Positions 1 to 64,000 of a stretch of DNA of 64,000 bases are shown piece by piece. The stretch lies in contig NZ_LT797710.1 of NCBI RefSeq assembly GCF_900009135.1, forward strand, positions 482,913-546,912, in the 5' to 3' direction. This DNA is from Planktothrix sp. PCC 11201. GTDB taxonomy: Bacteria > Cyanobacteriota > Cyanobacteriia > Cyanobacteriales > Microcoleaceae. The position numbers were made by a program, and so were the translations under genes. Under the pieces are notes generated by a model. That model saw only the letters and a program-made list of their open reading frames with translations. It did not search any database and had not been told where the DNA came from. How positions within the stretch are numbered: the stretch's first letter is position 1; each line of letters begins with the position of its first letter.

Positions 1-25
1 CTTAATTGCACTTTGCTCTGCTGTC

Positions 26-1009
26 TCAAGAGTGATGATCAATTTGGGTAATCACATCAGAATTGATCCCCATTTCGTTGGCATACGGGGCTAAGAATTC
101 GCCCTCGCTAAGTTCTGTGGGATTAATAGCGACGGCTTTTTGCAGGTCAGGGTTACTCGCCACCAGATTTTCTGCCACCCAGGCTTGATAATCCTCCGGG
201 GTATCGACAATCATTTGCGATCGCATCGCCCCATGATAACTACCACACAATTCGGCGCAGACAATCGGATAGGTTCCGAGCTTGTTGGGGGTAAACCGCA
301 GTTCTGTGATCCGACCGGGGATCGTATCTTGCTTTAACCGCAATTGGGGAATCCAGAAGGCATGGATCACATCTTGGGCGCTCATATTTAACTGCACTTC
401 TTGACCCACGGGGACATGGAGTTCCCCGGCGTTAATCCCTGTTTCTTTGTAATTAAAAATCCAGGCAAACTGTAATCCGGTAACATCCACATTCACGGCC
501 GCGGCTTTCCCTTCCTGGCTGGGAGAGGCCCCAATTCCCAAGGCAATTTGGGTGAGTTCTGGGGAGTCTTGACCGTCAATTAAGGGGGCTGCGATCGCCG
601 ATCCCTTCATGTTGCCGTGGGCGTGCATGGAATGTTGACCCGAGGCCATCGGATCAAGTCCCCCCATATTGTTATAGATTTCAAAACTATAAATACCAAT
701 TCCCAACACGATCACCGCCGGAATCGCTGTCCAGACGATTTCTAAGGGAATATTCCCGTGAATCGGGGCCGCGTCGGTGTTGTCATCAGGGCGACGCCGA
801 AACTTAATCGCCGCGACCACCAGCACTCCTTCTACCAGCAGCACTAGGCCGAAGCTAATGGTCATCATAATATCAAATAGACCATCGACTTCCGCCGCCT
901 GTTCGGTGGCAGCCACAGGTAATAAATTGTGGTTTTGACCATACCAGAGAGATACGAGAGTAATCCCGATCCCCACCAGTAGGGTCAAAATTGAACTCGG
1001 AATTTTCAC
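26..1009 (-). CDS. ctaC: Cytochrome c oxidase subunit II (aa3-type)
   Basis: This 327-residue protein is the electron-entry subunit of the terminal respiratory oxidase; its CuA centre takes electrons from cytochrome c or plastocyanin. The sequence shows an N-terminal hydrophobic segment (about 5-22), membrane helices at about 46-69 and 90-112, and a C-terminal cupredoxin domain. The CuA ligands are all present: H216, C251, E253, C255, H259 and M262 (motif CAELCGSYHGAM). A Met/His/Gly-rich stretch at about 115-134 between helix and cupredoxin domain is an unusual insertion. ctaA and ctaB are divergent to the right. The other oxidase subunits (ctaD, ctaE) would be expected just left of the window. 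Length and motifs are normal for the family. Confidence 0.96.
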   Translation of the reverse strand: MKIPSSILTLLVGIGITLVSLWYGQNHNLLPVAATEQAAEVDGLFDIMMTISFGLVLLVEGVLVVAAIKFRRRPDDNTDAAPIHGNIPLEIVWTAIPAVIVLGIGIYSFEIYNNMGGLDPMASGQHSMHAHGNMKGSAIAAPLIDGQDSPELTQIALGIGASPSQEGKAAAVNVDVTGLQFAWIFNYKETGINAGELHVPVGQEVQLNMSAQDVIHAFWIPQLRLKQDTIPGRITELRFTPNKLGTYPIVCAELCGSYHGAMRSQMIVDTPEDYQAWVAENLVASNPDLQKAVAINPTELSEGEFLAPYANEMGINSDVITQIDHHS

Positions 1010-1367
1010 GTTGATTCCTCCTTATTGACCATCCCCAACACCGATATCGGATGGGAAGATACTGCTATATACATACAGGTAATTTTAATGGCTGGTTGAG
1101 AAACCTGAACATTAGGGTTGATTGTCGATCGAAAGTCCCGCCTCTACGGTAAAACAGATCACAAAACTCACAGAATGAGATTGAGTAATATTCATAGATT
1201 TTCTTTAGAATTGGGCTGTCGGATCAACGGTCAACCCCTAACAAACCGCCCCAAATCGGAAAACTGATCTTAAGTCTGTTCATCTGCATACCACATTTTC
1301 GACTGAGATAGGTAGAATTAACCATCATGTTTCAATTAGCATTAGTCAAGTTCAATCGCTAGAACCC
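1010..1367. promoter_or_regulatory. Divergent ctaC / ctaA intergenic region
   Basis: This 358-bp gap separates two divergently transcribed genes, so it must hold both promoters. It is AT-rich. I see no clear -35/-10 pair, no open reading frame and no strong hairpin, and I do not assign individual sites. Confidence 0.4.
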
Positions 1368-2294
1368 ATGACCCATACTGTCCTTCATGATGCCAGTTTA
1401 TCAACCCCCCAGACCCAACAGAACGGCTCTAAGGCCCAGGATCGAATCCGCCGTCTGGTCTGGAAACTGAGTATTGCTACCTTACTCTTGATGGCCGTTG
1501 GCAGTGCAACCCGAGTGATGAATGCTGGATTAGCCTGTCCTGACTGGCCCTTGTGTTACGGGAAGTTAGTGCCCACCGCCCAAATGAATCTACAAGTCTT
1601 TTTAGAATGGTTTCACCGTTTGGATGCGGCCGTAATTGGACTGGGTGCGATCGCCCTGGTGGGATTATCCTGGTGGGATCGACAGCACTTACCTAAATGG
1701 TTACCTTGGGCTGCCCTATTTGCCCTGGCTTTAATTCTGTTTCAAGGGGTTTTAGGAGGGCTGACGGTGACCCAACTCCTGCGGTTTGATATTGTGACCG
1801 CCCATCTAGGAACCGCTTTACTATTTTTCTCCACTCTGCTGATTATCGGTTGTTTGCTCCTGCCCTATCAAGGCACCCGAACCGTGGGAAAGCTACCCTG
1901 GATCAGTCTTACCGCAGCAATTTTAGTCTATTTACAAAGTATTTTAGGAGCCTTAGTGGGTTCTCAATGGGCTTTACATCAATGTTTGGGAACCTCCCAA
2001 CTCTGTACGGTGATGAATAGTCATATTTTCGGAGTGGTTCCCCCCACCCTGGCCACCCTAACCCTGATTGTCGGGGTTTGGCGAACTTCTGCCTTACATC
2101 CTAAACTGAGAACTTTGGGAAATATCGCCGGAATTTGTTTAGTGGCTCAAATTGTTTTGGGGGTCGCTACCTATAAAATGCGGTTACAGGTGGAACCCCT
2201 GACTGTTGCTCATCAAGCGATGGGTGCTACACTTCTGGGAACTTTAGTTTGTTTTAGTATTCTCGCCCTCCGGGATCGTCAGTTATCAGTGTAG
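1368..2294 (+). CDS. ctaA: Heme A synthase (COX15/CtaA family)
   Basis: The 308-residue membrane protein oxidises the C8 methyl of heme O to the formyl group of heme A, the cofactor of the aa3 oxidase. It has about eight hydrophobic helices in two related four-helix halves. The heme-binding histidines sit in WFHRLDA and TAHLGTA in the first half and in LHQCLGT and VAHQAMGA in the second. ATG at 1368 follows a short non-conserved N-terminus. ctaB follows 80 bp downstream on the same strand, so the two heme-tailoring enzymes probably form one unit next to the oxidase gene ctaC. Confidence 0.95.
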   Translation: MTHTVLHDASLSTPQTQQNGSKAQDRIRRLVWKLSIATLLLMAVGSATRVMNAGLACPDWPLCYGKLVPTAQMNLQVFLEWFHRLDAAVIGLGAIALVGLSWWDRQHLPKWLPWAALFALALILFQGVLGGLTVTQLLRFDIVTAHLGTALLFFSTLLIIGCLLLPYQGTRTVGKLPWISLTAAILVYLQSILGALVGSQWALHQCLGTSQLCTVMNSHIFGVVPPTLATLTLIVGVWRTSALHPKLRTLGNIAGICLVAQIVLGVATYKMRLQVEPLTVAHQAMGATLLGTLVCFSILALRDRQLSV

Positions 2295-2321
2295 TAGAGA
2301 CGTACCATGGTACGTCTCTAC
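2294..2321. repeat. Perfect 28-bp palindrome, dispersed repeat copy 1
   Basis: GTAGAGACGTACC is followed directly by its exact reverse complement. The palindrome starts on the last base of the ctaA stop codon. Related copies lie at 34502-34526 (inside smc), 39413-39440 and 39513-39542. It is probably a small mobile or REP-like cyanobacterial repeat. Confidence 0.8.
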
Positions 2322-2374
2322 CCTCCACGAGTCATCAGTTTTTGGTTTTTAGTGAACAATTTAGGTCATAATTC

Positions 2375-3340
2375 ATGCAAGAAGTGATTCAAACCCAGGT
2401 CTCCCGACACCACGAGAATATTTTGCAAGTGCTTCAAAGTTATTATCAACTGACCAAGCCTAGAATTATTCTGTTGTTATTAATTACTACCTCCGCCGGA
2501 ATGTGGTTAGCTTCAAAAGGAGAAGTTGATCCCCTATTGTTATTAGTAACCTTAACCGGGGGGGCTTTAGCGTCGGGTTCTGCCAATACAATTAACTGTT
2601 TGTATGACCGAGATATTGATTACATTATGGAACGGACTCGTTGGCGGCCGATTCCTTCGGGTCGAGTTAAACCCCTTGATGCCCTAATTTTTGCGATCGC
2701 TCTTGCTATTACTTCTTTTAGCTTACTGACGGTTTTTGCTAACTTATTAACAGCCTGTCTCGCCCTATCAGGAATTGTTTTTTATGTCCTGATCTATACC
2801 CATTGGTTAAAACGTCATAGTGTTCAAAATATCGTGATTGGAGGTGCTGCTGGAGCGATTCCTCCTTTAGTCGGATGGGCGGCAGTTACCGGAGATTTAA
2901 GTTGGGCAGCGTGGCTATTATTTGCAATCATTTTCCTCTGGACACCGCCTCATTTTTGGGCTTTAGCCATGATGATCCGAGATGAATATCAGGAAGTTGG
3001 GGTTCCGATGTTACCTGTAATTGAAGGGGATGAAGTTACAGCCAAACAAATCTGGATTTATAGCTTAATTATGGTTCCCTCAACCCTATTGTTAGTTTAT
3101 CCTTTGCATACCAGTGGTTTTGTTTATGCCGCGATCGCTTTAATCTTAGGGGGGATTTTCCTACAGAAAGCTTGGCAATTATTACAATCTCCCTCAGAAA
3201 GAGATGTAGCGCGATCGCTGTTTAAATATTCCATTTTTTATTTAATGCTATTGTGTTTGGCAATGGTTGTAGATAGTTTACCCGTTACGAATGACATGGT
3301 GATGGCATTGAGTGAATCTTTGCCCCTGGGATTGCTATAA
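2375..3340 (+). CDS. ctaB: Protoheme IX farnesyltransferase (heme O synthase)
   Basis: The 321-residue integral membrane prenyltransferase (UbiA superfamily) adds the farnesyl tail to heme B to give heme O, the substrate of CtaA. The first Asp-rich site is visible as [15 protein letters not shown], and the second polar loop as [16 protein letters not shown]. About nine hydrophobic helices follow the soluble N-terminus (residues 1-30). The ATG start at 2375 gives the usual family length. It is the downstream partner of ctaA. HIP1 octamers occur inside the gene. Confidence 0.95.
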
Positions 3341-3393
3341 ACCCCACATTTGTAGGGTGGGTAAGATCAGAAAGATAACTATAGCCATCCTAA

Positions 3394-3427
3394 ATATAGC
3401 CAGTCTAATGATTTAGGCTGGCTATAT
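3394..3427. terminator. Stem-loop downstream of ctaB
   Basis: ATATAGCCAGTCTAA (3394-3408) pairs with TTAGGCTGGCTATAT (3413-3427), 14 of 15 Watson-Crick pairs plus a G-U pair, with a 4-nt loop. There is no T-run directly after it, so it may be an mRNA-end stabiliser or a repeat rather than a classical terminator. Confidence 0.5.
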
Positions 3428-3484
3428 AGCAGTTGCCACATCTATTAGGACATTCTTGAAAGCTAAAAGCTACTTATAGTAAGT

Positions 3485-3558
3485 ATTTACCTATTGCCCA
3501 TTGCCCATTCCCTATTGCCTCTTGCTATATCAGTATTTTTGTTTAAGTCCCACTATGC
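3485..3558. repeat. Heptamer-type repeat plus 25-bp leader duplicate
   Basis: Tandem TATTGCC/CATTGCC units (about 3490-3530) belong to the short tandem repeats common in filamentous cyanobacteria. Directly after them, 3534-3558 is identical over 25 bp to 22173-22197, the start region of the small zinc-ribbon-like gene at 22194. Here the ATG (3554-3556) leads into no useful frame. Confidence 0.6.
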
Positions 3559-3621
3559 GGTCGCATCGGTTAATCTTAAGTATAGTTGTGCATATTAATT
3601 ACTCGCTTGGGGTTTGAATTT

Positions 3622-4167
3622 ATGAACTATTGGGTTTTGTATTGGATTGTGATTGCTTGTATGATGGTCGGGATTATTGGAATTGTTGTTCCTTTATTAC
3701 CTGGAACCAGTTTAATTTTAGGAGCTATTTTAGTTTGGGGAATTGCCACAAAATTCACGGGAATTGTAGCACCGATGATTGTGGTAATTTCGATTTTAAT
3801 TGTGAGTATGGTGATTGTCTATTTAGCGACAATTTTGGGATTACAACAGTTTGGGGCGAGTAAATGGGCGCAGTTTGGTGCAATTATTGGATTGGTTGTG
3901 GGATTATTTGGACTTTTACCCGCTTTACCCTTTGGAGGGCCGTTATTAGGGGTTTTAATTGGGCCGATTTTGGGGGCTTTTATTGGAGAATTTTTCTATC
4001 AACGGGAGGTTAAATTAACGGAACGAATTAAGCCGGCTTTTAAGGCTAGTATTGGTGTTTTTATCGGTTCAATTTTAGGTAATGTGATCGAATTGGTATT
4101 AGGAATTGTTGCGGTTATTATTTTTATTATTAAGACTTGGCCGTTGGTGTCCACGTTGCAGCCTTAA
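3622..4167 (+). CDS. DUF456 family membrane protein
   Basis: The protein is 181 residues and almost entirely hydrophobic, with about five membrane segments rich in Gly and Ile. The pattern VPLLPGTSLILGAILVWG near the start and the repeated GxxxGxxxGxxxG glycine-zipper stretches (GPLLGVLIGPILGAFIGEF) are typical of DUF456 proteins, whose function is unknown. A TTG at 3586 would add twelve residues, but the ATG at 3622 begins the conserved hydrophobic part. It stands alone, with repeats on both sides. I make no functional claim beyond membrane location. Confidence 0.8.
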   Translation: MNYWVLYWIVIACMMVGIIGIVVPLLPGTSLILGAILVWGIATKFTGIVAPMIVVISILIVSMVIVYLATILGLQQFGASKWAQFGAIIGLVVGLFGLLPALPFGGPLLGVLIGPILGAFIGEFFYQREVKLTERIKPAFKASIGVFIGSILGNVIELVLGIVAVIIFIIKTWPLVSTLQP

Positions 4168-4221
4168 AGAATGGGGAATGGGGAATGGACTGATAACTGA
4201 TGACTGATGACTGATAACTGA

Positions 4222-4986
4222 TTAGGGATTGACTTTGAGTGTGGCTTGAATTTCAAGTAATTCATGGGATAAAATTAAGTTTTGAATTTTGATATCAGAA
4301 CCCAAATCAATGATATAATTATCTAGGTGTAGTTCGGTATTAATGTCATAAATTTGGACTTGGGGCTGAACCAACATCAGTTCACGGAAATTAGCAATTT
4401 CTAATCCGGTTTTTAATTGAAAAGATAATAGTTCGCCTGAGTCAAAAAGCAGTTGGGAGTTTAAAATTAGATGATCGGTTTCTAGGGTGATTTGGGGGTC
4501 TTGAATCCGTTGAACCGATTGAACCCAAGAATCATTTTCCTTCCGTTGGGAATCATAGGAAGATGGGGATGGGGTCTGGGTAAGAGCGATCAACAGGGAC
4601 AAAACAAACTCGTTTAATGCCTGGACTAACATCGGAGCCTGTAAAGATTGATTTAGATCCGATTGATTCAAGTGTAGATTTCCTGTCACAAAAAAAGCGT
4701 CTAACAGGTGCAAAGGTTGACCTTTTAAAATTTGACCCAGATTAAACCGAATATTTGACCCTTGTAATTGGACTTGAGTCAGATGTAAACCCTGATAGAT
4801 GGCATTCTCCGCTGCGACAGACACCCCTGGAATATCCCCGGAGAGTAAAGCACGATTACTTCCTTCGATATTGAGGTGCAGGTGATCAATTTTGTCAACT
4901 TGCGATCGCAACCAAAGCCCAACTGCCGTTGATAATAGACTTCCAATTAAGGGTTTACCCCCGGTCTGAATAAATGCCATAGCCAC
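4222..4986 (-). CDS. DUF2993 (LmeA-like) lipid-binding-fold protein
   Basis: The 254-residue protein resembles cyanobacterial DUF2993 proteins, relatives of mycobacterial LmeA. It has a short hydrophobic N-terminus (about 9-26) and then alternating beta-type sequence with the phrases LLSGDIPGVSVAAENAIYQG and LHLTQVQLQGSNIRFNLGQ, which are characteristic of the family. Lipid or envelope-lipoprotein binding is known only for some relatives. It is convergent with the DUF456 gene and divergent from the pseudouridine synthase. A run of CTGATAACTGATGA repeats lies just beyond its 3' end. Confidence 0.75.
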   Translation of the reverse strand: MAMAFIQTGGKPLIGSLLSTAVGLWLRSQVDKIDHLHLNIEGSNRALLSGDIPGVSVAAENAIYQGLHLTQVQLQGSNIRFNLGQILKGQPLHLLDAFFVTGNLHLNQSDLNQSLQAPMLVQALNEFVLSLLIALTQTPSPSSYDSQRKENDSWVQSVQRIQDPQITLETDHLILNSQLLFDSGELLSFQLKTGLEIANFRELMLVQPQVQIYDINTELHLDNYIIDLGSDIKIQNLILSHELLEIQATLKVNP

Positions 4987-5081
4987 TCCAGAATCACTTC
5001 CACATTATTTCACACCGAACTCAGATTGATAGTAGGATTAATTGCGGATTGTTGTAATATTTGTACATAGTCTCCCGACTT

Positions 5082-5939
5082 ATGACAAAACCCGACCGTG
5101 GTTTTAACCCATCCACCCGTAGTCAACGACAGTCACCGATCAGCATGGACGAAAGGCTACAAAAAATTATGGCTCAATGGGGCATTGCCTCCCGGCGTCG
5201 CGCTGAAGAAATGATTCAAGCGGGACGGGTACGGGTGAATGGCAATTTAGCCCAGTTGGGACAAAAAGCCGATCCGAATTGCGATCAAATTGAGGTTGAT
5301 GGGAAGCCAATTAAACCTTCCTACCGACCTGCGCCAGTCTACTTATTACTCAATAAACCGATAGGAGTTGTATCGACTTGTTTAGACCCCAACGGACGAC
5401 CTGTCGTTTTGGATCTACTTCCGCGCCAAATGCGTGTGGGTCAAGGGATTCATCCGGTGGGACGATTGGATGTGGATTCTACAGGGGCATTATTACTTAC
5501 CAACGATGGAGAATTAACCTTTCGTTTAACTCATCCTCGTCATTTCATTCCTAAAACTTATCAAGTCTGGGTTGCTGGAAATCCATCGGATTCAATATTA
5601 CAGGCTTGGCGTCAGGGTGTCCTATTAGCAGGGAGAAAAACACTACCTGCTCAAGTTCGGTGTATCCAACAAAATCCAGATCACCAGACCTTGTTAGAAG
5701 TGATTTTATATGAGGGGAGAAATCGGCAAATTCGCCGAGTTGCCGAACAGTTGGGTTATCCAGTGATTAAATTACACCGAACTGCCATTGGCTCAATTCA
5801 ACTCCAACCTCCTGGACAGTCCCTATTGCTAGAAGGTGAGTATCGTTCTCTGAGTGCCTGGGAAATTGAGTTTTTACGAAATCCCATTTCATCCCCATTG
5901 GTTAGTGTGCCCGTTCACCCTGTAGATATCAAGGAGTAA
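5082..5939 (+). CDS. RsuA/RluB-family rRNA pseudouridine synthase
   Basis: The enzyme isomerises uridine to pseudouridine in ribosomal RNA. An S4 RNA-binding domain ([26 protein letters not shown]) is followed by the catalytic domain. That domain has the [17 protein letters not shown] motif holding the catalytic Asp, and the C-terminal [10 protein letters not shown] motif. The ATG at 5082 was chosen over a TTG at 5061; an ATG at 5145, directly before the S4 domain, is also possible because the first 20 residues are low-complexity. The next gene follows immediately. The sequence does not tell the exact target (16S or 23S). Confidence 0.93.
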
Positions 5940-5945
5940 ATGATT

Positions 5946-6863
5946 ATGAAAACTGATTTATTTGTCTTACCGTTTAAAATGGCTAAAAATCCTAGCCCAA
6001 CCCTTAATTCTTATGATGCTGAACTGATTCAGCGATTAGTAGAAATTGGAGAACAACTCAGGGAAACTCGTCTGGGTCATTCCCTCTCTTTGGATATGGT
6101 AGCGGCTTACACTCGAATCCGTTCCCATTTATTACAATCTTTGGAAGAAGCTAGGACAGAACAACTACCAGAACCCGTTTATACCCAAGGGTTAATCCGT
6201 ACCTATGCCGATGCTTTGGGTTTAAATGGAGTAGAACTAGCTAACTTTTTCCTCCCCGAACCTCAACAAGTGGGGATGAAATCAAAACTTAATTTGTTGA
6301 CCCTTCCCCAATTAAGACCTACCCATCTTTACTTAACTTATATTCTATTAATTATTTGTGCGATTAATGGGGTTTCTTATCTGAATAAAACAGCTAATTT
6401 TGCGGGTGTATCGGGTGAACCCATTGCCACACCCAACCCACCAGAAACTAATCCCCAACTCCGTCAGGCCGTCGTTCCACCGAAAACTCAACCCCCGAGT
6501 CAATTAGTTTCTGCTACTCCAGCGACGACTCCAAAAGCAACAACAACCCAGGTCACAACAACGGAAAAAGTGCCAGAAACCAAGCCCCCTAACCAGTCAA
6601 CAACGAATAAAGCTGTAGAGGTAGGCATTGTGGTTAAAGATACCTCCTGGGTTTTGATTGAGGTCGATGGGAAAACGGAATTTGAAGGGACGTTACAAGG
6701 AGGAACAGAACGTCGATGGAAAGCGAAAGATAATGTAGTTGTCGTCGCGGGAAATGCTGGAGGGGTTCTAGTAACTGTTAATAACGGAGAGGCCAAACGT
6801 CTTGGTGAACCCGGTCGGGTGGAAGAAGTAGTCTTCAAAGCCGAAGATTTATCTAAACTATAG
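5946..6863 (+). CDS. RodZ-like helix-turn-helix membrane protein
   Basis: The protein has about 305 residues. Near the N-terminus is an Xre/RodZ-type HTH region (IGEQLRETRLGHSLSLDMVA through LEEARTEQLPEPVYTQGLIR and YADALGLNG). One membrane segment follows (LYLTYILLIICAINGVSYL), then a Pro/Thr-rich linker and a C-terminal beta domain of DUF4115 type. This is the RodZ architecture, which links MreB-type cytoskeleton to the membrane. AAGGAG at 5931-5936 is 9 nt from the ATG at 5946, so that start is preferred to the ATG at 5940, which abuts the previous stop codon. It is tightly coupled to the pseudouridine synthase gene. Confidence 0.8.
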   Translation: MKTDLFVLPFKMAKNPSPTLNSYDAELIQRLVEIGEQLRETRLGHSLSLDMVAAYTRIRSHLLQSLEEARTEQLPEPVYTQGLIRTYADALGLNGVELANFFLPEPQQVGMKSKLNLLTLPQLRPTHLYLTYILLIICAINGVSYLNKTANFAGVSGEPIATPNPPETNPQLRQAVVPPKTQPPSQLVSATPATTPKATTTQVTTTEKVPETKPPNQSTTNKAVEVGIVVKDTSWVLIEVDGKTEFEGTLQGGTERRWKAKDNVVVVAGNAGGVLVTVNNGEAKRLGEPGRVEEVVFKAEDLSKL

Positions 6864-6893
6864 CAATCCTTGTAGGATTTGTGATCTAAACCT

Positions 6894-6950
6894 GTAGGGG
6901 TTTGGTCTCCAAACCCTCTTTGCGCCTGGGTTTGGAGACCAAACCCCTAC
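6894..6950. terminator. Perfect 23-bp stem between convergent genes
   Basis: Positions 6894-6916 pair without mismatch with 6928-6950 (GTAGGGGTTTGG... and its complement), with an 11-nt loop. It lies between the convergent RodZ-like gene and malQ, so it could end both transcripts. The sequence is of the palindromic kind that recurs in cyanobacterial genomes, so it may also be a mobile repeat. Confidence 0.6.
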
Positions 6951-6989
6951 GAATAAACTTGCTTCTTTCACTGATAACTGATAACTGAT

Positions 6990-8486
6990 TTAACGGCCGT
7001 AGGTTTCAGTCAGGAATTTGAGGCGTTCTCCGATTTCTTCGGTTAATACTCCTGGTTGAAAACGCCAAGCCCAGTTTCCCTCGGCTTCCCCTGGCATATT
7101 CATTTTAGCTTCACTCCCTAAACCCAAAATATCCTGGAGGGGGAAAATCGCTTGATTCGCCACACAGGACATCGCTAACCGAATTAAATCCCAATGAATT
7201 CCATAACCGGAGGTACAGCCTAAATAACGGGTGACTCGGGCTTGTTCTTGTAAGCTCCGACGGTTAAACCAACCCACCGTTGTATCGTTATCATGGGTTC
7301 CGGTATAAACTACCCAATTAGCTGAACCGTAATTATAGGGTAAATAGGGATTGCCTGAACCGGAATCAAAGGCAAAATGTAGGATTTTCATGCCGGGTAA
7401 ACCATATTTATCCCGCAATTCTTCCACTTCTTGGGTGATAACTCCCAAATCTTCGGCGATAATCGGTAATTCGCCTAATTTCTCATTTAATAAGCTAAAA
7501 AAGGCATTTCCCGGTGCGTCTACCCATTGACCATTCATCGCGGTTGTTTCCCCTTGAGGAACAGCCCAAAAGGATTCTAAACCCCGAAAATGATCAATTC
7601 TAACTAAATCTAAATAGCTTAATAAAGATTCAATTCGTTGTAGCCACCAATAGAATCCGTCCTGTTGTAAACGTTCCCAATTATAAACCGGATTTCCCCA
7701 CAATTGACCTGTGGCACTAAAATAATCTGGTGGAACTCCAGCCATTAATGCTGCTTCTCCGGTTTCTTCATCTAAACAAAATATTTCAGGATGTGACCAA
7801 ACATCGGCACTATCATGGGCAACATAAATCGCTAAATCTCCAAAAATTTGGATGCCTTGTTCATTGGCATACTGTTTGAGTTTTGACCATTGTTTAAAAA
7901 ATTGAAATTGGAGGAATTTATGATAATAAATGGGTTTAGCTAACTTTTCTCCCCATTTATGTAAATATTCCTGTTTTCGCAGGGCAATTCCTGCTTCCCA
8001 TTGATTCCAACTTTCTCCGTTGAATGCCTCTTTCAGTGACATGAAAATGGCGTAATCATCTAACCAATAGTTACTGCGAGAACAAAATTGATTAAATTCT
8101 TCTTCCTGTTCCTTTGTGGCATTGGCTTTAAAGGTAACACAAGCTTGATGAAACAGTTTTTCTTTAAAGGCTTTAACCGCGTCAAAATTAACAATATGTT
8201 TGGGGAAATCCGGCGGATTTGCTAAGTCTTCATCGGTTAATAATTCATCCTCTTTTAAGAGTTCTAAACTAATTAATAAGGGATTTCCCGCAAAAGCAGA
8301 ATAGGATAAATAAGGAGAATTACCAAATCCAGTCGGGCCAAGGGGTAAGACTTGCCAAAGTTTTTGGGCACTTTGTTTTAAAAAGTTAACGAATTGATAG
8401 GCGACCGGGCCAATATCTCCAACGCCAAAGGGACTTGGTAAGGATGTGGGATGTAGTAGGATACCGCTAGAACGGGGAAATGACAT
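6990..8486 (-). CDS. malQ: 4-alpha-glucanotransferase (amylomaltase)
   Basis: The 498-residue GH77 enzyme moves alpha-1,4-glucan segments between maltodextrins during glycogen turnover. Visible signatures are the N-terminal RSSGILLHPTSLPSPFGVGD, the nucleophile region LVRIDHFRGLESFWAVP, the acid/base region PIIAEDLGVIT and the transition-state Asp in TGTHDNDTT. Length and order are those of standard bacterial MalQ. It is a single gene here; its pathway partner glgA lies far to the right at 59371. Confidence 0.96.
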   Translation of the reverse strand: MSFPRSSGILLHPTSLPSPFGVGDIGPVAYQFVNFLKQSAQKLWQVLPLGPTGFGNSPYLSYSAFAGNPLLISLELLKEDELLTDEDLANPPDFPKHIVNFDAVKAFKEKLFHQACVTFKANATKEQEEEFNQFCSRSNYWLDDYAIFMSLKEAFNGESWNQWEAGIALRKQEYLHKWGEKLAKPIYYHKFLQFQFFKQWSKLKQYANEQGIQIFGDLAIYVAHDSADVWSHPEIFCLDEETGEAALMAGVPPDYFSATGQLWGNPVYNWERLQQDGFYWWLQRIESLLSYLDLVRIDHFRGLESFWAVPQGETTAMNGQWVDAPGNAFFSLLNEKLGELPIIAEDLGVITQEVEELRDKYGLPGMKILHFAFDSGSGNPYLPYNYGSANWVVYTGTHDNDTTVGWFNRRSLQEQARVTRYLGCTSGYGIHWDLIRLAMSCVANQAIFPLQDILGLGSEAKMNMPGEAEGNWAWRFQPGVLTEEIGERLKFLTETYGR

Positions 8487-8657
8487 AGGGATTAACGATA
8501 AGGGTTATACAAATTTGCCAGGGATCAAGTCAAGTTGCCATTGAATATTAAATCAATGTTTAAGATCCATCTTCTGATCTTACAATAACCGTATTCAAAG
8601 CCCACGTCTTTTAAGCGTGGGATGTAGAATACCCGCCTTTAGGCGGAGTGAAGGTTA

Positions 8658-9878
8658 ATGAGAGTCATGACTAAGATAACTCGGACTATCAAATTAAAAT
8701 TCGTGGATCTCAACCGTTGTAAAGCTCAAATGTTTGAGCAAATGACGGTAGAAAACACACGGATTGCTAATAAGTTGTTGTCATTGCCAATCAAAGAACG
8801 GCGTAAAATGACAACAGCTAAAATCATGTCCGAGTTAAAATCTGCCCTGGTTAACCAAGTAATCCGACATACCACATCCCCTACGGGTCGTAAAACTAAA
8901 CAATATAAAGTTCTTCCGGTAGAAGTTAACAACCAAAACTGGAAGTTAACCCAGAAAGGAAATACTTATTCAATTAGCTTCCCCACTCTCAAGGGTGAAA
9001 AAAGAATCCCCATTGAAGTTGCATCCGCTCACTGGCAAACCATTTTAGATGGATTATTAGAGGAAACAATTCAAGGAGGATCTTTTAAGTTAATTAAACA
9101 TAGAAATAAGTGGTATGTCTATCTGTCAATCACTGAGGATGTTCCAGAAGTTAAGACAGAGAAAAGATTGGGATGTGACCGAGGGCAAAATAACTTAGCG
9201 GTAGTTGCACCTAAACAGGGTTTTGGCAAGTTCTTTAAAGGTCACAGTGTCAAGCATCGGAGACGTTATTTTCAACAAAGAAGACAACAACTTCAAGAAG
9301 CTAAAAAGTTTCGAGCTTTAAAGAAATGGAACAAAAAAGAGCGACGATGGATGGATGCAATTAACCATACTATTAGTCGCCGAATTGTTCGTTTTGCTGA
9401 ATTTCATAACGCTGATGTTGTGATTGAGGATTTGGAAGGTTGTCGTAAAACCATGAAGCAGAGCAAAAAATCTCGTTCTGATTCTGGTCAATCTCGACAT
9501 AATTGGTCTTATTATTCTTTGGAGCAAAAACTTAATTATAAGTTAGCTCTGAAAGGATTGAAATTAATTAAAAGACCTGCACCATACACATCTAAATCTT
9601 GTTCAACCTGTGGTGTTATTGGTAAAAGAAATCGACACGATTTTAATTGCCCTAATGGTCACTACCATAATTCTGATTTGAATGCAGCACGAAATCTATC
9701 TCAATGGGATAGTTTTTCATGTGATTTAAACCTACAGAGAGATGCTTCTGTAATGGATTCATCCGGTTTAAATTATGGGGTGTTTGGCACACCCCTGAAC
9801 TCGGTGAATACAGTCAAACAAGAGTACATTCAACTGTCTCTATTTGACTGGGCTAGATGCGAGAATCCCACCCCTTAG
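8658..9878 (+). CDS. tnpB: TnpB, RNA-guided nuclease of an IS200/IS605-type element
   Basis: The 406-residue protein belongs to the TnpB family, RNA-guided nucleases ancestral to Cas12 that favour retention of their transposon. The RuvC residues are present: D174 (GCDRGQNN), E257 (VVIEDLEG) and D340 (NSDLNAARN). The C-terminal zinc finger has a normal first pair (C315, C318), but the second pair reads C331-PNG-H335 instead of CxxC. A tail of about 60 residues after the RuvC motif is longer than usual and ends in ENPTP inside the right-end hairpin. Its guide RNA would be made from the 3' part of the gene and the right end. It appears intact. Confidence 0.9.
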   Translation: MRVMTKITRTIKLKFVDLNRCKAQMFEQMTVENTRIANKLLSLPIKERRKMTTAKIMSELKSALVNQVIRHTTSPTGRKTKQYKVLPVEVNNQNWKLTQKGNTYSISFPTLKGEKRIPIEVASAHWQTILDGLLEETIQGGSFKLIKHRNKWYVYLSITEDVPEVKTEKRLGCDRGQNNLAVVAPKQGFGKFFKGHSVKHRRRYFQQRRQQLQEAKKFRALKKWNKKERRWMDAINHTISRRIVRFAEFHNADVVIEDLEGCRKTMKQSKKSRSDSGQSRHNWSYYSLEQKLNYKLALKGLKLIKRPAPYTSKSCSTCGVIGKRNRHDFNCPNGHYHNSDLNAARNLSQWDSFSCDLNLQRDASVMDSSGLNYGVFGTPLNSVNTVKQEYIQLSLFDWARCENPTP

Positions 9879-9903
9879 CGTAGCGTAGGGGTGGGAGTGT
9901 CAA
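9700..9903 (+). ncRNA. Candidate omega RNA (TnpB guide scaffold)
   Basis: In TnpB systems the guide scaffold overlaps the 3' end of tnpB and the right end, and the guide is the flanking DNA. The strong hairpin at 9867-9895 sits where such a scaffold would end, and the guide would then begin at about 9904 with GACTAAGG. The 5' limit given is arbitrary. There is no transcript evidence here. Confidence 0.35.
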
Positions 9904-9941
9904 GACTAAGGGGAATATCCGGTTGGATAAATTTTGTCAAG

Positions 9942-10043
9942 TAGGACTTACGCAGAAACCGGGTTTCTGAAAGAGAAATCTCGATTTCATCAGCAAAATT
10001 AGGGCCAGAAACCCGGTTTCTTTGGTCTTGTGCGTAAGTCCTG
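9942..10043. mobile_element. MITE-like element with 12-bp terminal inverted repeats
   Basis: AGGACTTACGCA (9943-9954) is exactly complementary to 10031-10042. Inside, GAAACCGGGTTTC (9955-9967) and GAAACCCGGTTTC (10008-10020) repeat the symmetry. TGTCAAG occurs directly on both sides (9935-9941 and 10042-10048), like a short target duplication. There is no coding capacity. A related partial motif (GAAACCGGGTTT) occurs at about 21807. Confidence 0.65.
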
Positions 10044-10308
10044 TCAAGGAAAGGATGGATTTGTGCTGGTTTTAGCCAACTCTAGGGATAAAGGATTTAA
10101 GGATTGAATTTTTAAAAGATTTTTATTAATATTTTATGGGTTAAATAAAAATGAATTGATTATGAAAATATTGTGATTCATTTATGAATAAAATCAGAAT
10201 TTTAAATTTATAAAAATACTTAAATATTCAGGGATTTTCTGATAAACTAATTCAGAAGGAAAGCCTAATCCTGTGCTTTTAACTATCCTATTTCTTGATA
10301 TTAAAATT

Positions 10309-10944
10309 ATGCTCACTGCTTTTACGGCTGCACTCTTACTGATTACTATTTCTGAACTTGGGGATAAAACATTTTTTATTGCGGTTATTTTATCTTTAAA
10401 AAATGATAGGAAATTAGTTTTTATCGGGGTAGTAGCTGCATTGGCAACAATGACAGTTCTTTCGGTTTGTGTGGGGCGGATATTTGCTTTCTTACCTCAG
10501 ATTTATATTCATTATGCCGAGATTATTTTGTTCGCCTTATTTGGGTTTAAGTTATTATATGATGCCAGTAAAATGCCGAAAGGTGCGGGGATTAGTGATG
10601 AACAAGAAGAAGCCTTAGAAGTAGTAGAAAAAGCCGAAAATCAGTTTCCGAAACGAAAAAGTAAATGGGGGGTTTTATTAGAAGCTTTTGTGTTAACTTT
10701 TGTGGCAGAATGGGGCGATCGCACTCAAATTGCGACGATTGCATTAGCTACATTTTATAACCCTGTAGGGGTGATTATGGGGGGAATTGTTGGACATACA
10801 ATTTGTGCGGCTATTGCGGTATTAGGAGGGAAATTAATTGAGGGAAAAATTTCAGAACGGACTATTACAGCTATTGGAGGTTTTCTATTCCTTATTTTCA
10901 GTGCGGTGGCATTATTTGAAGGGGTGAGAATTACTGCCACTTGA
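10309..10944 (+). CDS. GDT1/TMEM165 (UPF0016) cation transporter, Mnx-like
   Basis: The protein of about 211 residues has six membrane helices in two inverted halves. Each half carries the family motif: SELGDKTFF near residue 14 and AEWGDRTQIA in the second half. A charged cytoplasmic loop (EEALEVVEKAENQFPKRKSK) joins them. Cyanobacterial relatives such as Mnx move manganese out of the cytoplasm, and others move calcium; which ion applies here cannot be read from the sequence. The ATG at 10309 was chosen because it lies just before the first helix; a GTG at 10273 is upstream. The 5' region is very AT-rich. Confidence 0.88.
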   Translation: MLTAFTAALLLITISELGDKTFFIAVILSLKNDRKLVFIGVVAALATMTVLSVCVGRIFAFLPQIYIHYAEIILFALFGFKLLYDASKMPKGAGISDEQEEALEVVEKAENQFPKRKSKWGVLLEAFVLTFVAEWGDRTQIATIALATFYNPVGVIMGGIVGHTICAAIAVLGGKLIEGKISERTITAIGGFLFLIFSAVALFEGVRITAT

Positions 10945-11044
10945 TATTAAGTGTAGTGCGTTGGTGTAGCCTGTAGTTAGCCAGCGAGGACTCTGGCACT
11001 ACAGATGATCTGATAGAGATGAGTTCTGATCATAATTAGATAAA

Positions 11045-12259
11045 TTAACGGTTAATCATCAAAGCCTTTATTAACTCTAGTTTTTTCATTAACCCGTCCT
11101 GATCCATCCAACCCACATAGCCACCGAATTGAAGTTCATCATCACTATCTAATACATAAACATGATGGACGTTAATAGCATTAACAAATAAATAAATTTT
11201 CCCACTTTTATCAGGAAATTTCAAATAAAGATCTCCCTTTGAAATATTCTTGCTCTGATCATTGAGTTGAATTCCCATCACTTGAGATATAGGTGTCATC
11301 CCCTTAACTTGAGATAAATGGTAAATTACGGTTTTTAAGAAATTGGGAAAAACAGCTTTTGGTTGATTCAAAATATTATTAGTAATTAATCGAGAAGTTT
11401 GAGGACAATTCCAATAACTACTATGGGCATCACTAGAACCTAAAACCATTGCTAAGTCAGTTTGACCTAAACTTCTAGCTGTTTTTTCAGCCAAGTTAAC
11501 ATCCTCTAATAAATACTCATCTGTAAATTTCAGACAACTATTTTCAGCCAGATGTAAACTCGCTTTTAAAGGATAAGCAATTAAGTCCGAAGCATGAATT
11601 AAATTGAGCCATCTTAAAGGCTGTTCAGAAGAATAGGAATGAGCAAATTGATGGACTTTTTCGGGACGCACATCTAACATCATGTTAATCAATAAAATGG
11701 GCGAACCCATGAGCGTGATACTCTTCAAATTAACCTGATGTTTAAGTTTCACATCTGTCTGATTTTCCAATTCTCGAATCATAGCTCGAATAGATAAAGC
11801 GGGGTCTTTCGCCGAAAATCGATCTGAAAATAAAACATCCCATAAAATCACAGTTCCTAACGAATGGGCAACAATATGAAGTTCAGAATCATTAGGGTTT
11901 TCCTTAATAAAATTATAGAGTTGTTGAGCGATTGTTTTGCGAATTTCTCGACCCTTATCAGGATTCATATAGGTAAAGAAATCCCCAAGAAATTGAGAAA
12001 ATAAGCCTTCTCTAAACGTTCGATATCGAAAAAATTCTTCACTATCACTTTTAGAATATTTCTTTTTACTGGCTGCTAAATCCTCATCAATACCATTCCA
12101 TATTTTCCCCATATCAGTTAAGGCAGAACCCCAAAAACTAGCATAAAAATGAGGATTTTTTTCTTCCCGGTGACTAAATTCTGTTTTGATCAATTGTTGT
12201 AAATTTGATGAGTAGCAAGCATCTCTTGTGGCGACACCATGAATAAAAAATACAAGCAT
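11045..12259 (-). CDS. Alpha/beta-hydrolase (serine esterase-like) of unknown substrate
   Basis: The protein has about 404 residues. It starts with the strand-oxyanion motif MLVFFIHGVA and carries the nucleophile elbow VAHSLGTV (Ser133). Good candidates for the rest of the triad are Asp225 (HASDLIAY) and His279 (SSDAHSSYW). The N-terminal 130 residues and the C-terminal 100 residues have no family I recognise. There is no signal peptide. It is divergent from the AAA-TOPRIM gene across about 280 bp, and the two may form one locus. ATG at 12259 was chosen over an upstream TTG. Esterase chemistry is likely; the substrate is unknown. Confidence 0.7.
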   Translation of the reverse strand: MLVFFIHGVATRDACYSSNLQQLIKTEFSHREEKNPHFYASFWGSALTDMGKIWNGIDEDLAASKKKYSKSDSEEFFRYRTFREGLFSQFLGDFFTYMNPDKGREIRKTIAQQLYNFIKENPNDSELHIVAHSLGTVILWDVLFSDRFSAKDPALSIRAMIRELENQTDVKLKHQVNLKSITLMGSPILLINMMLDVRPEKVHQFAHSYSSEQPLRWLNLIHASDLIAYPLKASLHLAENSCLKFTDEYLLEDVNLAEKTARSLGQTDLAMVLGSSDAHSSYWNCPQTSRLITNNILNQPKAVFPNFLKTVIYHLSQVKGMTPISQVMGIQLNDQSKNISKGDLYLKFPDKSGKIYLFVNAINVHHVYVLDSDDELQFGGYVGWMDQDGLMKKLELIKALMINR

Positions 12260-12538
12260 AATCAATAATAGGTAAAGTGTTCTAGGGTTGGGTTAGTATT
12301 TAATTATAGCTCAAAAAGTTATCAAACCTAAAGTTATAGCAATTATTATCGTGGTGAGGTGCTTGGACAGCTTTATTAATTTCTGTAATATCATTGGAAT
12401 AATAGGGGATTGATTCATTGTTTGATAAGTTGCGATCGCATCAAATTACTATGTTACACTATAAGTCACAGACATCTATCCTAAAACCGAGGTAAAACGT
12501 TAAACAGTAAAAACGATCTACAACTTTACAATAAAAAT

Positions 12539-14488
12539 ATGCACATCAAGGAAATTCAGATTAAAAATTTTAAATCTTTTCAAGATACCAAAATTCAATT
12601 GAATTCTGATATCAATATTTTTACTGGTAAAAATAATTCCGGTAAAACAACCATTCTGGAAGTCGTTTCTCTGTGGCATGAATGCTTTAATAAATTGATT
12701 CGTCAGGCAGGAAGAAAAACTAAAAACTATAGAAAAGGCGATTACATCTTGGGGAATACTCAGGAAAAATATTTTCCTTTTGAAGAAATTCATAGTGTCT
12801 GTAATCCGAATTTTGAAGATATTTTTAATCAATGTGACAAAAATAAAAAAATAGAAATTGATGCAGAATTAGAACATGAAAATGAACAGATAAAAATAGG
12901 ATTTAGAATTAGTTCATCTGGATTAAATTATGTGATTGAACTGATGGATTTTACGACTTATGACTTTGAAAAATTTAATAGATTCTTTAGAAATTTTCCT
13001 TTCCCCATCGGATTATATTATGCTTCTCCTGTGTTAGCTATTCGCCAACGCGAGAATTTTGCAACTAATCCTCAAATTCGGGAAGCGATTCAAATGAGAG
13101 AGTCGGCAACGGTACTGCGTAATCGTTTATATTCTTTATATAAGCAGCAACAAGATTTATCATTATATAATAATTTTATTTCTGATTTGTCTTATATTTT
13201 GTTTAATAATCAAGAACAAATCGAGTTTTTTACTTCCAGCGATATTCAGAAAGATACTAGGGTAATTATCAATTACAAACTCAATAGTAGAGATACTGAA
13301 AAAGATATTGCTTTATTGGGAAGTGGTACATTACAGATAATAGAAATTTTGTTAAATTTATATTATTATGAACAGAGAACTGATATGAATCTAGTTTTGC
13401 TTGATGAACCGGATAGTCATATTCACAGGGATATTCAACAGCGTTTACTAGAAATACTGACGAGGTTTTCTAACCAAAATCAATTATTAATCACGACCCA
13501 TAATGAAACCATCATTCGGCATTCATCCCTACATCATTTATTTCATTTAGATCAAAATAGTGCTGAAAATTATTATAAACCCCTGGGTCATACTGAAATC
13601 CAGAGGTTGGGCGAGCGTTTTAAGGGTATTTATCCGATTCCGATAAATCCTATCCTCAGTTCTTTAGGAAGTCCTAATGGTTTAGACTTTATTAATGCCA
13701 TTGAAGCTGATCACTTAATTTTTGTGGAGGGTGAAGATGATGCTAGGGCAATTGATTTGCTTTTGCAAAAAAGTGTATCTCCTAGAAATACGAAAAAATA
13801 TGTTTTTTTGGTATTAAATGGAATTAACAATATTTTTAAAGAAATACTACACTATAAAACGGTTTTTTCTGCTATTAAAAATACTAGAACTCTCTGGGAA
13901 AAATCTGTTTTAATTATAGATAGGGATTTTTTGATAGATGAAGATCGTGTAAAACTTGCTCAAAAAATGGAAGAAAAACTAAGTTTAAAAACCTATATTC
14001 CACAAGCTTATACGTTTGAAGCGATTTTGCTGACGGATTTAGATTTACTCAGTCGTTTATTAGTAAAATGGGTTAAAAATAGGTATTCCCAGGATATTGA
14101 TCAAGAAGAACTGTTGGGCTCTTTGAATACTGCATATCAGAATATAAGACAGAATTTAGTAGAAAAATATTTGAATGATAACTGTCTTAAAGAAACAACG
14201 TACAGATATATAGCGATCCAAGAAAGTCTATATACAATATTCAAATATAAATTTATTAATAAAACTGATGTTGATCTCACTATTTCATGTAAGAATCATA
14301 TCAATAATACTCTGGAAAGTGGAGCGTTTTTTAAACTCACTAGAAAAGAAGATGTTAAACAGATATTAGATGAATCTTTACAAGCGTATCATATTTCATT
14401 TAATATAGAAAGGGATTTTCTGGATTTACTTAAAGCTGTAGATAGATCAGTATGGTTTGATGAGTGGGACTTTTTAAGACAACTTTGA
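12539..14488 (+). CDS. AAA ATPase-TOPRIM protein (OLD / AriAB-like), putative defence
   Basis: The 649-residue protein fuses an ABC/SMC-type ATPase to a TOPRIM-like nuclease domain. Walker A is GKNNSGKTT (30-38), the signature-like LLGSGTLQ is at 259-266, Walker B is LVLLDEPD (285-292), and the switch His is H321 (TTHNE). The C-terminal part has FVEGEDDARA (Glu398) and IIDRDFL (Asp461, Asp463), the acidic set of TOPRIM, followed by YTFEAILL, which resembles DUF4435. Such fusions occur in OLD nucleases and in fused PARIS systems, which act against phage. The coding region is strikingly AT-rich compared with its neighbours, suggesting transfer. The partner may be the divergent hydrolase. Confidence 0.8.
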   Translation: MHIKEIQIKNFKSFQDTKIQLNSDINIFTGKNNSGKTTILEVVSLWHECFNKLIRQAGRKTKNYRKGDYILGNTQEKYFPFEEIHSVCNPNFEDIFNQCDKNKKIEIDAELEHENEQIKIGFRISSSGLNYVIELMDFTTYDFEKFNRFFRNFPFPIGLYYASPVLAIRQRENFATNPQIREAIQMRESATVLRNRLYSLYKQQQDLSLYNNFISDLSYILFNNQEQIEFFTSSDIQKDTRVIINYKLNSRDTEKDIALLGSGTLQIIEILLNLYYYEQRTDMNLVLLDEPDSHIHRDIQQRLLEILTRFSNQNQLLITTHNETIIRHSSLHHLFHLDQNSAENYYKPLGHTEIQRLGERFKGIYPIPINPILSSLGSPNGLDFINAIEADHLIFVEGEDDARAIDLLLQKSVSPRNTKKYVFLVLNGINNIFKEILHYKTVFSAIKNTRTLWEKSVLIIDRDFLIDEDRVKLAQKMEEKLSLKTYIPQAYTFEAILLTDLDLLSRLLVKWVKNRYSQDIDQEELLGSLNTAYQNIRQNLVEKYLNDNCLKETTYRYIAIQESLYTIFKYKFINKTDVDLTISCKNHINNTLESGAFFKLTRKEDVKQILDESLQAYHISFNIERDFLDLLKAVDRSVWFDEWDFLRQL

Positions 14489-14611
14489 AATGTCAACCGT
14501 TGGAGGATATTAAAGACAGTCTTAGTCTTGCAAAGCTAAAACTATCTGTGATTTAATAACAAATTAATCACGAAGATACAAAAGGTTTTATTGTAAAATT
14601 TTTACACTTGA

Positions 14612-14648
14612 ATATCTAGTCCCCTGTTCATCAAAGGAGACTAGATAT
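14612..14648. terminator. 10-bp inverted repeat between convergent genes
   Basis: ATATCTAGTC (14612-14621) pairs with GACTAGATAT (14639-14648). It lies between the AAA-TOPRIM gene and gcvP, which converge. A T-rich run (CATTTTTTG) follows seven bases later on the plus strand. A weak terminator is possible. Confidence 0.4.
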
Positions 14649-14700
14649 GTTGCATTTTTTGAATGATTTGGAATTACATTGCCCGGAAAAAAACTAGCCT

Positions 14701-17619
14701 TTACTCATAGGCATCCATGGGCAAACACGAACAGACAAAATTGCGATCGCCAAAAGCATTATCAATTCGTCCCACAGACGGCCAGAATTTATGTTCTTTT
14801 GTCCAGGGGGCGGGATAGGCCGCTTGTTCCCGTGAATAGGGATGATTCCATTCACCACACAGTAATGAAATTGCCGTATGGGGCGCGTTTTTCAACATAT
14901 TATTAGTGGCATCCATCGCCCCCGATTCTATCTGGGAAATCTCCTGATAAATGGCAATCATCGCATCACAAAACCGATCTAATTCCGGTTTAGATTCGCT
15001 TTCAGTCGGTTCGACCATCATAGTTCCTGCTACGGGCCAGGATACCGTCGGGGCATGGAATCCATAGTCCATTAATCGTTTGGCAATATCATCAACTTCA
15101 ATGCCCGCCGATTTCTTCACGCCCCGCAAATCTAAAATACATTCATGGGCAACAAATCCCTGATTTCCCTTGTACAAAATCGGGTAATAATTATTTAAAC
15201 GATGGGCAATATAATTCGCATTTAAAATTGCCAGTTTTGTCGCTTCTGTTAATCCCTTTGGCCCCATCATGGCAATATACATCCAAGAAATCACCAGGAT
15301 ACTCGCACTCCCCCAAGGCGCCGCGGAAACGGCCCCGGTTTGACTTCCTGGGATATCTACGACCCCATGACCGGGGAGAAAAGGAACTAAATGGGCAGCG
15401 ACCCCAATCGGCCCCATCCCTGGCCCACCGCCCCCGTGGGGAATACAGAAGGTTTTATGCAGGTTGAGGTGGCAGACATCGGCCCCAAAATCCCCGGGGC
15501 GACATAACCCAACCTGGGCGTTCATATTTGCCCCATCCATATAAACCTGTCCGCCATTGCTGTGAATGATCGTACAAATATCCTCAATTCCGGTTTCAAA
15601 TACACCGTGAGTTGAAGGATAGGTAATCATTAAGGCGGCTAAATTTTCTTGATGTTTTTCAGCTTTGGCTTGCAAGTCATTAATATTAATATTGCCCTGG
15701 TCATCACAGGCAACAGGAACCACCTTAAAGCCACACATCACCGCACTAGCAGGGTTTGTTCCGTGGGCAGATTCGGGAATTAGACAGATATTTCGATGAA
15801 TTTCTCCTCGACTTTCATGGTAGTGGCGAATAACTAATAATCCGGCATATTCTCCCTGGGAACCTGCATTGGGTTGTAACGAAATTCCGGCAAATCCTGT
15901 TATTTCTGCTAACCAGTTTTCTAATTGTTCAAACAGAATTTGATAGCCTTGGGTTTGGTCTTTTGGGGCAAAAGGATGGAGTTTTCCAAATTCTGGCCAA
16001 GTTACCGGAATCATTTCCGCAGTAGCGTTAAGTTTCATGGTACAGGAACCCAAAGGAATCATGGATGTATTTAAGGACAAATCCTTAGTTTCCAAACGAT
16101 GAATATAGCGCAGAAGTTCGGTTTCTGAATGGTAACTGTTGAAAACCGGATGGGTTAAATAGGCAGATTTTCGGGTAAATGCAGTTAGGTTTTCCGATAT
16201 ATTTAAAACATCTTCAACCGTAAAAGTTAATTCAGATTCAGCAAAGATTTCCCACAAATCAATTAAATCTTTAGGGGTTGTAGTTTCATCTAAACTAATA
16301 CCAACGGTTTGATCATCAATGACTCGGAGATTAATCTTTTTAGCTTGGGATGCTGACAGAATTTCCGTTAAGGATTTTTTCCCTAATTTGACTTTAATGG
16401 TATCAAAAAAGGGTTCTGTTCCTATTACATACCCTAACCGTTTTAACCCTTCTGCTAAGGTCAAGGTTAACTGATGAATAGTTTGGGCGATTTGTTGTAG
16501 TCCAGACGGCCCATGATACACCGCATATAAACTCGCAATGACCGCTAATAAGACCTGGGCGGTACAAATATTACTGGTAGCTTTATCCCGGCGAATATGT
16601 TGCTCCCGGGTTTGTAATGCCAACCGCAAAGCGGGGTTTCCTTGGGCATCTTTAGACACACCAACCATCCTACCCGGAACGTTGCGTTTATAGGCTTCTT
16701 TGGTGGCAAAATAGGCTGCATGGGGGCCTCCATAACCCAGGGGAACCCCCAACCGTTGGGTACTTCCAACCGCAATATCTGCTCCTAATTCCCCAGGAGG
16801 TGTTAATAGGGTTAAACTTAAAATATCTGCCGCCACGGTAACTAAAGCCTGATGTTTTTGGGCTGTTTCGATAAAGTTTCGATAGTCATAAATTGTCCCA
16901 TCCGTTGCCGGATATTGCAACAAACAACCAAAAATAGGAGTATTGAAATCAAAGGTATGATGATCTCCAATAATAATCTCAATGCCCAGGGGAATTGCTC
17001 GGGTTTTCACCACATCAATGGTTTGGGGGTGACAATCTTGGGAGACAAAAAAGCCCGTAGCTTTGGTTTTAGAAACGGCATAACTCAGACTCATGGCTTC
17101 GGCGGCGGCAGTGGCTTCATCCAATAGGGAAGCGTTAGCTATTTCTAATCCGGTTAAGTCAATAATTAGGGTTTGAAAGTTTAATAAAGCTTCTAAGCGA
17201 CCTTGGGCAATTTCAGCCTGATAGGGGGTATAAGCGGTATACCAACCGGGATTTTCCAGGATATTTCTTTGAATCACTGCGGGTGTGATACAATCGGAGT
17301 ATCCCATGCCTATAAAAGAACGATAGACTTTATTTTGAGAGGCGATCGCTTTTAATTGATTTAAAGCCGCATATTCACTTAATGCTTCTGGTAATTTTAG
17401 GCTATGATTGAGGCGAATACTAGCAGGAACGGTTTGCTCAATTAAGGTTTCTAAACTCGAAACCCCCAACAATTCTAACATTTGTTGAATCTCAACGGGA
17501 TTGGGGCCTAGATGCCGTTGGGCAAACCCCTGGGACTGCGGGGGGTTTCCGTTACCCTTGGGGGCGGAAGATAGTATGGTTTCCATCTGGGTGTTCGTTG
17601 AGGAAGTAATCTCTAACAT
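14701..17619 (-). CDS. gcvP: Glycine dehydrogenase (decarboxylating), P-protein
   Basis: The 972-residue single-chain P-protein is the PLP-dependent decarboxylase of the glycine cleavage system, used in cyanobacteria for photorespiratory glycine. The PLP lysine is K722 in [17 protein letters not shown]. The N-terminal half carries [20 protein letters not shown] and the C-terminal half ends with the expected [17 protein letters not shown] region. Both homologous halves are present and full length. The other gcv genes are not in the window. I see no glycine riboswitch fold upstream (17620-17800). Confidence 0.97.
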
Positions 17620-17805
17620 GAAGCTCCGATTGATTCAACTATTGACTTTGATTAAAATTAGTCTAGCAAAGTCTGAAGACAAGAGATAGGAATAGTTGAT
17701 CAATTCAAGGATTTGTTAACAATAACCTGCTTATTTTTATAGATTTAAGCTAAAATTATAGAGTGAGTCTAAATTAGTCTACTCCTATTCCGATATCTTT
17801 CAGAT

Positions 17806-18300
17806 CTATTTCTGGTTCTGAAAGTGATCGGAAGGTTCTCCAGGGAAGAAGCTAGTGTCTAAAACTTTGTCTAGGGTATAGGGACATTCTGTGGGAAAAT
17901 CTTGATCATTCAGGGAGGTTTCGCGTACAGCTAAGTCAATGCCACTTTGATAACCTTTGTGTAATGCTTCAGGAAGATAGGGTTTTAAACTGGGATTTTC
18001 TGTTAATAAATAGCCAATCTCTCGGCGTTGTTCGCGCAGGGTCACAAACCAACTTTTAGAGCGTTTATTGGGTTGAAACTGCCACTTGAGTAAATGACCG
18101 AGTAAGATTCCTAAACGGTTTTTTAACTCTTGCTTTTGTTGTTTTCCCAAAGATTGAATCTCCTCAGCCAAATTGATCATATCAAGGTGATCTAATGCGC
18201 CTTCCCGTAGTAGTTTAGCTTGTTGCTGTGTCCATCCATAAAAGTCTTGTTCATAAAGAGAGGAGCTTTTTTGAAAGGATGCGCTCTGTTTTATATCCAT
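17806..18300 (-). CDS. DUF29 family protein
   Basis: The 164-residue protein has the usual DUF29 pattern: LYEQDFYGWTQQQAKLLREG at the start, then DMINLAEEIQSLGKQQKQEL and LGILLGHLLKWQFQPNKRS. DUF29 proteins are expanded in many copies in cyanobacteria and their function is unknown. It is a single gene, with a toxin-antitoxin pair divergent upstream. The C-terminal portion (FPTECPYTLDKVLDTSFFPG) is also typical. Confidence 0.88.
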   Translation of the reverse strand: MDIKQSASFQKSSSLYEQDFYGWTQQQAKLLREGALDHLDMINLAEEIQSLGKQQKQELKNRLGILLGHLLKWQFQPNKRSKSWFVTLREQRREIGYLLTENPSLKPYLPEALHKGYQSGIDLAVRETSLNDQDFPTECPYTLDKVLDTSFFPGEPSDHFQNQK

Positions 18301-18453
18301 AATATTAATTCAGAGGATAGAAGGAATTATATTGTTTTTTAAAATAGGTGTCAAATTGGGCGATCGCAACTTCAATAAAAAAGCGAACACATCTTTTTTC
18401 ACTTCTAGGTTTTACCAGGGAACAAAAAGTACGAGGAGAAAATATAAATTCTC

Positions 18454-18462
18454 TGCTATAAT
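18454..18462 (+). promoter_or_regulatory. Extended -10 promoter element of the TA pair
   Basis: TGCTATAAT matches an extended -10 box 25 bp before the antitoxin ATG. No good -35 box is seen. Confidence 0.4.
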
Positions 18463-18486
18463 CAGTAAATAATAGAGTTCGACTAG

Positions 18487-18717
18487 ATGGCTATGTCTTC
18501 CATAGAAATTACACAGGCAATTTCCCAAATTTCCGAATTATTTGATTTAGCTTTAAATGGAGAAGAAATTATTATTACAGAAAATAAAAAACCTTTGTTA
18601 AAATTGGTTTTATTTCAGCAAAAACAATCTCAACGTCCTGCTTTATTTGGAACAGATAAAGGAATTATTTCTATTACTGATGATTTTGATGATCCTTTAG
18701 AAGAATTTCAAGATTAG
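18487..18717 (+). CDS. Phd/YefM-type antitoxin
   Basis: The 76-residue protein has the Phd/YefM N-terminal DNA-binding fold: SSIEITQAISQISELFDLAL, then the strand NGEEIIITENKKPLLKLVLF. The acidic C-terminal tail (ITDDFDDPLEEFQD) would wrap the toxin. It ends 2 bp before the PIN-toxin gene, the normal antitoxin-first order. It would neutralise the toxin and repress its own promoter. ATG codons at 18487 and 18493 are both possible starts. Confidence 0.88.
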   Translation: MAMSSIEITQAISQISELFDLALNGEEIIITENKKPLLKLVLFQQKQSQRPALFGTDKGIISITDDFDDPLEEFQD

Positions 18718-18719
18718 AA

Positions 18720-19106
18720 ATGCAAGTTTTATTAGATACCCATGCACTAATTTGGTTTTTCTCAGGGAATGAAAAACTCAATGGGAGGGCGCGAAATTTA
18801 ATTGAAGATATAAACAACATCAAATATATTAGTGTGGCAAGTGTTTGGGAGATGGCAATTAAGCAAAGTCAAGGAAAACTAGCTTTATCGGTATCATTAG
18901 AGGACTATATAGCAGAAAAACTCCAGCTAGAAGATTTTAATTTACTAGAAATTAAACTGAGTCATTTAAACTTGGTTTGTCAATTACCTTTTTATCATAA
19001 AGATCCCTTTGATCGATTATTAATTGCACAAAGTATTGTTGAAAATATTTCTATTATTAGTCAAGATTCTATATTTAATTTATACCCAATTCACAGATTA
19101 GAGTAG
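18720..19106 (+). CDS. PIN-domain toxin (VapC-like ribonuclease)
   Basis: The 128-residue protein is a PIN-domain RNase of the type that pairs with Phd-family antitoxins. The acidic metal site is complete: D6 (LLDTHALIW), E44 (SVWEMAIK), D98 (DPFDRLLIAQ) and D116 (SQDSIF). The start ATG is 2 bp beyond the antitoxin stop, so translation is coupled. VapC-type toxins cut tRNA or rRNA; the target here is unknown. The pair looks intact. Confidence 0.92.
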   Translation: MQVLLDTHALIWFFSGNEKLNGRARNLIEDINNIKYISVASVWEMAIKQSQGKLALSVSLEDYIAEKLQLEDFNLLEIKLSHLNLVCQLPFYHKDPFDRLLIAQSIVENISIISQDSIFNLYPIHRLE

Positions 19107-19285
19107 GCATTTGTGCATAGCGATCACTTTTCTATAAATTAAATTAAAAAAGAGCGATCGCCCTTTTTCAACGATTAATAGAAGAAAGGCGATCGCAATT
19201 TTTAATTCAATAATTGTACGGAGTTACTCTCTCAAATCTAAACTCGGAAAATTGTGAGTTTGTAGGGGCGAGTTTTCCTGTTTCC

Positions 19286-20905
19286 TCATTTCTGAATAAT
19301 TAATTGATAGGCTTGATACAGAATTTTGACGGGTTGAGAGATGGTTTTAAGAAATTGATCAATTCCTTTACCCGTATCTTCTTCAGGGTGTTCAGGATCT
19401 CGATATTCATAATCATCAAAAATCATAATTCCTCCCGGTTTAAGTAAATTCCAAGAAAGCAAAGCATCCTGTAAGACCACCGAGGCTAAATGACAGCCAT
19501 CAATATAAACAAAATTGTAGGTATTATGAGTTAGGGTTGCTAAGATTTCTTGGGAATATCCTTCTAATTTGGTGACTTTTTCGGCTACTCCGGTTTTAGT
19601 GATATTTAGATCAAATTCCGGTTTAAAACTTAAATCGATACAGGTTATTTTTGCCGTAGCATGGGTTAAAATATGATCAAGTAACCAACAAGCTGACATC
19701 CCTTGAAAACTACCGATTTCTAAGCCTTGAATTTCAGGACAGTCAGCAAAAGCAGATAGGGCTTTTTCCCAGTTGGGAATATTAACGCTAAACCAATCTT
19801 TGGTAAAACGATAATCTTTCTCCAGACTAGAATTCCATCCCCTTAAATGATGGGATTTTTGATGGGCTTGGATGGCGGTTTCTAATTCCCCGATTTCCGA
19901 TAAAAAGTTACCTAAATGGGTATGAGCATGGGGTAAATTAGGACTTAATAGTAGGGCTTTTTGAGAAGCTGCGATCGCTTCTTCCCATTGTTTTTGATAA
20001 CTATAAGCTCGACTTAAAGATAAGTAGATAAACGGATTTTTATATTCTAATTTTAACGCATCTTGATAACAAGCGATCGCCTCATCCCATTGTTGTAATT
20101 TAAGCTTGATTTCCGCAATTTGAAAACGGGGTAAATAGGCTGTGGGACTTAATTCTATGGCTCGCTGGTAACAATGAATTGCATTTTCCCATTTGTTTAA
20201 TTGTTTATTCGCATTCCCTAAACCCAGATAGGAAGCAAACATTTGATTATTCCTCTCCACAGCTTGACTATAAAATTGAATAGCCTTATCCCACTGTTGG
20301 AGTTGCATATAAACCTCTCCTAAATTATGATAGGGTTCATACCCATTTGGGTTAGCTTGAATGGCATTTTGATAACAAAAAATTGCTGGATTGATTTCCC
20401 GTTTTTGAAACATTCGATTTCCCAGGTTTAAATAGTCAGTAAATGTCCCTAAACTTGGTTCTAAATGCAAGGCTTTATACCAGAGTTCCTCCCCTTCATA
20501 CTGTTGATCAATTTCCATCAAAACCTTGGCTAAATTTAGATAAACTACCGCCAGATTAGGATTACATTCTATCGCTTTTCGATAATTAAAAATTGCCGTT
20601 TCCCAGTCTTGTTTTTGACTATAAATATCTCCTAAATTTCCATAAACTTCTGCATAGTTTGGCTGTAGTTTCAGGGCTTTCCGATACCAAAATTCCGCCT
20701 GTTCAAAATCCTCTTGCACTTGCCAAATCACCCCTAACATTTTAGAAATGGGTGCATAGTCTGGATCTAAATTAAGAGCCGCCAAACAAACAGAAAGTGC
20801 TTGATCAACCTGTTGATGTGCTAAATAATAATTAGCCTGTTGATATAAATATTTAACAAAAGTCTTGGGATTTAAAGATGAGTCCATTGGGTCAGTTTGA
20901 GTCAA
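19286..20905 (-). CDS. TPR protein fused to a class I methyltransferase
   Basis: The 539-residue protein has about ten tetratricopeptide repeats in residues 10-360 (units such as EVYGNLGDIYSQKQDWETAI). A Rossmann methyltransferase of the Methyltransf_24 type follows at about 375-539. SAM motif I is LEIGSFQGMSA, followed by ITCIDLSF, VYIDGCH and LKPGGIMIFDDYEY. TPR-methyltransferase fusions in cyanobacteria are often linked to glycan or secondary-metabolite work, but the substrate cannot be inferred here. There is no signal peptide. It shares its strand with the next gene but is separated by 65 bp. Confidence 0.85.
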   Translation of the reverse strand: MTQTDPMDSSLNPKTFVKYLYQQANYYLAHQQVDQALSVCLAALNLDPDYAPISKMLGVIWQVQEDFEQAEFWYRKALKLQPNYAEVYGNLGDIYSQKQDWETAIFNYRKAIECNPNLAVVYLNLAKVLMEIDQQYEGEELWYKALHLEPSLGTFTDYLNLGNRMFQKREINPAIFCYQNAIQANPNGYEPYHNLGEVYMQLQQWDKAIQFYSQAVERNNQMFASYLGLGNANKQLNKWENAIHCYQRAIELSPTAYLPRFQIAEIKLKLQQWDEAIACYQDALKLEYKNPFIYLSLSRAYSYQKQWEEAIAASQKALLLSPNLPHAHTHLGNFLSEIGELETAIQAHQKSHHLRGWNSSLEKDYRFTKDWFSVNIPNWEKALSAFADCPEIQGLEIGSFQGMSACWLLDHILTHATAKITCIDLSFKPEFDLNITKTGVAEKVTKLEGYSQEILATLTHNTYNFVYIDGCHLASVVLQDALLSWNLLKPGGIMIFDDYEYRDPEHPEEDTGKGIDQFLKTISQPVKILYQAYQLIIQK

Positions 20906-20970
20906 GGGTTGAGGGTTTGGGTTGAAGGTTAAGGGTTAACCATCAACCTAAACTACTATCTACTTTCTAA

Positions 20971-21567
20971 TCAACCTAAACGGTGATTACTTTCCATTTG
21001 AACGGTGCTTTCTTCAGGGGAAGGAGAGGTTAATAAAGGACTGTTTTTCGGTTTTAATACCGCTTGAATAGTTCTTAAAAAACGATTGGGTTTAGGTACT
21101 TGACCATTTAATAATTGACGTTCTTTGACTTTTTTCGCCAGATGACGCATTACGGATAAGTCTAATTCGTCAATGAAGTGATCTGCAATCTTTTCCCCCA
21201 TGAATTCTATGGCTTCAGAATACTGTTCCATTAAGGATTCTACGGCCTGCGAAGCGTCGGTTATGATCTGATCAGAAACGGGATTTTGATCAATAATAGG
21301 TGGCTGAACTTCTACCGTAGCTTGGACTCGATTGAGACGATGATTTAAGAAATTTTGATACTCGTCAATGGTCATTCCCAAATTATAAATATGATGATGA
21401 ACATGATCAATTAAATTGACTTCTGCAGGAGCAAATAGATCATCCTGTTGACAAATTCCATGCAAACTTGCCCAAGTTTTTAGGGTATTCGCATCATGGA
21501 GTTGATAGCGGTCTAAAAGTTGAGTAGTTGTCATATTTGTTTCGGGAGTTGGTTTAAAATCACTCAT
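20971..21567 (-). CDS. Conserved hypothetical protein, HTH-like N-terminus
   Basis: I do not recognise this 198-residue protein. The N-terminal 80 residues (TTTQLLDRYQLHDANTLKTW, followed by helical sequence) look like a small MerR/Xre-type helix-turn-helix, which is an inference from the helix pattern only. The middle contains a helical acidic part (VESLMEQYSEAIEFMGEKIA), and the C-terminus is Ser/Pro-rich and probably disordered. It lies directly upstream of the TPR-methyltransferase gene on the same strand and may be cotranscribed. Confidence 0.6.
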   Translation of the reverse strand: MSDFKPTPETNMTTTQLLDRYQLHDANTLKTWASLHGICQQDDLFAPAEVNLIDHVHHHIYNLGMTIDEYQNFLNHRLNRVQATVEVQPPIIDQNPVSDQIITDASQAVESLMEQYSEAIEFMGEKIADHFIDELDLSVMRHLAKKVKERQLLNGQVPKPNRFLRTIQAVLKPKNSPLLTSPSPEESTVQMESNHRLG

Positions 21568-22193
21568 GGATTAATCCTCATTTACAGCTATATCTGACAG
21601 TTTGTTTAACACTTTTGATTGCAGTTAATATGGTATACTAAATTAATACTAATTCAAGGCAATAGGCAATGGGCAATAGGCAATAGTAATTTATTTTTCA
21701 ATGTTTATAACAAAAGCAATAATCCTTTTATGATAACAGCAAAATGCTATCTGAAGAAAAATACCCAATCAGCTTGAATTAGTCAAGGCTTAAGGACTCC
21801 GACTAAAGAAACCGGGTTTTTTACCGAATCTGCGGGTATCGAATGAAGTATAGCGCCGCAACAGACCCCACTAAACCAAAGTCAATGCTATTAGCCGTGA
21901 TCGCAGTATTCACATCCCGCCCTGAGTCAAAGTAGTGGCTCTCCCTAAGTCCTGCTGCTCCAACTTCAGTTCCCACAAATTGCGATCACCTAAAGCCTGA
22001 CATTCTTTGGAATCTATGAGACGGTCTACATAGTAAAATAATCCTACCAACTTACCGTACTATATACGGCATCCCTGTACTCTCAGTTATGACGGGTACA
22101 GAAGGGCTGTATATATAGTTTAATTACAATTAGATAGAGATCAAGTCATTAAAAGTCAAATATTTCCACCCTTATTTTTGTTTAAGTCCCACT
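21568..22193. other. 626-bp gene-poor region with repeats and a gene remnant
   Basis: It holds a CAATAGG/CAATGGG heptamer repeat (about 21658-21687), a fragment of the MITE motif (GAAACCGGGTTT at about 21807) and a binding-protein gene remnant on the minus strand. At the right end is the 25-bp sequence shared with 3534-3558. Confidence 0.6.
21821..21985 (-). pseudogene. Remnant of a NitT/TauT-type ABC substrate-binding protein
   Basis: A 54-codon open stretch without a start reads SQFVGTEVGAAGL, then HYFDSGRDVNTAITANSIDF and GLVGSVAALYFIR, and ends at a stop at 21821. The FDSGRDVNTA...SIDFGLVGS pattern is that of periplasmic binding proteins for nitrate, taurine or sulfonates. No start, signal peptide or C-terminal half is left, so it is a decayed fragment. 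Confidence 0.5.
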
Positions 22194-22463
22194 ATGCCAA
22201 TCTACGATTATTTCTGTCCCAGCAACAACCAAACAGTAGAAGTGATGCACTCCTTGACCCAAGAGATCACTACCTGGGGTGAAGTTTGTCAGTTAGCCAA
22301 CTGTGACCTGGGAGATACTCCTAAAGATGCTCCAGTTCGTCGGGTGCTGAGTGCGCCGATGCTATCTATTCCTACTTCTAATGCCGATTACAAGAACGCC
22401 GGATTTACGAAGTTAGTCAAACGAGATCAGGGAGTTTATGAAAATGTCACGGCTTCGGATTAA
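22194..22463 (+). CDS. Small FmdB-like zinc-ribbon protein
   Basis: The 89-residue protein begins MPIYDYFCPSNNQTVEVMH, like FmdB-family zinc ribbons, and has C33 and C38 (EVCQLANCD). The usual CxxC pairs are reduced, so metal binding is doubtful. The C-terminal part is conserved-looking but unknown. There is no Shine-Dalgarno sequence; the start region (22173-22197) is duplicated at 3534-3558. The 3' end overlaps the convergent gene at 22447 by 17 bp. Confidence 0.65.
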   Translation: MPIYDYFCPSNNQTVEVMHSLTQEITTWGEVCQLANCDLGDTPKDAPVRRVLSAPMLSIPTSNADYKNAGFTKLVKRDQGVYENVTASD

Positions 22464-22941
22464 CTGAACTAGATTGATGTTTACCTTTTTCCTTTTCTGT
22501 ATCATCCATGAATCCCTTTAACTTCTTGTAAAAATCAGGATGTTTTAGGGATAATTTATCGGTTTGATTCGGTTCTAATTCATTGTTTTCAGATAGTTTA
22601 AGGTTTTGCTCTGTTATTGATGTATCTTTATTTTGACTCCCTAGTAATAAATTTGGGGGAAAACGATGACAAATTAAACGTTCAAATTCTGGAGTAAAAT
22701 GATGAATTTTTTGTCCTCGTCTTTGCCAATAAACTAAGATATGTTCCACAGAAATAGCTTTATAGCGTCCCTGATATAAAGATTCTAAAATAGCGGGTAA
22801 AAACCAATCTGGATCATATTTTTTTTGCCACCGATCAATAATTTGTTCCGGGGTCTGGTCTGCTAATTCAAAGCCATAATATTTGAGTAAATCAGCAGGT
22901 TTGACCGAGCTAGAAAGGCTCCAAGGATCTTCTATCGGCAT
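22447..22941 (-). CDS. Conserved cyanobacterial hypothetical protein
   Basis: About 164 residues from the ATG at 22941 (MPIEDPWSLSSSVKPADLLK), chosen because upstream codons to 23007 are unlike protein and the frame then opens on a non-ATG codon. The central region DRWQKKYDPDWFLPAILESL and GRYKAISVEHILVYWQRRGQ looks globular. The last 60 residues are polar and probably disordered. I do not recognise a family with known function. Confidence 0.65.
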   Translation of the reverse strand: MPIEDPWSLSSSVKPADLLKYYGFELADQTPEQIIDRWQKKYDPDWFLPAILESLYQGRYKAISVEHILVYWQRRGQKIHHFTPEFERLICHRFPPNLLLGSQNKDTSITEQNLKLSENNELEPNQTDKLSLKHPDFYKKLKGFMDDTEKEKGKHQSSSVNPKP

Positions 22942-23143
22942 TATGACCTGAGATTTACGCGGTTCTTCATCCCTAAAGGGAAAGTCTACAGCAAACAGAA
23001 AAATCACCTCCTTGGTATCAATATTGTAGCAGGCAATCTTGCTATCTTGCTATAGGGAGGAAAAGGAATTCACCGCAAGCGGTTTACTGCATCAAAATTA
23101 TTCTACTCAGTTTTCCATTCTGTTTCTGGAATATCAGCATTGA

Positions 23144-23311
23144 TCATAATATTGCGTAAGGTACCGAGAGGTAAATTCCGATCGCTTCTCGAATATTTTC
23201 TAAAGCTTCTGCTTCCGTTTCACCTGCGGAAACACAACCGGGTAACTCTGGACACCAAACAGCCCAATCTCCGGTTTCAGGGTCAGGTTCTAAAATAACA
23301 CGCCATTTCAT
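23144..23311 (-). CDS. Short HicB-like antitoxin, probably truncated
   Basis: The 55-residue frame MKWRVILEPDPETGDWAVWC followed by PELPGCVSAGETEAEALENI is a clear HicB/UPF0150 domain. It breaks at REAIG and ends in unrelated SVPYAIL. After the break, another frame reads NLPLGTLRNIMINADIPE down to a stop at 23103, which looks like the C-terminus of a HicA toxin (usual motif GTLRxIxxQAG). A deletion joining hicB to hicA would explain both. A 10-codon leader ORF (23309-23340) overlaps the start, as at the other HicB gene. Confidence 0.6.
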   Translation of the reverse strand: MKWRVILEPDPETGDWAVWCPELPGCVSAGETEAEALENIREAIGIYLSVPYAIL

Positions 23312-23424
23312 AAGGTTTTTTCCTGGTGATATTTAACCATCAAAAATGTTGAGTTAGAGGGAATTGTTTAACTCATTAGTTATTATAGATCGGATTTTGA
23401 ATTAAATCAGTTTTATTGAATCGG

Positions 23425-24663
23425 CTATTCAGGAATAATTTGATCAATCTCTTTCATAATAGTTAAAGTTGCTGTTAACGCGATCACAATTTTTTGATAA
23501 TGCAAAACATCATCAAACGATAAACTACGATTAGCTTTTTTACGATCTTTTAACCATTTATCTAACACTTGATACCCGCCAATTTTAAATCCCCAAATTT
23601 CCGGCAGTATCCCTTCAAAATAACGGGTTTTATTAATATAAACTCGTTGTTGTTGCGGTTTATAAGTTACTTCTGTAACGCTGTTATCTCCTTCGCCTTG
23701 ATATTTGGTAATTAAACGATTAAGTTGTTGAGATTCCATTAAGTGTAATTTAACTAATTCTTCGCCTTTTTGGGCTAAATTTTTAAATAATTGCTCATTG
23801 CTGGTTAGGGGTAAGCGAGGAAAATCTATTTTTAAATATTCTGCATATCGTTGACGATAGGTGGGACTATGGAAAATGGCATAAGCATAATAAAATATCT
23901 GTTCCGGGGTGGGAATATATCCTAATTTTGCTTTAATTTCACTCAGGAAGTTAGGAGAAAAGTTAGAATTACGTTCCGTAAATAAGTTGTATTGATCGTT
24001 TTCGATATCGGGGTAAATGTAGAGAGGAAAAATATTAACACCGCCACGTCTAAAGATATTTGTATCTACAGAGGTTTTGGAAACTGTAACTAAACTCCAT
24101 TCTGGATCATCTACTGCTTGTCCTTGACGACCTATAGCTATAGCTAAATTTTGATGATTTATATTAATTAGATGTCGCATTACTTCATTTCTAGGTCTTT
24201 CTGATATATTTTGATGATGATAATAATTTCTCCAATCAAAAGGGCGATAAAGACAATGGGTAAAATATTTTTCCCATTCACAATTATTTGCCAATAAATA
24301 TCTACTTTCTTTTATTTTCCATTCATTGGTATCATTGATATTATATTTTTGAGCAATAACATCATCGGTAATATTTAAGTTTATAAAATCTTCTATCCGT
24401 TTTTGAAGTACATCAGCATCAAAATCTAAAGCGAAGTGATCTCGATGGGTTTTAATACCACTTGAATTAACGGGCATTATATCAGTAATTTTCCAGCCTT
24501 GGTTATATTCTACTAATAAATCTTGATTTTGAGGAATAAAAAGATAAAAAGGTGAAGTAGGAAAAATTTCTTTCCACTCAATTGTAGTAAAATCATTTTC
24601 ATTAAGATAACTATACTTATATTCTCGTGAACCCCAAATATCAACATGATAATATTTAGTCAT
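23425..24663 (-). CDS. C-terminal part of a split type ISP/IIG-like R-M enzyme
   Basis: The 412-residue ORF begins MTKYYHVDIWGSREYKYSYL and continues SPFYLFIPQNQDLLVEYNQG. In single-chain Eco57I/LlaBIII-like enzymes this follows the methyltransferase domain and includes the target-recognition region. It is in the same reading frame as the upstream half at 24880 (frame offset divisible by three), separated by a HicB-like gene. The ATG overlaps the HicB stop (ATGAC). Its C-terminal motif LPEIWGFKIGGYQVLDKWLK is typical of these proteins. It could act with the N-terminal half in trans or be a dead fragment. Confidence 0.8.
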   Translation of the reverse strand: MTKYYHVDIWGSREYKYSYLNENDFTTIEWKEIFPTSPFYLFIPQNQDLLVEYNQGWKITDIMPVNSSGIKTHRDHFALDFDADVLQKRIEDFINLNITDDVIAQKYNINDTNEWKIKESRYLLANNCEWEKYFTHCLYRPFDWRNYYHHQNISERPRNEVMRHLININHQNLAIAIGRQGQAVDDPEWSLVTVSKTSVDTNIFRRGGVNIFPLYIYPDIENDQYNLFTERNSNFSPNFLSEIKAKLGYIPTPEQIFYYAYAIFHSPTYRQRYAEYLKIDFPRLPLTSNEQLFKNLAQKGEELVKLHLMESQQLNRLITKYQGEGDNSVTEVTYKPQQQRVYINKTRYFEGILPEIWGFKIGGYQVLDKWLKDRKKANRSLSFDDVLHYQKIVIALTATLTIMKEIDQIIPE

Positions 24664-24883
24664 TTGCTACCTCCAATTGAGTCACAAACACTTCTGAACG
24701 TAAGCGATTTTGTACTTCTGAGGGATCAGCTTCTTCAAAAAACAATTCTAAAGCTTCAATCAAATTATTTCTTGCATCTTCAATAGAATCACCTTGACTA
24801 GCAATATCTAGTTCTGGGCATAAAGCAACATAACCATCACCTTCACGCTCAATGATAGCTGTAAATTTTGGGGCTCGGATCAT
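24656..24883 (-). CDS. HicB-like antitoxin inserted in the R-M gene
   Basis: The 75-residue protein is a HicB-family (UPF0150) partial RNase H fold: FTAIIEREGDGYVALCPELD and SIEDARNNLIEALELFFEEA. HicB normally neutralises the mRNA-cutting toxin HicA; no hicA is next to it. It overlaps the upstream ORF by ATGA and the downstream ORF by ATGAC, giving translational coupling on both sides. AGGAG lies 8 bp before its ATG. It sits between two same-frame halves of a methyltransferase. Confidence 0.85.
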   Translation of the reverse strand: MIRAPKFTAIIEREGDGYVALCPELDIASQGDSIEDARNNLIEALELFFEEADPSEVQNRLRSEVFVTQLEVAND

Positions 24884-26739
24884 CTTGTTTTCTCCTGGGC
24901 ATATTTAATCATAAAACAAACTGCAACTCCCTGCTGAATATCAAATACATTTTTATCGGGTAAACCATTGGGAGTCACTTCTTTTTTCTTACTATTACCA
25001 TGTAAATCTATTATATAGATTTCATCAAAGGTTTTCTCTAAACTTTGTCTCATCCCTCGAAAAGTAGGATTATCCAGATAACCATGATTGGTAATAAATG
25101 CTAAAATTCCCGAACCTGTACGGTCAATTCGCCATTGTCCAAACCGAATAAACTTAACATAATCATCTTGTAAGTATTTCGGGTTACGTTCTCCCAATGG
25201 TACACCATCTACATAATAATAGTCTTTAATTAATTCTGATATCCATTCACTGTTATTGGCAGAATGCCCCGAATAAGGGGGATTACCTATGACTATCATA
25301 ACCGGAAAATCTCGCTTAATTGCTGCGGCTTCATTGGCTTCTTGGGCAACATATTGACCAAATAATATATCGGATTTTTTTAACGCTTCATCTAAGGTAT
25401 TAGTTAAATAAATTCCTAACCGTTGTTTATCTTTAAATTGATAACCATAATTTTGCAATTGTAATCCTAATTTTAAATGGGCGATCGCATAGGGAGCCAT
25501 TAACAATTCAAATCCATATAAACGATTAAATAAATGATCCTTAACATAATCATTCCAACTACTTCCTAACCCCATTTCCTCTAAATTTTGGTAAATTTGA
25601 TTCACCACAGTATAGAGAAATGTTCCGGTTCCCGTTGCCGGATCAAGAATTTGTACCCTCGGCTGCTGGGTGGTTTTATCTTTACTATAATCTGCCAAAC
25701 CTAACGCTAAATTAAACCGATTTTTCAGAATTAAATCCACTGAACGCACGATAAAAGATACCACAGGTTCCGGTGTATAATAAACTCCTCTACTTTTCCG
25801 TAAGGCGGCATCATAAGCCGCTAGAAAGGTTTCATAAAAATGTACAACCGGATCTTCCTGTCGGGTATTTTTGCCAAAATCTTCTAAAATATTCGTCATA
25901 TTAACTTGGGCTAAAAGCTGGACTAAATCGTCAACAGCCCAATTAATTTGAGAAAGCGCATCCGTATCAACAACGGTATTAAATAACCGCTTTAAAAACG
26001 GGTTGGTATCGGGAATATATAACCCGGCTGTGCGCCGTTCAAACGCATAATTTTGAGGGTTTTGAGCATGACTAACTCTAGCTGTAAATAAACCATAGGC
26101 GACAGTTTGAGCATACATATCTGCAAAAGTAGATGGTTCTAAATTCGGTAATAAAACCTCTTGAAATCCCTTTTGAAGTTGATGCAGTTGTCCGGTTTCT
26201 GTTTCTAATTTTAAGGCTTCTATAACTGCATAACGAATGGCTTTTGTCAATCGTGCCATCTGTTTTGCTAAGTCTTCAGGGTTATTAATCATTTCACCCT
26301 GATAGTTCAGAAATCCTTGAATTAATTGATTTGTCGGTTCAGAATCAATTAGTTGAATCTGATGATTAACTTGTTCTCCTAAAACTGTTTTTAAGCGCAG
26401 TTTCCCGTTAATATACCAACGAAATTCTAAATAATTTGTTAAAATTAAGTTAGCCCCAATATGGGATTCTCGATAACGTTCTAACTGTTCTGTTTTTTCG
26501 ACGATTGATAAATCTATTCCTAAATCTTTGGCTTCTACATATCCAATTAATAACTCGCTTTTTCTAACCGTAAAATCAGGTATTCCAGCTTTATTTCCTT
26601 TTTCTTCAATACTGGCTTCAATTTGTTCTGAAGGATGATCTAATAAGGTTTTTAAAGTAGGATAGTGGGTGCGTTCACTTCCTCGTTGTAAATTTTTGTG
26701 AAGCGATCGCAAATAATTTTCAAAATTCATGCTAATCAT
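24880..26739 (-). CDS. Type ISP/IIG-like R-M enzyme, nuclease and methyltransferase half
   Basis: About 619 residues. An N-terminal PD-(D/E)xK nuclease is visible as IPDFTV...IGYVEAKDLG (residues near 55-73). The adenine methyltransferase follows, with motif I ILDPATGTGTFLY (near 365-375) and motif IV VIGNPPYSG (near 485-492). This order, nuclease-spacer-N6A methyltransferase, is that of single-chain restriction-modification enzymes. The chain stops at CFMIKYAQEKTR, just where homologs continue into the recognition region; that continuation is the ORF at 23425. ATG at 26739 or 26730 is the likely start. Confidence 0.85.
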   Translation of the reverse strand: MISMNFENYLRSLHKNLQRGSERTHYPTLKTLLDHPSEQIEASIEEKGNKAGIPDFTVRKSELLIGYVEAKDLGIDLSIVEKTEQLERYRESHIGANLILTNYLEFRWYINGKLRLKTVLGEQVNHQIQLIDSEPTNQLIQGFLNYQGEMINNPEDLAKQMARLTKAIRYAVIEALKLETETGQLHQLQKGFQEVLLPNLEPSTFADMYAQTVAYGLFTARVSHAQNPQNYAFERRTAGLYIPDTNPFLKRLFNTVVDTDALSQINWAVDDLVQLLAQVNMTNILEDFGKNTRQEDPVVHFYETFLAAYDAALRKSRGVYYTPEPVVSFIVRSVDLILKNRFNLALGLADYSKDKTTQQPRVQILDPATGTGTFLYTVVNQIYQNLEEMGLGSSWNDYVKDHLFNRLYGFELLMAPYAIAHLKLGLQLQNYGYQFKDKQRLGIYLTNTLDEALKKSDILFGQYVAQEANEAAAIKRDFPVMIVIGNPPYSGHSANNSEWISELIKDYYYVDGVPLGERNPKYLQDDYVKFIRFGQWRIDRTGSGILAFITNHGYLDNPTFRGMRQSLEKTFDEIYIIDLHGNSKKKEVTPNGLPDKNVFDIQQGVAVCFMIKYAQEKTR

Positions 26740-26745
26740 TCCCAA

Positions 26746-27118
26746 ATTAATCCTAGTTTTTATATGTTCTCATAAAATTTTCATTCTTTCGATAAAATGA
26801 TCTATAATAGAAAGAAGAACTAATTAGCATCGGGTTGGGAAGAAACTATCGCAATTATTGGTTTAACTGTTGAGGTGGAAAGTCATTATATTTGGCAAGG
26901 GAATGGCCAAAAGCTGTAAAATTACAAAATTGTAATCCAAACAGCATTATTCTTGTAATTTTCATAACCGTTAATATTACACAAGGTAAGTTGTTAGTTA
27001 GAGCTAACCCAAAATTTCAAAGTAGCAATCCCTGGATTTGGGGGTGTTGTTCGAGTGGTTCAAATAAAAAAAGTAACTAGCAACTTAACTCAAAAACTTA
27101 ATTAAGGGAGATTTTACT
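26746..27118. promoter_or_regulatory. Upstream region of the RTX-type gene
   Basis: This 373-bp AT-rich gap separates the divergent R-M gene and the RTX gene. TATAAT at 26803-26808 is a plausible -10 box for the plus strand, and AGGGAG at about 27106 is the ribosome binding site for the ATG at 27119. The 62-codon frame at 26892 shows no protein-like features. Confidence 0.45.
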
Positions 27119-28048
27119 ATGGCTATCGACACAGAATCAACACTTCTCAAAAATCCCCAAAATTCGCCGATTCAGGGAAATGTTCCCAATAATCAAGGGA
27201 ATAACAAACCAGCTAATAATCCGCCATTACCTCCGAATCAGGGAACTAACGAACAACCTAATAATCCACTATTGCCTCCGAATCAGGGAACTAACGAACA
27301 ACCTAATAATCCACTATTGCCTCCAAATCAGGAAACTAACGAACAACCTAATAATCCGCCATTGCCTCCGAATCAGGAAACTAACGAACAACCTAATAAT
27401 CCGCCATTGCCTCCAAATCAGGAAACTAACGAACAAACTAATAATCTGCCATTGCCTCCCAATCAAGGGAATAACGGACAAACTAATAATCCGCTATTGC
27501 CTCCAAATCAAGGGAATAACGAACAAACTAATAATCCGCCATTGCCTCCCAATCAAGGGAATAACGGACAAACTAATAATCCGCTATTGCCTCCCAATCA
27601 AGATGATATTTTGACGGGAACTACCGGAAATGATTATTTAACAGGTTATCGAGGAAATGATGTCCTTGTGGGAAATTCTGGGGACGATATCCTGTTAGGA
27701 GGACGAGGACTTGATTCCTTAGATGGTGGCGACGGTAATGATTTATTAGATGGGGGTGGTGGGAAAGATATTCTCACTGGTGGCGCTGGCGTTGACACCT
27801 TTGTATTGACAGGTAAATTTAGCTATCCTAACGCTGATTTTGCAGATGTTATTATGGATTTTCAGCCAGGAACTGATCGTATTTTGCTCAAAGGTATTGA
27901 GAATATTTCTAATGTAAATATTGTTCAAGGTACTGGTGTTTATGCTAATGATACTATCGTCAATATTGGGGATACGGGAAAAGTTTTAGCTATCTTTAAA
28001 GGAGCGGTATCTACAAGCATTAATATTTCCGATTTTACTCTGGGTTAA
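27119..28048 (+). CDS. RTX (hemolysin-type) calcium-binding protein with Pro-rich repeats
   Basis: The 309-residue protein begins with a short polar leader without a Sec signal. It continues with eight 15-residue repeats plus one partial (consensus [15 protein letters not shown], residues 33-161). Then come about six RTX nonapeptides ([20 protein letters not shown] and following) that bind calcium, and a C-terminal beta domain ([20 protein letters not shown]) of the kind that serves as an uncleaved type I secretion signal. A surface or extracellular location is likely. No secretion genes are adjacent. Its function is unknown; the Pro-rich part looks like a stalk or spacer. Confidence 0.85.
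27215..27601 (+). repeat. 45-bp coding tandem repeats
   Basis: Eight full 45-bp units and a 27-bp partial unit encode the Pro/Asn/Gln-rich stalk. Units differ by only a few bases; alternating unit types (PPLPP/PLLPP, GTNEQP/GNNGQT) recur, which suggests duplication of unit pairs. Confidence 0.9.
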
Positions 28049-28070
28049 CTATTTTTATCTCCCGATGTTC

Positions 28071-28150
28071 AGACCTCTTGCAACACTAACTAAAACCTGC
28101 ATTATTCCGTTTATTCTAATGATGGTTTGAATAACTTTTGCAAGAGGTCT
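28071..28150. mobile_element. 80-bp MITE-like inverted-repeat element
   Basis: AGACCTCTTGCA (28071-28082) is exactly complementary to TGCAAGAGGTCT (28139-28150). The interior is AT-rich and non-coding. It lies between the RTX gene and cpcF. Such AGACCTCTTGCA ends recur in cyanobacterial genomes; no clear target duplication is seen. Confidence 0.6.
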
Positions 28151-28233
28151 AATATGCAATTCGTAAATGTTGGCTACATATTCCCGATTAAAAAGGGGAT
28201 CTAGGGGGTCATCTAATATTTAAAATATTCATG

Positions 28234-28860
28234 TTATGCTAATTTTTGAATTGCCCATTTTGCCCTAGCTCTAACTGCTAGAACTTCATCAATATTTTCT
28301 AATTGTTGTAACTGTTCTTGAATTTTATTAAACCATTCTGGTTGCGTTTTCTGAATAGCTATTGCTAAACCCTCTAACCCAAAAATACCCGCATATCTAA
28401 CAATCCATTCGGGATCTTCTACGGTTTTTTGTAATATTTTTAAAGTTTCAAATTGAGCATCAGCAAGTTGTTCAGAAGGTAATTTATCCCAGCGAATAGT
28501 CCCTAATCCTCTGGTGGCAGCCCGACGAACACTCAAAGCAAAATCACTTCCGGCGGATTCTAATAAAACCTCTAAACCACGAGGATCACCAATCCCTGAT
28601 AAGGCACGAACAGCCCAAGCCCTTGCCCCATAATTGTAACCATCTAATTGTTCTAATAAAGGGATAACCGCAGGTTCACCCAACTGAGTTAATCCATCCA
28701 CCGCAGCCACCGCAGCCCCAGGATTATTATAGCCTAAAACCGTAATTAATGTCGGAATTGCTTCCACAGAATTAGCCTGAGCCAAAGCAGAAACAGCATC
28801 TAATAAAGCAGTAGCAGAATCGGCTTTTTCCACATCTTGAATTAATGTTTGTACAGTCAT
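28234..28860 (-). CDS. cpcF: Phycocyanobilin lyase subunit CpcF
   Basis: The 208-residue HEAT-repeat (PBS lyase) protein is one half of the CpcE/CpcF lyase, which attaches phycocyanobilin to Cys84 of the phycocyanin alpha chain. Helical repeats are visible, such as AVAAVDGLTQLGEPAVIPLL and YGARAWAVRALSGIGDPRGL. It starts 24 bp after cpcE and is the last gene of the cpc cluster. Length is normal. Confidence 0.93.
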   Translation of the reverse strand: MTVQTLIQDVEKADSATALLDAVSALAQANSVEAIPTLITVLGYNNPGAAVAAVDGLTQLGEPAVIPLLEQLDGYNYGARAWAVRALSGIGDPRGLEVLLESAGSDFALSVRRAATRGLGTIRWDKLPSEQLADAQFETLKILQKTVEDPEWIVRYAGIFGLEGLAIAIQKTQPEWFNKIQEQLQQLENIDEVLAVRARAKWAIQKLA

Positions 28861-28884
28861 ATTTTTACTATTAGCTAATATTTT

Positions 28885-29745
28885 TTATAACAAAGAATCC
28901 ATTAATTCCATGACTTCAATTGCTGATTCAGACAAAATTAAATCATAAGTATCGCTTAATTGATGTTCTAAAACTCCTTTTAAGGCTATTAATTTTAAAC
29001 TATTTTCTGCTAAGGTTTGGGCGATCGCTTTTGCCCCGGGTAAATATCCAATTGCCCCTAAGTCCATTAAAGCGGTGCGACGTAAGGTTAAATCCTTCCC
29101 TTTTAAAGCCTCTATTAACTGTTCTCCATAGCCCTGTTCTCCGGTTAATTGATACATTGCCCTCAATGCCGCATACTTAACTTTAGGAACAAAATGCTCT
29201 ACAAAGGGTTGAACAAACGGAATTGCAACGGTGGCTTTTAAACTGCCTAATGCTTCTAAAATAGCATCATAGGGTTGAACTAAATAGGGTTTTCCCTGCA
29301 CAAATTGAGCGACTTCTAATCCCCCGGCTAATAATTTTATTAAAGCCGGAATACAACGCTCATCCCCTAATTGTTCTAAGGATTGTGCTGCGGCTTCTCG
29401 CACATAAACATCAGCACAGTCTAAACATTCAATTAATGCCGAAACTGCTCGCCTATCTCCTAGTTTTCCTAAAGCTCTAGCCGCATTTCTGCGTAGGGGA
29501 TAACCGCCTTCTTCGGTGCGATCGGATTCATCCTTTAAAGCTAAAATCAAGGCATCTACCGCCGCAGGTTCATTAACTCGAAAACGTCCTAACCACCAAG
29601 CCGCATAATAGCGACGTCCGAGTTCTTCATGGCAAAGATTGGCGATCGCCTGTTCAATGGTTAAAGATTCTTCCTCTTGAGTGGTATTGTTTTCTGTTGA
29701 TTCAGAACCAAAATCTGGCATTATGTCAAAGTCTATTATTGTCAA
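28885..29745 (-). CDS. cpcE: Phycocyanobilin lyase subunit CpcE
   Basis: The 286-residue HEAT-repeat protein is the partner of CpcF in the heterodimeric alpha-phycocyanin lyase. Repeats include YAAWWLGRFRVNEPAAVDAL, RRNAARALGKLGDRRAVSAL and REAAAQSLEQLGDERCIPAL. It lies after a rho-independent terminator that follows cpcD, so it is probably expressed at a lower level than the structural genes, by read-through or from its own promoter. Confidence 0.94.
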   Translation of the reverse strand: MTIIDFDIMPDFGSESTENNTTQEEESLTIEQAIANLCHEELGRRYYAAWWLGRFRVNEPAAVDALILALKDESDRTEEGGYPLRRNAARALGKLGDRRAVSALIECLDCADVYVREAAAQSLEQLGDERCIPALIKLLAGGLEVAQFVQGKPYLVQPYDAILEALGSLKATVAIPFVQPFVEHFVPKVKYAALRAMYQLTGEQGYGEQLIEALKGKDLTLRRTALMDLGAIGYLPGAKAIAQTLAENSLKLIALKGVLEHQLSDTYDLILSESAIEVMELMDSLL

Positions 29746-29782
29746 CCTTATTGATCATAGCAGTTAGCAATCAATCCGAGAA

Positions 29783-29821
29783 TAAAAAAAGCCAAGTATT
29801 TTAGATATAAAATACTTGGCT
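29783..29821 (-). terminator. Rho-independent terminator between cpcD and cpcE
   Basis: On the minus strand a perfect 14-bp stem (AGCCAAGTATTTTA and complement, 29808-29821 with 29790-29803) has a 4-nt loop and runs directly into a T7 tract (29784-29790). This is a strong terminator for the cpcB-to-cpcD transcript. Confidence 0.9.
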
Positions 29822-29895
29822 ACAAATCTTCATGTTTGAATTAAACACAGGTTTGTCGTATCGTTAAATTCTGTTTTGAATTTCGATAAACCTAA

Positions 29896-30141
29896 TTATT
29901 CTTCTGCATCAGAAGTTAAAGGTTGAATGCTGACAATTTTCGCGCCCAGCCGCGTTAAACGCTGCATTTCTTGGTTCATGCGGTTGTAAGGAACAATAAT
30001 GAATTGGCTGGCGCTAGAACGAATAGAATAGTCGGTTTTGTCGGTTTCATCTGATTGACGTAAACCCACAACTTCATAACGAAAAAAGCGACTTCCCGAT
30101 GGAGACGCGGAGGATTGTCCTACTGCAACTTGACCTAACAT
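29896..30141 (-). CDS. cpcD: Phycobilisome small rod-capping linker CpcD
   Basis: The 81-residue protein consists of one CpcD domain: FFRYEVVGLRQSDETDK, then SASQFIIVPYNRMNQEMQ and LGAKIVSIQPL. CpcD caps the outer end of phycocyanin rods and limits their length. It follows the second cpcC gene after an 81-bp gap with a stem-loop. The C-terminal domains of both CpcC proteins are related to it. Confidence 0.94.
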   Translation of the reverse strand: MLGQVAVGQSSASPSGSRFFRYEVVGLRQSDETDKTDYSIRSSASQFIIVPYNRMNQEMQRLTRLGAKIVSIQPLTSDAEE

Positions 30142-30179
30142 TATTTTGAATTAATTTAATAAAGTTGTACAAAAACAAT

Positions 30180-30211
30180 AAACAGGGATTGCTGATCAGC
30201 GCCCCCTGTTT
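30180..30211 (-). promoter_or_regulatory. Stem-loop between cpcC and cpcD
   Basis: AAACAGGG (30180-30187) pairs with CCCTGTTT (30204-30211); on the minus strand it is followed by ATTGTTTTTG. It could work as an attenuator or mRNA stabiliser. Confidence 0.5.
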
Positions 30212-30222
30212 AAAAAAACGTC

Positions 30223-31092
30223 CTAAACAGGCGTAATACTGGCGACTTTACCACCTTGGCGTTGAATTTCCTGAAGTAGAGGAGATAAGCGTTCGTAAGG
30301 AACAATAAAGGACTTGCTGCTGCGACGCACTTTAGGATATCGACGCTGATTAATTCCAGCCACTTCAACCCGATAGCTACGATCAGATTGTCCTAACACT
30401 CCACCTGTACTGAATCCCGTAGTGGGAACCACACCTTGACCGGAGGAACGATAAGACCAACCTCCACTACCACCCGAGGGGCCAACAATTGGAGAAGTGC
30501 TGTTTTCACCCAGTTCTTTAGCCAAGCGAGAGCTATTACCCTCTATTTGAGAGCGATCGCTATTGGCGTAACCGCGATATAACCGGAAAATCCGAGTAAA
30601 GCCAACGGTTCTTTGTCCCCGTTCAACTTCAAAAGCGCGATAGTAGGGAACCACATTTTCCCCAAAGTTTTCCAGGTATTCGACTGAATCAATATAGGAA
30701 TCAATATCAGCGTCATAGCCTTGGTTTTGGTATAAATCCAAGTGGAAAATCACTTCGGATTCATCATAGGGAGCACGACCCAGTAAATGTTTGTGATTGA
30801 GTTCAATCACACGGGTTTGGAAATTCGGGTAGAAAAACTTGGTTTTGTACAGTTCTGATTTAGCAACGGAACGGACAAACTCCCGCACGCTGATGCTACC
30901 ATCGGTCAACAGAGATTCAGCACTTTTCAGGCGCTCAGAACTCATTAAATAATCGTTACCCAGCAGTTGGCGATAAACGGCACGAATTACCCGTTGAGCA
31001 TCGTCCCGAGTCCAATCTGGTCGCAGTTCAACACGAGGCGTTTCTTGGAACGCAGTAGTTCCTAGCCTAGATGCTGCTGTTGTAATGGCCAC
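30223..31092 (-). CDS. cpcC: Phycocyanin rod linker CpcC (second copy)
   Basis: The 289-residue linker has an N-terminal PBS-linker domain (about 20-150: [40 protein letters not shown]), a Ser/Gly-rich hinge and a C-terminal CpcD domain ([20 protein letters not shown]). Linkers of this type join phycocyanin hexamers in the rods and tune their absorption. A paralogous linker gene lies directly upstream, so rods probably have at least three hexamers. Confidence 0.94.
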
Positions 31093-31179
31093 CTAAAATC
31101 CTCCTCTTACATTTAAGAACATGACCGAGAATCAAGTTGCGATTGTAGCGTGCATTGATTCGCTATTAAAGGTTTGTTA

Positions 31180-31242
31180 GTCAGAGGAATCAAGTCTAGG
31201 GGTCTCGGGTTAAGAATCCGCCCAAACTCCAACTCCTCTGAC
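31180..31242 (-). promoter_or_regulatory. Stem-loop between the two cpcC genes
   Basis: GTCAGAGGA (31180-31188) pairs with TCCTCTGAC (31234-31242), and flanking TTTGT/AACAAA extends the stem after a bulge. It lies in the 182-bp gap between the linker genes. Confidence 0.5.
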
Positions 31243-31274
31243 ACAAACTGGCATTAAGGTTAAAATTAATGAGA

Positions 31275-32090
31275 TTATGCCAAAGTAATTCTCATTACCC
31301 GCCCCCCGGCGCGATGAATTCGCTGCAACTGAGTAGACAGTTGGTCATAGGGTACGGTATATTCAGTTTGGGTACGGCGCACTTGAGGCAGAGACTGTGT
31401 TGCTTTTTGCATCACGCTCAGGCGGTAGAGTTGTCCACGACTCCCGCCCGTCGTACCTGCTAGACTTTGACCATTCTCCGAGGTTTGAATCGGAGAAGAC
31501 AAGTTTCGGCCCAATTCCCAAGTTAAGCGACTTTGCTTTTGGTTTTGAGCGCGATCGCTGCTGGCATACCCACGATAGAGGGTAAACAAGCGGTTGAAAC
31601 CCACGGTTTTCTGTCCATCCTGGGTAGAAAAGCCCCGATAATACGGAACAATATTTTCCCCAAAATTATCCAGATATTCTTGGGAGTCTAGGTAAGAATT
31701 GATTTCCGCTTCATAGCCCTGACGATTATAGAGATCGACATGAAACGCAATCTCCGACTCATCGTAAGGGGCGCGACCGAGCAGATGTTTGTAATTTAAC
31801 TCAATAAACCGAGTTTGAGAATTAGAGTAAAAAAACTTAGTCCGGTAAACCTCGGATAAAGCAATAGCTCTGACAAAATCCCGAACGGTAATTTGTCCTT
31901 GGCGCAGTAAAGATTCCGCGCTAGTGAGCCGTTCCCGCGACATCAGGTGTTCGTTGCCCATCACCTGACGATATGCTGCCACAATCACGGTTTGCACGTC
32001 TGCTTCCGTGTAGTTGGGCCGTAGTTCTACGGGTTTTGTTTCTTCAAAGGCCCGGATACCAAGTCGGCTACCTTCAAGCAAGCCAACCAT
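31275..32090 (-). CDS. cpcC: Phycocyanin rod linker CpcC (first copy)
   Basis: The 271-residue rod linker is built like its neighbour: PBS-linker domain ([40 protein letters not shown]), hinge with TGGSRGQ, and C-terminal CpcD domain ([20 protein letters not shown]). It is shorter in the hinge. It follows cpcA after a 162-bp gap with a strong hairpin. The two linkers probably occupy different positions along the rod. Confidence 0.94.
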
Positions 32091-32173
32091 ATCCTTATGC
32101 TCCGTAAGAGATTTTCAAAACAGACAAAAAAGAAAAACTTTGTTAATTTCAGACACCGACGGTAATAACTAAA

Positions 32174-32239
32174 GATGCCCCTAAGCGTTAAACAACCGTT
32201 AACCCAGTTGCTAACAGCTATTTACCGCTTAGGAGCATC
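32174..32239 (-). promoter_or_regulatory. Long stem-loop downstream of cpcA
   Basis: GATGCCCCTAAGCGTTAAA (32174-32192) pairs with TTTACCGCTTAGGAGCATC (32221-32239), 17 of 19 positions. It begins about 14 bp after the cpcA stop. In other cyanobacteria hairpins here stabilise the abundant cpcBA mRNA and reduce read-through to linker genes; the same role is inferred. Confidence 0.75.
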
Positions 32240-32252
32240 AAGCGCGCTAAGT

Positions 32253-32741
32253 CTAGCTCAGAGCGTTGATAGCATAGTCGATGTAGGAGTTGGCTTCAAC
32301 ACCTGCGTCGCCAGTCAGACCATGGTTAGCTTTGATATATTTCAGAGCTTCCACATACCAGCTAGGAGACAGTTCAAAAGTCCGGTTGATTTCATCAACA
32401 CCAGCAATCAGGTACTCATCCAAAGGCCCTGTACCACCAGCAATTAAACAGTAGGTGACTTGACGGAGGTAGTAACCGATGTCACGAGCGCATTTGGCTT
32501 TACCACGCTCGGTAGAAGCGTAGTTAGGCCCTTGCAATGAGGTGGTGTAGGGAAATTTGTTATACACTGCTTGGGCAGCACCGCTGATCAGGCTGTCAGA
32601 TTTGGCGCTCAGAGCTTTGGCAGCTTCTAAACCAGCTTTGGCTTGACGGAAACGTCCGAAAGCGATTTGCAGTTCAGTGCTGCTCAGGAAACGGCCTTGA
32701 GAATCGGCGGTTGTTACTGCTTCAGTCAGGGGGGTTTTCAT
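32253..32741 (-). CDS. cpcA: C-phycocyanin alpha chain
   Basis: The 162-residue subunit has the globin-like phycobiliprotein fold. The single bilin-binding cysteine is C84 in [16 protein letters not shown], and the start [20 protein letters not shown] is classical. It forms the (alpha beta) phycocyanin monomer with CpcB and is the substrate of the CpcE/F lyase encoded downstream. A good ribosome-binding site (GGGAG) precedes the ATG. Very high expression is expected. Confidence 0.98.
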
Positions 32742-32840
32742 TCTTGAGTTATCTCCCTATGGGTTTACAAAGTTGAGGTACAGATTGAAGCCTTTTAATT
32801 CGGACTTCTATGGAGTTATGAAAATCTAATTTCTGAAAAA

Positions 32841-33359
32841 TTAGGCGACAGCAGCGGCGGCGCGGTCGAAGTAGCTGGCGATTTCAGAAGCCAGGGCACT
32901 ACAATCTCCAGGAGTAACTCCTGCGGGATCTTTCACGATAGCCAAAGCTGCATCTTTCATTTTGCCAACGCCAACGGCAACGGAAGCACCGGGAACGCCC
33001 AAGGCTAAGTAGGTTTCACGCAGACCGTTCAAGCAACGATCATCAAGAACGCTAGCATCTCCAGCAAAAATTGCGTAGGTGACATAACGTAAAATAATTT
33101 CCATGTCGCGTAAGCAAGCAGCCATACGACGGTTGGTGTAAGCATTACCACCAGGAGCAATCAACTGGGATTGCTCATCAAACAAAGCACGAGCAGCATT
33201 GGTAACAATGGCGGAAGCGTTACCTGTGATCCGGTTAACGGCATCTAAACGCTTGTTGCTTTCGGCAACCATTTGGCTCAGAGCATCGATTTGGCCGGTG
33301 CTTAACATTTCGCCGCGGGTATCAGCTTGAGAAACCACCTTGGTAAAGGCATCAAACAT
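32841..33359 (-). CDS. cpcB: C-phycocyanin beta chain
   Basis: The 172-residue subunit carries two chromophores, on C82 ([13 protein letters not shown]) and C153 ([12 protein letters not shown]). N72 is the position that is gamma-N-methylated in this family. The N-terminus [20 protein letters not shown] is standard. It is the first gene of the cpc operon, 99 bp before cpcA. The attachment cysteines identify phycocyanin rather than phycoerythrin. Confidence 0.98.
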
Positions 33360-34159
33360 GGATTAATCTCCTACTTGACTTGCTTAACTTTGTTTTTGCT
33401 TTAGAGTGAAATGATGGGTCTCCCCGATCCTGACTCCTGAGAGTCTCTCTTGTTTGGCTACCGTTACCCTTTTGGGAATAACCTTAGCCTGACTTAGAGG
33501 AACCTTAGAAATTCTACATCATTGTATGAAAGGACATTAAACTTTTTTAATCAAATGTTAATCAATTTTCGGCAGACTAACATTTGGCTGTTGTCTTCGC
33601 CCTTCAGATATTAGTTATACAACGCTATCGCAATTTGTTGCGTTAAAATTTGTTAAGAACTGTATCTTTCATTAAGATTGCCATCAGAACTCCTTGATTT
33701 TATTTAAGTAAAAATACTCATTTTTATGAAAATATTCACCTTACTAGAACCTGGAATCACTGAATACAATAGCCTTTAGGAGATCATAGTCTAGGCTGGT
33801 GATGGATTTTGCTTAACCGTAACAGTTCTAATTTTCCCAGAATAGAAATAAGTATTTTTACTTAAATAACTAATGATTTTGAATACTTGAATTCTGAGTC
33901 ACAGACCACTGAATATTTTGGAGATTTTGACAACCCTGCGTAGTATTTCTTTACAGTTCATAATCCAGTTAAATGTTGAGGTAATCAAGACTTAAGATGG
34001 CTTGATCTCCACCTTTGACTTGTGATCGAATACTGAGCGTGGTTGAACCATCCCCCTATCCTTGCTTGATCCAGGCTAAACTGTTAATATTGTTGATTCT
34101 TGAGACAACTATGTCGTGTGAGTCTCCCCACTCACATTATCCGTCCTAAATTCGTCCCA
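33360..34159. promoter_or_regulatory. cpc operon upstream region
   Basis: This 800-bp AT-rich non-coding region separates cpcB and smc, which are divergent, and must hold the strong cpc promoter and the cpcB leader. GGAG lies about 10 bp before the cpcB ATG. I cannot place the transcription start. A 170-bp segment bounded by a 23-bp inverted repeat (33700-33869) lies in the middle. Confidence 0.6.
33700..33869. repeat. 23-bp inverted repeat bounding a 170-bp segment
   Basis: 33700-33722 (TTATTTAAGTAAAAATACTC...) and 33847-33869 are inverted copies with one mismatch in 23. The 124-bp interior is non-coding. This may be a MITE or a long-range regulatory fold in the cpc/smc gap. Confidence 0.7.
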
Positions 34160-37100
34160 ATGGTTCATATCAAGCGCGTCGAACTCACTAACTTTAAATC
34201 CTTTGGTGGTACAACAGCCGTGCCATTACTACCCGGGTTTACGGTCGTTTCTGGGCCGAATGGTTCCGGCAAATCTAATATTCTCGATGCGTTATTATTT
34301 GCCCTGGGGTTATCGTCCTCCAAGGGAATGCGGGCGGAACGTTTACCTGACTTGGTAAATAATGCTCAAAGCCGGAAGGGAACGGTTGAAACCCTCGTTA
34401 CCGTTACCTTTGACCTCTCCGACTACGACGGTGAACCCTTGGGGAGTGATAGCAAAGAAATTGATAATAGTTTATCCCCAGAAACTGAAACTGAAACCTC
34501 TGAGACGCGCCATGGCACGTCTCTACCGGGGGATGACCTATCGATCCCAAATTATGAACCCCCATCAGAATGGACGGTTGCCCGAAAACTGCGGGTAACG
34601 AAACAGGGAACCTATACCTCGACTTATTATATTAATGGGGAAGCCTGTACCCAAACCGAACTCCACGAACAGTTAAATAAACTGCGAATTTATCCCGAAG
34701 GCTATAACGTGGTTTTACAGGGGGATGTTACGGGTATTATTACGATGAAACCCAGGGAACGTCGAGAAATTATTGATGAGTTGGCGGGGGTAGCTTCCTT
34801 TGATCGGAAAATTACCTTAGCCAAGGAAAAATTAGATGCGGTGAAGGATCGAGAAGAACGGAGCCGGATCGTAGAACAAGAATTAATAGCCCAACGCGAT
34901 CGCTTAGACAAAGATCGGGCAAAGGCGGAAAAATATCAACAACTGCGAGAAGAATTTCAACAAAAAAGCCAGTGGGAAACGGTTCTCAATTATCAGACCC
35001 TCCAACAACAACAGGGACGACTGCGGGAACAAATAGAAGCTGATGATCGCACCTTAACGGATCTAAACGAACAGCGTCAACACCAAGATCAGCAAATTCA
35101 AACCACATCTGTTCAACTAGAAAAACTCAACGCCCTAGTTAAAGCTATGGGTGAAGAAGAACTAATTGCCCTCCAGTCTAGTTTGGCCACCCAAGAAGCA
35201 CAACAGAGTCAACTGCAAACCCGGTCTGCGGAACTGGAAACCGCCATCCAACAGACGATCACCCAAATTCATCAAACCGAACAGGAACTGCGCCAACATT
35301 ATCAAGCCCTCGATGGTCTAGCCATTGAAAAGGATCAGGAAACCCTGAATTTGGGTCAAAGGCAACGGGAACGGGATAGTCTACAAACAACGGTAGAACG
35401 AGGTCGCGAAGCCACCTCAGAAGTCGCACAACAGGCGGAAAGCTGGATGGTGCAACAGACAGAACTACATCGCCAAATTGAAACGCTCCAGAAAACCCTT
35501 GACCCCCATCGGACTGAACAAGCGCGACTGCGGGAGCGAGTTGAACAACTGCAACGCCAACTTTCAGAACAGCAACAGTCTGTTACCACCTTAGCTCAGG
35601 AGTTATCGCAAAAAACGATCGAGTTGCAAACCGCCACAAATCAACGGGATGGGACGGCTCAACGGGTAGCGACCCTGACCCAACAGGTAACGGAAGTGGA
35701 AACGGAGTTACAGGTGCAGCAGGAAACCCAAACCCGTCTATTACAGGAACAACGGGAACGTCAGCGCAAACTGGATAAGTCCGAAGCGCAACATCAGGCG
35801 CAGCAAGAAGCAACGGGCAGTTATGCGACTAAAATCATCGCTCAGTCGGGAATTTCGGGCATTTGTGGGTTGGTTTGTCAGTTGGGACAGGTGGAACCCC
35901 AATATCAGTTAGCCCTGGAAACTTCCGCCGGGGCGAGGTTGGGTAATATTGTGGTGGAAGATGATAGTGTGGCGGCGGCGGCAATTGAATTTTTGAAGCG
36001 TCAACAAGCGGGACGGGCGACATTTTTACCCTTAAACAAAATTAAGGGAAATCGTTCTAATTTGCCTAATTTAGCCACGATGAGAAATGTGTCGGGGTTA
36101 ATTGATTTAGCGGTGAATTTAATTGAATATGAACCCCGTTATCAAGATATTTTTGCTTATGTTTTTGGCAATACTTTAGTATTTAATAATCTCTCTAATG
36201 CTCGAAAAGTATTAGGACAATATCGGATAGTGACCTTAGAAGGCGAATTATTAGAAACCACCGGAGCGATGACCGGGGGAAGTGTAGCTTCTCGGTCTAG
36301 CTTACATTTTGGTACGGATCAAGGGTCAGCCGAAGCCCGAAATATTGCGGCATTAAAGGAAAGATTAGAAGAAATTGAACGCATTTTAGAACGCTGTAAC
36401 CGGAGTATTATAGAAGCGAGTCAAACGGTGAAAGAGCGAGCGTTAGAACTGAATGAAGCTCGACAAACGTTGCGAGATCATCAACAACAGGTATCTCTAT
36501 TAGAGTCAGAAATTAGAACCTTAAATAATCAACAAGAACAACTGCGATCGCAATTAGAAAAAAATACCCAAGAATTCAATACCGCCCAAATTCGCTTAAA
36601 GAATTTAGAGGCAGAAATTCCCAATTTAGAAACAAAATTACAACAGGATCGGGAACTCCTAGCCCAACTTGAAGACACCCACAGTCATAGTGAATGGCAA
36701 CAACTCCAAGGGGTATTAAGAACCCAAGAAACCGAGCTTCAACAAAAAGAGAATGCCCTCAGAACCGTGCAACAACGGTTAACAGAAATTGAAAATCAAC
36801 AAACCCGTTTACAAGAAAAAAATCAAGCCGGAAATCAGAAATTAGAAGCCACTCGTCAGGAACAAAAGTTTTTAACCCAAAAGTTAGAAACTGTCAAGAA
36901 TCAGTTAGCAGAAATTCACACAACCATTCAACAAATTCGGGGGAATATATCCAAAGTAGAAGCCAAATTGGGAGAAGAAAAAAGACAACGGGATCAGATA
37001 GAAACTAATTTAGGAGAATTGCGTTTAGCTAAACAACAATTAGACTGGCAAATTGAAAAATTGCAAGAAACTCAAGCTGGAAGACGGGAACAATTAACGA

Positions 37101-37813
37101 TTAAATTAGAACAAATTGCCGCAATTAAAATTGAACTCCCCGAACCCTTACCCAATATACCGAATAACTTAGACTTAGCGGCTTTGCAACGGGATTTGCG
37201 ATCGCTGCAAAAACGCATGGAAGCCTTAGAACCCGTAAATATGTTAGCCCTAGAAGAATTTGAACGCACCCAAACCCGCTTAGAAGAATTAACCCAAAAA
37301 CTCACTACTTTAGAAGGAGAAAGAACCGAATTATTACTGCGAATTGAAAACTTTACCACCCTCCGCCGTCGAGCTTTTCAAGAAGCCTTTGATGCCGTGA
37401 ATGAAAACTTTCAAACCATTTTTGCTCAACTTTCAGAAGGAGATGGATATTTAGAAATAGATAACCCAGAAGATCCCTTTACCAGTGGTTTAAACTTAAT
37501 CGCCCATCCCAAAGGTAAACCCGTCCAACGGTTAACCTCCATGTCCGGGGGGGAAAAATCCCTAACCGCTTTAAGCTTTATTTTCGCCCTACAAAAATAT
37601 CGTCCTTCACCCTTCTATGCCTTCGATGAAGTCGATATGTTTTTAGATGGTTCTAACGTGGAAAGATTGGCTAGAATGATTAAAAGTCAAACCGAACAAG
37701 CTCAATTTCTTGTTGTTAGTTTGCGTCGTCCGATGATGGAAGCCTCCCAACGCACCATCGGCGTCACCCAAGCTAGAGGCGCTTACACCCAAGTCCTCGG
37801 AATTAAACTCTAA
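34160..37813 (+). CDS. smc: Chromosome segregation protein SMC
   Basis: The 1,217-residue condensin ATPase organises chromosomal DNA. Walker A is GPNGSGKSN near residue 32, then a long coiled coil. The hinge domain includes SGISGICGLVCQLGQVEPQY and AGRATFLPLNK, followed by a second coiled coil. The ABC signature is TSMSGGEKSLTAL and Walker B is FYAFDEVDMF. ATG at 34160 (MVHIKRVELTNFKSFGG) was chosen over a TTG at 34100. An insertion in the N-terminal head (SETRHGTSLPGDD, near 34497-34536) is encoded by a dispersed palindromic repeat. ScpA/ScpB genes are not in the window. Confidence 0.96.
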   Translation: MVHIKRVELTNFKSFGGTTAVPLLPGFTVVSGPNGSGKSNILDALLFALGLSSSKGMRAERLPDLVNNAQSRKGTVETLVTVTFDLSDYDGEPLGSDSKEIDNSLSPETETETSETRHGTSLPGDDLSIPNYEPPSEWTVARKLRVTKQGTYTSTYYINGEACTQTELHEQLNKLRIYPEGYNVVLQGDVTGIITMKPRERREIIDELAGVASFDRKITLAKEKLDAVKDREERSRIVEQELIAQRDRLDKDRAKAEKYQQLREEFQQKSQWETVLNYQTLQQQQGRLREQIEADDRTLTDLNEQRQHQDQQIQTTSVQLEKLNALVKAMGEEELIALQSSLATQEAQQSQLQTRSAELETAIQQTITQIHQTEQELRQHYQALDGLAIEKDQETLNLGQRQRERDSLQTTVERGREATSEVAQQAESWMVQQTELHRQIETLQKTLDPHRTEQARLRERVEQLQRQLSEQQQSVTTLAQELSQKTIELQTATNQRDGTAQRVATLTQQVTEVETELQVQQETQTRLLQEQRERQRKLDKSEAQHQAQQEATGSYATKIIAQSGISGICGLVCQLGQVEPQYQLALETSAGARLGNIVVEDDSVAAAAIEFLKRQQAGRATFLPLNKIKGNRSNLPNLATMRNVSGLIDLAVNLIEYEPRYQDIFAYVFGNTLVFNNLSNARKVLGQYRIVTLEGELLETTGAMTGGSVASRSSLHFGTDQGSAEARNIAALKERLEEIERILERCNRSIIEASQTVKERALELNEARQTLRDHQQQVSLLESEIRTLNNQQEQLRSQLEKNTQEFNTAQIRLKNLEAEIPNLETKLQQDRELLAQLEDTHSHSEWQQLQGVLRTQETELQQKENALRTVQQRLTEIENQQTRLQEKNQAGNQKLEATRQEQKFLTQKLETVKNQLAEIHTTIQQIRGNISKVEAKLGEEKRQRDQIETNLGELRLAKQQLDWQIEKLQETQAGRREQLTIKLEQIAAIKIELPEPLPNIPNNLDLAALQRDLRSLQKRMEALEPVNMLALEEFERTQTRLEELTQKLTTLEGERTELLLRIENFTTLRRRAFQEAFDAVNENFQTIFAQLSEGDGYLEIDNPEDPFTSGLNLIAHPKGKPVQRLTSMSGGEKSLTALSFIFALQKYRPSPFYAFDEVDMFLDGSNVERLARMIKSQTEQAQFLVVSLRRPMMEASQRTIGVTQARGAYTQVLGIKL
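34502..34526. repeat. Dispersed palindrome inside smc, copy 2
   Basis: GAGACGCGCC-ATGG-CACGTCTCTAC matches the intergenic palindromes at 2294, 39413 and 39513. It is translated in frame in the SMC head domain. Confidence 0.8.
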
Positions 37814-37953
37814 AAACCGCTATAAATTTTATTGAATACCCCCTTGACATCCTTCTGTCTTTCTTAGTGCCTTAGTGTCTTTGTGTTTCCTTAAAAACCT
37901 CATAACACTAAAAACCGCAATTTTCTTGCTCAGTGATTTTTTTAGATGAAAGT

Positions 37954-37975
37954 TGACATTTTGAGGTAAAATGTC
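37954..37975. promoter_or_regulatory. Operator-like palindrome before the NYN gene
   Basis: GACATTTT-GAGGT-AAAATGTC is a perfect 8-bp inverted repeat overlapping a TTGACA -35-like hexamer (37954-37959), about 50 bp before the ATG. A repressor site is plausible. Confidence 0.4.
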
Positions 37976-38024
37976 ACCATGCTACTAGGATTCAAGACAG
38001 AATTGTTAGCATTTTGTATCGGTT

Positions 38025-39416
38025 ATGTTTAAGCAAGCCAGCACAATTCAAGAGAATGGAACCCTGGTTGTTCCTGCCATTAGTCACTATGTTTGTCGAA
38101 CATTAGTGAACGTTCAATATCCTGACTGGATTAATCCCCGTTATCGCCATATTCCTTGGCAACAATCTGAACATCAATCCTCACTGATTCGTCAACTGAA
38201 TCAGGGATTAGGTCAAGCTCGAAATCGAGAGGAACTATTAACAAAACTTAAAGCCTATCTCAGCCGATTGTTTAGTATTGAATTCTTACATTCTCCTGAA
38301 TATAAAGTCTTAATTGCTAAACTCGAACAACTGACAGACCCCAATGTGGCTGCCCTATTTGCTCATTATCCTTTAGTTGATCATTCTTCTTCTCAATTAT
38401 TAAATGGTAGAAATCCCAGGGAAAGCGGAATTAGTATTTTATTATTAGATGTTGAAAATCTGACTTTAGATATAGAAACGGAAAAATTTTTAGAGACTAT
38501 TTGCTTATATCCCATGCAAATTAAAGTTGCCTTTGCTAACTGGCGGAGTATGGGAAAAAAAGATTTAGAATATCATCAACGGAGTTATCAACTCATTCAT
38601 GTTCCCCCGGGAAAAGATAGTGCGGATTTAAAAATGTCAACGGTGGGGTCATCTATTTTTGTACATTATCCCACGGCAAAAGAGGTTCTAGTTTGTTCTT
38701 CTGACCGCGGCTTAACCCATTTGTGTAATGCCCTACAAACCCATGGATTAACTGTTTATCAAGTCACTAAAAATAAAACTAATCTTACAGTGCTGAATAC
38801 CCGCACCAGTCAAGTGAATACCTATTCTTTGAAAACCGCTCCTCAAATTCCTACTTTAGATCAATTTATTCTACAATTACAGGAGATTATCAAACTAGAA
38901 CAAAAACACTCTCACTGTCAATGGATTAAACTGAATCGAGTTGATCTTTTATATAAAGATGCCTACGATTTAACCATTAGTCAAGTGGTAGCTGCCCATT
39001 TTTCGGATTATCAAGCCCGAGATATATTTGTTAAAAATCCCCATATTTTTGTAGTCCATAAATCTTCAGAAAAATCTCCTAGCTATGTGACTCTATTTGA
39101 GATTCAATCTTCTGTAACCGAACCTGTTGCGTTATTAAATACGGAGTTATCTCAAAAAATTCTGATTGAATCTTTGGAAGATTTAGAAACCGCTTTAATT
39201 AAAATTATCCAAGAACTTACTTTAAATTCATCGGAGGATAATGTTTCATTGTCTATTCTAGGAACCCAATTTCATCAAAAATATGGGATTTCTATTACTA
39301 AAATTATTAAAAAATTAAGATTAGGTGGCAATTTTCAAAAGCTATTAAATCTAAGCACCGCCTTTAATTTAGAAAAAACTGATAAAGATTGGAGAGTTAA
39401 GTTAAATTCCCCGTAG
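38025..39416 (+). CDS. NYN-domain (PIN-like) protein
   Basis: The 463-residue protein has a helical N-terminus and then a NYN/LabA-type PIN-like RNase domain at about 136-260. The acidic motifs are ILLLDVENLTLD (D142), GKDSADLKMS and VLVCSSDRGLTHLCNALQ. The C-terminal 200 residues are not recognised; the last 65 (LSILGTQFHQKYGISITKII) resemble an OST-HTH/LOTUS RNA-binding domain, which often accompanies NYN. RNA cleavage is therefore likely. ATG at 38025; a palindromic repeat begins at its stop codon. Confidence 0.78.
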   Translation: MFKQASTIQENGTLVVPAISHYVCRTLVNVQYPDWINPRYRHIPWQQSEHQSSLIRQLNQGLGQARNREELLTKLKAYLSRLFSIEFLHSPEYKVLIAKLEQLTDPNVAALFAHYPLVDHSSSQLLNGRNPRESGISILLLDVENLTLDIETEKFLETICLYPMQIKVAFANWRSMGKKDLEYHQRSYQLIHVPPGKDSADLKMSTVGSSIFVHYPTAKEVLVCSSDRGLTHLCNALQTHGLTVYQVTKNKTNLTVLNTRTSQVNTYSLKTAPQIPTLDQFILQLQEIIKLEQKHSHCQWIKLNRVDLLYKDAYDLTISQVVAAHFSDYQARDIFVKNPHIFVVHKSSEKSPSYVTLFEIQSSVTEPVALLNTELSQKILIESLEDLETALIKIIQELTLNSSEDNVSLSILGTQFHQKYGISITKIIKKLRLGGNFQKLLNLSTAFNLEKTDKDWRVKLNSP

Positions 39417-39542
39417 AGATGTGCCATGGCGCGTCTGTGTCTCGTCTGTACTGCGGTATTTTATATTCCATCCTTCAATATTTCCTACGCATCCGTATGA
39501 TGTAGAGAGAGAGTAGAGAGACGCGCCGTGGCACGTCTCTAC
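39413..39542. repeat. Two dispersed palindrome copies (3 and 4)
   Basis: 39413-39440 (GTAGAGATGTGCCATGGCGC...) and 39513-39542 (GTAGAGAGACGCGCCGTGGC...) are further copies of the palindrome seen at 2294 and in smc. The first begins within the NYN stop codon, as the copy at 2294 begins within the ctaA stop. Confidence 0.75.
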
Positions 39543-39600
39543 AGGGGGAACGATAATTTGTTATACTAATAAAGATGATTGTTAAGAAATATAAAGGAAA

Positions 39601-40308
39601 ATGAACAATAAAGTCGCTATCATTGTGGGCGCCACAGGAGGAATTGGATCAGCCGTCGCCAGAAAATTGGCCCAAATGGGAACAAAACTGGTCTTAGTCG
39701 CGAGGAATAGCAGTCAATTGGAAGCTTTAGCAACGGAGTTAGACCCAACGGAATTGTTAATTGTCCCAACGGATATTACTGACCCCCAACAGGTCGAGAA
39801 TTTAATCCAAAAAACCGTTGATTATTTCGGTCAAATTGATATTTTAGTAAATGCGGCGGGGGCGGGAATTTTAAAACAATGGAATAAAATTGAACCGACT
39901 GATTTAGATGCCATGTTAGATCTAAATTTAAAAGGATCTGCCTATACCTGTCAGGCTGCTGCTAATATTATGAAGCAACAAAAATCAGGACATATCTGTA
40001 ATGTTGTCGGAATTTTAGGAAAACATTCTATGGCAATGTCTAGTGCCTATTGTGCTTCTAAATTTGGTTTAGTGGGTTTTAGTAAATGTTTTGCCGATGA
40101 AGTCAGACGCTATGGAATTAAAGTTACCCTATTTTATTTTGGCGGTGTGGATACGCCTTTTTGGGATCATGTCAGTTTAAAAGTTGACCGATCAAAAATG
40201 TTGAGTGCAGAAACTGCTGCTAATTCTATTATGTTTGCCTTAGCAGCTGAACCCCAAGCGGTTCCCATGGAAATTAATATTCAACCGGAAAGCCATTTAT
40301 TTTTCTAA
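39601..40308 (+). CDS. Short-chain dehydrogenase/reductase
   Basis: The 235-residue classical SDR has a Rossmann NAD(P) motif GATGGIGSAVARKL near the start, NAAGAG as the structural motif, and the catalytic YCASK (Ser/Tyr/Lys set with SSAYCASKFG). The substrate is unknown. The HPPD gene follows about 36 bp downstream on the same strand, suggesting cotranscription. AAAGGAAA precedes the ATG. Confidence 0.9.
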   Translation: MNNKVAIIVGATGGIGSAVARKLAQMGTKLVLVARNSSQLEALATELDPTELLIVPTDITDPQQVENLIQKTVDYFGQIDILVNAAGAGILKQWNKIEPTDLDAMLDLNLKGSAYTCQAAANIMKQQKSGHICNVVGILGKHSMAMSSAYCASKFGLVGFSKCFADEVRRYGIKVTLFYFGGVDTPFWDHVSLKVDRSKMLSAETAANSIMFALAAEPQAVPMEINIQPESHLFF

Positions 40309-40344
40309 ATTTATATTATATGATTGCTTATTGAACGGAGAATT

Positions 40345-41433
40345 ATGGAGTTTGATCATATCCATTTCTATGTTCAAGATGCCAAACGAACACGGAACTG
40401 GTTTATAAACAATTTAGGATTTCAAGGCATTAAGAGTCGGAACTTTGGTCATACCCAAACAGAAATTGTGTGCCAAGGTTCAGTTTATTTCCTCCTATCT
40501 TCACCTCTAACGGTTGAGAGTCCTGTTACTAAATTTTTGCGATTTCATCCGTCGGGAGTTGCAGACATCGCCTTTCAAGTTCAAGATTTAGAATTAAGAC
40601 TTGAACAGCTTGTTAAACAAGGAGTTCAGATAATTTATCCCTTAAAATATCAGGAATATTCGGGGGGAAAATTAAAATGGTTAACCCTAGAAGGATGGCA
40701 GGGTTTACGTCATACTTTAGTTGAACAAATAGGAACAATACCTGGCAAAGCTATTCCTGGTTTTTTCGATATTATTCCTATGTCTACCCCCGAGATACTT
40801 ACTATTGATCATGTTGTTTTAAATGTAGAATCTGGAGACTTAAAAACAGCAATTTCTTGGTATCAAGATTATTTAGGATTTCAGCCTAAACAAAGTTTTG
40901 ATATTCAAACGGAACGTTCAGGACTCCAAAGTCAAGTCCTGGTTCATGCTCAAGGTCAAGTTCAGTTTCCCATTAACGAACCCGTATCCAGCAATTCTCA
41001 AATTCAAGAATTTTTAGACATTAATCGAGGTTCGGGGATTCAACATATTGCCCTGAGAACCTTAGATTTAGTACAACAAGTCAAGAATTTAAAACAAAAA
41101 GGATTATCTTTTTTAACGGTTCCTGATGAATATTATCTGCAATCCAAAAACCGTTGGGAAAATCAAAACCCATCGGTGAATTGGGAAGAATTAAAAGTCA
41201 ACCAAATCTTAGCAGATTGGGAAGCATTAAACCCGGAAGCAATGCTATTACAAATTTTTAGCCAACCTATTTTTGAAAAACCGACATTTTTCTTGGAATT
41301 TATTGAACGAAAGTTTTTTACAATTAAAGGTGAATTTAGACAGGCTCAAGGGTTTGGAGAAGGTAATTTTAGAGCCTTATTTGAAGCCATAGAGCGGGAA
41401 CAAATTAAACGCACCAATCAAAATTATTCCTGA
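40345..41433 (+). CDS. 4-hydroxyphenylpyruvate dioxygenase-like enzyme
   Basis: The protein has about 362 residues and two vicinal-oxygen-chelate domains. The iron ligands expected of HPPD can be seen: His in LTIDHVVLNVESGD, His in SGIQHIALRTLDL and Glu in FFLEFIERKFF. HPPD makes homogentisate for tocopherol in cyanobacteria. The C-terminal GFGEGNFRALFEAIEREQ motif, which gates the active site, is conserved. ATG at 40345 with GGAG 8 bp upstream was chosen over a TTG at 40324. It follows an SDR gene. Confidence 0.9.
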   Translation: MEFDHIHFYVQDAKRTRNWFINNLGFQGIKSRNFGHTQTEIVCQGSVYFLLSSPLTVESPVTKFLRFHPSGVADIAFQVQDLELRLEQLVKQGVQIIYPLKYQEYSGGKLKWLTLEGWQGLRHTLVEQIGTIPGKAIPGFFDIIPMSTPEILTIDHVVLNVESGDLKTAISWYQDYLGFQPKQSFDIQTERSGLQSQVLVHAQGQVQFPINEPVSSNSQIQEFLDINRGSGIQHIALRTLDLVQQVKNLKQKGLSFLTVPDEYYLQSKNRWENQNPSVNWEELKVNQILADWEALNPEAMLLQIFSQPIFEKPTFFLEFIERKFFTIKGEFRQAQGFGEGNFRALFEAIEREQIKRTNQNYS

Positions 41434-41582
41434 TTTTAGAATTAATTCGGATTACCCATAAATTTCCCTGAACATAAAATATGGACTAGGAATTCAGATG
41501 TTATCTTTTTTTAAAGAAACTTAAGAATAATTTAAGATATCAAAACCTTGATTCCCTATGTTAGAAAGAAAAAGAGTAAAAT

Positions 41583-41627
41583 ATGGGTAGTAAAGGCGGA
41601 AAATCTCGTCCCAAAATCTACAGGTAG
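41583..41627 (+). CDS. Possible 14-codon mini-ORF
   Basis: ATG at 41583 encodes the basic peptide MGSKGGKSRPKIYR before a stop. It lies 54 bp before the CHAP gene in the same direction. It may be a leader peptide or chance; composition (Lys/Gly/Arg) is unlike random AT-rich DNA. No proper ribosome binding site is seen. Confidence 0.2.
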   Translation: MGSKGGKSRPKIYR

Positions 41628-41681
41628 CGCACTGATCAGCCTACTCTATCCCGAATCAATTTAAAATTTTGGAGAATTCTT

Positions 41682-42278
41682 ATGACAACTGTAGGTAATT
41701 TAATTAATGTTGCTGCGGGTGAAATTGGATATACCGAATATCCCCCGGGTAGTAATGGTAATAAGTACGGTGAATGGTACGGCATGAATTACGTTCCTTG
41801 GTGTGCAATTTTTATCTCCTATTGTTTTGATAAAATTAGTTTACCCCTGCCCATTAGAAGTTCCAAGGGGTTCGCCTACTGTCCCGATGGGGTGTCCTGG
41901 TTTAGACAACGGGGTCAATGGTTTCAAGAGCCGAAAGCAGGGGATGTGGTCTTTTTCTGTTGGCGGGGGGATGGAATTGCCGATCATGTTGGGATCGTAG
42001 AATCGGTTAAATCCGATGGCAGTATTATCAGTATTGAGGGAAATACGGGAGTGGGTAATGATGCTAATGGGGGCGAAGTTATGCGCCGAAACCGAACTCG
42101 GGGGATCATTTTAGGCTTCGGACGTCCCCCCTATACTAATTCCGTCCCGACTCAAGTTCAAGCCTCCCGTCCCGCCACCCCAGCCCCCACCCCACCCCAG
42201 CGTGAAGTGGTTAAAGTTCCACCGAATTACCACAAAAATTTAGTTGATCAATTAATTGGGAAAAAAAATAAGTCCTGA
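41682..42278 (+). CDS. CHAP-domain peptidoglycan amidase/endopeptidase
   Basis: The 198-residue protein has an N-terminal CHAP (NlpC/P60-like) domain. The catalytic Cys is C41 (YVPWCAIFISYCFD), the His is H102 (IADHVGIVESV), and the third polar site is in ISIEGNTG. The C-terminal 45 residues are Pro-rich and basic. There is no signal peptide, as in many phage-like or exported lysins. It acts on cell-wall peptides by family. ATG with GGAG 8 bp before it. Confidence 0.85.
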   Translation: MTTVGNLINVAAGEIGYTEYPPGSNGNKYGEWYGMNYVPWCAIFISYCFDKISLPLPIRSSKGFAYCPDGVSWFRQRGQWFQEPKAGDVVFFCWRGDGIADHVGIVESVKSDGSIISIEGNTGVGNDANGGEVMRRNRTRGIILGFGRPPYTNSVPTQVQASRPATPAPTPPQREVVKVPPNYHKNLVDQLIGKKNKS

Positions 42279-42320
42279 TTTTATAGCAGGGAACACACCA
42301 ATAGGGTGAAGTATTTTCCT

Positions 42321-42384
42321 CCCATTACCCATTACCCATTACCCATTACCCATTACCTGTTCCCTGTTCCCTGTTCCCTATTCC
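42321..42384. repeat. Heptamer tandem repeats running into queA
   Basis: Units of CCCATTA (five) and then CCCTGTT/CCCTATT (four) repeat in tandem. They end inside the queA stop codon (42378-42380). Confidence 0.8.
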
Positions 42385-43505
42385 ATCACACTTTCTGGAG
42401 AGATAAACATGGCATCTCCAAAGGAATAAAACCGATATTGTTGTCCGAACTCGTTAGGAGGTTGTTCTAAGATCTGTTGATACAAATTGAGTAAACGTTT
42501 CCGTCCAATAAGTGCCGAAACCAACATTAATAAACTGGATTTAGGTAAGTGAAAATTAGTAATTAATCCATCAATAATCCGCCATTGATACCCAGGATAA
42601 ATAAAAATATCAGTCTTCCCACAATAGCCTGTAACCCTTGATTCTTGGGAGGTTTCTGTGGCGATTGCAGCCCCTTCTAATGCCCGTGCAGAAGTTGTTC
42701 CAACAGCAATCACTCTCCCCCCAGATGCTTTGGTTTTTTCAATTTTTCTAAAGGTTTCCGCCGGGACTTCAATCCATTCTCCGTGCATTTGATGGTCAAT
42801 AATATGATCGGCTTCAACAGGTCGAAAAGTTCCAACTCCAACGTGCAAAGTTAAAAAAGCTTGATCAATTCCTTTTAATTGTAAACGCTGAAATAATTCT
42901 TCCGTGAAATGTAACCCCGCAGTCGGTGCAGCGACAGCCCCGGAACGTTCTGCATAAATCGTTTGATATTGTTCCGGTAAAGCTTCGGTTTCCGTCACAT
43001 AGGGAGGAAACGGAATATTGCCAAAGGCTTCTAAAAACGGAATTAGGGACTTCCCTGGTGGAATTTCAAATTTTAATAACCTTCCCCCAGTTTCTTCATC
43101 GGTTTCCAATACCGTCGCCCGCAATACTTCACAATTCCAATTATTTTTTGAGGTAGGATTCAGTTCAAACTCAATTACAGAACCCAGTTTAAATTTTTTA
43201 CCCGGTTTGACTAAAGCCAACCAGCAATGATGCTGTTTTTCTTCTAGTAGTAATACTTCCACCGCCGCCCCACTACTTTTGTGTCCATACAGACGGGCCG
43301 GAAGTACACGGGTATTATTAAGTACCAGTAAATCCCCGGGTCTGAGAAATTCGGGTAAATCCTTAAATAGACAATGAAGATGGGAGTCTGGAGAATCTAC
43401 AACGAGCAAACGAGAGTGATCCCTTGGTACAACTGGATTTTGAGCAATCCGTTCTTCTGGCAGTTCATAGTTATAGCTTTCTAACTGATAATCTAACTGA
43501 TCCAT
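42378..43505 (-). CDS. queA: tRNA preQ1(34) S-adenosylmethionine ribosyltransferase-isomerase
   Basis: The 375-residue enzyme makes epoxyqueuosine in the wobble position of tRNA, by moving the ribosyl part of SAM to preQ1. Characteristic segments are YELPEERIAQNPVVPRDHSR, LLVLNNTRVLPARLYGHK, GAVAAPTAGLHFTEELF and THVGVGTF-like LTLHVGVGTFRPVEADHI. Full length and intact. Its 3' end is embedded in a heptamer repeat. The divergent gene to the right begins at 43888. Confidence 0.97.
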   Translation of the reverse strand: MDQLDYQLESYNYELPEERIAQNPVVPRDHSRLLVVDSPDSHLHCLFKDLPEFLRPGDLLVLNNTRVLPARLYGHKSSGAAVEVLLLEEKQHHCWLALVKPGKKFKLGSVIEFELNPTSKNNWNCEVLRATVLETDEETGGRLLKFEIPPGKSLIPFLEAFGNIPFPPYVTETEALPEQYQTIYAERSGAVAAPTAGLHFTEELFQRLQLKGIDQAFLTLHVGVGTFRPVEADHIIDHQMHGEWIEVPAETFRKIEKTKASGGRVIAVGTTSARALEGAAIATETSQESRVTGYCGKTDIFIYPGYQWRIIDGLITNFHLPKSSLLMLVSALIGRKRLLNLYQQILEQPPNEFGQQYRFYSFGDAMFISPESVME

Positions 43506-43887
43506 TTTTTCTAATTATCCTTTACCCAATTTTTTTTTATACATTATCTCATGGGAGAGCAACTCAATATTTGCAGATCCCTGTGGTGATCTTGATTAGT
43601 TATACCCTGATCTCAAGTAACTTTTGGGTAGAATCCCCCATGGAAAATCGGGTGCTTTTCCCCTATCTTATTATCCCTAATCTTGTCAATATAATAGGTA
43701 TAGGGTTATGTTACCTACAGATCTGGCGTTCATAAGAGTCTGATCATTTTTGGCTCCGTTTCAACTTCAGACCTGAATCAACGGTTACAGGACAAGCAAA
43801 AATACCGCTCCTATTGCTTTTTGTTGCAGAGTTCCAGACTGGAGTTGAGCAACAAACAAAGCGGAACAGTCATGCAGGAGATCACCG
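43506..43887. promoter_or_regulatory. queA upstream region
   Basis: This 382-bp gap lies between divergent queA and the gene at 43888. It contains the start of a hydrophobic frame (43424-43735) that overlaps queA on the other strand and which I do not accept as a gene. AGGAG at 43876-43880 is the ribosome-binding site of the next gene. Otherwise nothing stands out. Confidence 0.4.
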
Positions 43888-44277
43888 ATGGAATACCTCT
43901 ACTACCTTGCTAATACCAGTCTTACCCTGAGAGTCATAGACTTTTTATGCTCGAATCATTCTTTCCCTGTTCAGTTTATTACGGTGATTCACCAAATTAA
44001 TGGCTGGATTGTTAAAGTCAAAATGTGTCAATATCTCACCCCCCAGGAACACGGAGACTTCAGAGCTTTTATGCAGGAATTGGGTGTTCCCTATGAACCC
44101 GATATGCGGATTTTAATGGCCCTTTGGGGTTTGGAAACGGGACAATCTCCCCTCAGTGTCATGCGTCGTTACCAAGTCGCGGTTGTTTCCCATGGAATTC
44201 CTAACCGCGAAGATGTTGAGTCCTTCCGAACTCAATTTGTTAGGGGTTTAGGGTACTGTCCCGAAGCCTTAGCTTAA
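43888..44277 (+). CDS. Conserved cyanobacterial hypothetical protein
   Basis: The 129-residue protein has an N-terminal part with a hydrophobic, possibly cell-surface-free fold (ANTSLTLRVIDFLCSNHSFP) and a helical C-terminal half with FRAFMQELGVPYEPDMRILM and VMRRYQVAVVSHGIPNREDV. I recognise no function. AGGAG lies 7 bp before the ATG, so it is well translated. It converges with yraN, with a 9-bp gap. Confidence 0.65.
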   Translation: MEYLYYLANTSLTLRVIDFLCSNHSFPVQFITVIHQINGWIVKVKMCQYLTPQEHGDFRAFMQELGVPYEPDMRILMALWGLETGQSPLSVMRRYQVAVVSHGIPNREDVESFRTQFVRGLGYCPEALA

Positions 44278-44286
44278 TTTCCTCGA

Positions 44287-44754
44287 TTATTCGCTAAATG
44301 CTGATTCAATATAGTCTTGTAGAATCAGTTGGTAGCCGTTTATCAATACAGACTGACCGATATTTATACGCGGGAAAAAGCTGGAAACTTCCTCTGAGAT
44401 GGATGTTTGAGTTGGGTAGCGAACACAACTGACCAAAGCCACATCAAACCGACAGGCGTATTCCAGGAATTGGGGGCGATCGCTTAAAAATAATTCAGCC
44501 GATTGAATAATTTTGGCTTGCTTCTTTAGAGTAATGGCTAAAAGTCCCCCCTGATCCCAATTCCGTTGACTACGAGTTTTCACTTCAATAAAACTTAAAG
44601 TTAAAATTCCCGATTCTCCCGTTTCAACGGCAATTAAATCAATTTCTCCATATCGACAATACCATTGATGATGCAAAATCTGCCAGCCTTGTGTTTCTAA
44701 CCAATGGCCAACCAGTTTTTCCCCTAAAGAACCAATTACTCTTGATTTAGACAT
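44287..44754 (-). CDS. YraN family (UPF0102) endonuclease-fold protein
   Basis: The 155-residue protein has the UPF0102 pattern: GSLGEKLVGHWLETQGWQIL, then YGEIDLIAVE and LSFIEVKTRS, the restriction-endonuclease-like Asp and ExK positions, and AKIIQSAELFL. The family is related to Holliday-junction-type nucleases and its role is unclear. Normal length. A Q-rich insert is absent. It stands alone. Confidence 0.9.
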   Translation of the reverse strand: MSKSRVIGSLGEKLVGHWLETQGWQILHHQWYCRYGEIDLIAVETGESGILTLSFIEVKTRSQRNWDQGGLLAITLKKQAKIIQSAELFLSDRPQFLEYACRFDVALVSCVRYPTQTSISEEVSSFFPRINIGQSVLINGYQLILQDYIESAFSE

Positions 44755-44941
44755 CGGATCTAGGATTAAAAATACAAGAATTTGTAAGTACGAATTTTAT
44801 CGAAAATTTGGGATTAAAACCCCGTCCTTTAGCGATAGCGTCGGATGGCTTTATATTAACTTTTATTGAAGTTACAAATCAACCTAACTTTTTGTGAAAA
44901 ATCCAGCTAGGATAGAGAAATAACATTGGCACTCCCGTCGA

Positions 44942-45710
44942 ATGCTTAATCTGACTTACAACTACAAGTTAAAACCAACTAAAGAACAAATAGAAATAAT
45001 TGAGCATAATTTGGATGTTTGTAAATCCGTTTGGAATTATGCTCTGTATGAAAGAAAGCTTTGGTACAATTCTCGTAGTTGTAAGGTAAATATGTGTTCA
45101 CTCAATAGTGAATACATAGTAGAACCTTTTGAATACCCGTCATATCATAATCAATCTGCTAAGTTAACTTTAGCTAAGAAAAATAATGCTTTTCTCAAAT
45201 CTGGTAATGCTCAGGCAATGCAGCAAACCTTGAGAAAATTAGATCGGGCATTTAATGATATGAAAAGTAAGAATATGGGATTTCCTAGATATAAAAAGAA
45301 GATAAAATCTTTTAATCTACCCTGTTCTGCACAGACGGAAAAACTATCATTTCAGATTGGCTCATCAACTTTGTAGAGATGTGGGAATGATCTTTGTAGA
45401 AGATATCAATTTCACGTCATGGAGTCAAGGTTTATTTGGTCAGCAATCTTTAGATATGGGATTAGGACAATTTTTCACAATCCTAGAATATGTTAGCAGC
45501 CAAACTGACACTTATTTCTGCAAAGTAGATAAAAATTACACCTCACAGATTTGTCCTAATTGTGGGACAAACACAGGCAAAAAAGAGTTGAGTGAAAGAG
45601 TCCATCATTGTCATGAATGTGGATTTGAAATTGATAGAGATATTGCTGCTTCTATGGTGATTCGAGATAGAGGTTTAAATATTGTGGCGGCTGGTACATC
45701 CGTGACTTAA
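44942..45710 (+). pseudogene. TnpB (IS200/IS605 type) with internal deletion
   Basis: The N-terminal 135 residues (LTYNYKLKPTKEQIEIIEHN, SVWNYALYERKLWYNS) run out at about 45345. In another frame the C-terminal part resumes with YHFRLAHQLCRDVGMIFVED, then NYTSQICPNCGTNTGKKELS and CHECGFEIDRDIAASMVIRD. Roughly 130 residues, including the first RuvC Asp, are missing at the junction. The C-terminal zinc finger (two CxxC) and RuvC Glu and Asp remain. It is dead as a nuclease. It belongs to a different TnpB group from the intact copy at 8658. A left-end-like GC-rich stem (CCGTCC...GGATGG) lies at about 44822. Confidence 0.85.
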
Positions 45711-45789
45711 ATTGCTTTTGGAGGCGATCTGACGGGGGATACATCCTAGTTAAGAGCCTGTGAAAAAAGAATCCATTCGGCTTTAGCCA

Positions 45790-45993
45790 GTGGAGGTTCA
45801 AGAAAAGCGGACTTTGTTAAATGCCGATTTTTCTGGCCAAGTCCTAACCGACTCAGAATTTGGCTTTGCCAATTTACGCGGAAGCAACTTTAGCCATACG
45901 GATTTGCGGGGGGTTAGTTTATTTGGGGCGAAACTCCAAGATGTCAACCTCGAAAGACCCGCGATACCCTTGATTGTGATTAAGCTAAGCTGA
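45790..45993 (+). pseudogene. Truncated pentapeptide-repeat protein
   Basis: The 67-codon frame has pentapeptide repeats of the A(D/N)Lxx kind (LLNADFSGQVLTDSEFGFAN, LRGSNFSHTDLRGVSLFGAK). It then loses the pattern abruptly (RPAIPLIVIKLS). It begins with GTG, not ATG. Pentapeptide genes are usually longer, so this is probably a fragment left beside the TnpB remnant. A terminator follows. Confidence 0.6.
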
Positions 45994-46324
45994 AATACTC
46001 AATTTCAACAATCAATATTCACAGGTGGGGGCAAATATAACCTGTGAATATTTTTGTATCTTAGTCATTTGACTATAATTAGCAATATTTTTAGACTCTT
46101 GAGAAAAGAATCTTAATCACTTAAATCATTTATTCCCTAACTCAGATTCAGCTTAACCCAGATATTTAAGCCCGTAAGCCCTTCAAAATCGGGTAAATTC
46201 TCCTCAAATTGATTGACGGTAAAAAGCGATTATATTACCACAAGTGTTCTTAAAAAACAATTATTGAGAATTTATAGCATTAACTGTATACTGTCTTCTT
46301 GATAAACTATTGCATTAAAGCCCG
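45994..46324. other. 331-bp gap before futA
   Basis: It contains the terminator at 46014-46056 and then AT-rich DNA that must hold the futA promoter. I see no Fur-box that I can name with confidence. Confidence 0.4.
46014..46056 (+). terminator. Rho-independent terminator
   Basis: AATATTCACAGGT (46014-46026) pairs perfectly with ACCTGTGAATATT (46040-46052); the stem's closing T's run on as TTTTT. It ends transcription of the pentapeptide fragment or isolates futA. Confidence 0.85.
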
Positions 46325-47377
46325 ATGAACAAAATCACTAGACGTGGGTTTCTCACCCTGGGAACAGCCTTAGCTGTAGTTGCTGCGGGTGGACTTAGCC
46401 CGATGGAGCCATCGCAAGCTAACCCCCAAGTTCTGAATGTCTACTCCGCCCGCCATTACGATACTGATAATCAGATCTATGAAAGTTTCACCCAAAAAAC
46501 TGGGATTAAGGTTAATCTGGTGGAAGGAAAAGCTGAGGAAATGGTAGAACGGATTAAGAGCGAAGGGGCCAATAGTCCGGCGGATATTCTGATTACCGTC
46601 GATGCGGGAAATCTTTGGAGAGCGCAACAACAGGGAATTTTTCAACCGATTTCTTCCGCTACTTTAAATCAAGTAATTCCAGCGAATTTAAGGGAACCGA
46701 ATGGTAATTGGTTTGGGTTTTCTAAACGGGCGAGGGTGATTGTTTATAATAAATCTAAGGTGAATCCGGCTCAACTTTCTACCTATGAAGATTTAGCCAA
46801 TCCTAAATGGAAAGGAAAAATAGTAGCTCGTTCTTCTAATAATATCTATAATCAATCCTTAGTAGCTTCGATGATTGGAGAAAGTGGAACGGCTCCTACG
46901 GAAACTTGGGTGAAAGGATTTGTGGCTAATTTTGCTAGACCCCCGGAGGGAAATGATGTTTCTCAAATTAAAGCTGTGGCGGCGGGTGTGGGACATTTAA
47001 CCCTAGCTAATACTTATTATTTAGGGCGTTTAGTCGCCTCTCCCAAACCCGAAGATAAAGCGATCGCCAGTAAGGTGGGTTTATTTTTCCCCAACCAAAG
47101 GGCCCAGGGAACTCACACCAATATTAGCGGGGCTGGGGTAATTAAAAATGCCCCCAATAAGGCGGGAGCAATTAAATTTTTAGAGCATTTAGCGAGTCCT
47201 GAAGCTCAAAAGATTTTTGCTCAAAGTGCTTTTGAATATCCTGTAGTTGCGGGTGTTCCTGTGTCTCCTGTGCTATCGAGTTTTGGCACATTTAAAAGTA
47301 ATCCGATCAATGTTGCAGCCTACGGAAAATTCAATTCCCAGGCGATTCAAATTATGGATCGCGCAGGTTGGAAATAA
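46325..47377 (+). CDS. futA: Fe(III) ABC transporter substrate-binding protein FutA/IdiA
   Basis: The 350-residue protein binds ferric iron for the FutABC importer or protects photosystem II (IdiA role). A Tat-type signal with twin Arg (TRRGFLTLGTAL) runs to about residue 32. The mature part starts VLNVYSARHYDTDNQIYESF, the FutA hallmark with one of the iron-ligand tyrosines. Further tyrosines occur in ANTYYLGRLV. Full length. The permease and ATPase genes are not adjacent, as usual in cyanobacteria. A stem-loop follows the stop. Confidence 0.95.
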   Translation: MNKITRRGFLTLGTALAVVAAGGLSPMEPSQANPQVLNVYSARHYDTDNQIYESFTQKTGIKVNLVEGKAEEMVERIKSEGANSPADILITVDAGNLWRAQQQGIFQPISSATLNQVIPANLREPNGNWFGFSKRARVIVYNKSKVNPAQLSTYEDLANPKWKGKIVARSSNNIYNQSLVASMIGESGTAPTETWVKGFVANFARPPEGNDVSQIKAVAAGVGHLTLANTYYLGRLVASPKPEDKAIASKVGLFFPNQRAQGTHTNISGAGVIKNAPNKAGAIKFLEHLASPEAQKIFAQSAFEYPVVAGVPVSPVLSSFGTFKSNPINVAAYGKFNSQAIQIMDRAGWK

Positions 47378-47387
47378 ACTTTGATAC

Positions 47388-47430
47388 GTTGTTGCGCTTT
47401 AGCGCTCTTTCTAGGGGCTAAAGCAACAAC
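47388..47430. terminator. Stem-loop downstream of futA
   Basis: GTTGTTGCGCTTTAGC (47388-47403) pairs with GCTAAAGCAACAAC (47417-47430) with two bulged bases. The same GTTGTTG...CAACAAC motif recurs at 55105-55209, so it is also a dispersed repeat. Confidence 0.6.
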
Positions 47431-47450
47431 AACTATTTTATCTATTTTGC

Positions 47451-50326
47451 GTTTCAATCCCTGAAAGGGATTATTGGTTATTGCAACATCACTGCTTTGG
47501 AGAAGGACTAATCCCCCTTGGTTTCAATCCCTGAAAGGGATTATTGGTTATTGCAACTATGAAGAAGATGCTCATTACATTTAATAAAATGAGTTTCAAT
47601 CCCTGAAAGGGATTATTGGTTATTGCAACCTGGAATTTAATCAATGAGTTTATCAACGATAGAGTTTCAATCCCTGAAAGGGATTATTGGTTATTGCAAC
47701 TCAGCTTGACTCGCACCGCCCATTATCTGCCTTTTGTTTCAATCCCTGAAAGGGATTATTGGTTATTGCAACAATCGGGGCTTGTCCACAACTACAGCCC
47801 GGACAAACTTTTGTTTCAATCCCTGAAAGGGATTATTGGTTATTGCAACTGGATCGCCTCAAATATTCCTCTGGTCTAAACAACGGTTTCAATCCCTGAA
47901 AGGGATTATTGGTTATTGCAACCTCTTTTAATAGTTGGTGCTTTCTAATGGGATTATTTTCTACGTTTCAATCCCTGAAAGGGATTATTGGTTATTGCAA
48001 CATCAAGAAGCCATCTTAGAATTTGCTATTAATGGGTTTCAATCCCTGAAAGGGATTATTGGTTATTGCAACGCGATCGCTTCCATGAATTGTGAGTTTT
48101 CCGATGTTTCAATCCCTGAAAGGGATTATTGGTTATTGCAACTTCTATTCAAGATAAAGTAGCGAAGATTGTGGAAGTTTCAATCCCTGAAAGGGATTAT
48201 TGGTTATTGCAACAATTCAAGATATTTTTGAAGCCACCGGAGGAGATCAGTTTCAATCCCTGAAAGGGATTATTGGTTATTGCAACAAGGGCGAAGATGT
48301 TTCATAGTTCCAATACATACAGTTTCAATCCCTGAAAGGGATTATTGGTTATTGCAACCGTATCCTTGGTTAGACTGGGCTATAGACTTCCTGGTTTCAA
48401 TCCCTGAAAGGGATTATTGGTTATTGCAACCGTCTCTGGCAATTAATCCCCTATTGGCAATTTTCGGTTTCAATCCCTGAAAGGGATTATTGGTTATTGC
48501 AACTTGAAGCCTATAGTCTAAGTTGGAGCGTTTTGTCGTTTCAATCCCTGAAAGGGATTATTGGTTATTGCAACCAATTAAAAGCATCTAAAGATATGGC
48601 AGATAGTTTGTTTCAATCCCTGAAAGGGATTATTGGTTATTGCAACCAAAGATTGCCCCTAGTCGAGTGAGATTAATCATTTCGTTTCAATCCCTGAAAG
48701 GGATTATTGGTTATTGCAACCCTGGCAACAGATGGGATTCCCTAGAGTTGAGTCGGTTTCAATCCCTGAAAGGGATTATTGGTTATTGCAACCACCAACC
48801 CTCACCTAATACCCGATACTGAATCTTTGTTTCAATCCCTGAAAGGGATTATTGGTTATTGCAACCTTTTCACCCGCCACAACTCCAATCGCAGGAACCT
48901 GTTTCAATCCCTGAAAGGGATTATTGGTTATTGCAACCTAGAAAACATCAAAGCGCCTGCCTCGTCAAATAAGTTTCAATCCCTGAAAGGGATTATTGGT
49001 TATTGCAACCGCGTAGTAATCCCCCCATTGACCGCCGTTAATAATGTTTCAATCCCTGAAAGGGATTATTGGTTATTGCAACCAATATCCGAATCGTAAC
49101 AAAGTTTAATGTTGAACGTTTCAATCCCTGAAAGGGATTATTGGTTATTGCAACCACTATTCACCTTAAAGATGGTATATCATGTTGGGTGTTTCAATCC
49201 CTGAAAGGGATTATTGGTTATTGCAACCCTGTTCCGTTGAGCCGCTTTCTCTCAAATCCGAAGTTTCAATCCCTGAAAGGGATTATTGGTTATTGCAACC
49301 TGTGGCGCTATTAGTTTGATTGGGAATAAAACCGGAATGTTTCAATCCCTGAAAGGGATTATTGGTTATTGCAACCTTTATTGCGTCTCAAGGATATATC
49401 TCTAGGGACAGATGTTTCAATCCCTGAAAGGGATTATTGGTTATTGCAACCAAGGGTCAGGGCGAGGATTGTCCGGTTTAAAGCGTTTCAATCCCTGAAA
49501 GGGATTATTGGTTATTGCAACCGCCAAACATTAAGAGTAAATTCCAGGCCATTAAAGGTGTTTCAATCCCTGAAAGGGATTATTGGTTATTGCAACCCCT
49601 AATTTTCTCATGGCACGGGGAATTCCATACCGTTTCAATCCCTGAAAGGGATTATTGGTTATTGCAACCGATATTGCCAGCCAGAAGAGCCAGGCAGGTC
49701 GCAGTTTCAATCCCTGAAAGGGATTATTGGTTATTGCAACCTAGAAAGGATTCAGAGCTAACGTCTCTATCAATGGGTTTCAATCCCTGAAAGGGATTAT
49801 TGGTTATTGCAACCAACAGGGGCGGGAGATTCGGGAATATTTCAAAGTAGGTTTCAATCCCTGAAAGGGATTATTGGTTATTGCAACCTTGCAAACGCCG
49901 TCGCGTTTACCATTTGTAATTCTGTTTCAATCCCTGAAAGGGATTATTGGTTATTGCAACCCACTCGAACGGGCTAACAAATATCCCAAGTTTTTTCGTT
50001 TCAATCCCTGAAAGGGATTATTGGTTATTGCAACCAATCACGGAGGCAACCTTATTCCTATATAGCTCAAGTTTCAATCCCTGAAAGGGATTATTGGTTA
50101 TTGCAACCTAAATTTTCCATCTTTATCAAAATCAATCCGAGAATGTTTCAATCCCTGAAAGGGATTATTGGTTATTGCAACCGAATGATAGCGACCCACA
50201 GCCCGAAACGGATGAAGTTTCAATCCCTGAAAGGGATTATTGGTTATTGCAACCATCGCGATCGCTTCCCATCTTAAAGGTTATTTTGAGTTTCAATCCC
50301 TGAAAGGGATTATTGGTTATTGCAAC
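47451..50326 (-). CRISPR. CRISPR array, 40 repeats of 37 nt and 39 spacers
   Basis: All 40 repeats are identical: on the plus strand they start GTTTCAATCCCTG and end TTGGTTATTGCAAC. Spacers are 33-42 nt, mostly 34-37. Read on the minus strand the repeat ends in ATTGAAAC, the 8-nt handle typical of type I-D/III-like cyanobacterial crRNAs, so I assign transcription to the minus strand with the leader on the right. No cas gene lies in the 47 kb to the left or 13 kb to the right. The base after the repeat is C behind repeats 16-40 but mixed behind 1-15. No degenerate end repeat is seen on either side. Confidence 0.98.
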
Positions 50327-50590
50327 CCGCAGGCTTCTGAAACCCTTGATATATTTAGTTTTCGAGGTACGATTCCGACAACCTGATCGTAAAGTACCAT
50401 TTCAGCCATCGACTTGTCAACACGCAAAAATAAAAAAACGCCAAAACCCCATTCCCATAAGGTATTCAAGAATCGCGCCAACCTCCTTGAAGCCTTGAGA
50501 CACCTCAAACCCATAATAGATAAACCTTTCAGACCCAAAAATCCCCCTCCAATTTTGAACAGCTATAGGTTAGCGCAAACCATATCCTAG
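50327..50590 (-). promoter_or_regulatory. Candidate CRISPR leader
   Basis: If the array is read leftward, the leader is the 264-bp gap between the last repeat and the end of era. It contains A/T-rich runs (AAAAATAAAAAAACG at about 50426). The inverted-repeat interior of the CRISPR repeat does not continue into it. Two marginal ORFs here (61 and 73 codons) are not protein-like. Confidence 0.55.
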
Positions 50591-50596
50591 AAACGG

Positions 50597-51526
50597 CTAT
50601 TCAACCTGATAACCCAAATCCGCCAACTGACTGCGGGACTGACGCCATTTCGGTTGCACCTTCACAAATAACTCCAAATAGACCTTACCATCAATCAACT
50701 TTTGAATCTGTTGGCGGGCATCACTGCCAATGGTTTTCAACATACTGCCCTGATGGCCAATTAAAATTCCCTTTTGGGAAGGACGCTCAACATGAATAGT
50801 AGATAAAATCCGAGTAATTTTCGGGTCTTCCTCCACCCGGTCAACGGAAATCGCTACAGAATGGGGTACCTCCTCCCGGGTGTGGAGTAAAATCTGCTCT
50901 CGAATTAGTTCCCCAATGATGAAGCGTTCCGGCTGATCCGTTACCAAATCTGGGGGATAATAATAGGGGCCAGGATCTAAACGATCTATTAATAATTGTT
51001 GCAAATCATTGACACCCTCCCCCGTTAATGCTGAAAACTTGACCACGGGCCATTCATGGGGTTGGGCCAGTTGACCATAACTCCGGTCAATAATCACCGT
51101 ATCCTCCGGTTGTTGATCCAGTTTATTCATCCCCAGAATCACCGGAATCTTGACTTGTTCGAGTAACTCAATAATATAGCGATCGCCACCTCCAGCCTCC
51201 ACAGACCCATCGACCACCAACAACAGAACATCAACGGAGGAAATCGCCGACTTGGCATTTTGTACCAAAACCTTACCCAGTTGATGATGGGGTTTATGAA
51301 TTCCCGGGGTATCGACAAAAATAATTTGAGCCTCAGCCGTGGTCAGAATCCCCCGCAGACGGTTGCGCGTCGTTTGAGCCACGGGGGAAGTAATGGCGAT
51401 TTTCTGACCCACCATCTGATTCATCAAAGTCGATTTCCCCACATTCGGGCGACCAATAATTCCGACAAACCCCGACTTATATCCCTCTGGCGGTAAGGGA
51501 ATTGTTACACCTTCAGACCCATCCAT
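50597..51526 (-). CDS. era: GTPase Era
   Basis: The 309-residue GTPase binds 16S rRNA during 30S assembly. G-motifs are GRPNVGKST, the effector-region Thr, DTPGIH and NKLD. The C-terminal KH domain has RPSQKGILIGHQGSMLKTIG. It lies directly upstream of the CRISPR leader on the same strand, so its transcript may run into the array. Full length. Confidence 0.96.
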   Translation of the reverse strand: MDGSEGVTIPLPPEGYKSGFVGIIGRPNVGKSTLMNQMVGQKIAITSPVAQTTRNRLRGILTTAEAQIIFVDTPGIHKPHHQLGKVLVQNAKSAISSVDVLLLVVDGSVEAGGGDRYIIELLEQVKIPVILGMNKLDQQPEDTVIIDRSYGQLAQPHEWPVVKFSALTGEGVNDLQQLLIDRLDPGPYYYPPDLVTDQPERFIIGELIREQILLHTREEVPHSVAISVDRVEEDPKITRILSTIHVERPSQKGILIGHQGSMLKTIGSDARQQIQKLIDGKVYLELFVKVQPKWRQSRSQLADLGYQVE

Positions 51527-51809
51527 TCAATTTCTGTTCCAGTTGTGATAGTCCCTTGCTATTCTAACCCAAGCCCCTTTCCCTTGATATACAGACTAAA
51601 ATTTGATAGAGTTGCCAGGTAGGTCTATCAAAATCTAAGATAGAAACCTACTCGAACTCAAGGCGATCGCAGAAACCCTTTCTGAATCTGGGTTAAGATA
51701 GGTTATAGTTCTGTACAGTGCCATGGGAGTAGTGTTGATCAAACCAGAATCAACTTTACGTCCAGAGTCCGTTAATTTTTACGTTGGTGAGATTGAGGAG
51801 ATGAAAACG

Positions 51810-52328
51810 ATGAATTCAAAACTGGTTGGTGGCCTATGCGCCCTAATCGCAGCAGCTTTACAGTTACCTGCTGTCGCTCAAAATCCTATTGGGACACCTG
51901 TAGTGCCCTCTGACTTTGACTATAAATATCAACCCAAAGATCCCGATCTGGGACGGGTTGACCCCCCCATTTACCACGCCTTACCCGACCTGGGTTACCC
52001 GGATAGAACCCTACCTGCGGCCTTCAAGTTTCCGATTATCTATGAATTAGGGACTGATAAAAGTATCACCAGTGATGCAGTAATTACCGATACGGTGTTC
52101 ATCCCTAACTTACCTCCGATCCCCAATGGTATTACCTTAGATGATGTTCCCCGGATTCGGGCTGAATACACTCGCAAAGTGGAAGAATGGGGCGAACTGG
52201 TTCAAGGGTGTCTGGCTTTAAGTCCTTTAATCATCAAAAGTGATACAGGCAACCCTATTTTAATCCAACAGCAAAGCGCTGGAACAGTTGTTCTGAATGC
52301 TAACAATATTTCCGTTTGCCCCAAATAA
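51810..52328 (+). CDS. Secreted hypothetical protein
   Basis: About 172 residues from the ATG at 51810, which has GAGGAG 9 bp before it. A Sec signal peptide is clear (KLVGGLCALIAAALQLPAVA-Q). The mature part is Pro/Asp-rich and ends in a short Cys-containing strand (VVLNANNISVCPK). One internal Cys (VQGCLALS) could pair with it. I do not recognise a family. An upstream ATG at 51723 would hide the signal inside a longer N-terminus and is rejected. Confidence 0.65.
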   Translation: MNSKLVGGLCALIAAALQLPAVAQNPIGTPVVPSDFDYKYQPKDPDLGRVDPPIYHALPDLGYPDRTLPAAFKFPIIYELGTDKSITSDAVITDTVFIPNLPPIPNGITLDDVPRIRAEYTRKVEEWGELVQGCLALSPLIIKSDTGNPILIQQQSAGTVVLNANNISVCPK

Positions 52329-52498
52329 GTTGATTTAATCTTCTTAATTTTCACCTTCTTTGTTCATGGCAAAGGAGGTGATTTTATTTTAGAAGAAATG
52401 GCACAATAATATTAGGGCAAGAGGCTATAGCAGTCACGATGGTCAAGTCTTTTCCCCCTATTGCCTATTGCCTGTTCCCTGTTCCCTTCTATAAAACC

Positions 52499-53602
52499 AT
52501 GAAAGAACTCGAAGAAGTTGCAGAAGCACTAGACCGTCAGGACTACCGCCAAGCCGCCAAACTTCTCAAGCAACTGCAAAAACAAGAACCCCAGAATTTT
52601 TGGGTACAGTTGTATGCTGGGCGTTGGTATGAAGGGACTGATAAATTGGAAACCGCCGAAAAGGTTTATCGTAAATTACTTAAAGATGCGACAAACCCTA
52701 AAATTGTCTCCCAGGCGCGTCAGGGGTTACAAAGAATTGAAGATATTGAACAAAATCGACGTCAAGACGCGATTATTCAAGCTAAAGCTGACCCGAAAAA
52801 TCAAGAATTAGGGATTTTAATTTTAGAACCTTTGGCCCCAGAAAAAAAACAAATCGCCGCCCAAACCCTAGCCCGAATGTTAAAAACCGATCCCTATACC
52901 GCCCGAATGCAGCTACAAAGTCGCGGGTGGCGTCTGTATAAAACCGGGGAAATGGGAGAATTAAAGGTTTATGGTGAAGAAATGTTAGAAGCCGGAATTC
53001 CGGTATTTTGGGTGGCTTTAACGGAAATTCAAAAACTTCAGGTTTTTCGGATACAATCAATTCAAAGTTTATCCCCTCAACCGACTATTATTTGTCAAAA
53101 TGAACAGGAGCAATTAGGGTCTATGACCTTTAATTGGCAGGAAGTTACCCAACGGGTAGAAGGATTATTACCTATGTTTGTAGAGTCCTTAGATTATGAT
53201 CCCCGTCGTCCTAAATCCGAACGATTTCGCCATAAAGAAACCACCCAAGATTACGCTCAAATTTGTGATCTACATTTGCCTAAACGGGGTTGTATTTTAA
53301 GACTTTGTGATCAAAACTATGATTTTAAACAAGGAGTTGATTTTACTCAATTTTCCCCGGAAACCATACCCGCTTCCCAAAATACTAATAGAATTCATTG
53401 GAATTTGTTAAAAGAACAGTTAAATTTATTGTTAACTCATGCTCAACTCTGGTCTGAGTTTACACCCTTTGCTGAAACCACATTAGATTATACTCAATTT
53501 CTCGGTCGGATTAAACCCCATATTGATTTATCTCGAAAATCCGAAAGTGTTTGGGATAATGCTTTTCATTTATATAGTGGTTTGGTATTTTTGAAATTGT
53601 AG
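52499..53602 (+). CDS. TPR-domain protein, function unknown
   Basis: About 367 residues. The N-terminal 90 residues hold tetratricopeptide-type helices (MKELEEVAEALDRQDYRQAA, FWVQLYAGRWYEGTDKLETA). A central globular part follows (LARMLKTDPYTARMQLQSRG, WVALTEIQKLQVFRIQSIQS), and a C-terminal region I do not recognise. ATG at 52499 was chosen because the 20 codons before it (FPPIAYCLFPVPF) are translated from an intergenic heptamer repeat. The role is unknown. Confidence 0.7.
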   Translation: MKELEEVAEALDRQDYRQAAKLLKQLQKQEPQNFWVQLYAGRWYEGTDKLETAEKVYRKLLKDATNPKIVSQARQGLQRIEDIEQNRRQDAIIQAKADPKNQELGILILEPLAPEKKQIAAQTLARMLKTDPYTARMQLQSRGWRLYKTGEMGELKVYGEEMLEAGIPVFWVALTEIQKLQVFRIQSIQSLSPQPTIICQNEQEQLGSMTFNWQEVTQRVEGLLPMFVESLDYDPRRPKSERFRHKETTQDYAQICDLHLPKRGCILRLCDQNYDFKQGVDFTQFSPETIPASQNTNRIHWNLLKEQLNLLLTHAQLWSEFTPFAETTLDYTQFLGRIKPHIDLSRKSESVWDNAFHLYSGLVFLKL

Positions 53603-53700
53603 GGAATAGGGAATAGGAAATAATTCACGTTTAGGGTATTAGATAATCCCTCTAATTTGAGCTAGAATTGAGCTTATTTTTAATATTTCTTCTTTAGCTT

Positions 53701-55101
53701 ATGCAAAATAACACCTTTAGCCTAATAATTAATAGTCAAAAAGTCGATATCCAAGACCTTTCCCCCACCCTCACCCTATTAGACTATTTGCGCAGTAGTG
53801 GACGGGTAGGAACAAAAGAAGGTTGCGGGGATGGAGACTGTGGCGCTTGTACCGTTGCGGTTATTGGTCAGGGGGCGGACGGACAACCCCAATATCTAGC
53901 AATAAATAGTTGTTTAATTCCCCTAGCAACGATGGCGGGGCGGGAAATTATTACCGTTGAAGGTGTGGGAAAAAACGGTCTGCATCCGGTACAAGAAGCG
54001 ATGGTTAGTTTGGGGGGTTCCCAATGTGGCTATTGTACCCCGGGCTTTATTATGAGTTTATTTGCTGCGTATTATAAAGGTCAGGTTGATTATCAATCTT
54101 TAGAGGGGAATTTATGTCGATGTACGGGATATTTGCCGATTATGAAAGCCGCAGAAGCTGTTAACAATTCCCATCCCGTTGATCAGTTTAGCCAACGTTT
54201 ACAAGAGATTGATTTACAAATTAATTCTATCAAATATATTACTTCTTGTCAACAGTTTTTCCGCCCCATTCGACTCTCAGAAGTTTTCAATCTTTTACAA
54301 GAATATCCCCAAGCTCAATTAATTGCAGGAGGAACAGATTTAGGCTTAGAAATCAGTCATCATCGCCAAGAATTTCCCACCCTAATTTCCCTAGAATCCG
54401 TTGCAGAACTCCAACAAATTCACTACCATTTAGATACCGTAGAAATTGGTGCGGCTATTCCTTTGAGTTATATTCAAGAACAATTAAGGGGAATATTTCC
54501 GAGTTTAGATGAAATGTTAACCTGGTTTGCGGGTAAACAAATTCGTAACCGTGCTACCATTGGAGGCAATATTGCTACAGCGTCTCCCATTGGAGATTTA
54601 GCCCCGGTTTTACTCTCTTTAGATGCTCAAATTCGGTTAGAAAGTTTAACCGGAGAACGAATTATTGCTATTGCTGATTTTTTTAAGGGTTATCGTCAAA
54701 CTCAATTACAATCCCAAGAAGTAATTGTTTCAATTATTATGCCTAAAACGGTTACTGAAAATACGATAAGGCGTTTTAGTCAATCCTATAAAGTGGGAAA
54801 ACGGGGGACAGATGATATTAGTATTGTTTCCGCAGCCTTTACCATTGATTTGGATACAAATAATACAATTATTTATGCTAGACTAGCCTATGGTGGAGTC
54901 GCAGCAATTCCGCTCAGAGCGATTGAGATTGAAGAAATGTTAATCGGAAAACCCTGGAATTTGGCAACAATTCAACAAGCTAAAATGAGGTTAAAAAATG
55001 TTTTTAATCCCTTGACGGATTTACGAGGAAGTGCTAGTTATAGAAAACGATTAGTTGCTAATTTGTTTGAAAAGTTTTTCCTAGAGTTTTCTCCCCTCTA
55101 A
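53701..55101 (+). CDS. xdhA: Xanthine dehydrogenase small subunit (2Fe-2S and FAD)
   Basis: The 466-residue subunit carries two 2Fe-2S sites, C in EGCGDGDCGACTV and in QCGYCTPGF/EGNLCRCTGY. It also has an FAD-binding domain (LIAGGTDLGLEI, NRATIGGNIATASPIGDLAP). It passes electrons from the molybdenum subunit during purine oxidation. The xdhB gene follows after a 128-bp gap filled with GTTGTTG repeats. Length fits XdhA of two-subunit enzymes. Confidence 0.93.
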   Translation: MQNNTFSLIINSQKVDIQDLSPTLTLLDYLRSSGRVGTKEGCGDGDCGACTVAVIGQGADGQPQYLAINSCLIPLATMAGREIITVEGVGKNGLHPVQEAMVSLGGSQCGYCTPGFIMSLFAAYYKGQVDYQSLEGNLCRCTGYLPIMKAAEAVNNSHPVDQFSQRLQEIDLQINSIKYITSCQQFFRPIRLSEVFNLLQEYPQAQLIAGGTDLGLEISHHRQEFPTLISLESVAELQQIHYHLDTVEIGAAIPLSYIQEQLRGIFPSLDEMLTWFAGKQIRNRATIGGNIATASPIGDLAPVLLSLDAQIRLESLTGERIIAIADFFKGYRQTQLQSQEVIVSIIMPKTVTENTIRRFSQSYKVGKRGTDDISIVSAAFTIDLDTNNTIIYARLAYGGVAAIPLRAIEIEEMLIGKPWNLATIQQAKMRLKNVFNPLTDLRGSASYRKRLVANLFEKFFLEFSPL

Positions 55102-55104
55102 AAC

Positions 55105-55209
55105 GTTGTTGGGCTTTAGCCCTTATTGGGAGCGCTCAAGCGCAACAACAAATATAGTAGCTTTGTAAAGATTGCGCTGAAGCGCAACAACGTGCAACAA
55201 CGCGTAACA
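55105..55209. repeat. GTTGTTG / CAACAAC hairpin repeats between xdhA and xdhB
   Basis: GTTGTTGGGCTTTAGCCC pairs partly with CGCTCAAGCGCAACAAC, and a second AAGCGCAACAACGTGCAAC unit follows. The family is the same as at 47388-47430. It sits inside an operon, where it may lower xdhB expression relative to xdhA. Confidence 0.65.
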
Positions 55210-55229
55210 ACGAATTTAAGGATAAAAAT

Positions 55230-57539
55230 ATGAAAGAAAATAGTAACTCTAAACCTCATGAAAGTGCTGTCGGTCATGTTACGGGGAAAGCGATTTATAC
55301 CGACGACCAAAGATTACCTAACGGAATGTTATATTTATGGCCCGTATTATCCCCCTATGCTAAAGCCAAACTATTAAAAATTGATAGTTCAAATTTAGAT
55401 AATATTCCAGGGTTTGTGACTATTCTAACCGCCAATGATATCAAAGGTTATAATAACACGGGAACCATTAAACACGATGAAGTCCTATTACCTGCGGATG
55501 AAATTAATTATTGGGGTCAACCTGTAGTGTGGGTGGTTGCAGAAACAGAAATTTTAGCCCAAAAAGCAGCCGAAACTATAAAAATTGACTATGAAGTATT
55601 AACCCCAATTTTAACAATTAAAGACGCAATACAAAATAATAGTGTTCACGCCGATAAAAATATTATGCGTCGGGGAAATATTGCTAATGCTTTACAAGAA
55701 TCTGATTTTATTTTAACCGGAGAGATTGAAATTTCAGGTCAAGATCACTTTTATTTAGAAACTCAGGTCAGTTGGGTTATTCCCAATATGGAAGACCATT
55801 ATCAAGTTTATTCTTCCACCCAACATCCGAGTGAAACTCAAGCAATTATTTCAGAGGTTTTAGACATTCCTAGAAATCAAATTGTGGTCACTTGTTTACG
55901 CATGGGAGGAGGGTTTGGAGGCAAAGAAACCCAAGCTAATCCCACCGCAGCGATCGCCGCTTTAACCGCTCAAAAAACCGGACGTCCGGCGCGAGTTCGA
56001 CTCAAACGAGATCAAGATATGATCACTACTGGAAAACGCCATGCTTTTTTAGGTCAATATCAAGTAGGATTTAACTCAAAAGGTCAACTTTTAGCCCTAG
56101 ATATTGATTTATATTCCGATGGCGGTTGGAGTGCGGATTTATCCTTCCCTATTTTACAACGGGCGATGTTTCATCTGGATAATTGTTATTATATTCCTAA
56201 CTTAGAAATTCGAGGTCAAGTCCTGAAAACAAATAAGGTTTCTAATACGGCTTTTAGGGGATTTGGGGGGCCACAGGGCATGGTAATTATTGAAGAAATC
56301 ATCGATAGAATTGCGCGTAAATTGGGATTACCTCCTGAAGTAGTCAGAGAACGTAATTTTTATCATGGTGAAGCAGAAACCAATACAACCCATTATGGTC
56401 AAGAAATTTTTGATAATCGCATTTTAAGGGTTTGGGAGGAAGTGAAATTAAACTCTAATTTTGCCCAGCGAAAAATAGAAATAGCACAATTTAATCAAAA
56501 TAATTATTATCAAAAACGCGGGTTAGCCATTACTCCAGTTAAATTTGGAATTTCTTTTACCAAAACCGAATATAATCAAGCAGGGGCTTTAATTTTAATT
56601 TACCTAGATGGGAGTATTCAACTCAATCATGGGGGGACGGAAATGGGTCAGGGTTTACAAACGAAAATGTTACAGGTTGCTTCCCAAGCATTAGGGGTGA
56701 ATATTGAACGGTTTAGAATCATGCCCACGAGTACAGATAAAGTCCCAAATACCTCGGCTACGGCTGCTTCTAGTAGTTCAGACTTAAATGGTCAAGCGAT
56801 AAAAAATGCCTGTGAAATCCTTAAAATACGACTGGCAAAAGTTGCAGCAAAGTTGTTAAATATGGATGAACCTCAAGAATTAATTTTTGAGAAAGATTGG
56901 ATTTATTGTCAAAGTTATCCCAGTCAAAAAATAGCTTTTAATGAAGTGGTTAAACAAGCCTATAATCAACGGGTGAGTTTATCTACAACGGGCTATTACC
57001 GTACCCCCAATATTTACTATGATCCCAAAATAGGCAAGGGTAGACCCTTCTATTATTATGCCTATGGTGCTGCCGTTAGTGAAGTGGAAATCGATGGATT
57101 TACGGGAACTTTTAAACTGCGCCAAGTGGATATTGTTCACGATGTGGGAGAATCCTTAAATCCTTTAATTGATATCGGACAAATAGAAGGAGGTTTTGTC
57201 CAGGGAATGGGATGGTTAACGATGGAGGAATTGGTTTGGGATGACTCGGGAAGATTAAAAACATTTGCTCCAAGCACCTATAAAATTCCCACAATTAAAG
57301 AAGTTCCTAAAAATTTCAAGGTTGACTTATTAAAACGAGCGGCTCAGGATGGGGTAATTTATGGGAGTAAAGCGGTGGGAGAACCTCCTTTTATGTTAGC
57401 AATTTCGGTTAGAGAAGCGATTAAAGAAGCTATTGCAGCCTTTAGTCAAATCGATTCGTTTTTTTTAGCTTCTCCTGCTACCCCAGAAGCAATTTTAAAT
57501 GCCATTGAACAGGTACAATTAAAATTAGTTGATTGTTAA
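55230..57539 (+). CDS. xdhB: Xanthine dehydrogenase molybdenum subunit
   Basis: The 769-residue subunit binds the molybdopterin cofactor and oxidises hypoxanthine and xanthine to urate. Motifs: GGGFGGKETQANPTAAIAA, RGFGGPQGMVIIEE (substrate Arg/Phe region), GGTEMGQGLQTKMLQVASQA and the active-site Glu in GSKAVGEPPFMLAISV. It follows xdhA and is followed 58 bp later by xdhC. Typical length. Confidence 0.95.
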   Translation: MKENSNSKPHESAVGHVTGKAIYTDDQRLPNGMLYLWPVLSPYAKAKLLKIDSSNLDNIPGFVTILTANDIKGYNNTGTIKHDEVLLPADEINYWGQPVVWVVAETEILAQKAAETIKIDYEVLTPILTIKDAIQNNSVHADKNIMRRGNIANALQESDFILTGEIEISGQDHFYLETQVSWVIPNMEDHYQVYSSTQHPSETQAIISEVLDIPRNQIVVTCLRMGGGFGGKETQANPTAAIAALTAQKTGRPARVRLKRDQDMITTGKRHAFLGQYQVGFNSKGQLLALDIDLYSDGGWSADLSFPILQRAMFHLDNCYYIPNLEIRGQVLKTNKVSNTAFRGFGGPQGMVIIEEIIDRIARKLGLPPEVVRERNFYHGEAETNTTHYGQEIFDNRILRVWEEVKLNSNFAQRKIEIAQFNQNNYYQKRGLAITPVKFGISFTKTEYNQAGALILIYLDGSIQLNHGGTEMGQGLQTKMLQVASQALGVNIERFRIMPTSTDKVPNTSATAASSSSDLNGQAIKNACEILKIRLAKVAAKLLNMDEPQELIFEKDWIYCQSYPSQKIAFNEVVKQAYNQRVSLSTTGYYRTPNIYYDPKIGKGRPFYYYAYGAAVSEVEIDGFTGTFKLRQVDIVHDVGESLNPLIDIGQIEGGFVQGMGWLTMEELVWDDSGRLKTFAPSTYKIPTIKEVPKNFKVDLLKRAAQDGVIYGSKAVGEPPFMLAISVREAIKEAIAAFSQIDSFFLASPATPEAILNAIEQVQLKLVDC

Positions 57540-57596
57540 AATAATTGCAGTTATTCATCCAGTTTTCTATTGATTACTTGCCTTTCTTGTGTTATA

Positions 57597-58541
57597 ATGA
57601 TTCAATTCTATCAACAACTTATTGAAGTTTTAAATCAAGGGGATGTGGTGGTGGCAACCGTCACCCGGGTTAAGGGTTCAGTCCCGCGAGAAATGGGGGC
57701 AAAAATGCTCATTTGTGCCGATGGTCGAACCTTTGAGACTATTGGAGGAGGCGCGGGAGAATTTAAAGTTATTCAGCAAGCTGGGGAAGTTTTAAAAACC
57801 GGAAAAAAGCAATTAGTTGAAATTGATTTATCCGGTGCTCCTGAGCGGGAAACCCAGGGGGTTTGTGGGGGGTTAATGCAGGTGTTATTAGAAAGATGGT
57901 CAGGGAAAAAAGCGATCGCATTAACGGAAAAAATTTTACGGGATTTAGAAATAGGAAAATCTGTTATCCTTGTAACTTATTTTGATAAAACTTTTCCCTA
58001 TTTACTGCCCGAAAATAACCCAATTTTAATCTCTGATCAAACCTTTATAGAAACCCTAAAACCACCTCCAACTTTATTAATTATAGGCGCGGGTCATGTC
58101 GGAGAAAAGTTATCTCAAATAGCTGATTTTATTGGCTTTAAAATTATAATCCAAGACTCTCGGACTGAGTTAACCCATCCAGAAAGATTTCCTCCCCGGG
58201 TTCAAATTTTTAATCAAAGTGTTAGCAATGTTTTGGAACAACTAACATCCCATGAAAATCTCTATATTGTCCTGGTAAATCGAGGATATATTTATGATAT
58301 TGAAGCCTTAAAGGTGATTTTAAATTGGGATTTATCCTATCAATATATTGGAATGATAGGGAGTCAAAAACGGATTAACTGGGTTTACCAAGATTTACAA
58401 GAATCTGGAATTTCTCCCCACCAACTCGAAAAAATTCATGCTCCCATCGGATTAGAAATTGGCGCATTAACTCCTGAAGAAATCGCCATTAGTATTGGGG
58501 CAGAATTAATTCGAGTTTATCGAGAAAAACAGAAACCTTAA
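57597..58541 (+). CDS. xdhC: Xanthine dehydrogenase accessory protein XdhC
   Basis: About 314 residues. XdhC binds molybdenum cofactor, aids its sulfuration and inserts it into XdhB. Visible parts are VVATVTRVKGSVPREMGAKM, the GGGAGEF motif and the Rossmann segment LLIIGAGHVGEKLSQIADFI, then IGMIGSQKR and IGAELIRVYREK. ATG at 57597 was chosen over a TTG at 57570. Last gene of the xdh operon. The intact set suggests use of purines as a nitrogen source. Confidence 0.92.
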   Translation: MIQFYQQLIEVLNQGDVVVATVTRVKGSVPREMGAKMLICADGRTFETIGGGAGEFKVIQQAGEVLKTGKKQLVEIDLSGAPERETQGVCGGLMQVLLERWSGKKAIALTEKILRDLEIGKSVILVTYFDKTFPYLLPENNPILISDQTFIETLKPPPTLLIIGAGHVGEKLSQIADFIGFKIIIQDSRTELTHPERFPPRVQIFNQSVSNVLEQLTSHENLYIVLVNRGYIYDIEALKVILNWDLSYQYIGMIGSQKRINWVYQDLQESGISPHQLEKIHAPIGLEIGALTPEEIAISIGAELIRVYREKQKP

Positions 58542-58558
58542 GTTTGAGGCGGTTTCAG

Positions 58559-59122
58559 CTAAAGCCTTGAATTCAGATCGGCTTTACATTGATTCAAAAT
58601 CCGAGTATCATTTTCACTAGGATTAGGAAGACGATGAAATCCTTCTAAAACCAGATTATTTTCGCTAACTTGACCTCCGGTTGTCGCTACAACAGCAGTA
58701 TTATTCAAACCAATTTGATAGGAATGGGTCTCTTGAGTATAACTGTCAATAATATTTAAACTCAGATGATTTCCTTGAGGAACTCCAGTAAAACAGTCAA
58801 AGGACGAACGTGGCATATAAAACGCCCCGGTTACTTGACCTTGCTTGACTTCAAACACCATATAAGATTGTCCAATTTGTTCCGGTTGGGGAGATTCACC
58901 ATAGAGATAAACCCCATCTCCAAGAAAATGACCTTGGACAGCGGCGGTTTCTGAGCCCGGATTGTGGGGATTTTGTGAAAGTAAAACGGTGTTCGCCGAG
59001 GCAATTCCCCCAAAACCCGCGATTACCGTTAAGGCTAAAGTATTAACCAGGGGGGAAAGTCGGGTCAATACCCGGCAAAACCTACTCCCAAATGAAACAT
59101 AACTGAGCAGTTGATCAAGCAT
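58559..59122 (-). CDS. Secreted conserved hypothetical protein
   Basis: The 187-residue protein has a hydrophobic N-terminal segment (LVNTLALTVIAGFGGIASA) that may be a signal peptide or anchor, preceded by a 25-residue tail. The mature part contains YGESPQPEQIGQSYMVFEV and QGQVTGAFYMPRSSFDCFTG, with NQCKADL near the end; two Cys could form a disulfide. It is known only as a conserved cyanobacterial protein, as far as I can tell. It is convergent with xdhC (17 bp gap) and divergent from glgA. Confidence 0.7.
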   Translation of the reverse strand: MLDQLLSYVSFGSRFCRVLTRLSPLVNTLALTVIAGFGGIASANTVLLSQNPHNPGSETAAVQGHFLGDGVYLYGESPQPEQIGQSYMVFEVKQGQVTGAFYMPRSSFDCFTGVPQGNHLSLNIIDSYTQETHSYQIGLNNTAVVATTGGQVSENNLVLEGFHRLPNPSENDTRILNQCKADLNSRL

Positions 59123-59370
59123 TTTTTGAATCTCCTGCGAAAAGGCATTGATAACCGAATCTCTAGCTACAGCATCAATTCAGTTGATTTCGGTAAAACT
59201 TACTGCTAATTGCAACATACAATACTATTTTGAAATTCTTTTGAAGTGAACATTCCCTTTTCGATTGACCTAGATCGCTAATTCACCGAAACTAGATTAA
59301 AGCGTTTCAATAGTACGCCCACCAGAGGTATGATGACGTTACGGAGCAACTAAGGGAACGCAAAATTAAA

Positions 59371-60831
59371 ATGCGAATTCTATTTGTCGCCGCAGAAGCG
59401 GCACCTTTAGCAAAAGTAGGTGGGATGGGAGATGTGGTCGGTGCCTTGCCGCAGGTATTGCGGGCAATGGGACACGATGTTCGCATCTTTATGCCCTATT
59501 ATGGCTTTCTCGCCGATAAGATCAAAGTCCCAAAAGACCCGATCTGGTGGGGAAATGCCATGTATCAGCGTTTTGCTGTCTTTGAAACGGTATTTCCCAA
59601 AACGGATGTGCCATTATATTTATTTGGGCATCCCTCTTTTATGCCTCGTCGTGTTTATTACGGAGAGGATGAGGAGTGGCGGTTCACTTTATTTTCTAGT
59701 GGCGCGGCGGAATTTGCCTGGAATTATTGGAAACCCCATATCATTCATTGCCATGACTGGCATACCGGAATGATCCCCGTCTGGATGCAAGAAACACCAG
59801 ATATTGCCACAATCTTCACTATTCATAATTTAGCATATCAAGGGCCTTGGCGTTGGTATTTGGAACGAATTACTTGGTGTCCTTGGTATATGCAGGGTCA
59901 CAATACCATGGCGGCGGCGGTACAAGCGGCGGATCGCGTCACAACGGTTTCACCCACTTATGCTGAACAAATTCAAACCGCAGCTTATGGGGAAAATTTA
60001 GAAGGGTTACTTTCCTTTGTCAGTGGTAAAATGACGGGAATTTTAAATGGAATTGATACGAATTCCTATAACCCAGCGACTGACCCTTATATTCCCGAAC
60101 GGTTTACGGCGGATACTTTGGAAAATCGCCGCGCCAATAAGGTTGCCATTCAAGAAGAAGTGGGATTAGAAGTTAATTCTAATACTTTTTTAATGGGGAT
60201 GGTCACTCGATTGGTGGAACAGAAAGGGATTGATCTGGTAATTCAAATTATGGATCAATTCCTATCCTATAGCGATTGTCAATTGATTGTTTTGGGAACG
60301 GGCGATCGCTATTATGAAACCCAATTATGGCACATGGCTTCCCGTTATCCGGGTCGGATGACGACGCAATTATTGTTTAATGATGCCCTATCAAGGCGGA
60401 TTTATGCGGGTTGTGATGCCTTTATTATGCCGAGTCGGTTTGAACCCTGCGGCATTAGTCAGATGTTGGCGATGCGTTATGGTTGTATTCCGATTGTTCG
60501 ACGGACGGGCGGTTTAGTCGATACGGTATCCTATAATGATCCGATTAATTATCAGGGCACGGGATACTGTTTCGATCGCTATGAACCCTTAGATTTTTAT
60601 ACCTCAATGGTTCGGGCTTCTGAAGCGTTCCGGTTTAAAGATCAATGGCGAGAACTGCAACGTCGGGCGATGAGTCAAAACTTTAGCTGGGAAAATTCCG
60701 CTAGAGAGTATATCCAACTTTACAACAATGTGATGGATAGTTATGGCGGTGTTTCTAATGAACCCGCACCCCCACCCGCACCTCCCCAACCCCCCCAACC
60801 TCCCCAACCCTCTGCTGGTGCGGTGGTTTAA
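59371..60831 (+). CDS. glgA: Glycogen synthase (ADP-glucose)
   Basis: The 486-residue GT5 enzyme extends alpha-1,4-glucan from ADP-glucose. The N-terminal [20 protein letters not shown] holds the KxGG ADP-glucose motif, and the C-terminal domain has [15 protein letters not shown] and [20 protein letters not shown] with its catalytic-region Glu. The last 24 residues are a Pro-rich tail ([17 protein letters not shown]) that is not part of the catalytic core. Upstream 59123-59370 is the promoter region. Confidence 0.96.
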
Positions 60832-60917
60832 GGGTTGATGTCTACTAGAATTAAGGTTCAAAGTTCAAAGTTTAAAACGGTTTAAATTTTGAATTTTGAA
60901 CTTTATAAGTTATTAAT

Positions 60918-61331
60918 TTAGGCAAATAAATCTAAAGGAAAATGTCCGTATACGCCATTAATTCCATTTTCTTCGGTGGATTGAAAGGAAATTAGTACCC
61001 CGCGATATTTTTCTAAATAGGGACTAATATAGAAAGTTTGACTGCGACCATTAAATTTTAAATAGACAGATTCCGAGACAGGTTCTAAGGCATGATCTTC
61101 CAGATTAATTGAATATTCAAAGGCTTTTAAATAATCTGTTAATGCGGTTAAAGCCTGAGCCATGGAATCAGCACAAATGCCAATCATTTGATATTCTGAT
61201 TCACTGTTAAGTAATAATAATGCGGCTTGAATTTTCACCTTTTCTGGATCAGAAATAGGGGAAATTTCATCTGTACAAAGAAAGCCCTTTAAAATGGCTT
61301 GAGCTTCTGGAATAGTTAATGGGGATATCAT
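60918..61331 (-). CDS. DUF1824-like conserved cyanobacterial protein
   Basis: The 137-residue protein contains LTIPEAQAILKGFLCTDEIS, IQAALLLLNSESEYQMIGIC, GVLISFQSTEENGINGVYGH and FPLDLF, the shape of the cyanobacterial DUF1824 family. No function is known. It is on the minus strand with the next gene and could be cotranscribed with it (62 bp apart). Confidence 0.65.
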   Translation of the reverse strand: MISPLTIPEAQAILKGFLCTDEISPISDPEKVKIQAALLLLNSESEYQMIGICADSMAQALTALTDYLKAFEYSINLEDHALEPVSESVYLKFNGRSQTFYISPYLEKYRGVLISFQSTEENGINGVYGHFPLDLFA

Positions 61332-61392
61332 AATTAATTAGGCTTTGAAGTTAGGGTTAGAAATCAGAGAACACCCAAGGCGCGGCACTGGA

Positions 61393-62004
61393 CTAGGCGG
61401 TGGCGTGGGCGAGTTCTTGCCACCGTTGATGCCAAAGTTCCATGGCGGTTTCCCCTTGGGGCAGGTCAGCAAATTCTTGACTTTGTTGTTTAAGTTCGGG
61501 GGCCAGGCGTTCTAAGCCATCAAAGCTATTGCAGTAACGCAAAACGGTTTTCCAGCCGTCGTGCCACTGTTGACCTGCTTGTTGACGTTCCCGCAGGGGT
61601 CTGAGACGTTCTTCTTCTTGAGCTTGACGTTGGGCTTCGAGTTTGAATTGTTGGGATTTTTGCGCCCAGGCGGAACGCCATGCTTCTAGGACGGAGGAGT
61701 CATACTGAGTTGGGTATTGCTTCACTTCTAAACTGAGCATTTCCCCCAGTTGATCTAAGTAGGGGCGATCGCTACAATTTTTAATCGCGTCTAACCCCGT
61801 TTCTTTCCAGAGGGGCAGGCGACGATAGCTGACAAAAATGGCTTTTTTCTGTTCAATTTTTACCCAAATTTGGTGTTGCCAGAATTCTAGGCGCTCAATG
61901 TTTCGAGGTGCGATACTCAGTAAGGTAGCAACTTCCAACCAAACACGGGCTAGGGGCCATTGACTCGGAACAATTACTCCAGCCTGAATTAAATTATGAG
62001 ACAT
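61393..62004 (-). CDS. Conserved cyanobacterial hypothetical protein
   Basis: About 203 residues from the ATG at 62004 (an upstream TTG adds two). The N-terminus IQAGVIVPSQWPLARVWLEV, ATLLSIAPRNIERLEFWQHQ and IWVKIEQKKAIFVSYRRLPL is globular. The middle (AWAQKSQQFKLEAQRQAQEE) is a Gln/Glu-rich helix, probably coiled. I do not recognise a function. Confidence 0.6.
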   Translation of the reverse strand: MSHNLIQAGVIVPSQWPLARVWLEVATLLSIAPRNIERLEFWQHQIWVKIEQKKAIFVSYRRLPLWKETGLDAIKNCSDRPYLDQLGEMLSLEVKQYPTQYDSSVLEAWRSAWAQKSQQFKLEAQRQAQEEERLRPLRERQQAGQQWHDGWKTVLRYCNSFDGLERLAPELKQQSQEFADLPQGETAMELWHQRWQELAHATA

Positions 62005-62285
62005 GGGCAAACACCTAGATTCTGCACGATGATTTTCCCTAACACTAGATATAGCGTCTTGATTGGGAATTATCGATAATTATACTCTATATTTGGAATT
62101 TAGTCTAGGTCTTGAGGAAGAAAAATTGCAGACCATGGCTAGACGGGGCCAAGATTGTAGCGACAAATACAGCAAGTTGGGTTGAAGCGTTTTTGAGTAT
62201 AGACTTTAATAGAATAGCAGAAGTTAACACCGTTGGCAAAGGCCCAAATTTTGGACGTCAGTGATTAGGGATTGTATCCAAAAGC

Positions 62286-62672
62286 ATGAAAATTAATAAA
62301 ATTCATCATATCGCCATTATTTGTTCTAATTATCAAAAATCTAAGGATTTTTATGTGAATCTTTTAGGGTTTGAAATTATTCAAGAAACCTTTAGAAAAG
62401 AACGAAATTCTTATAAATTAGATCTGCGAGTGGGAACCCAGGATCAGATTGAGTTATTTTCCTTTCTTGATCCTCCCCAACGGCCGAATCAACCGGAATC
62501 TTGTGGTTTAAGACATTTAGCATTTGAAGTGGATGATATCGATCAAAGCGTTAGGGATTTATTGGGAAAGGGGATTGAAGTAGAACCAATTCGTTTAGAT
62601 GAAATTACAGGAAAACGATATACTTTTTTTCAAGACCCGGATCATTTGCCCTTGGAAATTTATCAAAAATAG
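62286..62672 (+). CDS. VOC family (YaeR/glyoxalase I-like) protein
   Basis: The 128-residue protein is a vicinal-oxygen-chelate enzyme of the YaeR/SMU1112c group: KINKIHHIAIICSNYQKSKD, FYVNLLGFEII, CGLRHLAFEVDDID and DHLPLEIYQ. Metal ligands are likely the His near residue 8, the His in RHLAF and the Glu at 125. The substrate (methylglyoxal conjugate or other) is unknown. Full length; a heptamer repeat begins after its stop. Confidence 0.88.
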   Translation: MKINKIHHIAIICSNYQKSKDFYVNLLGFEIIQETFRKERNSYKLDLRVGTQDQIELFSFLDPPQRPNQPESCGLRHLAFEVDDIDQSVRDLLGKGIEVEPIRLDEITGKRYTFFQDPDHLPLEIYQK

Positions 62673-62674
62673 GG

Positions 62675-62716
62675 AATAGGGAACACCGGAACAGGCAATA
62701 GGCAATAGGGAACATG
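62675..62716. repeat. Heptamer-type repeat
   Basis: AATAGGG/CAATAGG units occur in tandem here after the VOC gene, of the kind seen at 3485, 21658, 42321 and 52456. Confidence 0.6.
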
Positions 62717-62768
62717 GACTAATACCCAAATCTATCGGGTACATTCTTGCTGTTGTTCCCTACCCTAA

Positions 62769-63161
62769 TTAATAATCCCGAACCACCGAAGCACTGCCAT
62801 AGGCTTTTTGCCAGAGGTGATAGAGTAAAGATTCCGTGCGATCGCCTAAAACAGTCAGAAAAATTCCAGTTTCACCCTCTGGATCCACTGTGATCCAAGT
62901 TCCGGTTAAACTAACTTCTAAGGTTTCTGTATCCGCCAAACATAACGCGATCGCTTCTGACTGCTGTTGACGGACTGCCGCCTCCAACATCGAGAGGGCG
63001 GGTAAACCCACGGGTAAAAGAAATGAGGCTGAACTAGGCTGCACGACCATGGTTTGGCCGATTCGCATTGCCAACTTCACCCGCAGCGCCACCAGTTGCT
63101 CGGGAGATTGACTCAGGCGATCAAGATGAAAGGTTGTTTCGGTATAAGTTAACTTCAGCAT
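62769..63161 (-). CDS. Conserved cyanobacterial hypothetical protein
   Basis: The 130-residue protein starts LKLTYTETTFHLDRLSQSPE and ends WQKAYGSASVVRDY. It includes VALRVKLAMRIGQTMVVQPS, ALSMLEAAVRQQQSEAIALC and GTWITVDPEGETGIFLTVLG. No family with known function is recognised; the alternating pattern suggests a small alpha/beta fold. It stands alone on the minus strand. Confidence 0.7.
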   Translation of the reverse strand: MLKLTYTETTFHLDRLSQSPEQLVALRVKLAMRIGQTMVVQPSSASFLLPVGLPALSMLEAAVRQQQSEAIALCLADTETLEVSLTGTWITVDPEGETGIFLTVLGDRTESLLYHLWQKAYGSASVVRDY

Positions 63162-63289
63162 GGATTAATCGATCCCTTTTCGCAAAAAGCAAGGGTTTAT
63201 CAGGGGTTGAGGGTTAATTGTTAACGGTTAACACGAGAATTGGATCTGTCCGTTGGGCTGGTCATGGCTTGACTCCATTTACACTAATT

Positions 63290-63350
63290 AATACAAACAC
63301 AAACACAAACACAAACCCCCGCCTCTTGTTCTGATGAGGAAGCGGGGGTT
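63290..63350 (-). terminator. GC-rich hairpin with T/G-rich tail
   Basis: AACCCCCGC (63314-63322) pairs with GCGGGGGTT (63342-63350), with an inner CCTC/GAGG pair. On the minus strand the stem is followed by GTTTGTGTTTGTG..., a CAAACA hexamer run (63290-63313). It would end a minus-strand transcript starting near 63660. Confidence 0.65.
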
Positions 63351-63387
63351 CAACCGAGTTGGGTTGAAGTTTGGGTACGGGTACAAT

Positions 63388-63660
63388 TCATCTAAATTTG
63401 TACCTCCCGCTTCGTGAGTCGAATAAAAATGTTGAAATACTCAGAGGGTTAGGGTGAGCAGATATCGGGGTGGGGTCGGCTTTGAGTGGATCTCCATCAC
63501 CCCCCCACGACTGGCCCCCATCGAGAGAAGTTCCGGTTTCATGAGGGCGGATGACTCCACTATAGGAGCCAGAACCCTTGAAACGATTGGAATTTTGCCA
63601 GAGTGGGGATAGGTTGATCACCAGAAAGCTAAACCTTAATTTAGATAGTTTTAATCTCAC
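63388..63660 (-). CDS. Doubtful 90-codon ORF or small RNA locus
   Basis: The frame opens on GTG and reads KGSGSYSGVIRPHETGTSLD and GGQSWGGDGDPLKADPTPIS, Gly/Ser/Asp/Pro-rich, unlike a folded globular protein. The locus is bounded by an AT-rich promoter-like region (TATAAA near 63664 on the minus strand) and by the hairpin terminator at 63314. It may be a small secreted or unstructured protein, a peptide precursor, or a non-coding RNA. I cannot decide. Confidence 0.35.
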   Translation of the reverse strand: MRLKLSKLRFSFLVINLSPLWQNSNRFKGSGSYSGVIRPHETGTSLDGGQSWGGDGDPLKADPTPISAHPNPLSISTFLFDSRSGRYKFR

Positions 63661-63717
63661 GTTATTTATACTACACTAATATTACACAAACGTCTAGTTT
63701 TTCAAGGAGAAAAAATT

Positions 63718-64000
63718 ATGTATACCCTTCCTCGAACCTCAACAACCGATATGGAAGTCACCAGCATTCGCCTAGAACGGGATCTCAAAGAGAGATTAAA
63801 AGGACTAGCCAAGAACAAAGGCTATCAAGCATTGATTCGAGATATCCTTTGGAATTATGTCCAGCAAAAATCGGGAGATTATCGACCCTCCCTGACCAGA
63901 GAAGATATCCGCGCCCACATTTCCGCCATTGCCGAACAAGAGGAACGCTGCGTTTTAACAGGCAATATTATCCGACCCAAAGAAGCAATGTTTCTGGGAC
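63718..64000 (+). CDS. Ribbon-helix-helix (CopG-like) protein, 3' end outside window
   Basis: ATG at 63718 with AAGGAG 9 bp upstream opens a frame that runs off the right edge (94 codons seen). It reads MYTLPRTSTTDMEVTSIRLE, RDLKERLKGLAKNKGYQALI, RDILWNYVQQKSGDYRPSLT. The first 50 residues have the pattern of a ribbon-helix-helix DNA-binding fold. The region RCVLTGNIIRPKEAMFLG follows, perhaps a second small domain. Conserved in cyanobacteria to my knowledge; targets unknown. Confidence 0.75.
   Translation, partial: MYTLPRTSTTDMEVTSIRLERDLKERLKGLAKNKGYQALIRDILWNYVQQKSGDYRPSLTREDIRAHISAIAEQEERCVLTGNIIRPKEAMFLG

Follow-up and report, generated by a model that had tools for sequence, protein, structure and literature searches.

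A CRISPR array of Planktothrix sp. PCC 11201 in which a base very probably inserted at the leader-repeat border was copied by each later acquisition

The window, which is the whole 64,000-nucleotide stretch of Planktothrix sp. PCC 11201 DNA analyzed here, carries a stand-alone CRISPR array composed of an older and a newer part, a conserved leader and two flanking genes (Table 1). An exact repeat scan of the window located 40 exact copies of the 37-nt repeat GTTTCAATCCCTGAAAGGGATTATTGGTTATTGCAAC at 47451-50326, the last of them at 50290-50326. These copies and the series of bases that follow them match the first-pass annotation letter for letter, and its coordinates were right, although the proper end of the array feature is 50327, one base past the 50326 noted there. 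We take the open reading frame to the right of the array to be an era-like GTPase gene and that to the left to be the gene of an iron-type ABC-transporter substrate-binding protein, both names being assigned from the look of the sequences; the 3' part of the latter (47083-47376) adjoins the array in the congener G008 too. Two open reading frames at 44942-45710 resemble a TnpB-like protein divided into an N- and a C-terminal part.

Table 1. Features of the array and its surroundings, in window coordinates
Feature	Position	Strand	Remark
Left neighbor, presumed iron-type ABC-transporter substrate-binding protein gene	46325..47377	+	ORF
Older array part, repeats 1-15 (37 nt) with spacers 1-15	47451..48537	-	mixed next base on the plus strand
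Newer array part, repeats 16-40, 38-nt repeats with fixed C on the plus strand	48538..50327	-	25 of 25
Oldest extra C, behind repeat 16 (48538-48574)	48575..48575	.	marks the insertion point in the array history
Extra C at the leader-repeat junction	50327..50327	.	absent from 14 of 15 other readable same-leader junctions
Conserved leader, plus strand CGCAGGCTTCTGAAACCCTTGATATATTT...	50328..50571	-	common to other sites in the genome and five congeners
Right neighbor, presumed era-like GTPase gene	50597..51526	-	ORF; marks the same array site in G008 and G005

The reverse complement of the repeat ends in GATTGAAAC, and its ATTGAAAC end, together with the position of the leader, points to the minus strand as the transcribed one. 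Since the leader lies to the right of repeat 40 (R40), R1 would be the oldest repeat, and the fixed base described below becomes a G on the sense strand, at the leader side of each repeat. The earlier placement of the newest spacers at the right end of the array is thus supported by the shared leader that sits there.

The array consists of two phases. The plus-strand base that follows R1-15 is A, T, C, T, A, T, C, A, G, T, A, A, C, C and T in turn (A5 T5 C4 G1), and that which follows R16-40 is C in 25 of 25 cases, comprising 24 spacers and the flank of R40. The repeat is therefore 37 nt long in all 15 older units and 38 nt long in all 25 newer ones, the newer repeat on the sense strand being G + GTTGCAATAACCAATAATCCCTTTCAGGGATTGAAAC, and its far end is unchanged. 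As controls, 233 spacers from 13 sister arrays were counted at exact repeats only, leaving out the first two repeats of L011 and the two repeat halves of L009 that are cut by an insertion sequence; the next base was T in 76, C in 61, A in 55 and G in 41, so that C makes up 26%. At this frequency, 24 consecutive C would have a chance probability of about 1e-14. In the 13 sister arrays no base occurred more than 4 times in succession at this position, and in another 26 array pieces from the order, with 489 units, the longest run was 5; by these base frequencies and run lengths the block of 24 C is not a product of chance. Folded alone, the 38-nt sense repeat differs from the 37-nt form by an additional small 5' hairpin (-11.2 vs -8.0 kcal/mol).

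Spacer lengths are consistent with assigning the additional base to the repeat in the newer part only. Compared with the 233 control spacers, counting the C as repeat improves the fit of the new spacers by 2.0 natural-log units, an advantage of about 7 to 1 that is weak taken alone, and counting no extra base improves that of the old spacers by 4.0 natural-log units (about 55 to 1).

The leader was found at 17 places including the window, in 6 of the 59 genomes searched; four of these places, with the window counted, are in this genome, and the leader occurs in 5 of 9 congeners. The window leader matches that of G004:C171 at 88.6% over 245 bp (50327-50571). At 14 of the 16 other places the 37-nt repeat directly abuts the leader, which begins CGCAGG (11), CGTAGG (2) or AGCGGG (1, on contig C19 of the same genome). 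The window junction reads GCAAC-C-CGCAGG, one base more than at those 14, and because it forms a CCC run, any of its C may be the new one. The junction of G004:C171 is unreadable, the contig beginning there, which leaves 15 readable junctions of 16, and the one remaining, G005:C144, also has the extra C; its contig starts inside the repeat, and the array is lost at the contig end. In an alignment of 16 leaders the extra C occupies a single gap column; six rows of this alignment are cut off before the repeat, and their junctions were read in a separate junction comparison. At the fourth array of the leader family in this genome (L032, G000:C19) the first leader base is A, not C, and this A is uncopied in the array.

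Arrays also occupy the same chromosomal place in two congeners, and both have a normal junction. That of G008 is matched to the window at both flanks (88% and 85%) and that of G005 at the right flank (85.6%). The same-place arrays (L031 and L021, compared with window 47083-51509) have kept the leader, and their repeat sequences differ from that of the window.

The contig also carries a type I-D operon, about 100 kb to the right of the window array and next to a sister array with the same leader. Best matches over curated NCBIfam cut-offs were obtained for Cas1d (445 vs a cut-off of 385 bits), Cas2, Cas4, Cas6, Csc1, Csc2, the C-terminal part of Csc3 and Cas3'; the Csc3 call comes from a scanned 121-aa C-terminal ORF, the remainder of the protein running across two loci. 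The shared leader and the repeat family point to this type I-D set as the machinery that serves the window array, most likely with its cas1, cas2 and cas4 acting in trans. The first-pass annotation had raised the presence of cas4 or of another Cas1-Cas2: cas4 is present beside cas1, and three further cas1 genes, making four in the genome, lie beside arrays with other repeats, none of them reaching a subtype cut-off when the profile-matched parts (281-287 aa) were scanned.

We consider it about 95% probable that a single-base insertion arose at the leader-repeat border and was copied by each later acquisition. The window junction is one base longer and the same-place junctions of G008 and G005 are normal, so the insertion would have taken place while R16 was the leader-proximal repeat. 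In this model a single base would have been added to a short C run (a G run on the sense strand) at the border between the leader and R16. In each later acquisition Cas1-Cas2 would then make the leader-side cut in its normal position, directly behind the conserved leader end (...CCTGCG^ on the sense strand), and the spacer-side cut at the normal repeat end, ...GATTGAAAC^. With both cuts at their usual ends, 38 bp would be duplicated instead of 37, and this 24 times running. There is a single mutational event, and the 24 copies are separate acquisitions, not independent origins. One of the two options given in the first-pass annotation, that the leader-proximal repeat became 38 nt long and was then copied, is directly supported by the additional C of the junction relative to 14 of the 15 same-leader junctions.

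A very improbable alternative is that R16-40 and the leader were recombined in from another array of the lineage, one that already bore the insertion, the switch being the recombination joint. It would be favored by the occurrence of family arrays with shared leaders at several places per genome, and by the extra C at another place in G005:C144. However, all 40 repeats of the window array share one 37-nt core, unlike the genome's three other leader-bearing arrays, and the exchange requires an additional event.

In E. coli type I-E the last base of the repeat is PAM-derived, and the other option of the first-pass annotation was that acquisition had begun to keep such a base, through changed prespacer processing or a changed Cas1-Cas2 partner. 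The sharpness of the switch within the array and the four cas1 genes of the genome would fit this reading, but we regard it as very unlikely, as the leader junction itself has gained the base, which spacer processing would not bring about, cas4 is present, and no such base is seen in the sister arrays that share the leader, three of which belong to this genome. In addition, the protospacer motif of type I-D is given as 5'-GTN (PMC10212523) and, given the leader side, the fixed base is then not on the PAM side of the spacer but at the opposite end. The two adaptation regimes that had been read into the switch, with a change of Cas1-Cas2 partner or the loss of a PAM-processing factor, are likewise not supported, since the leader carries the base, cas4 lies beside cas1 and one insertion suffices. 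The array can be explained without a second acquisition regime, a Cas1-Cas2 swap or a PAM-derived base. That the base is an assembly or sequencing artefact, as its lengthening of a CC run at the junction might suggest, is extremely improbable, for the base is found at 24 repeat-spacer borders whose spacers differ, and all of these belong to one uninterrupted block on the leader side.

Searches for protospacers gave none. BLAST of the whole window array against phages returned two records, both of Nostoc phages with multi-piece matches of 73-75%, and no protospacer; judged from these matches, the two phages, YongM and N1 (MT426122.1, KU234532.1), probably carry CRISPR arrays with a related repeat. 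Against plasmids, the array likewise gave no protospacer, the 10 cyanobacterial records returned being read as arrays from the query positions. The sister array L009 matched the same two phages and no protospacer; three other matches, each in a single piece, to two Geobacillus virus records and one record of a Listeria phage were weak (E 0.01-0.1) and were taken as chance. A scan of IMG/VR with 22-24-nt cores, taken from 8 of the 24 new spacers, gave matches for 0 of 8.

A second instance of inherited repeat lengthening may exist in G005. At G005:C107:1-372 (L068), which has the same repeat as G005:C144, the next base in five units at a contig end is C for the three repeats nearest the leader and G for the two older repeats. 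Three C would arise by chance at about 2%, and this piece, on its own contig separate from G005:C144, may be a further example of such a switch. A scan for the junction in 84,980 species genomes found four stretches, three of them in the uncultured Oscillatoriales MAG KTt_bin-1839, which matches G005, and one in Methylonatrum kenyense. Survey pieces of about 3 kb, one per genome, which cover long arrays in part, were taken at 30 loci from 148 genomes of the order and were required to hold at least 5 repeats; L076, L085, L086 and L090 gave no array and were dropped. None of the 26 array pieces has a switch to a fixed base, and a fixed base beyond the 37 nt was found in 0 of these 26 and in 0 of the 13 sister arrays.

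Propagated repeat mutations are a known phenomenon, in which an insertion, deletion or substitution in the duplicated repeat is copied into later repeats (PMC4869251, CRISPRDetect). The event described here is ordinary copying of this known kind and a new example of it; it is distinguished by a base that falls exactly on the leader-repeat border and so tests the landmark of the first cut. Among titles and the openings of abstracts, the literature yielded no naturally occurring insertion at the leader junction of a type I-D array. Stepwise change of the same copying kind, by two substitutions, is seen in the same genome at the old end of the C1 array (L011:13076-14357), where repeat 1 is identical to that of the array next to the type I-D operon, repeat 2 is one base off and repeats 3-18 are a second base off. 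Should such changes build up as old units disappear, the differing repeats of same-place arrays in congeners would be expected, and the window array may be a snapshot of repeat turnover that happened to alter length. In the sister array L009, two partial repeats enclose an IS630-family transposase (L009:11544-12601; G000:C28, about 630.5-631.6 kb), with a 217-aa ORF over the NCBIfam cut-off beside a 135-aa ORF, and the element appears to split the array into blocks of 33 and 23 whole repeats.

The window array can be regarded as an insertion mutant of natural origin whose handling by the type I-D integrase has been read out 24 times; it thereby tests how this integrase locates both of its cut sites. 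A leader-side cut measured from inside the repeat is excluded, as the extra base would then stay in the leader, yet it was copied 24 times of 24. A second cut fixed at 37 bp from the first is excluded as well; the far sense C would have been lost, and it is kept in 40 of 40 repeats. With both simple ruler models excluded for these 24 acquisitions, what is left is that the leader end determines the first cut and the far part of the repeat the second, the landmark for the latter being either the terminal GAAAC or an internal motif; the absence of slips in 24 bounds slippage at less than about 12% per acquisition. It is thus probable that the type I-D Cas4-Cas1-Cas2 integrase works without a fixed 37-bp ruler, the leader directing the first cut and the far repeat side the second, that repeat length is inherited by copying, and that the turnover of repeats at conserved array sites of the genus may be driven in this way. 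The guiding factors and landmarks of the integrase in types I-A, I-D and I-G are called unknown in a passage of a 2026 paper (PMC13034035). For other arrays with a fixed base beside the repeat, the present case suggests that the leader junction be checked before the base is ascribed to a PAM or to a new adaptation regime.

A close parallel is with engineered mutants of the Streptococcus thermophilus type II-A system, in which an insertion upstream of the ruler made the duplicated repeat one longer and left the first cut unchanged, and the natural second border was still used at a relatively high level in vivo (PMC6895254). A longer duplicated repeat with the first cut held would be common to both systems. 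The S. thermophilus cases are laboratory mutants of type II-A with the insertion within the repeat and some products at the old border, whereas the window array is natural, belongs to the type I-D family and has its insertion at the border, with 24 successive acquisitions and no slip. Tolerance of a longer repeat is not universal, as changes of repeat length sharply lowered full-site integration in type V-A (PMC13034035), and against the behavior described for types II-A and V-A in these sources, 24 of 24 without a slip is cleaner than would be expected. In types I-E and I-B, rulers control repeat size (Goren 2016; Wang 2016, as cited in PMC6895254). As far as that account goes, repeat length is set by landmarks there as in the window array, with no single fixed span; however, the landmarks of types I-E and I-B lie within the repeat, whereas the leader side of the window array appears to follow the leader.
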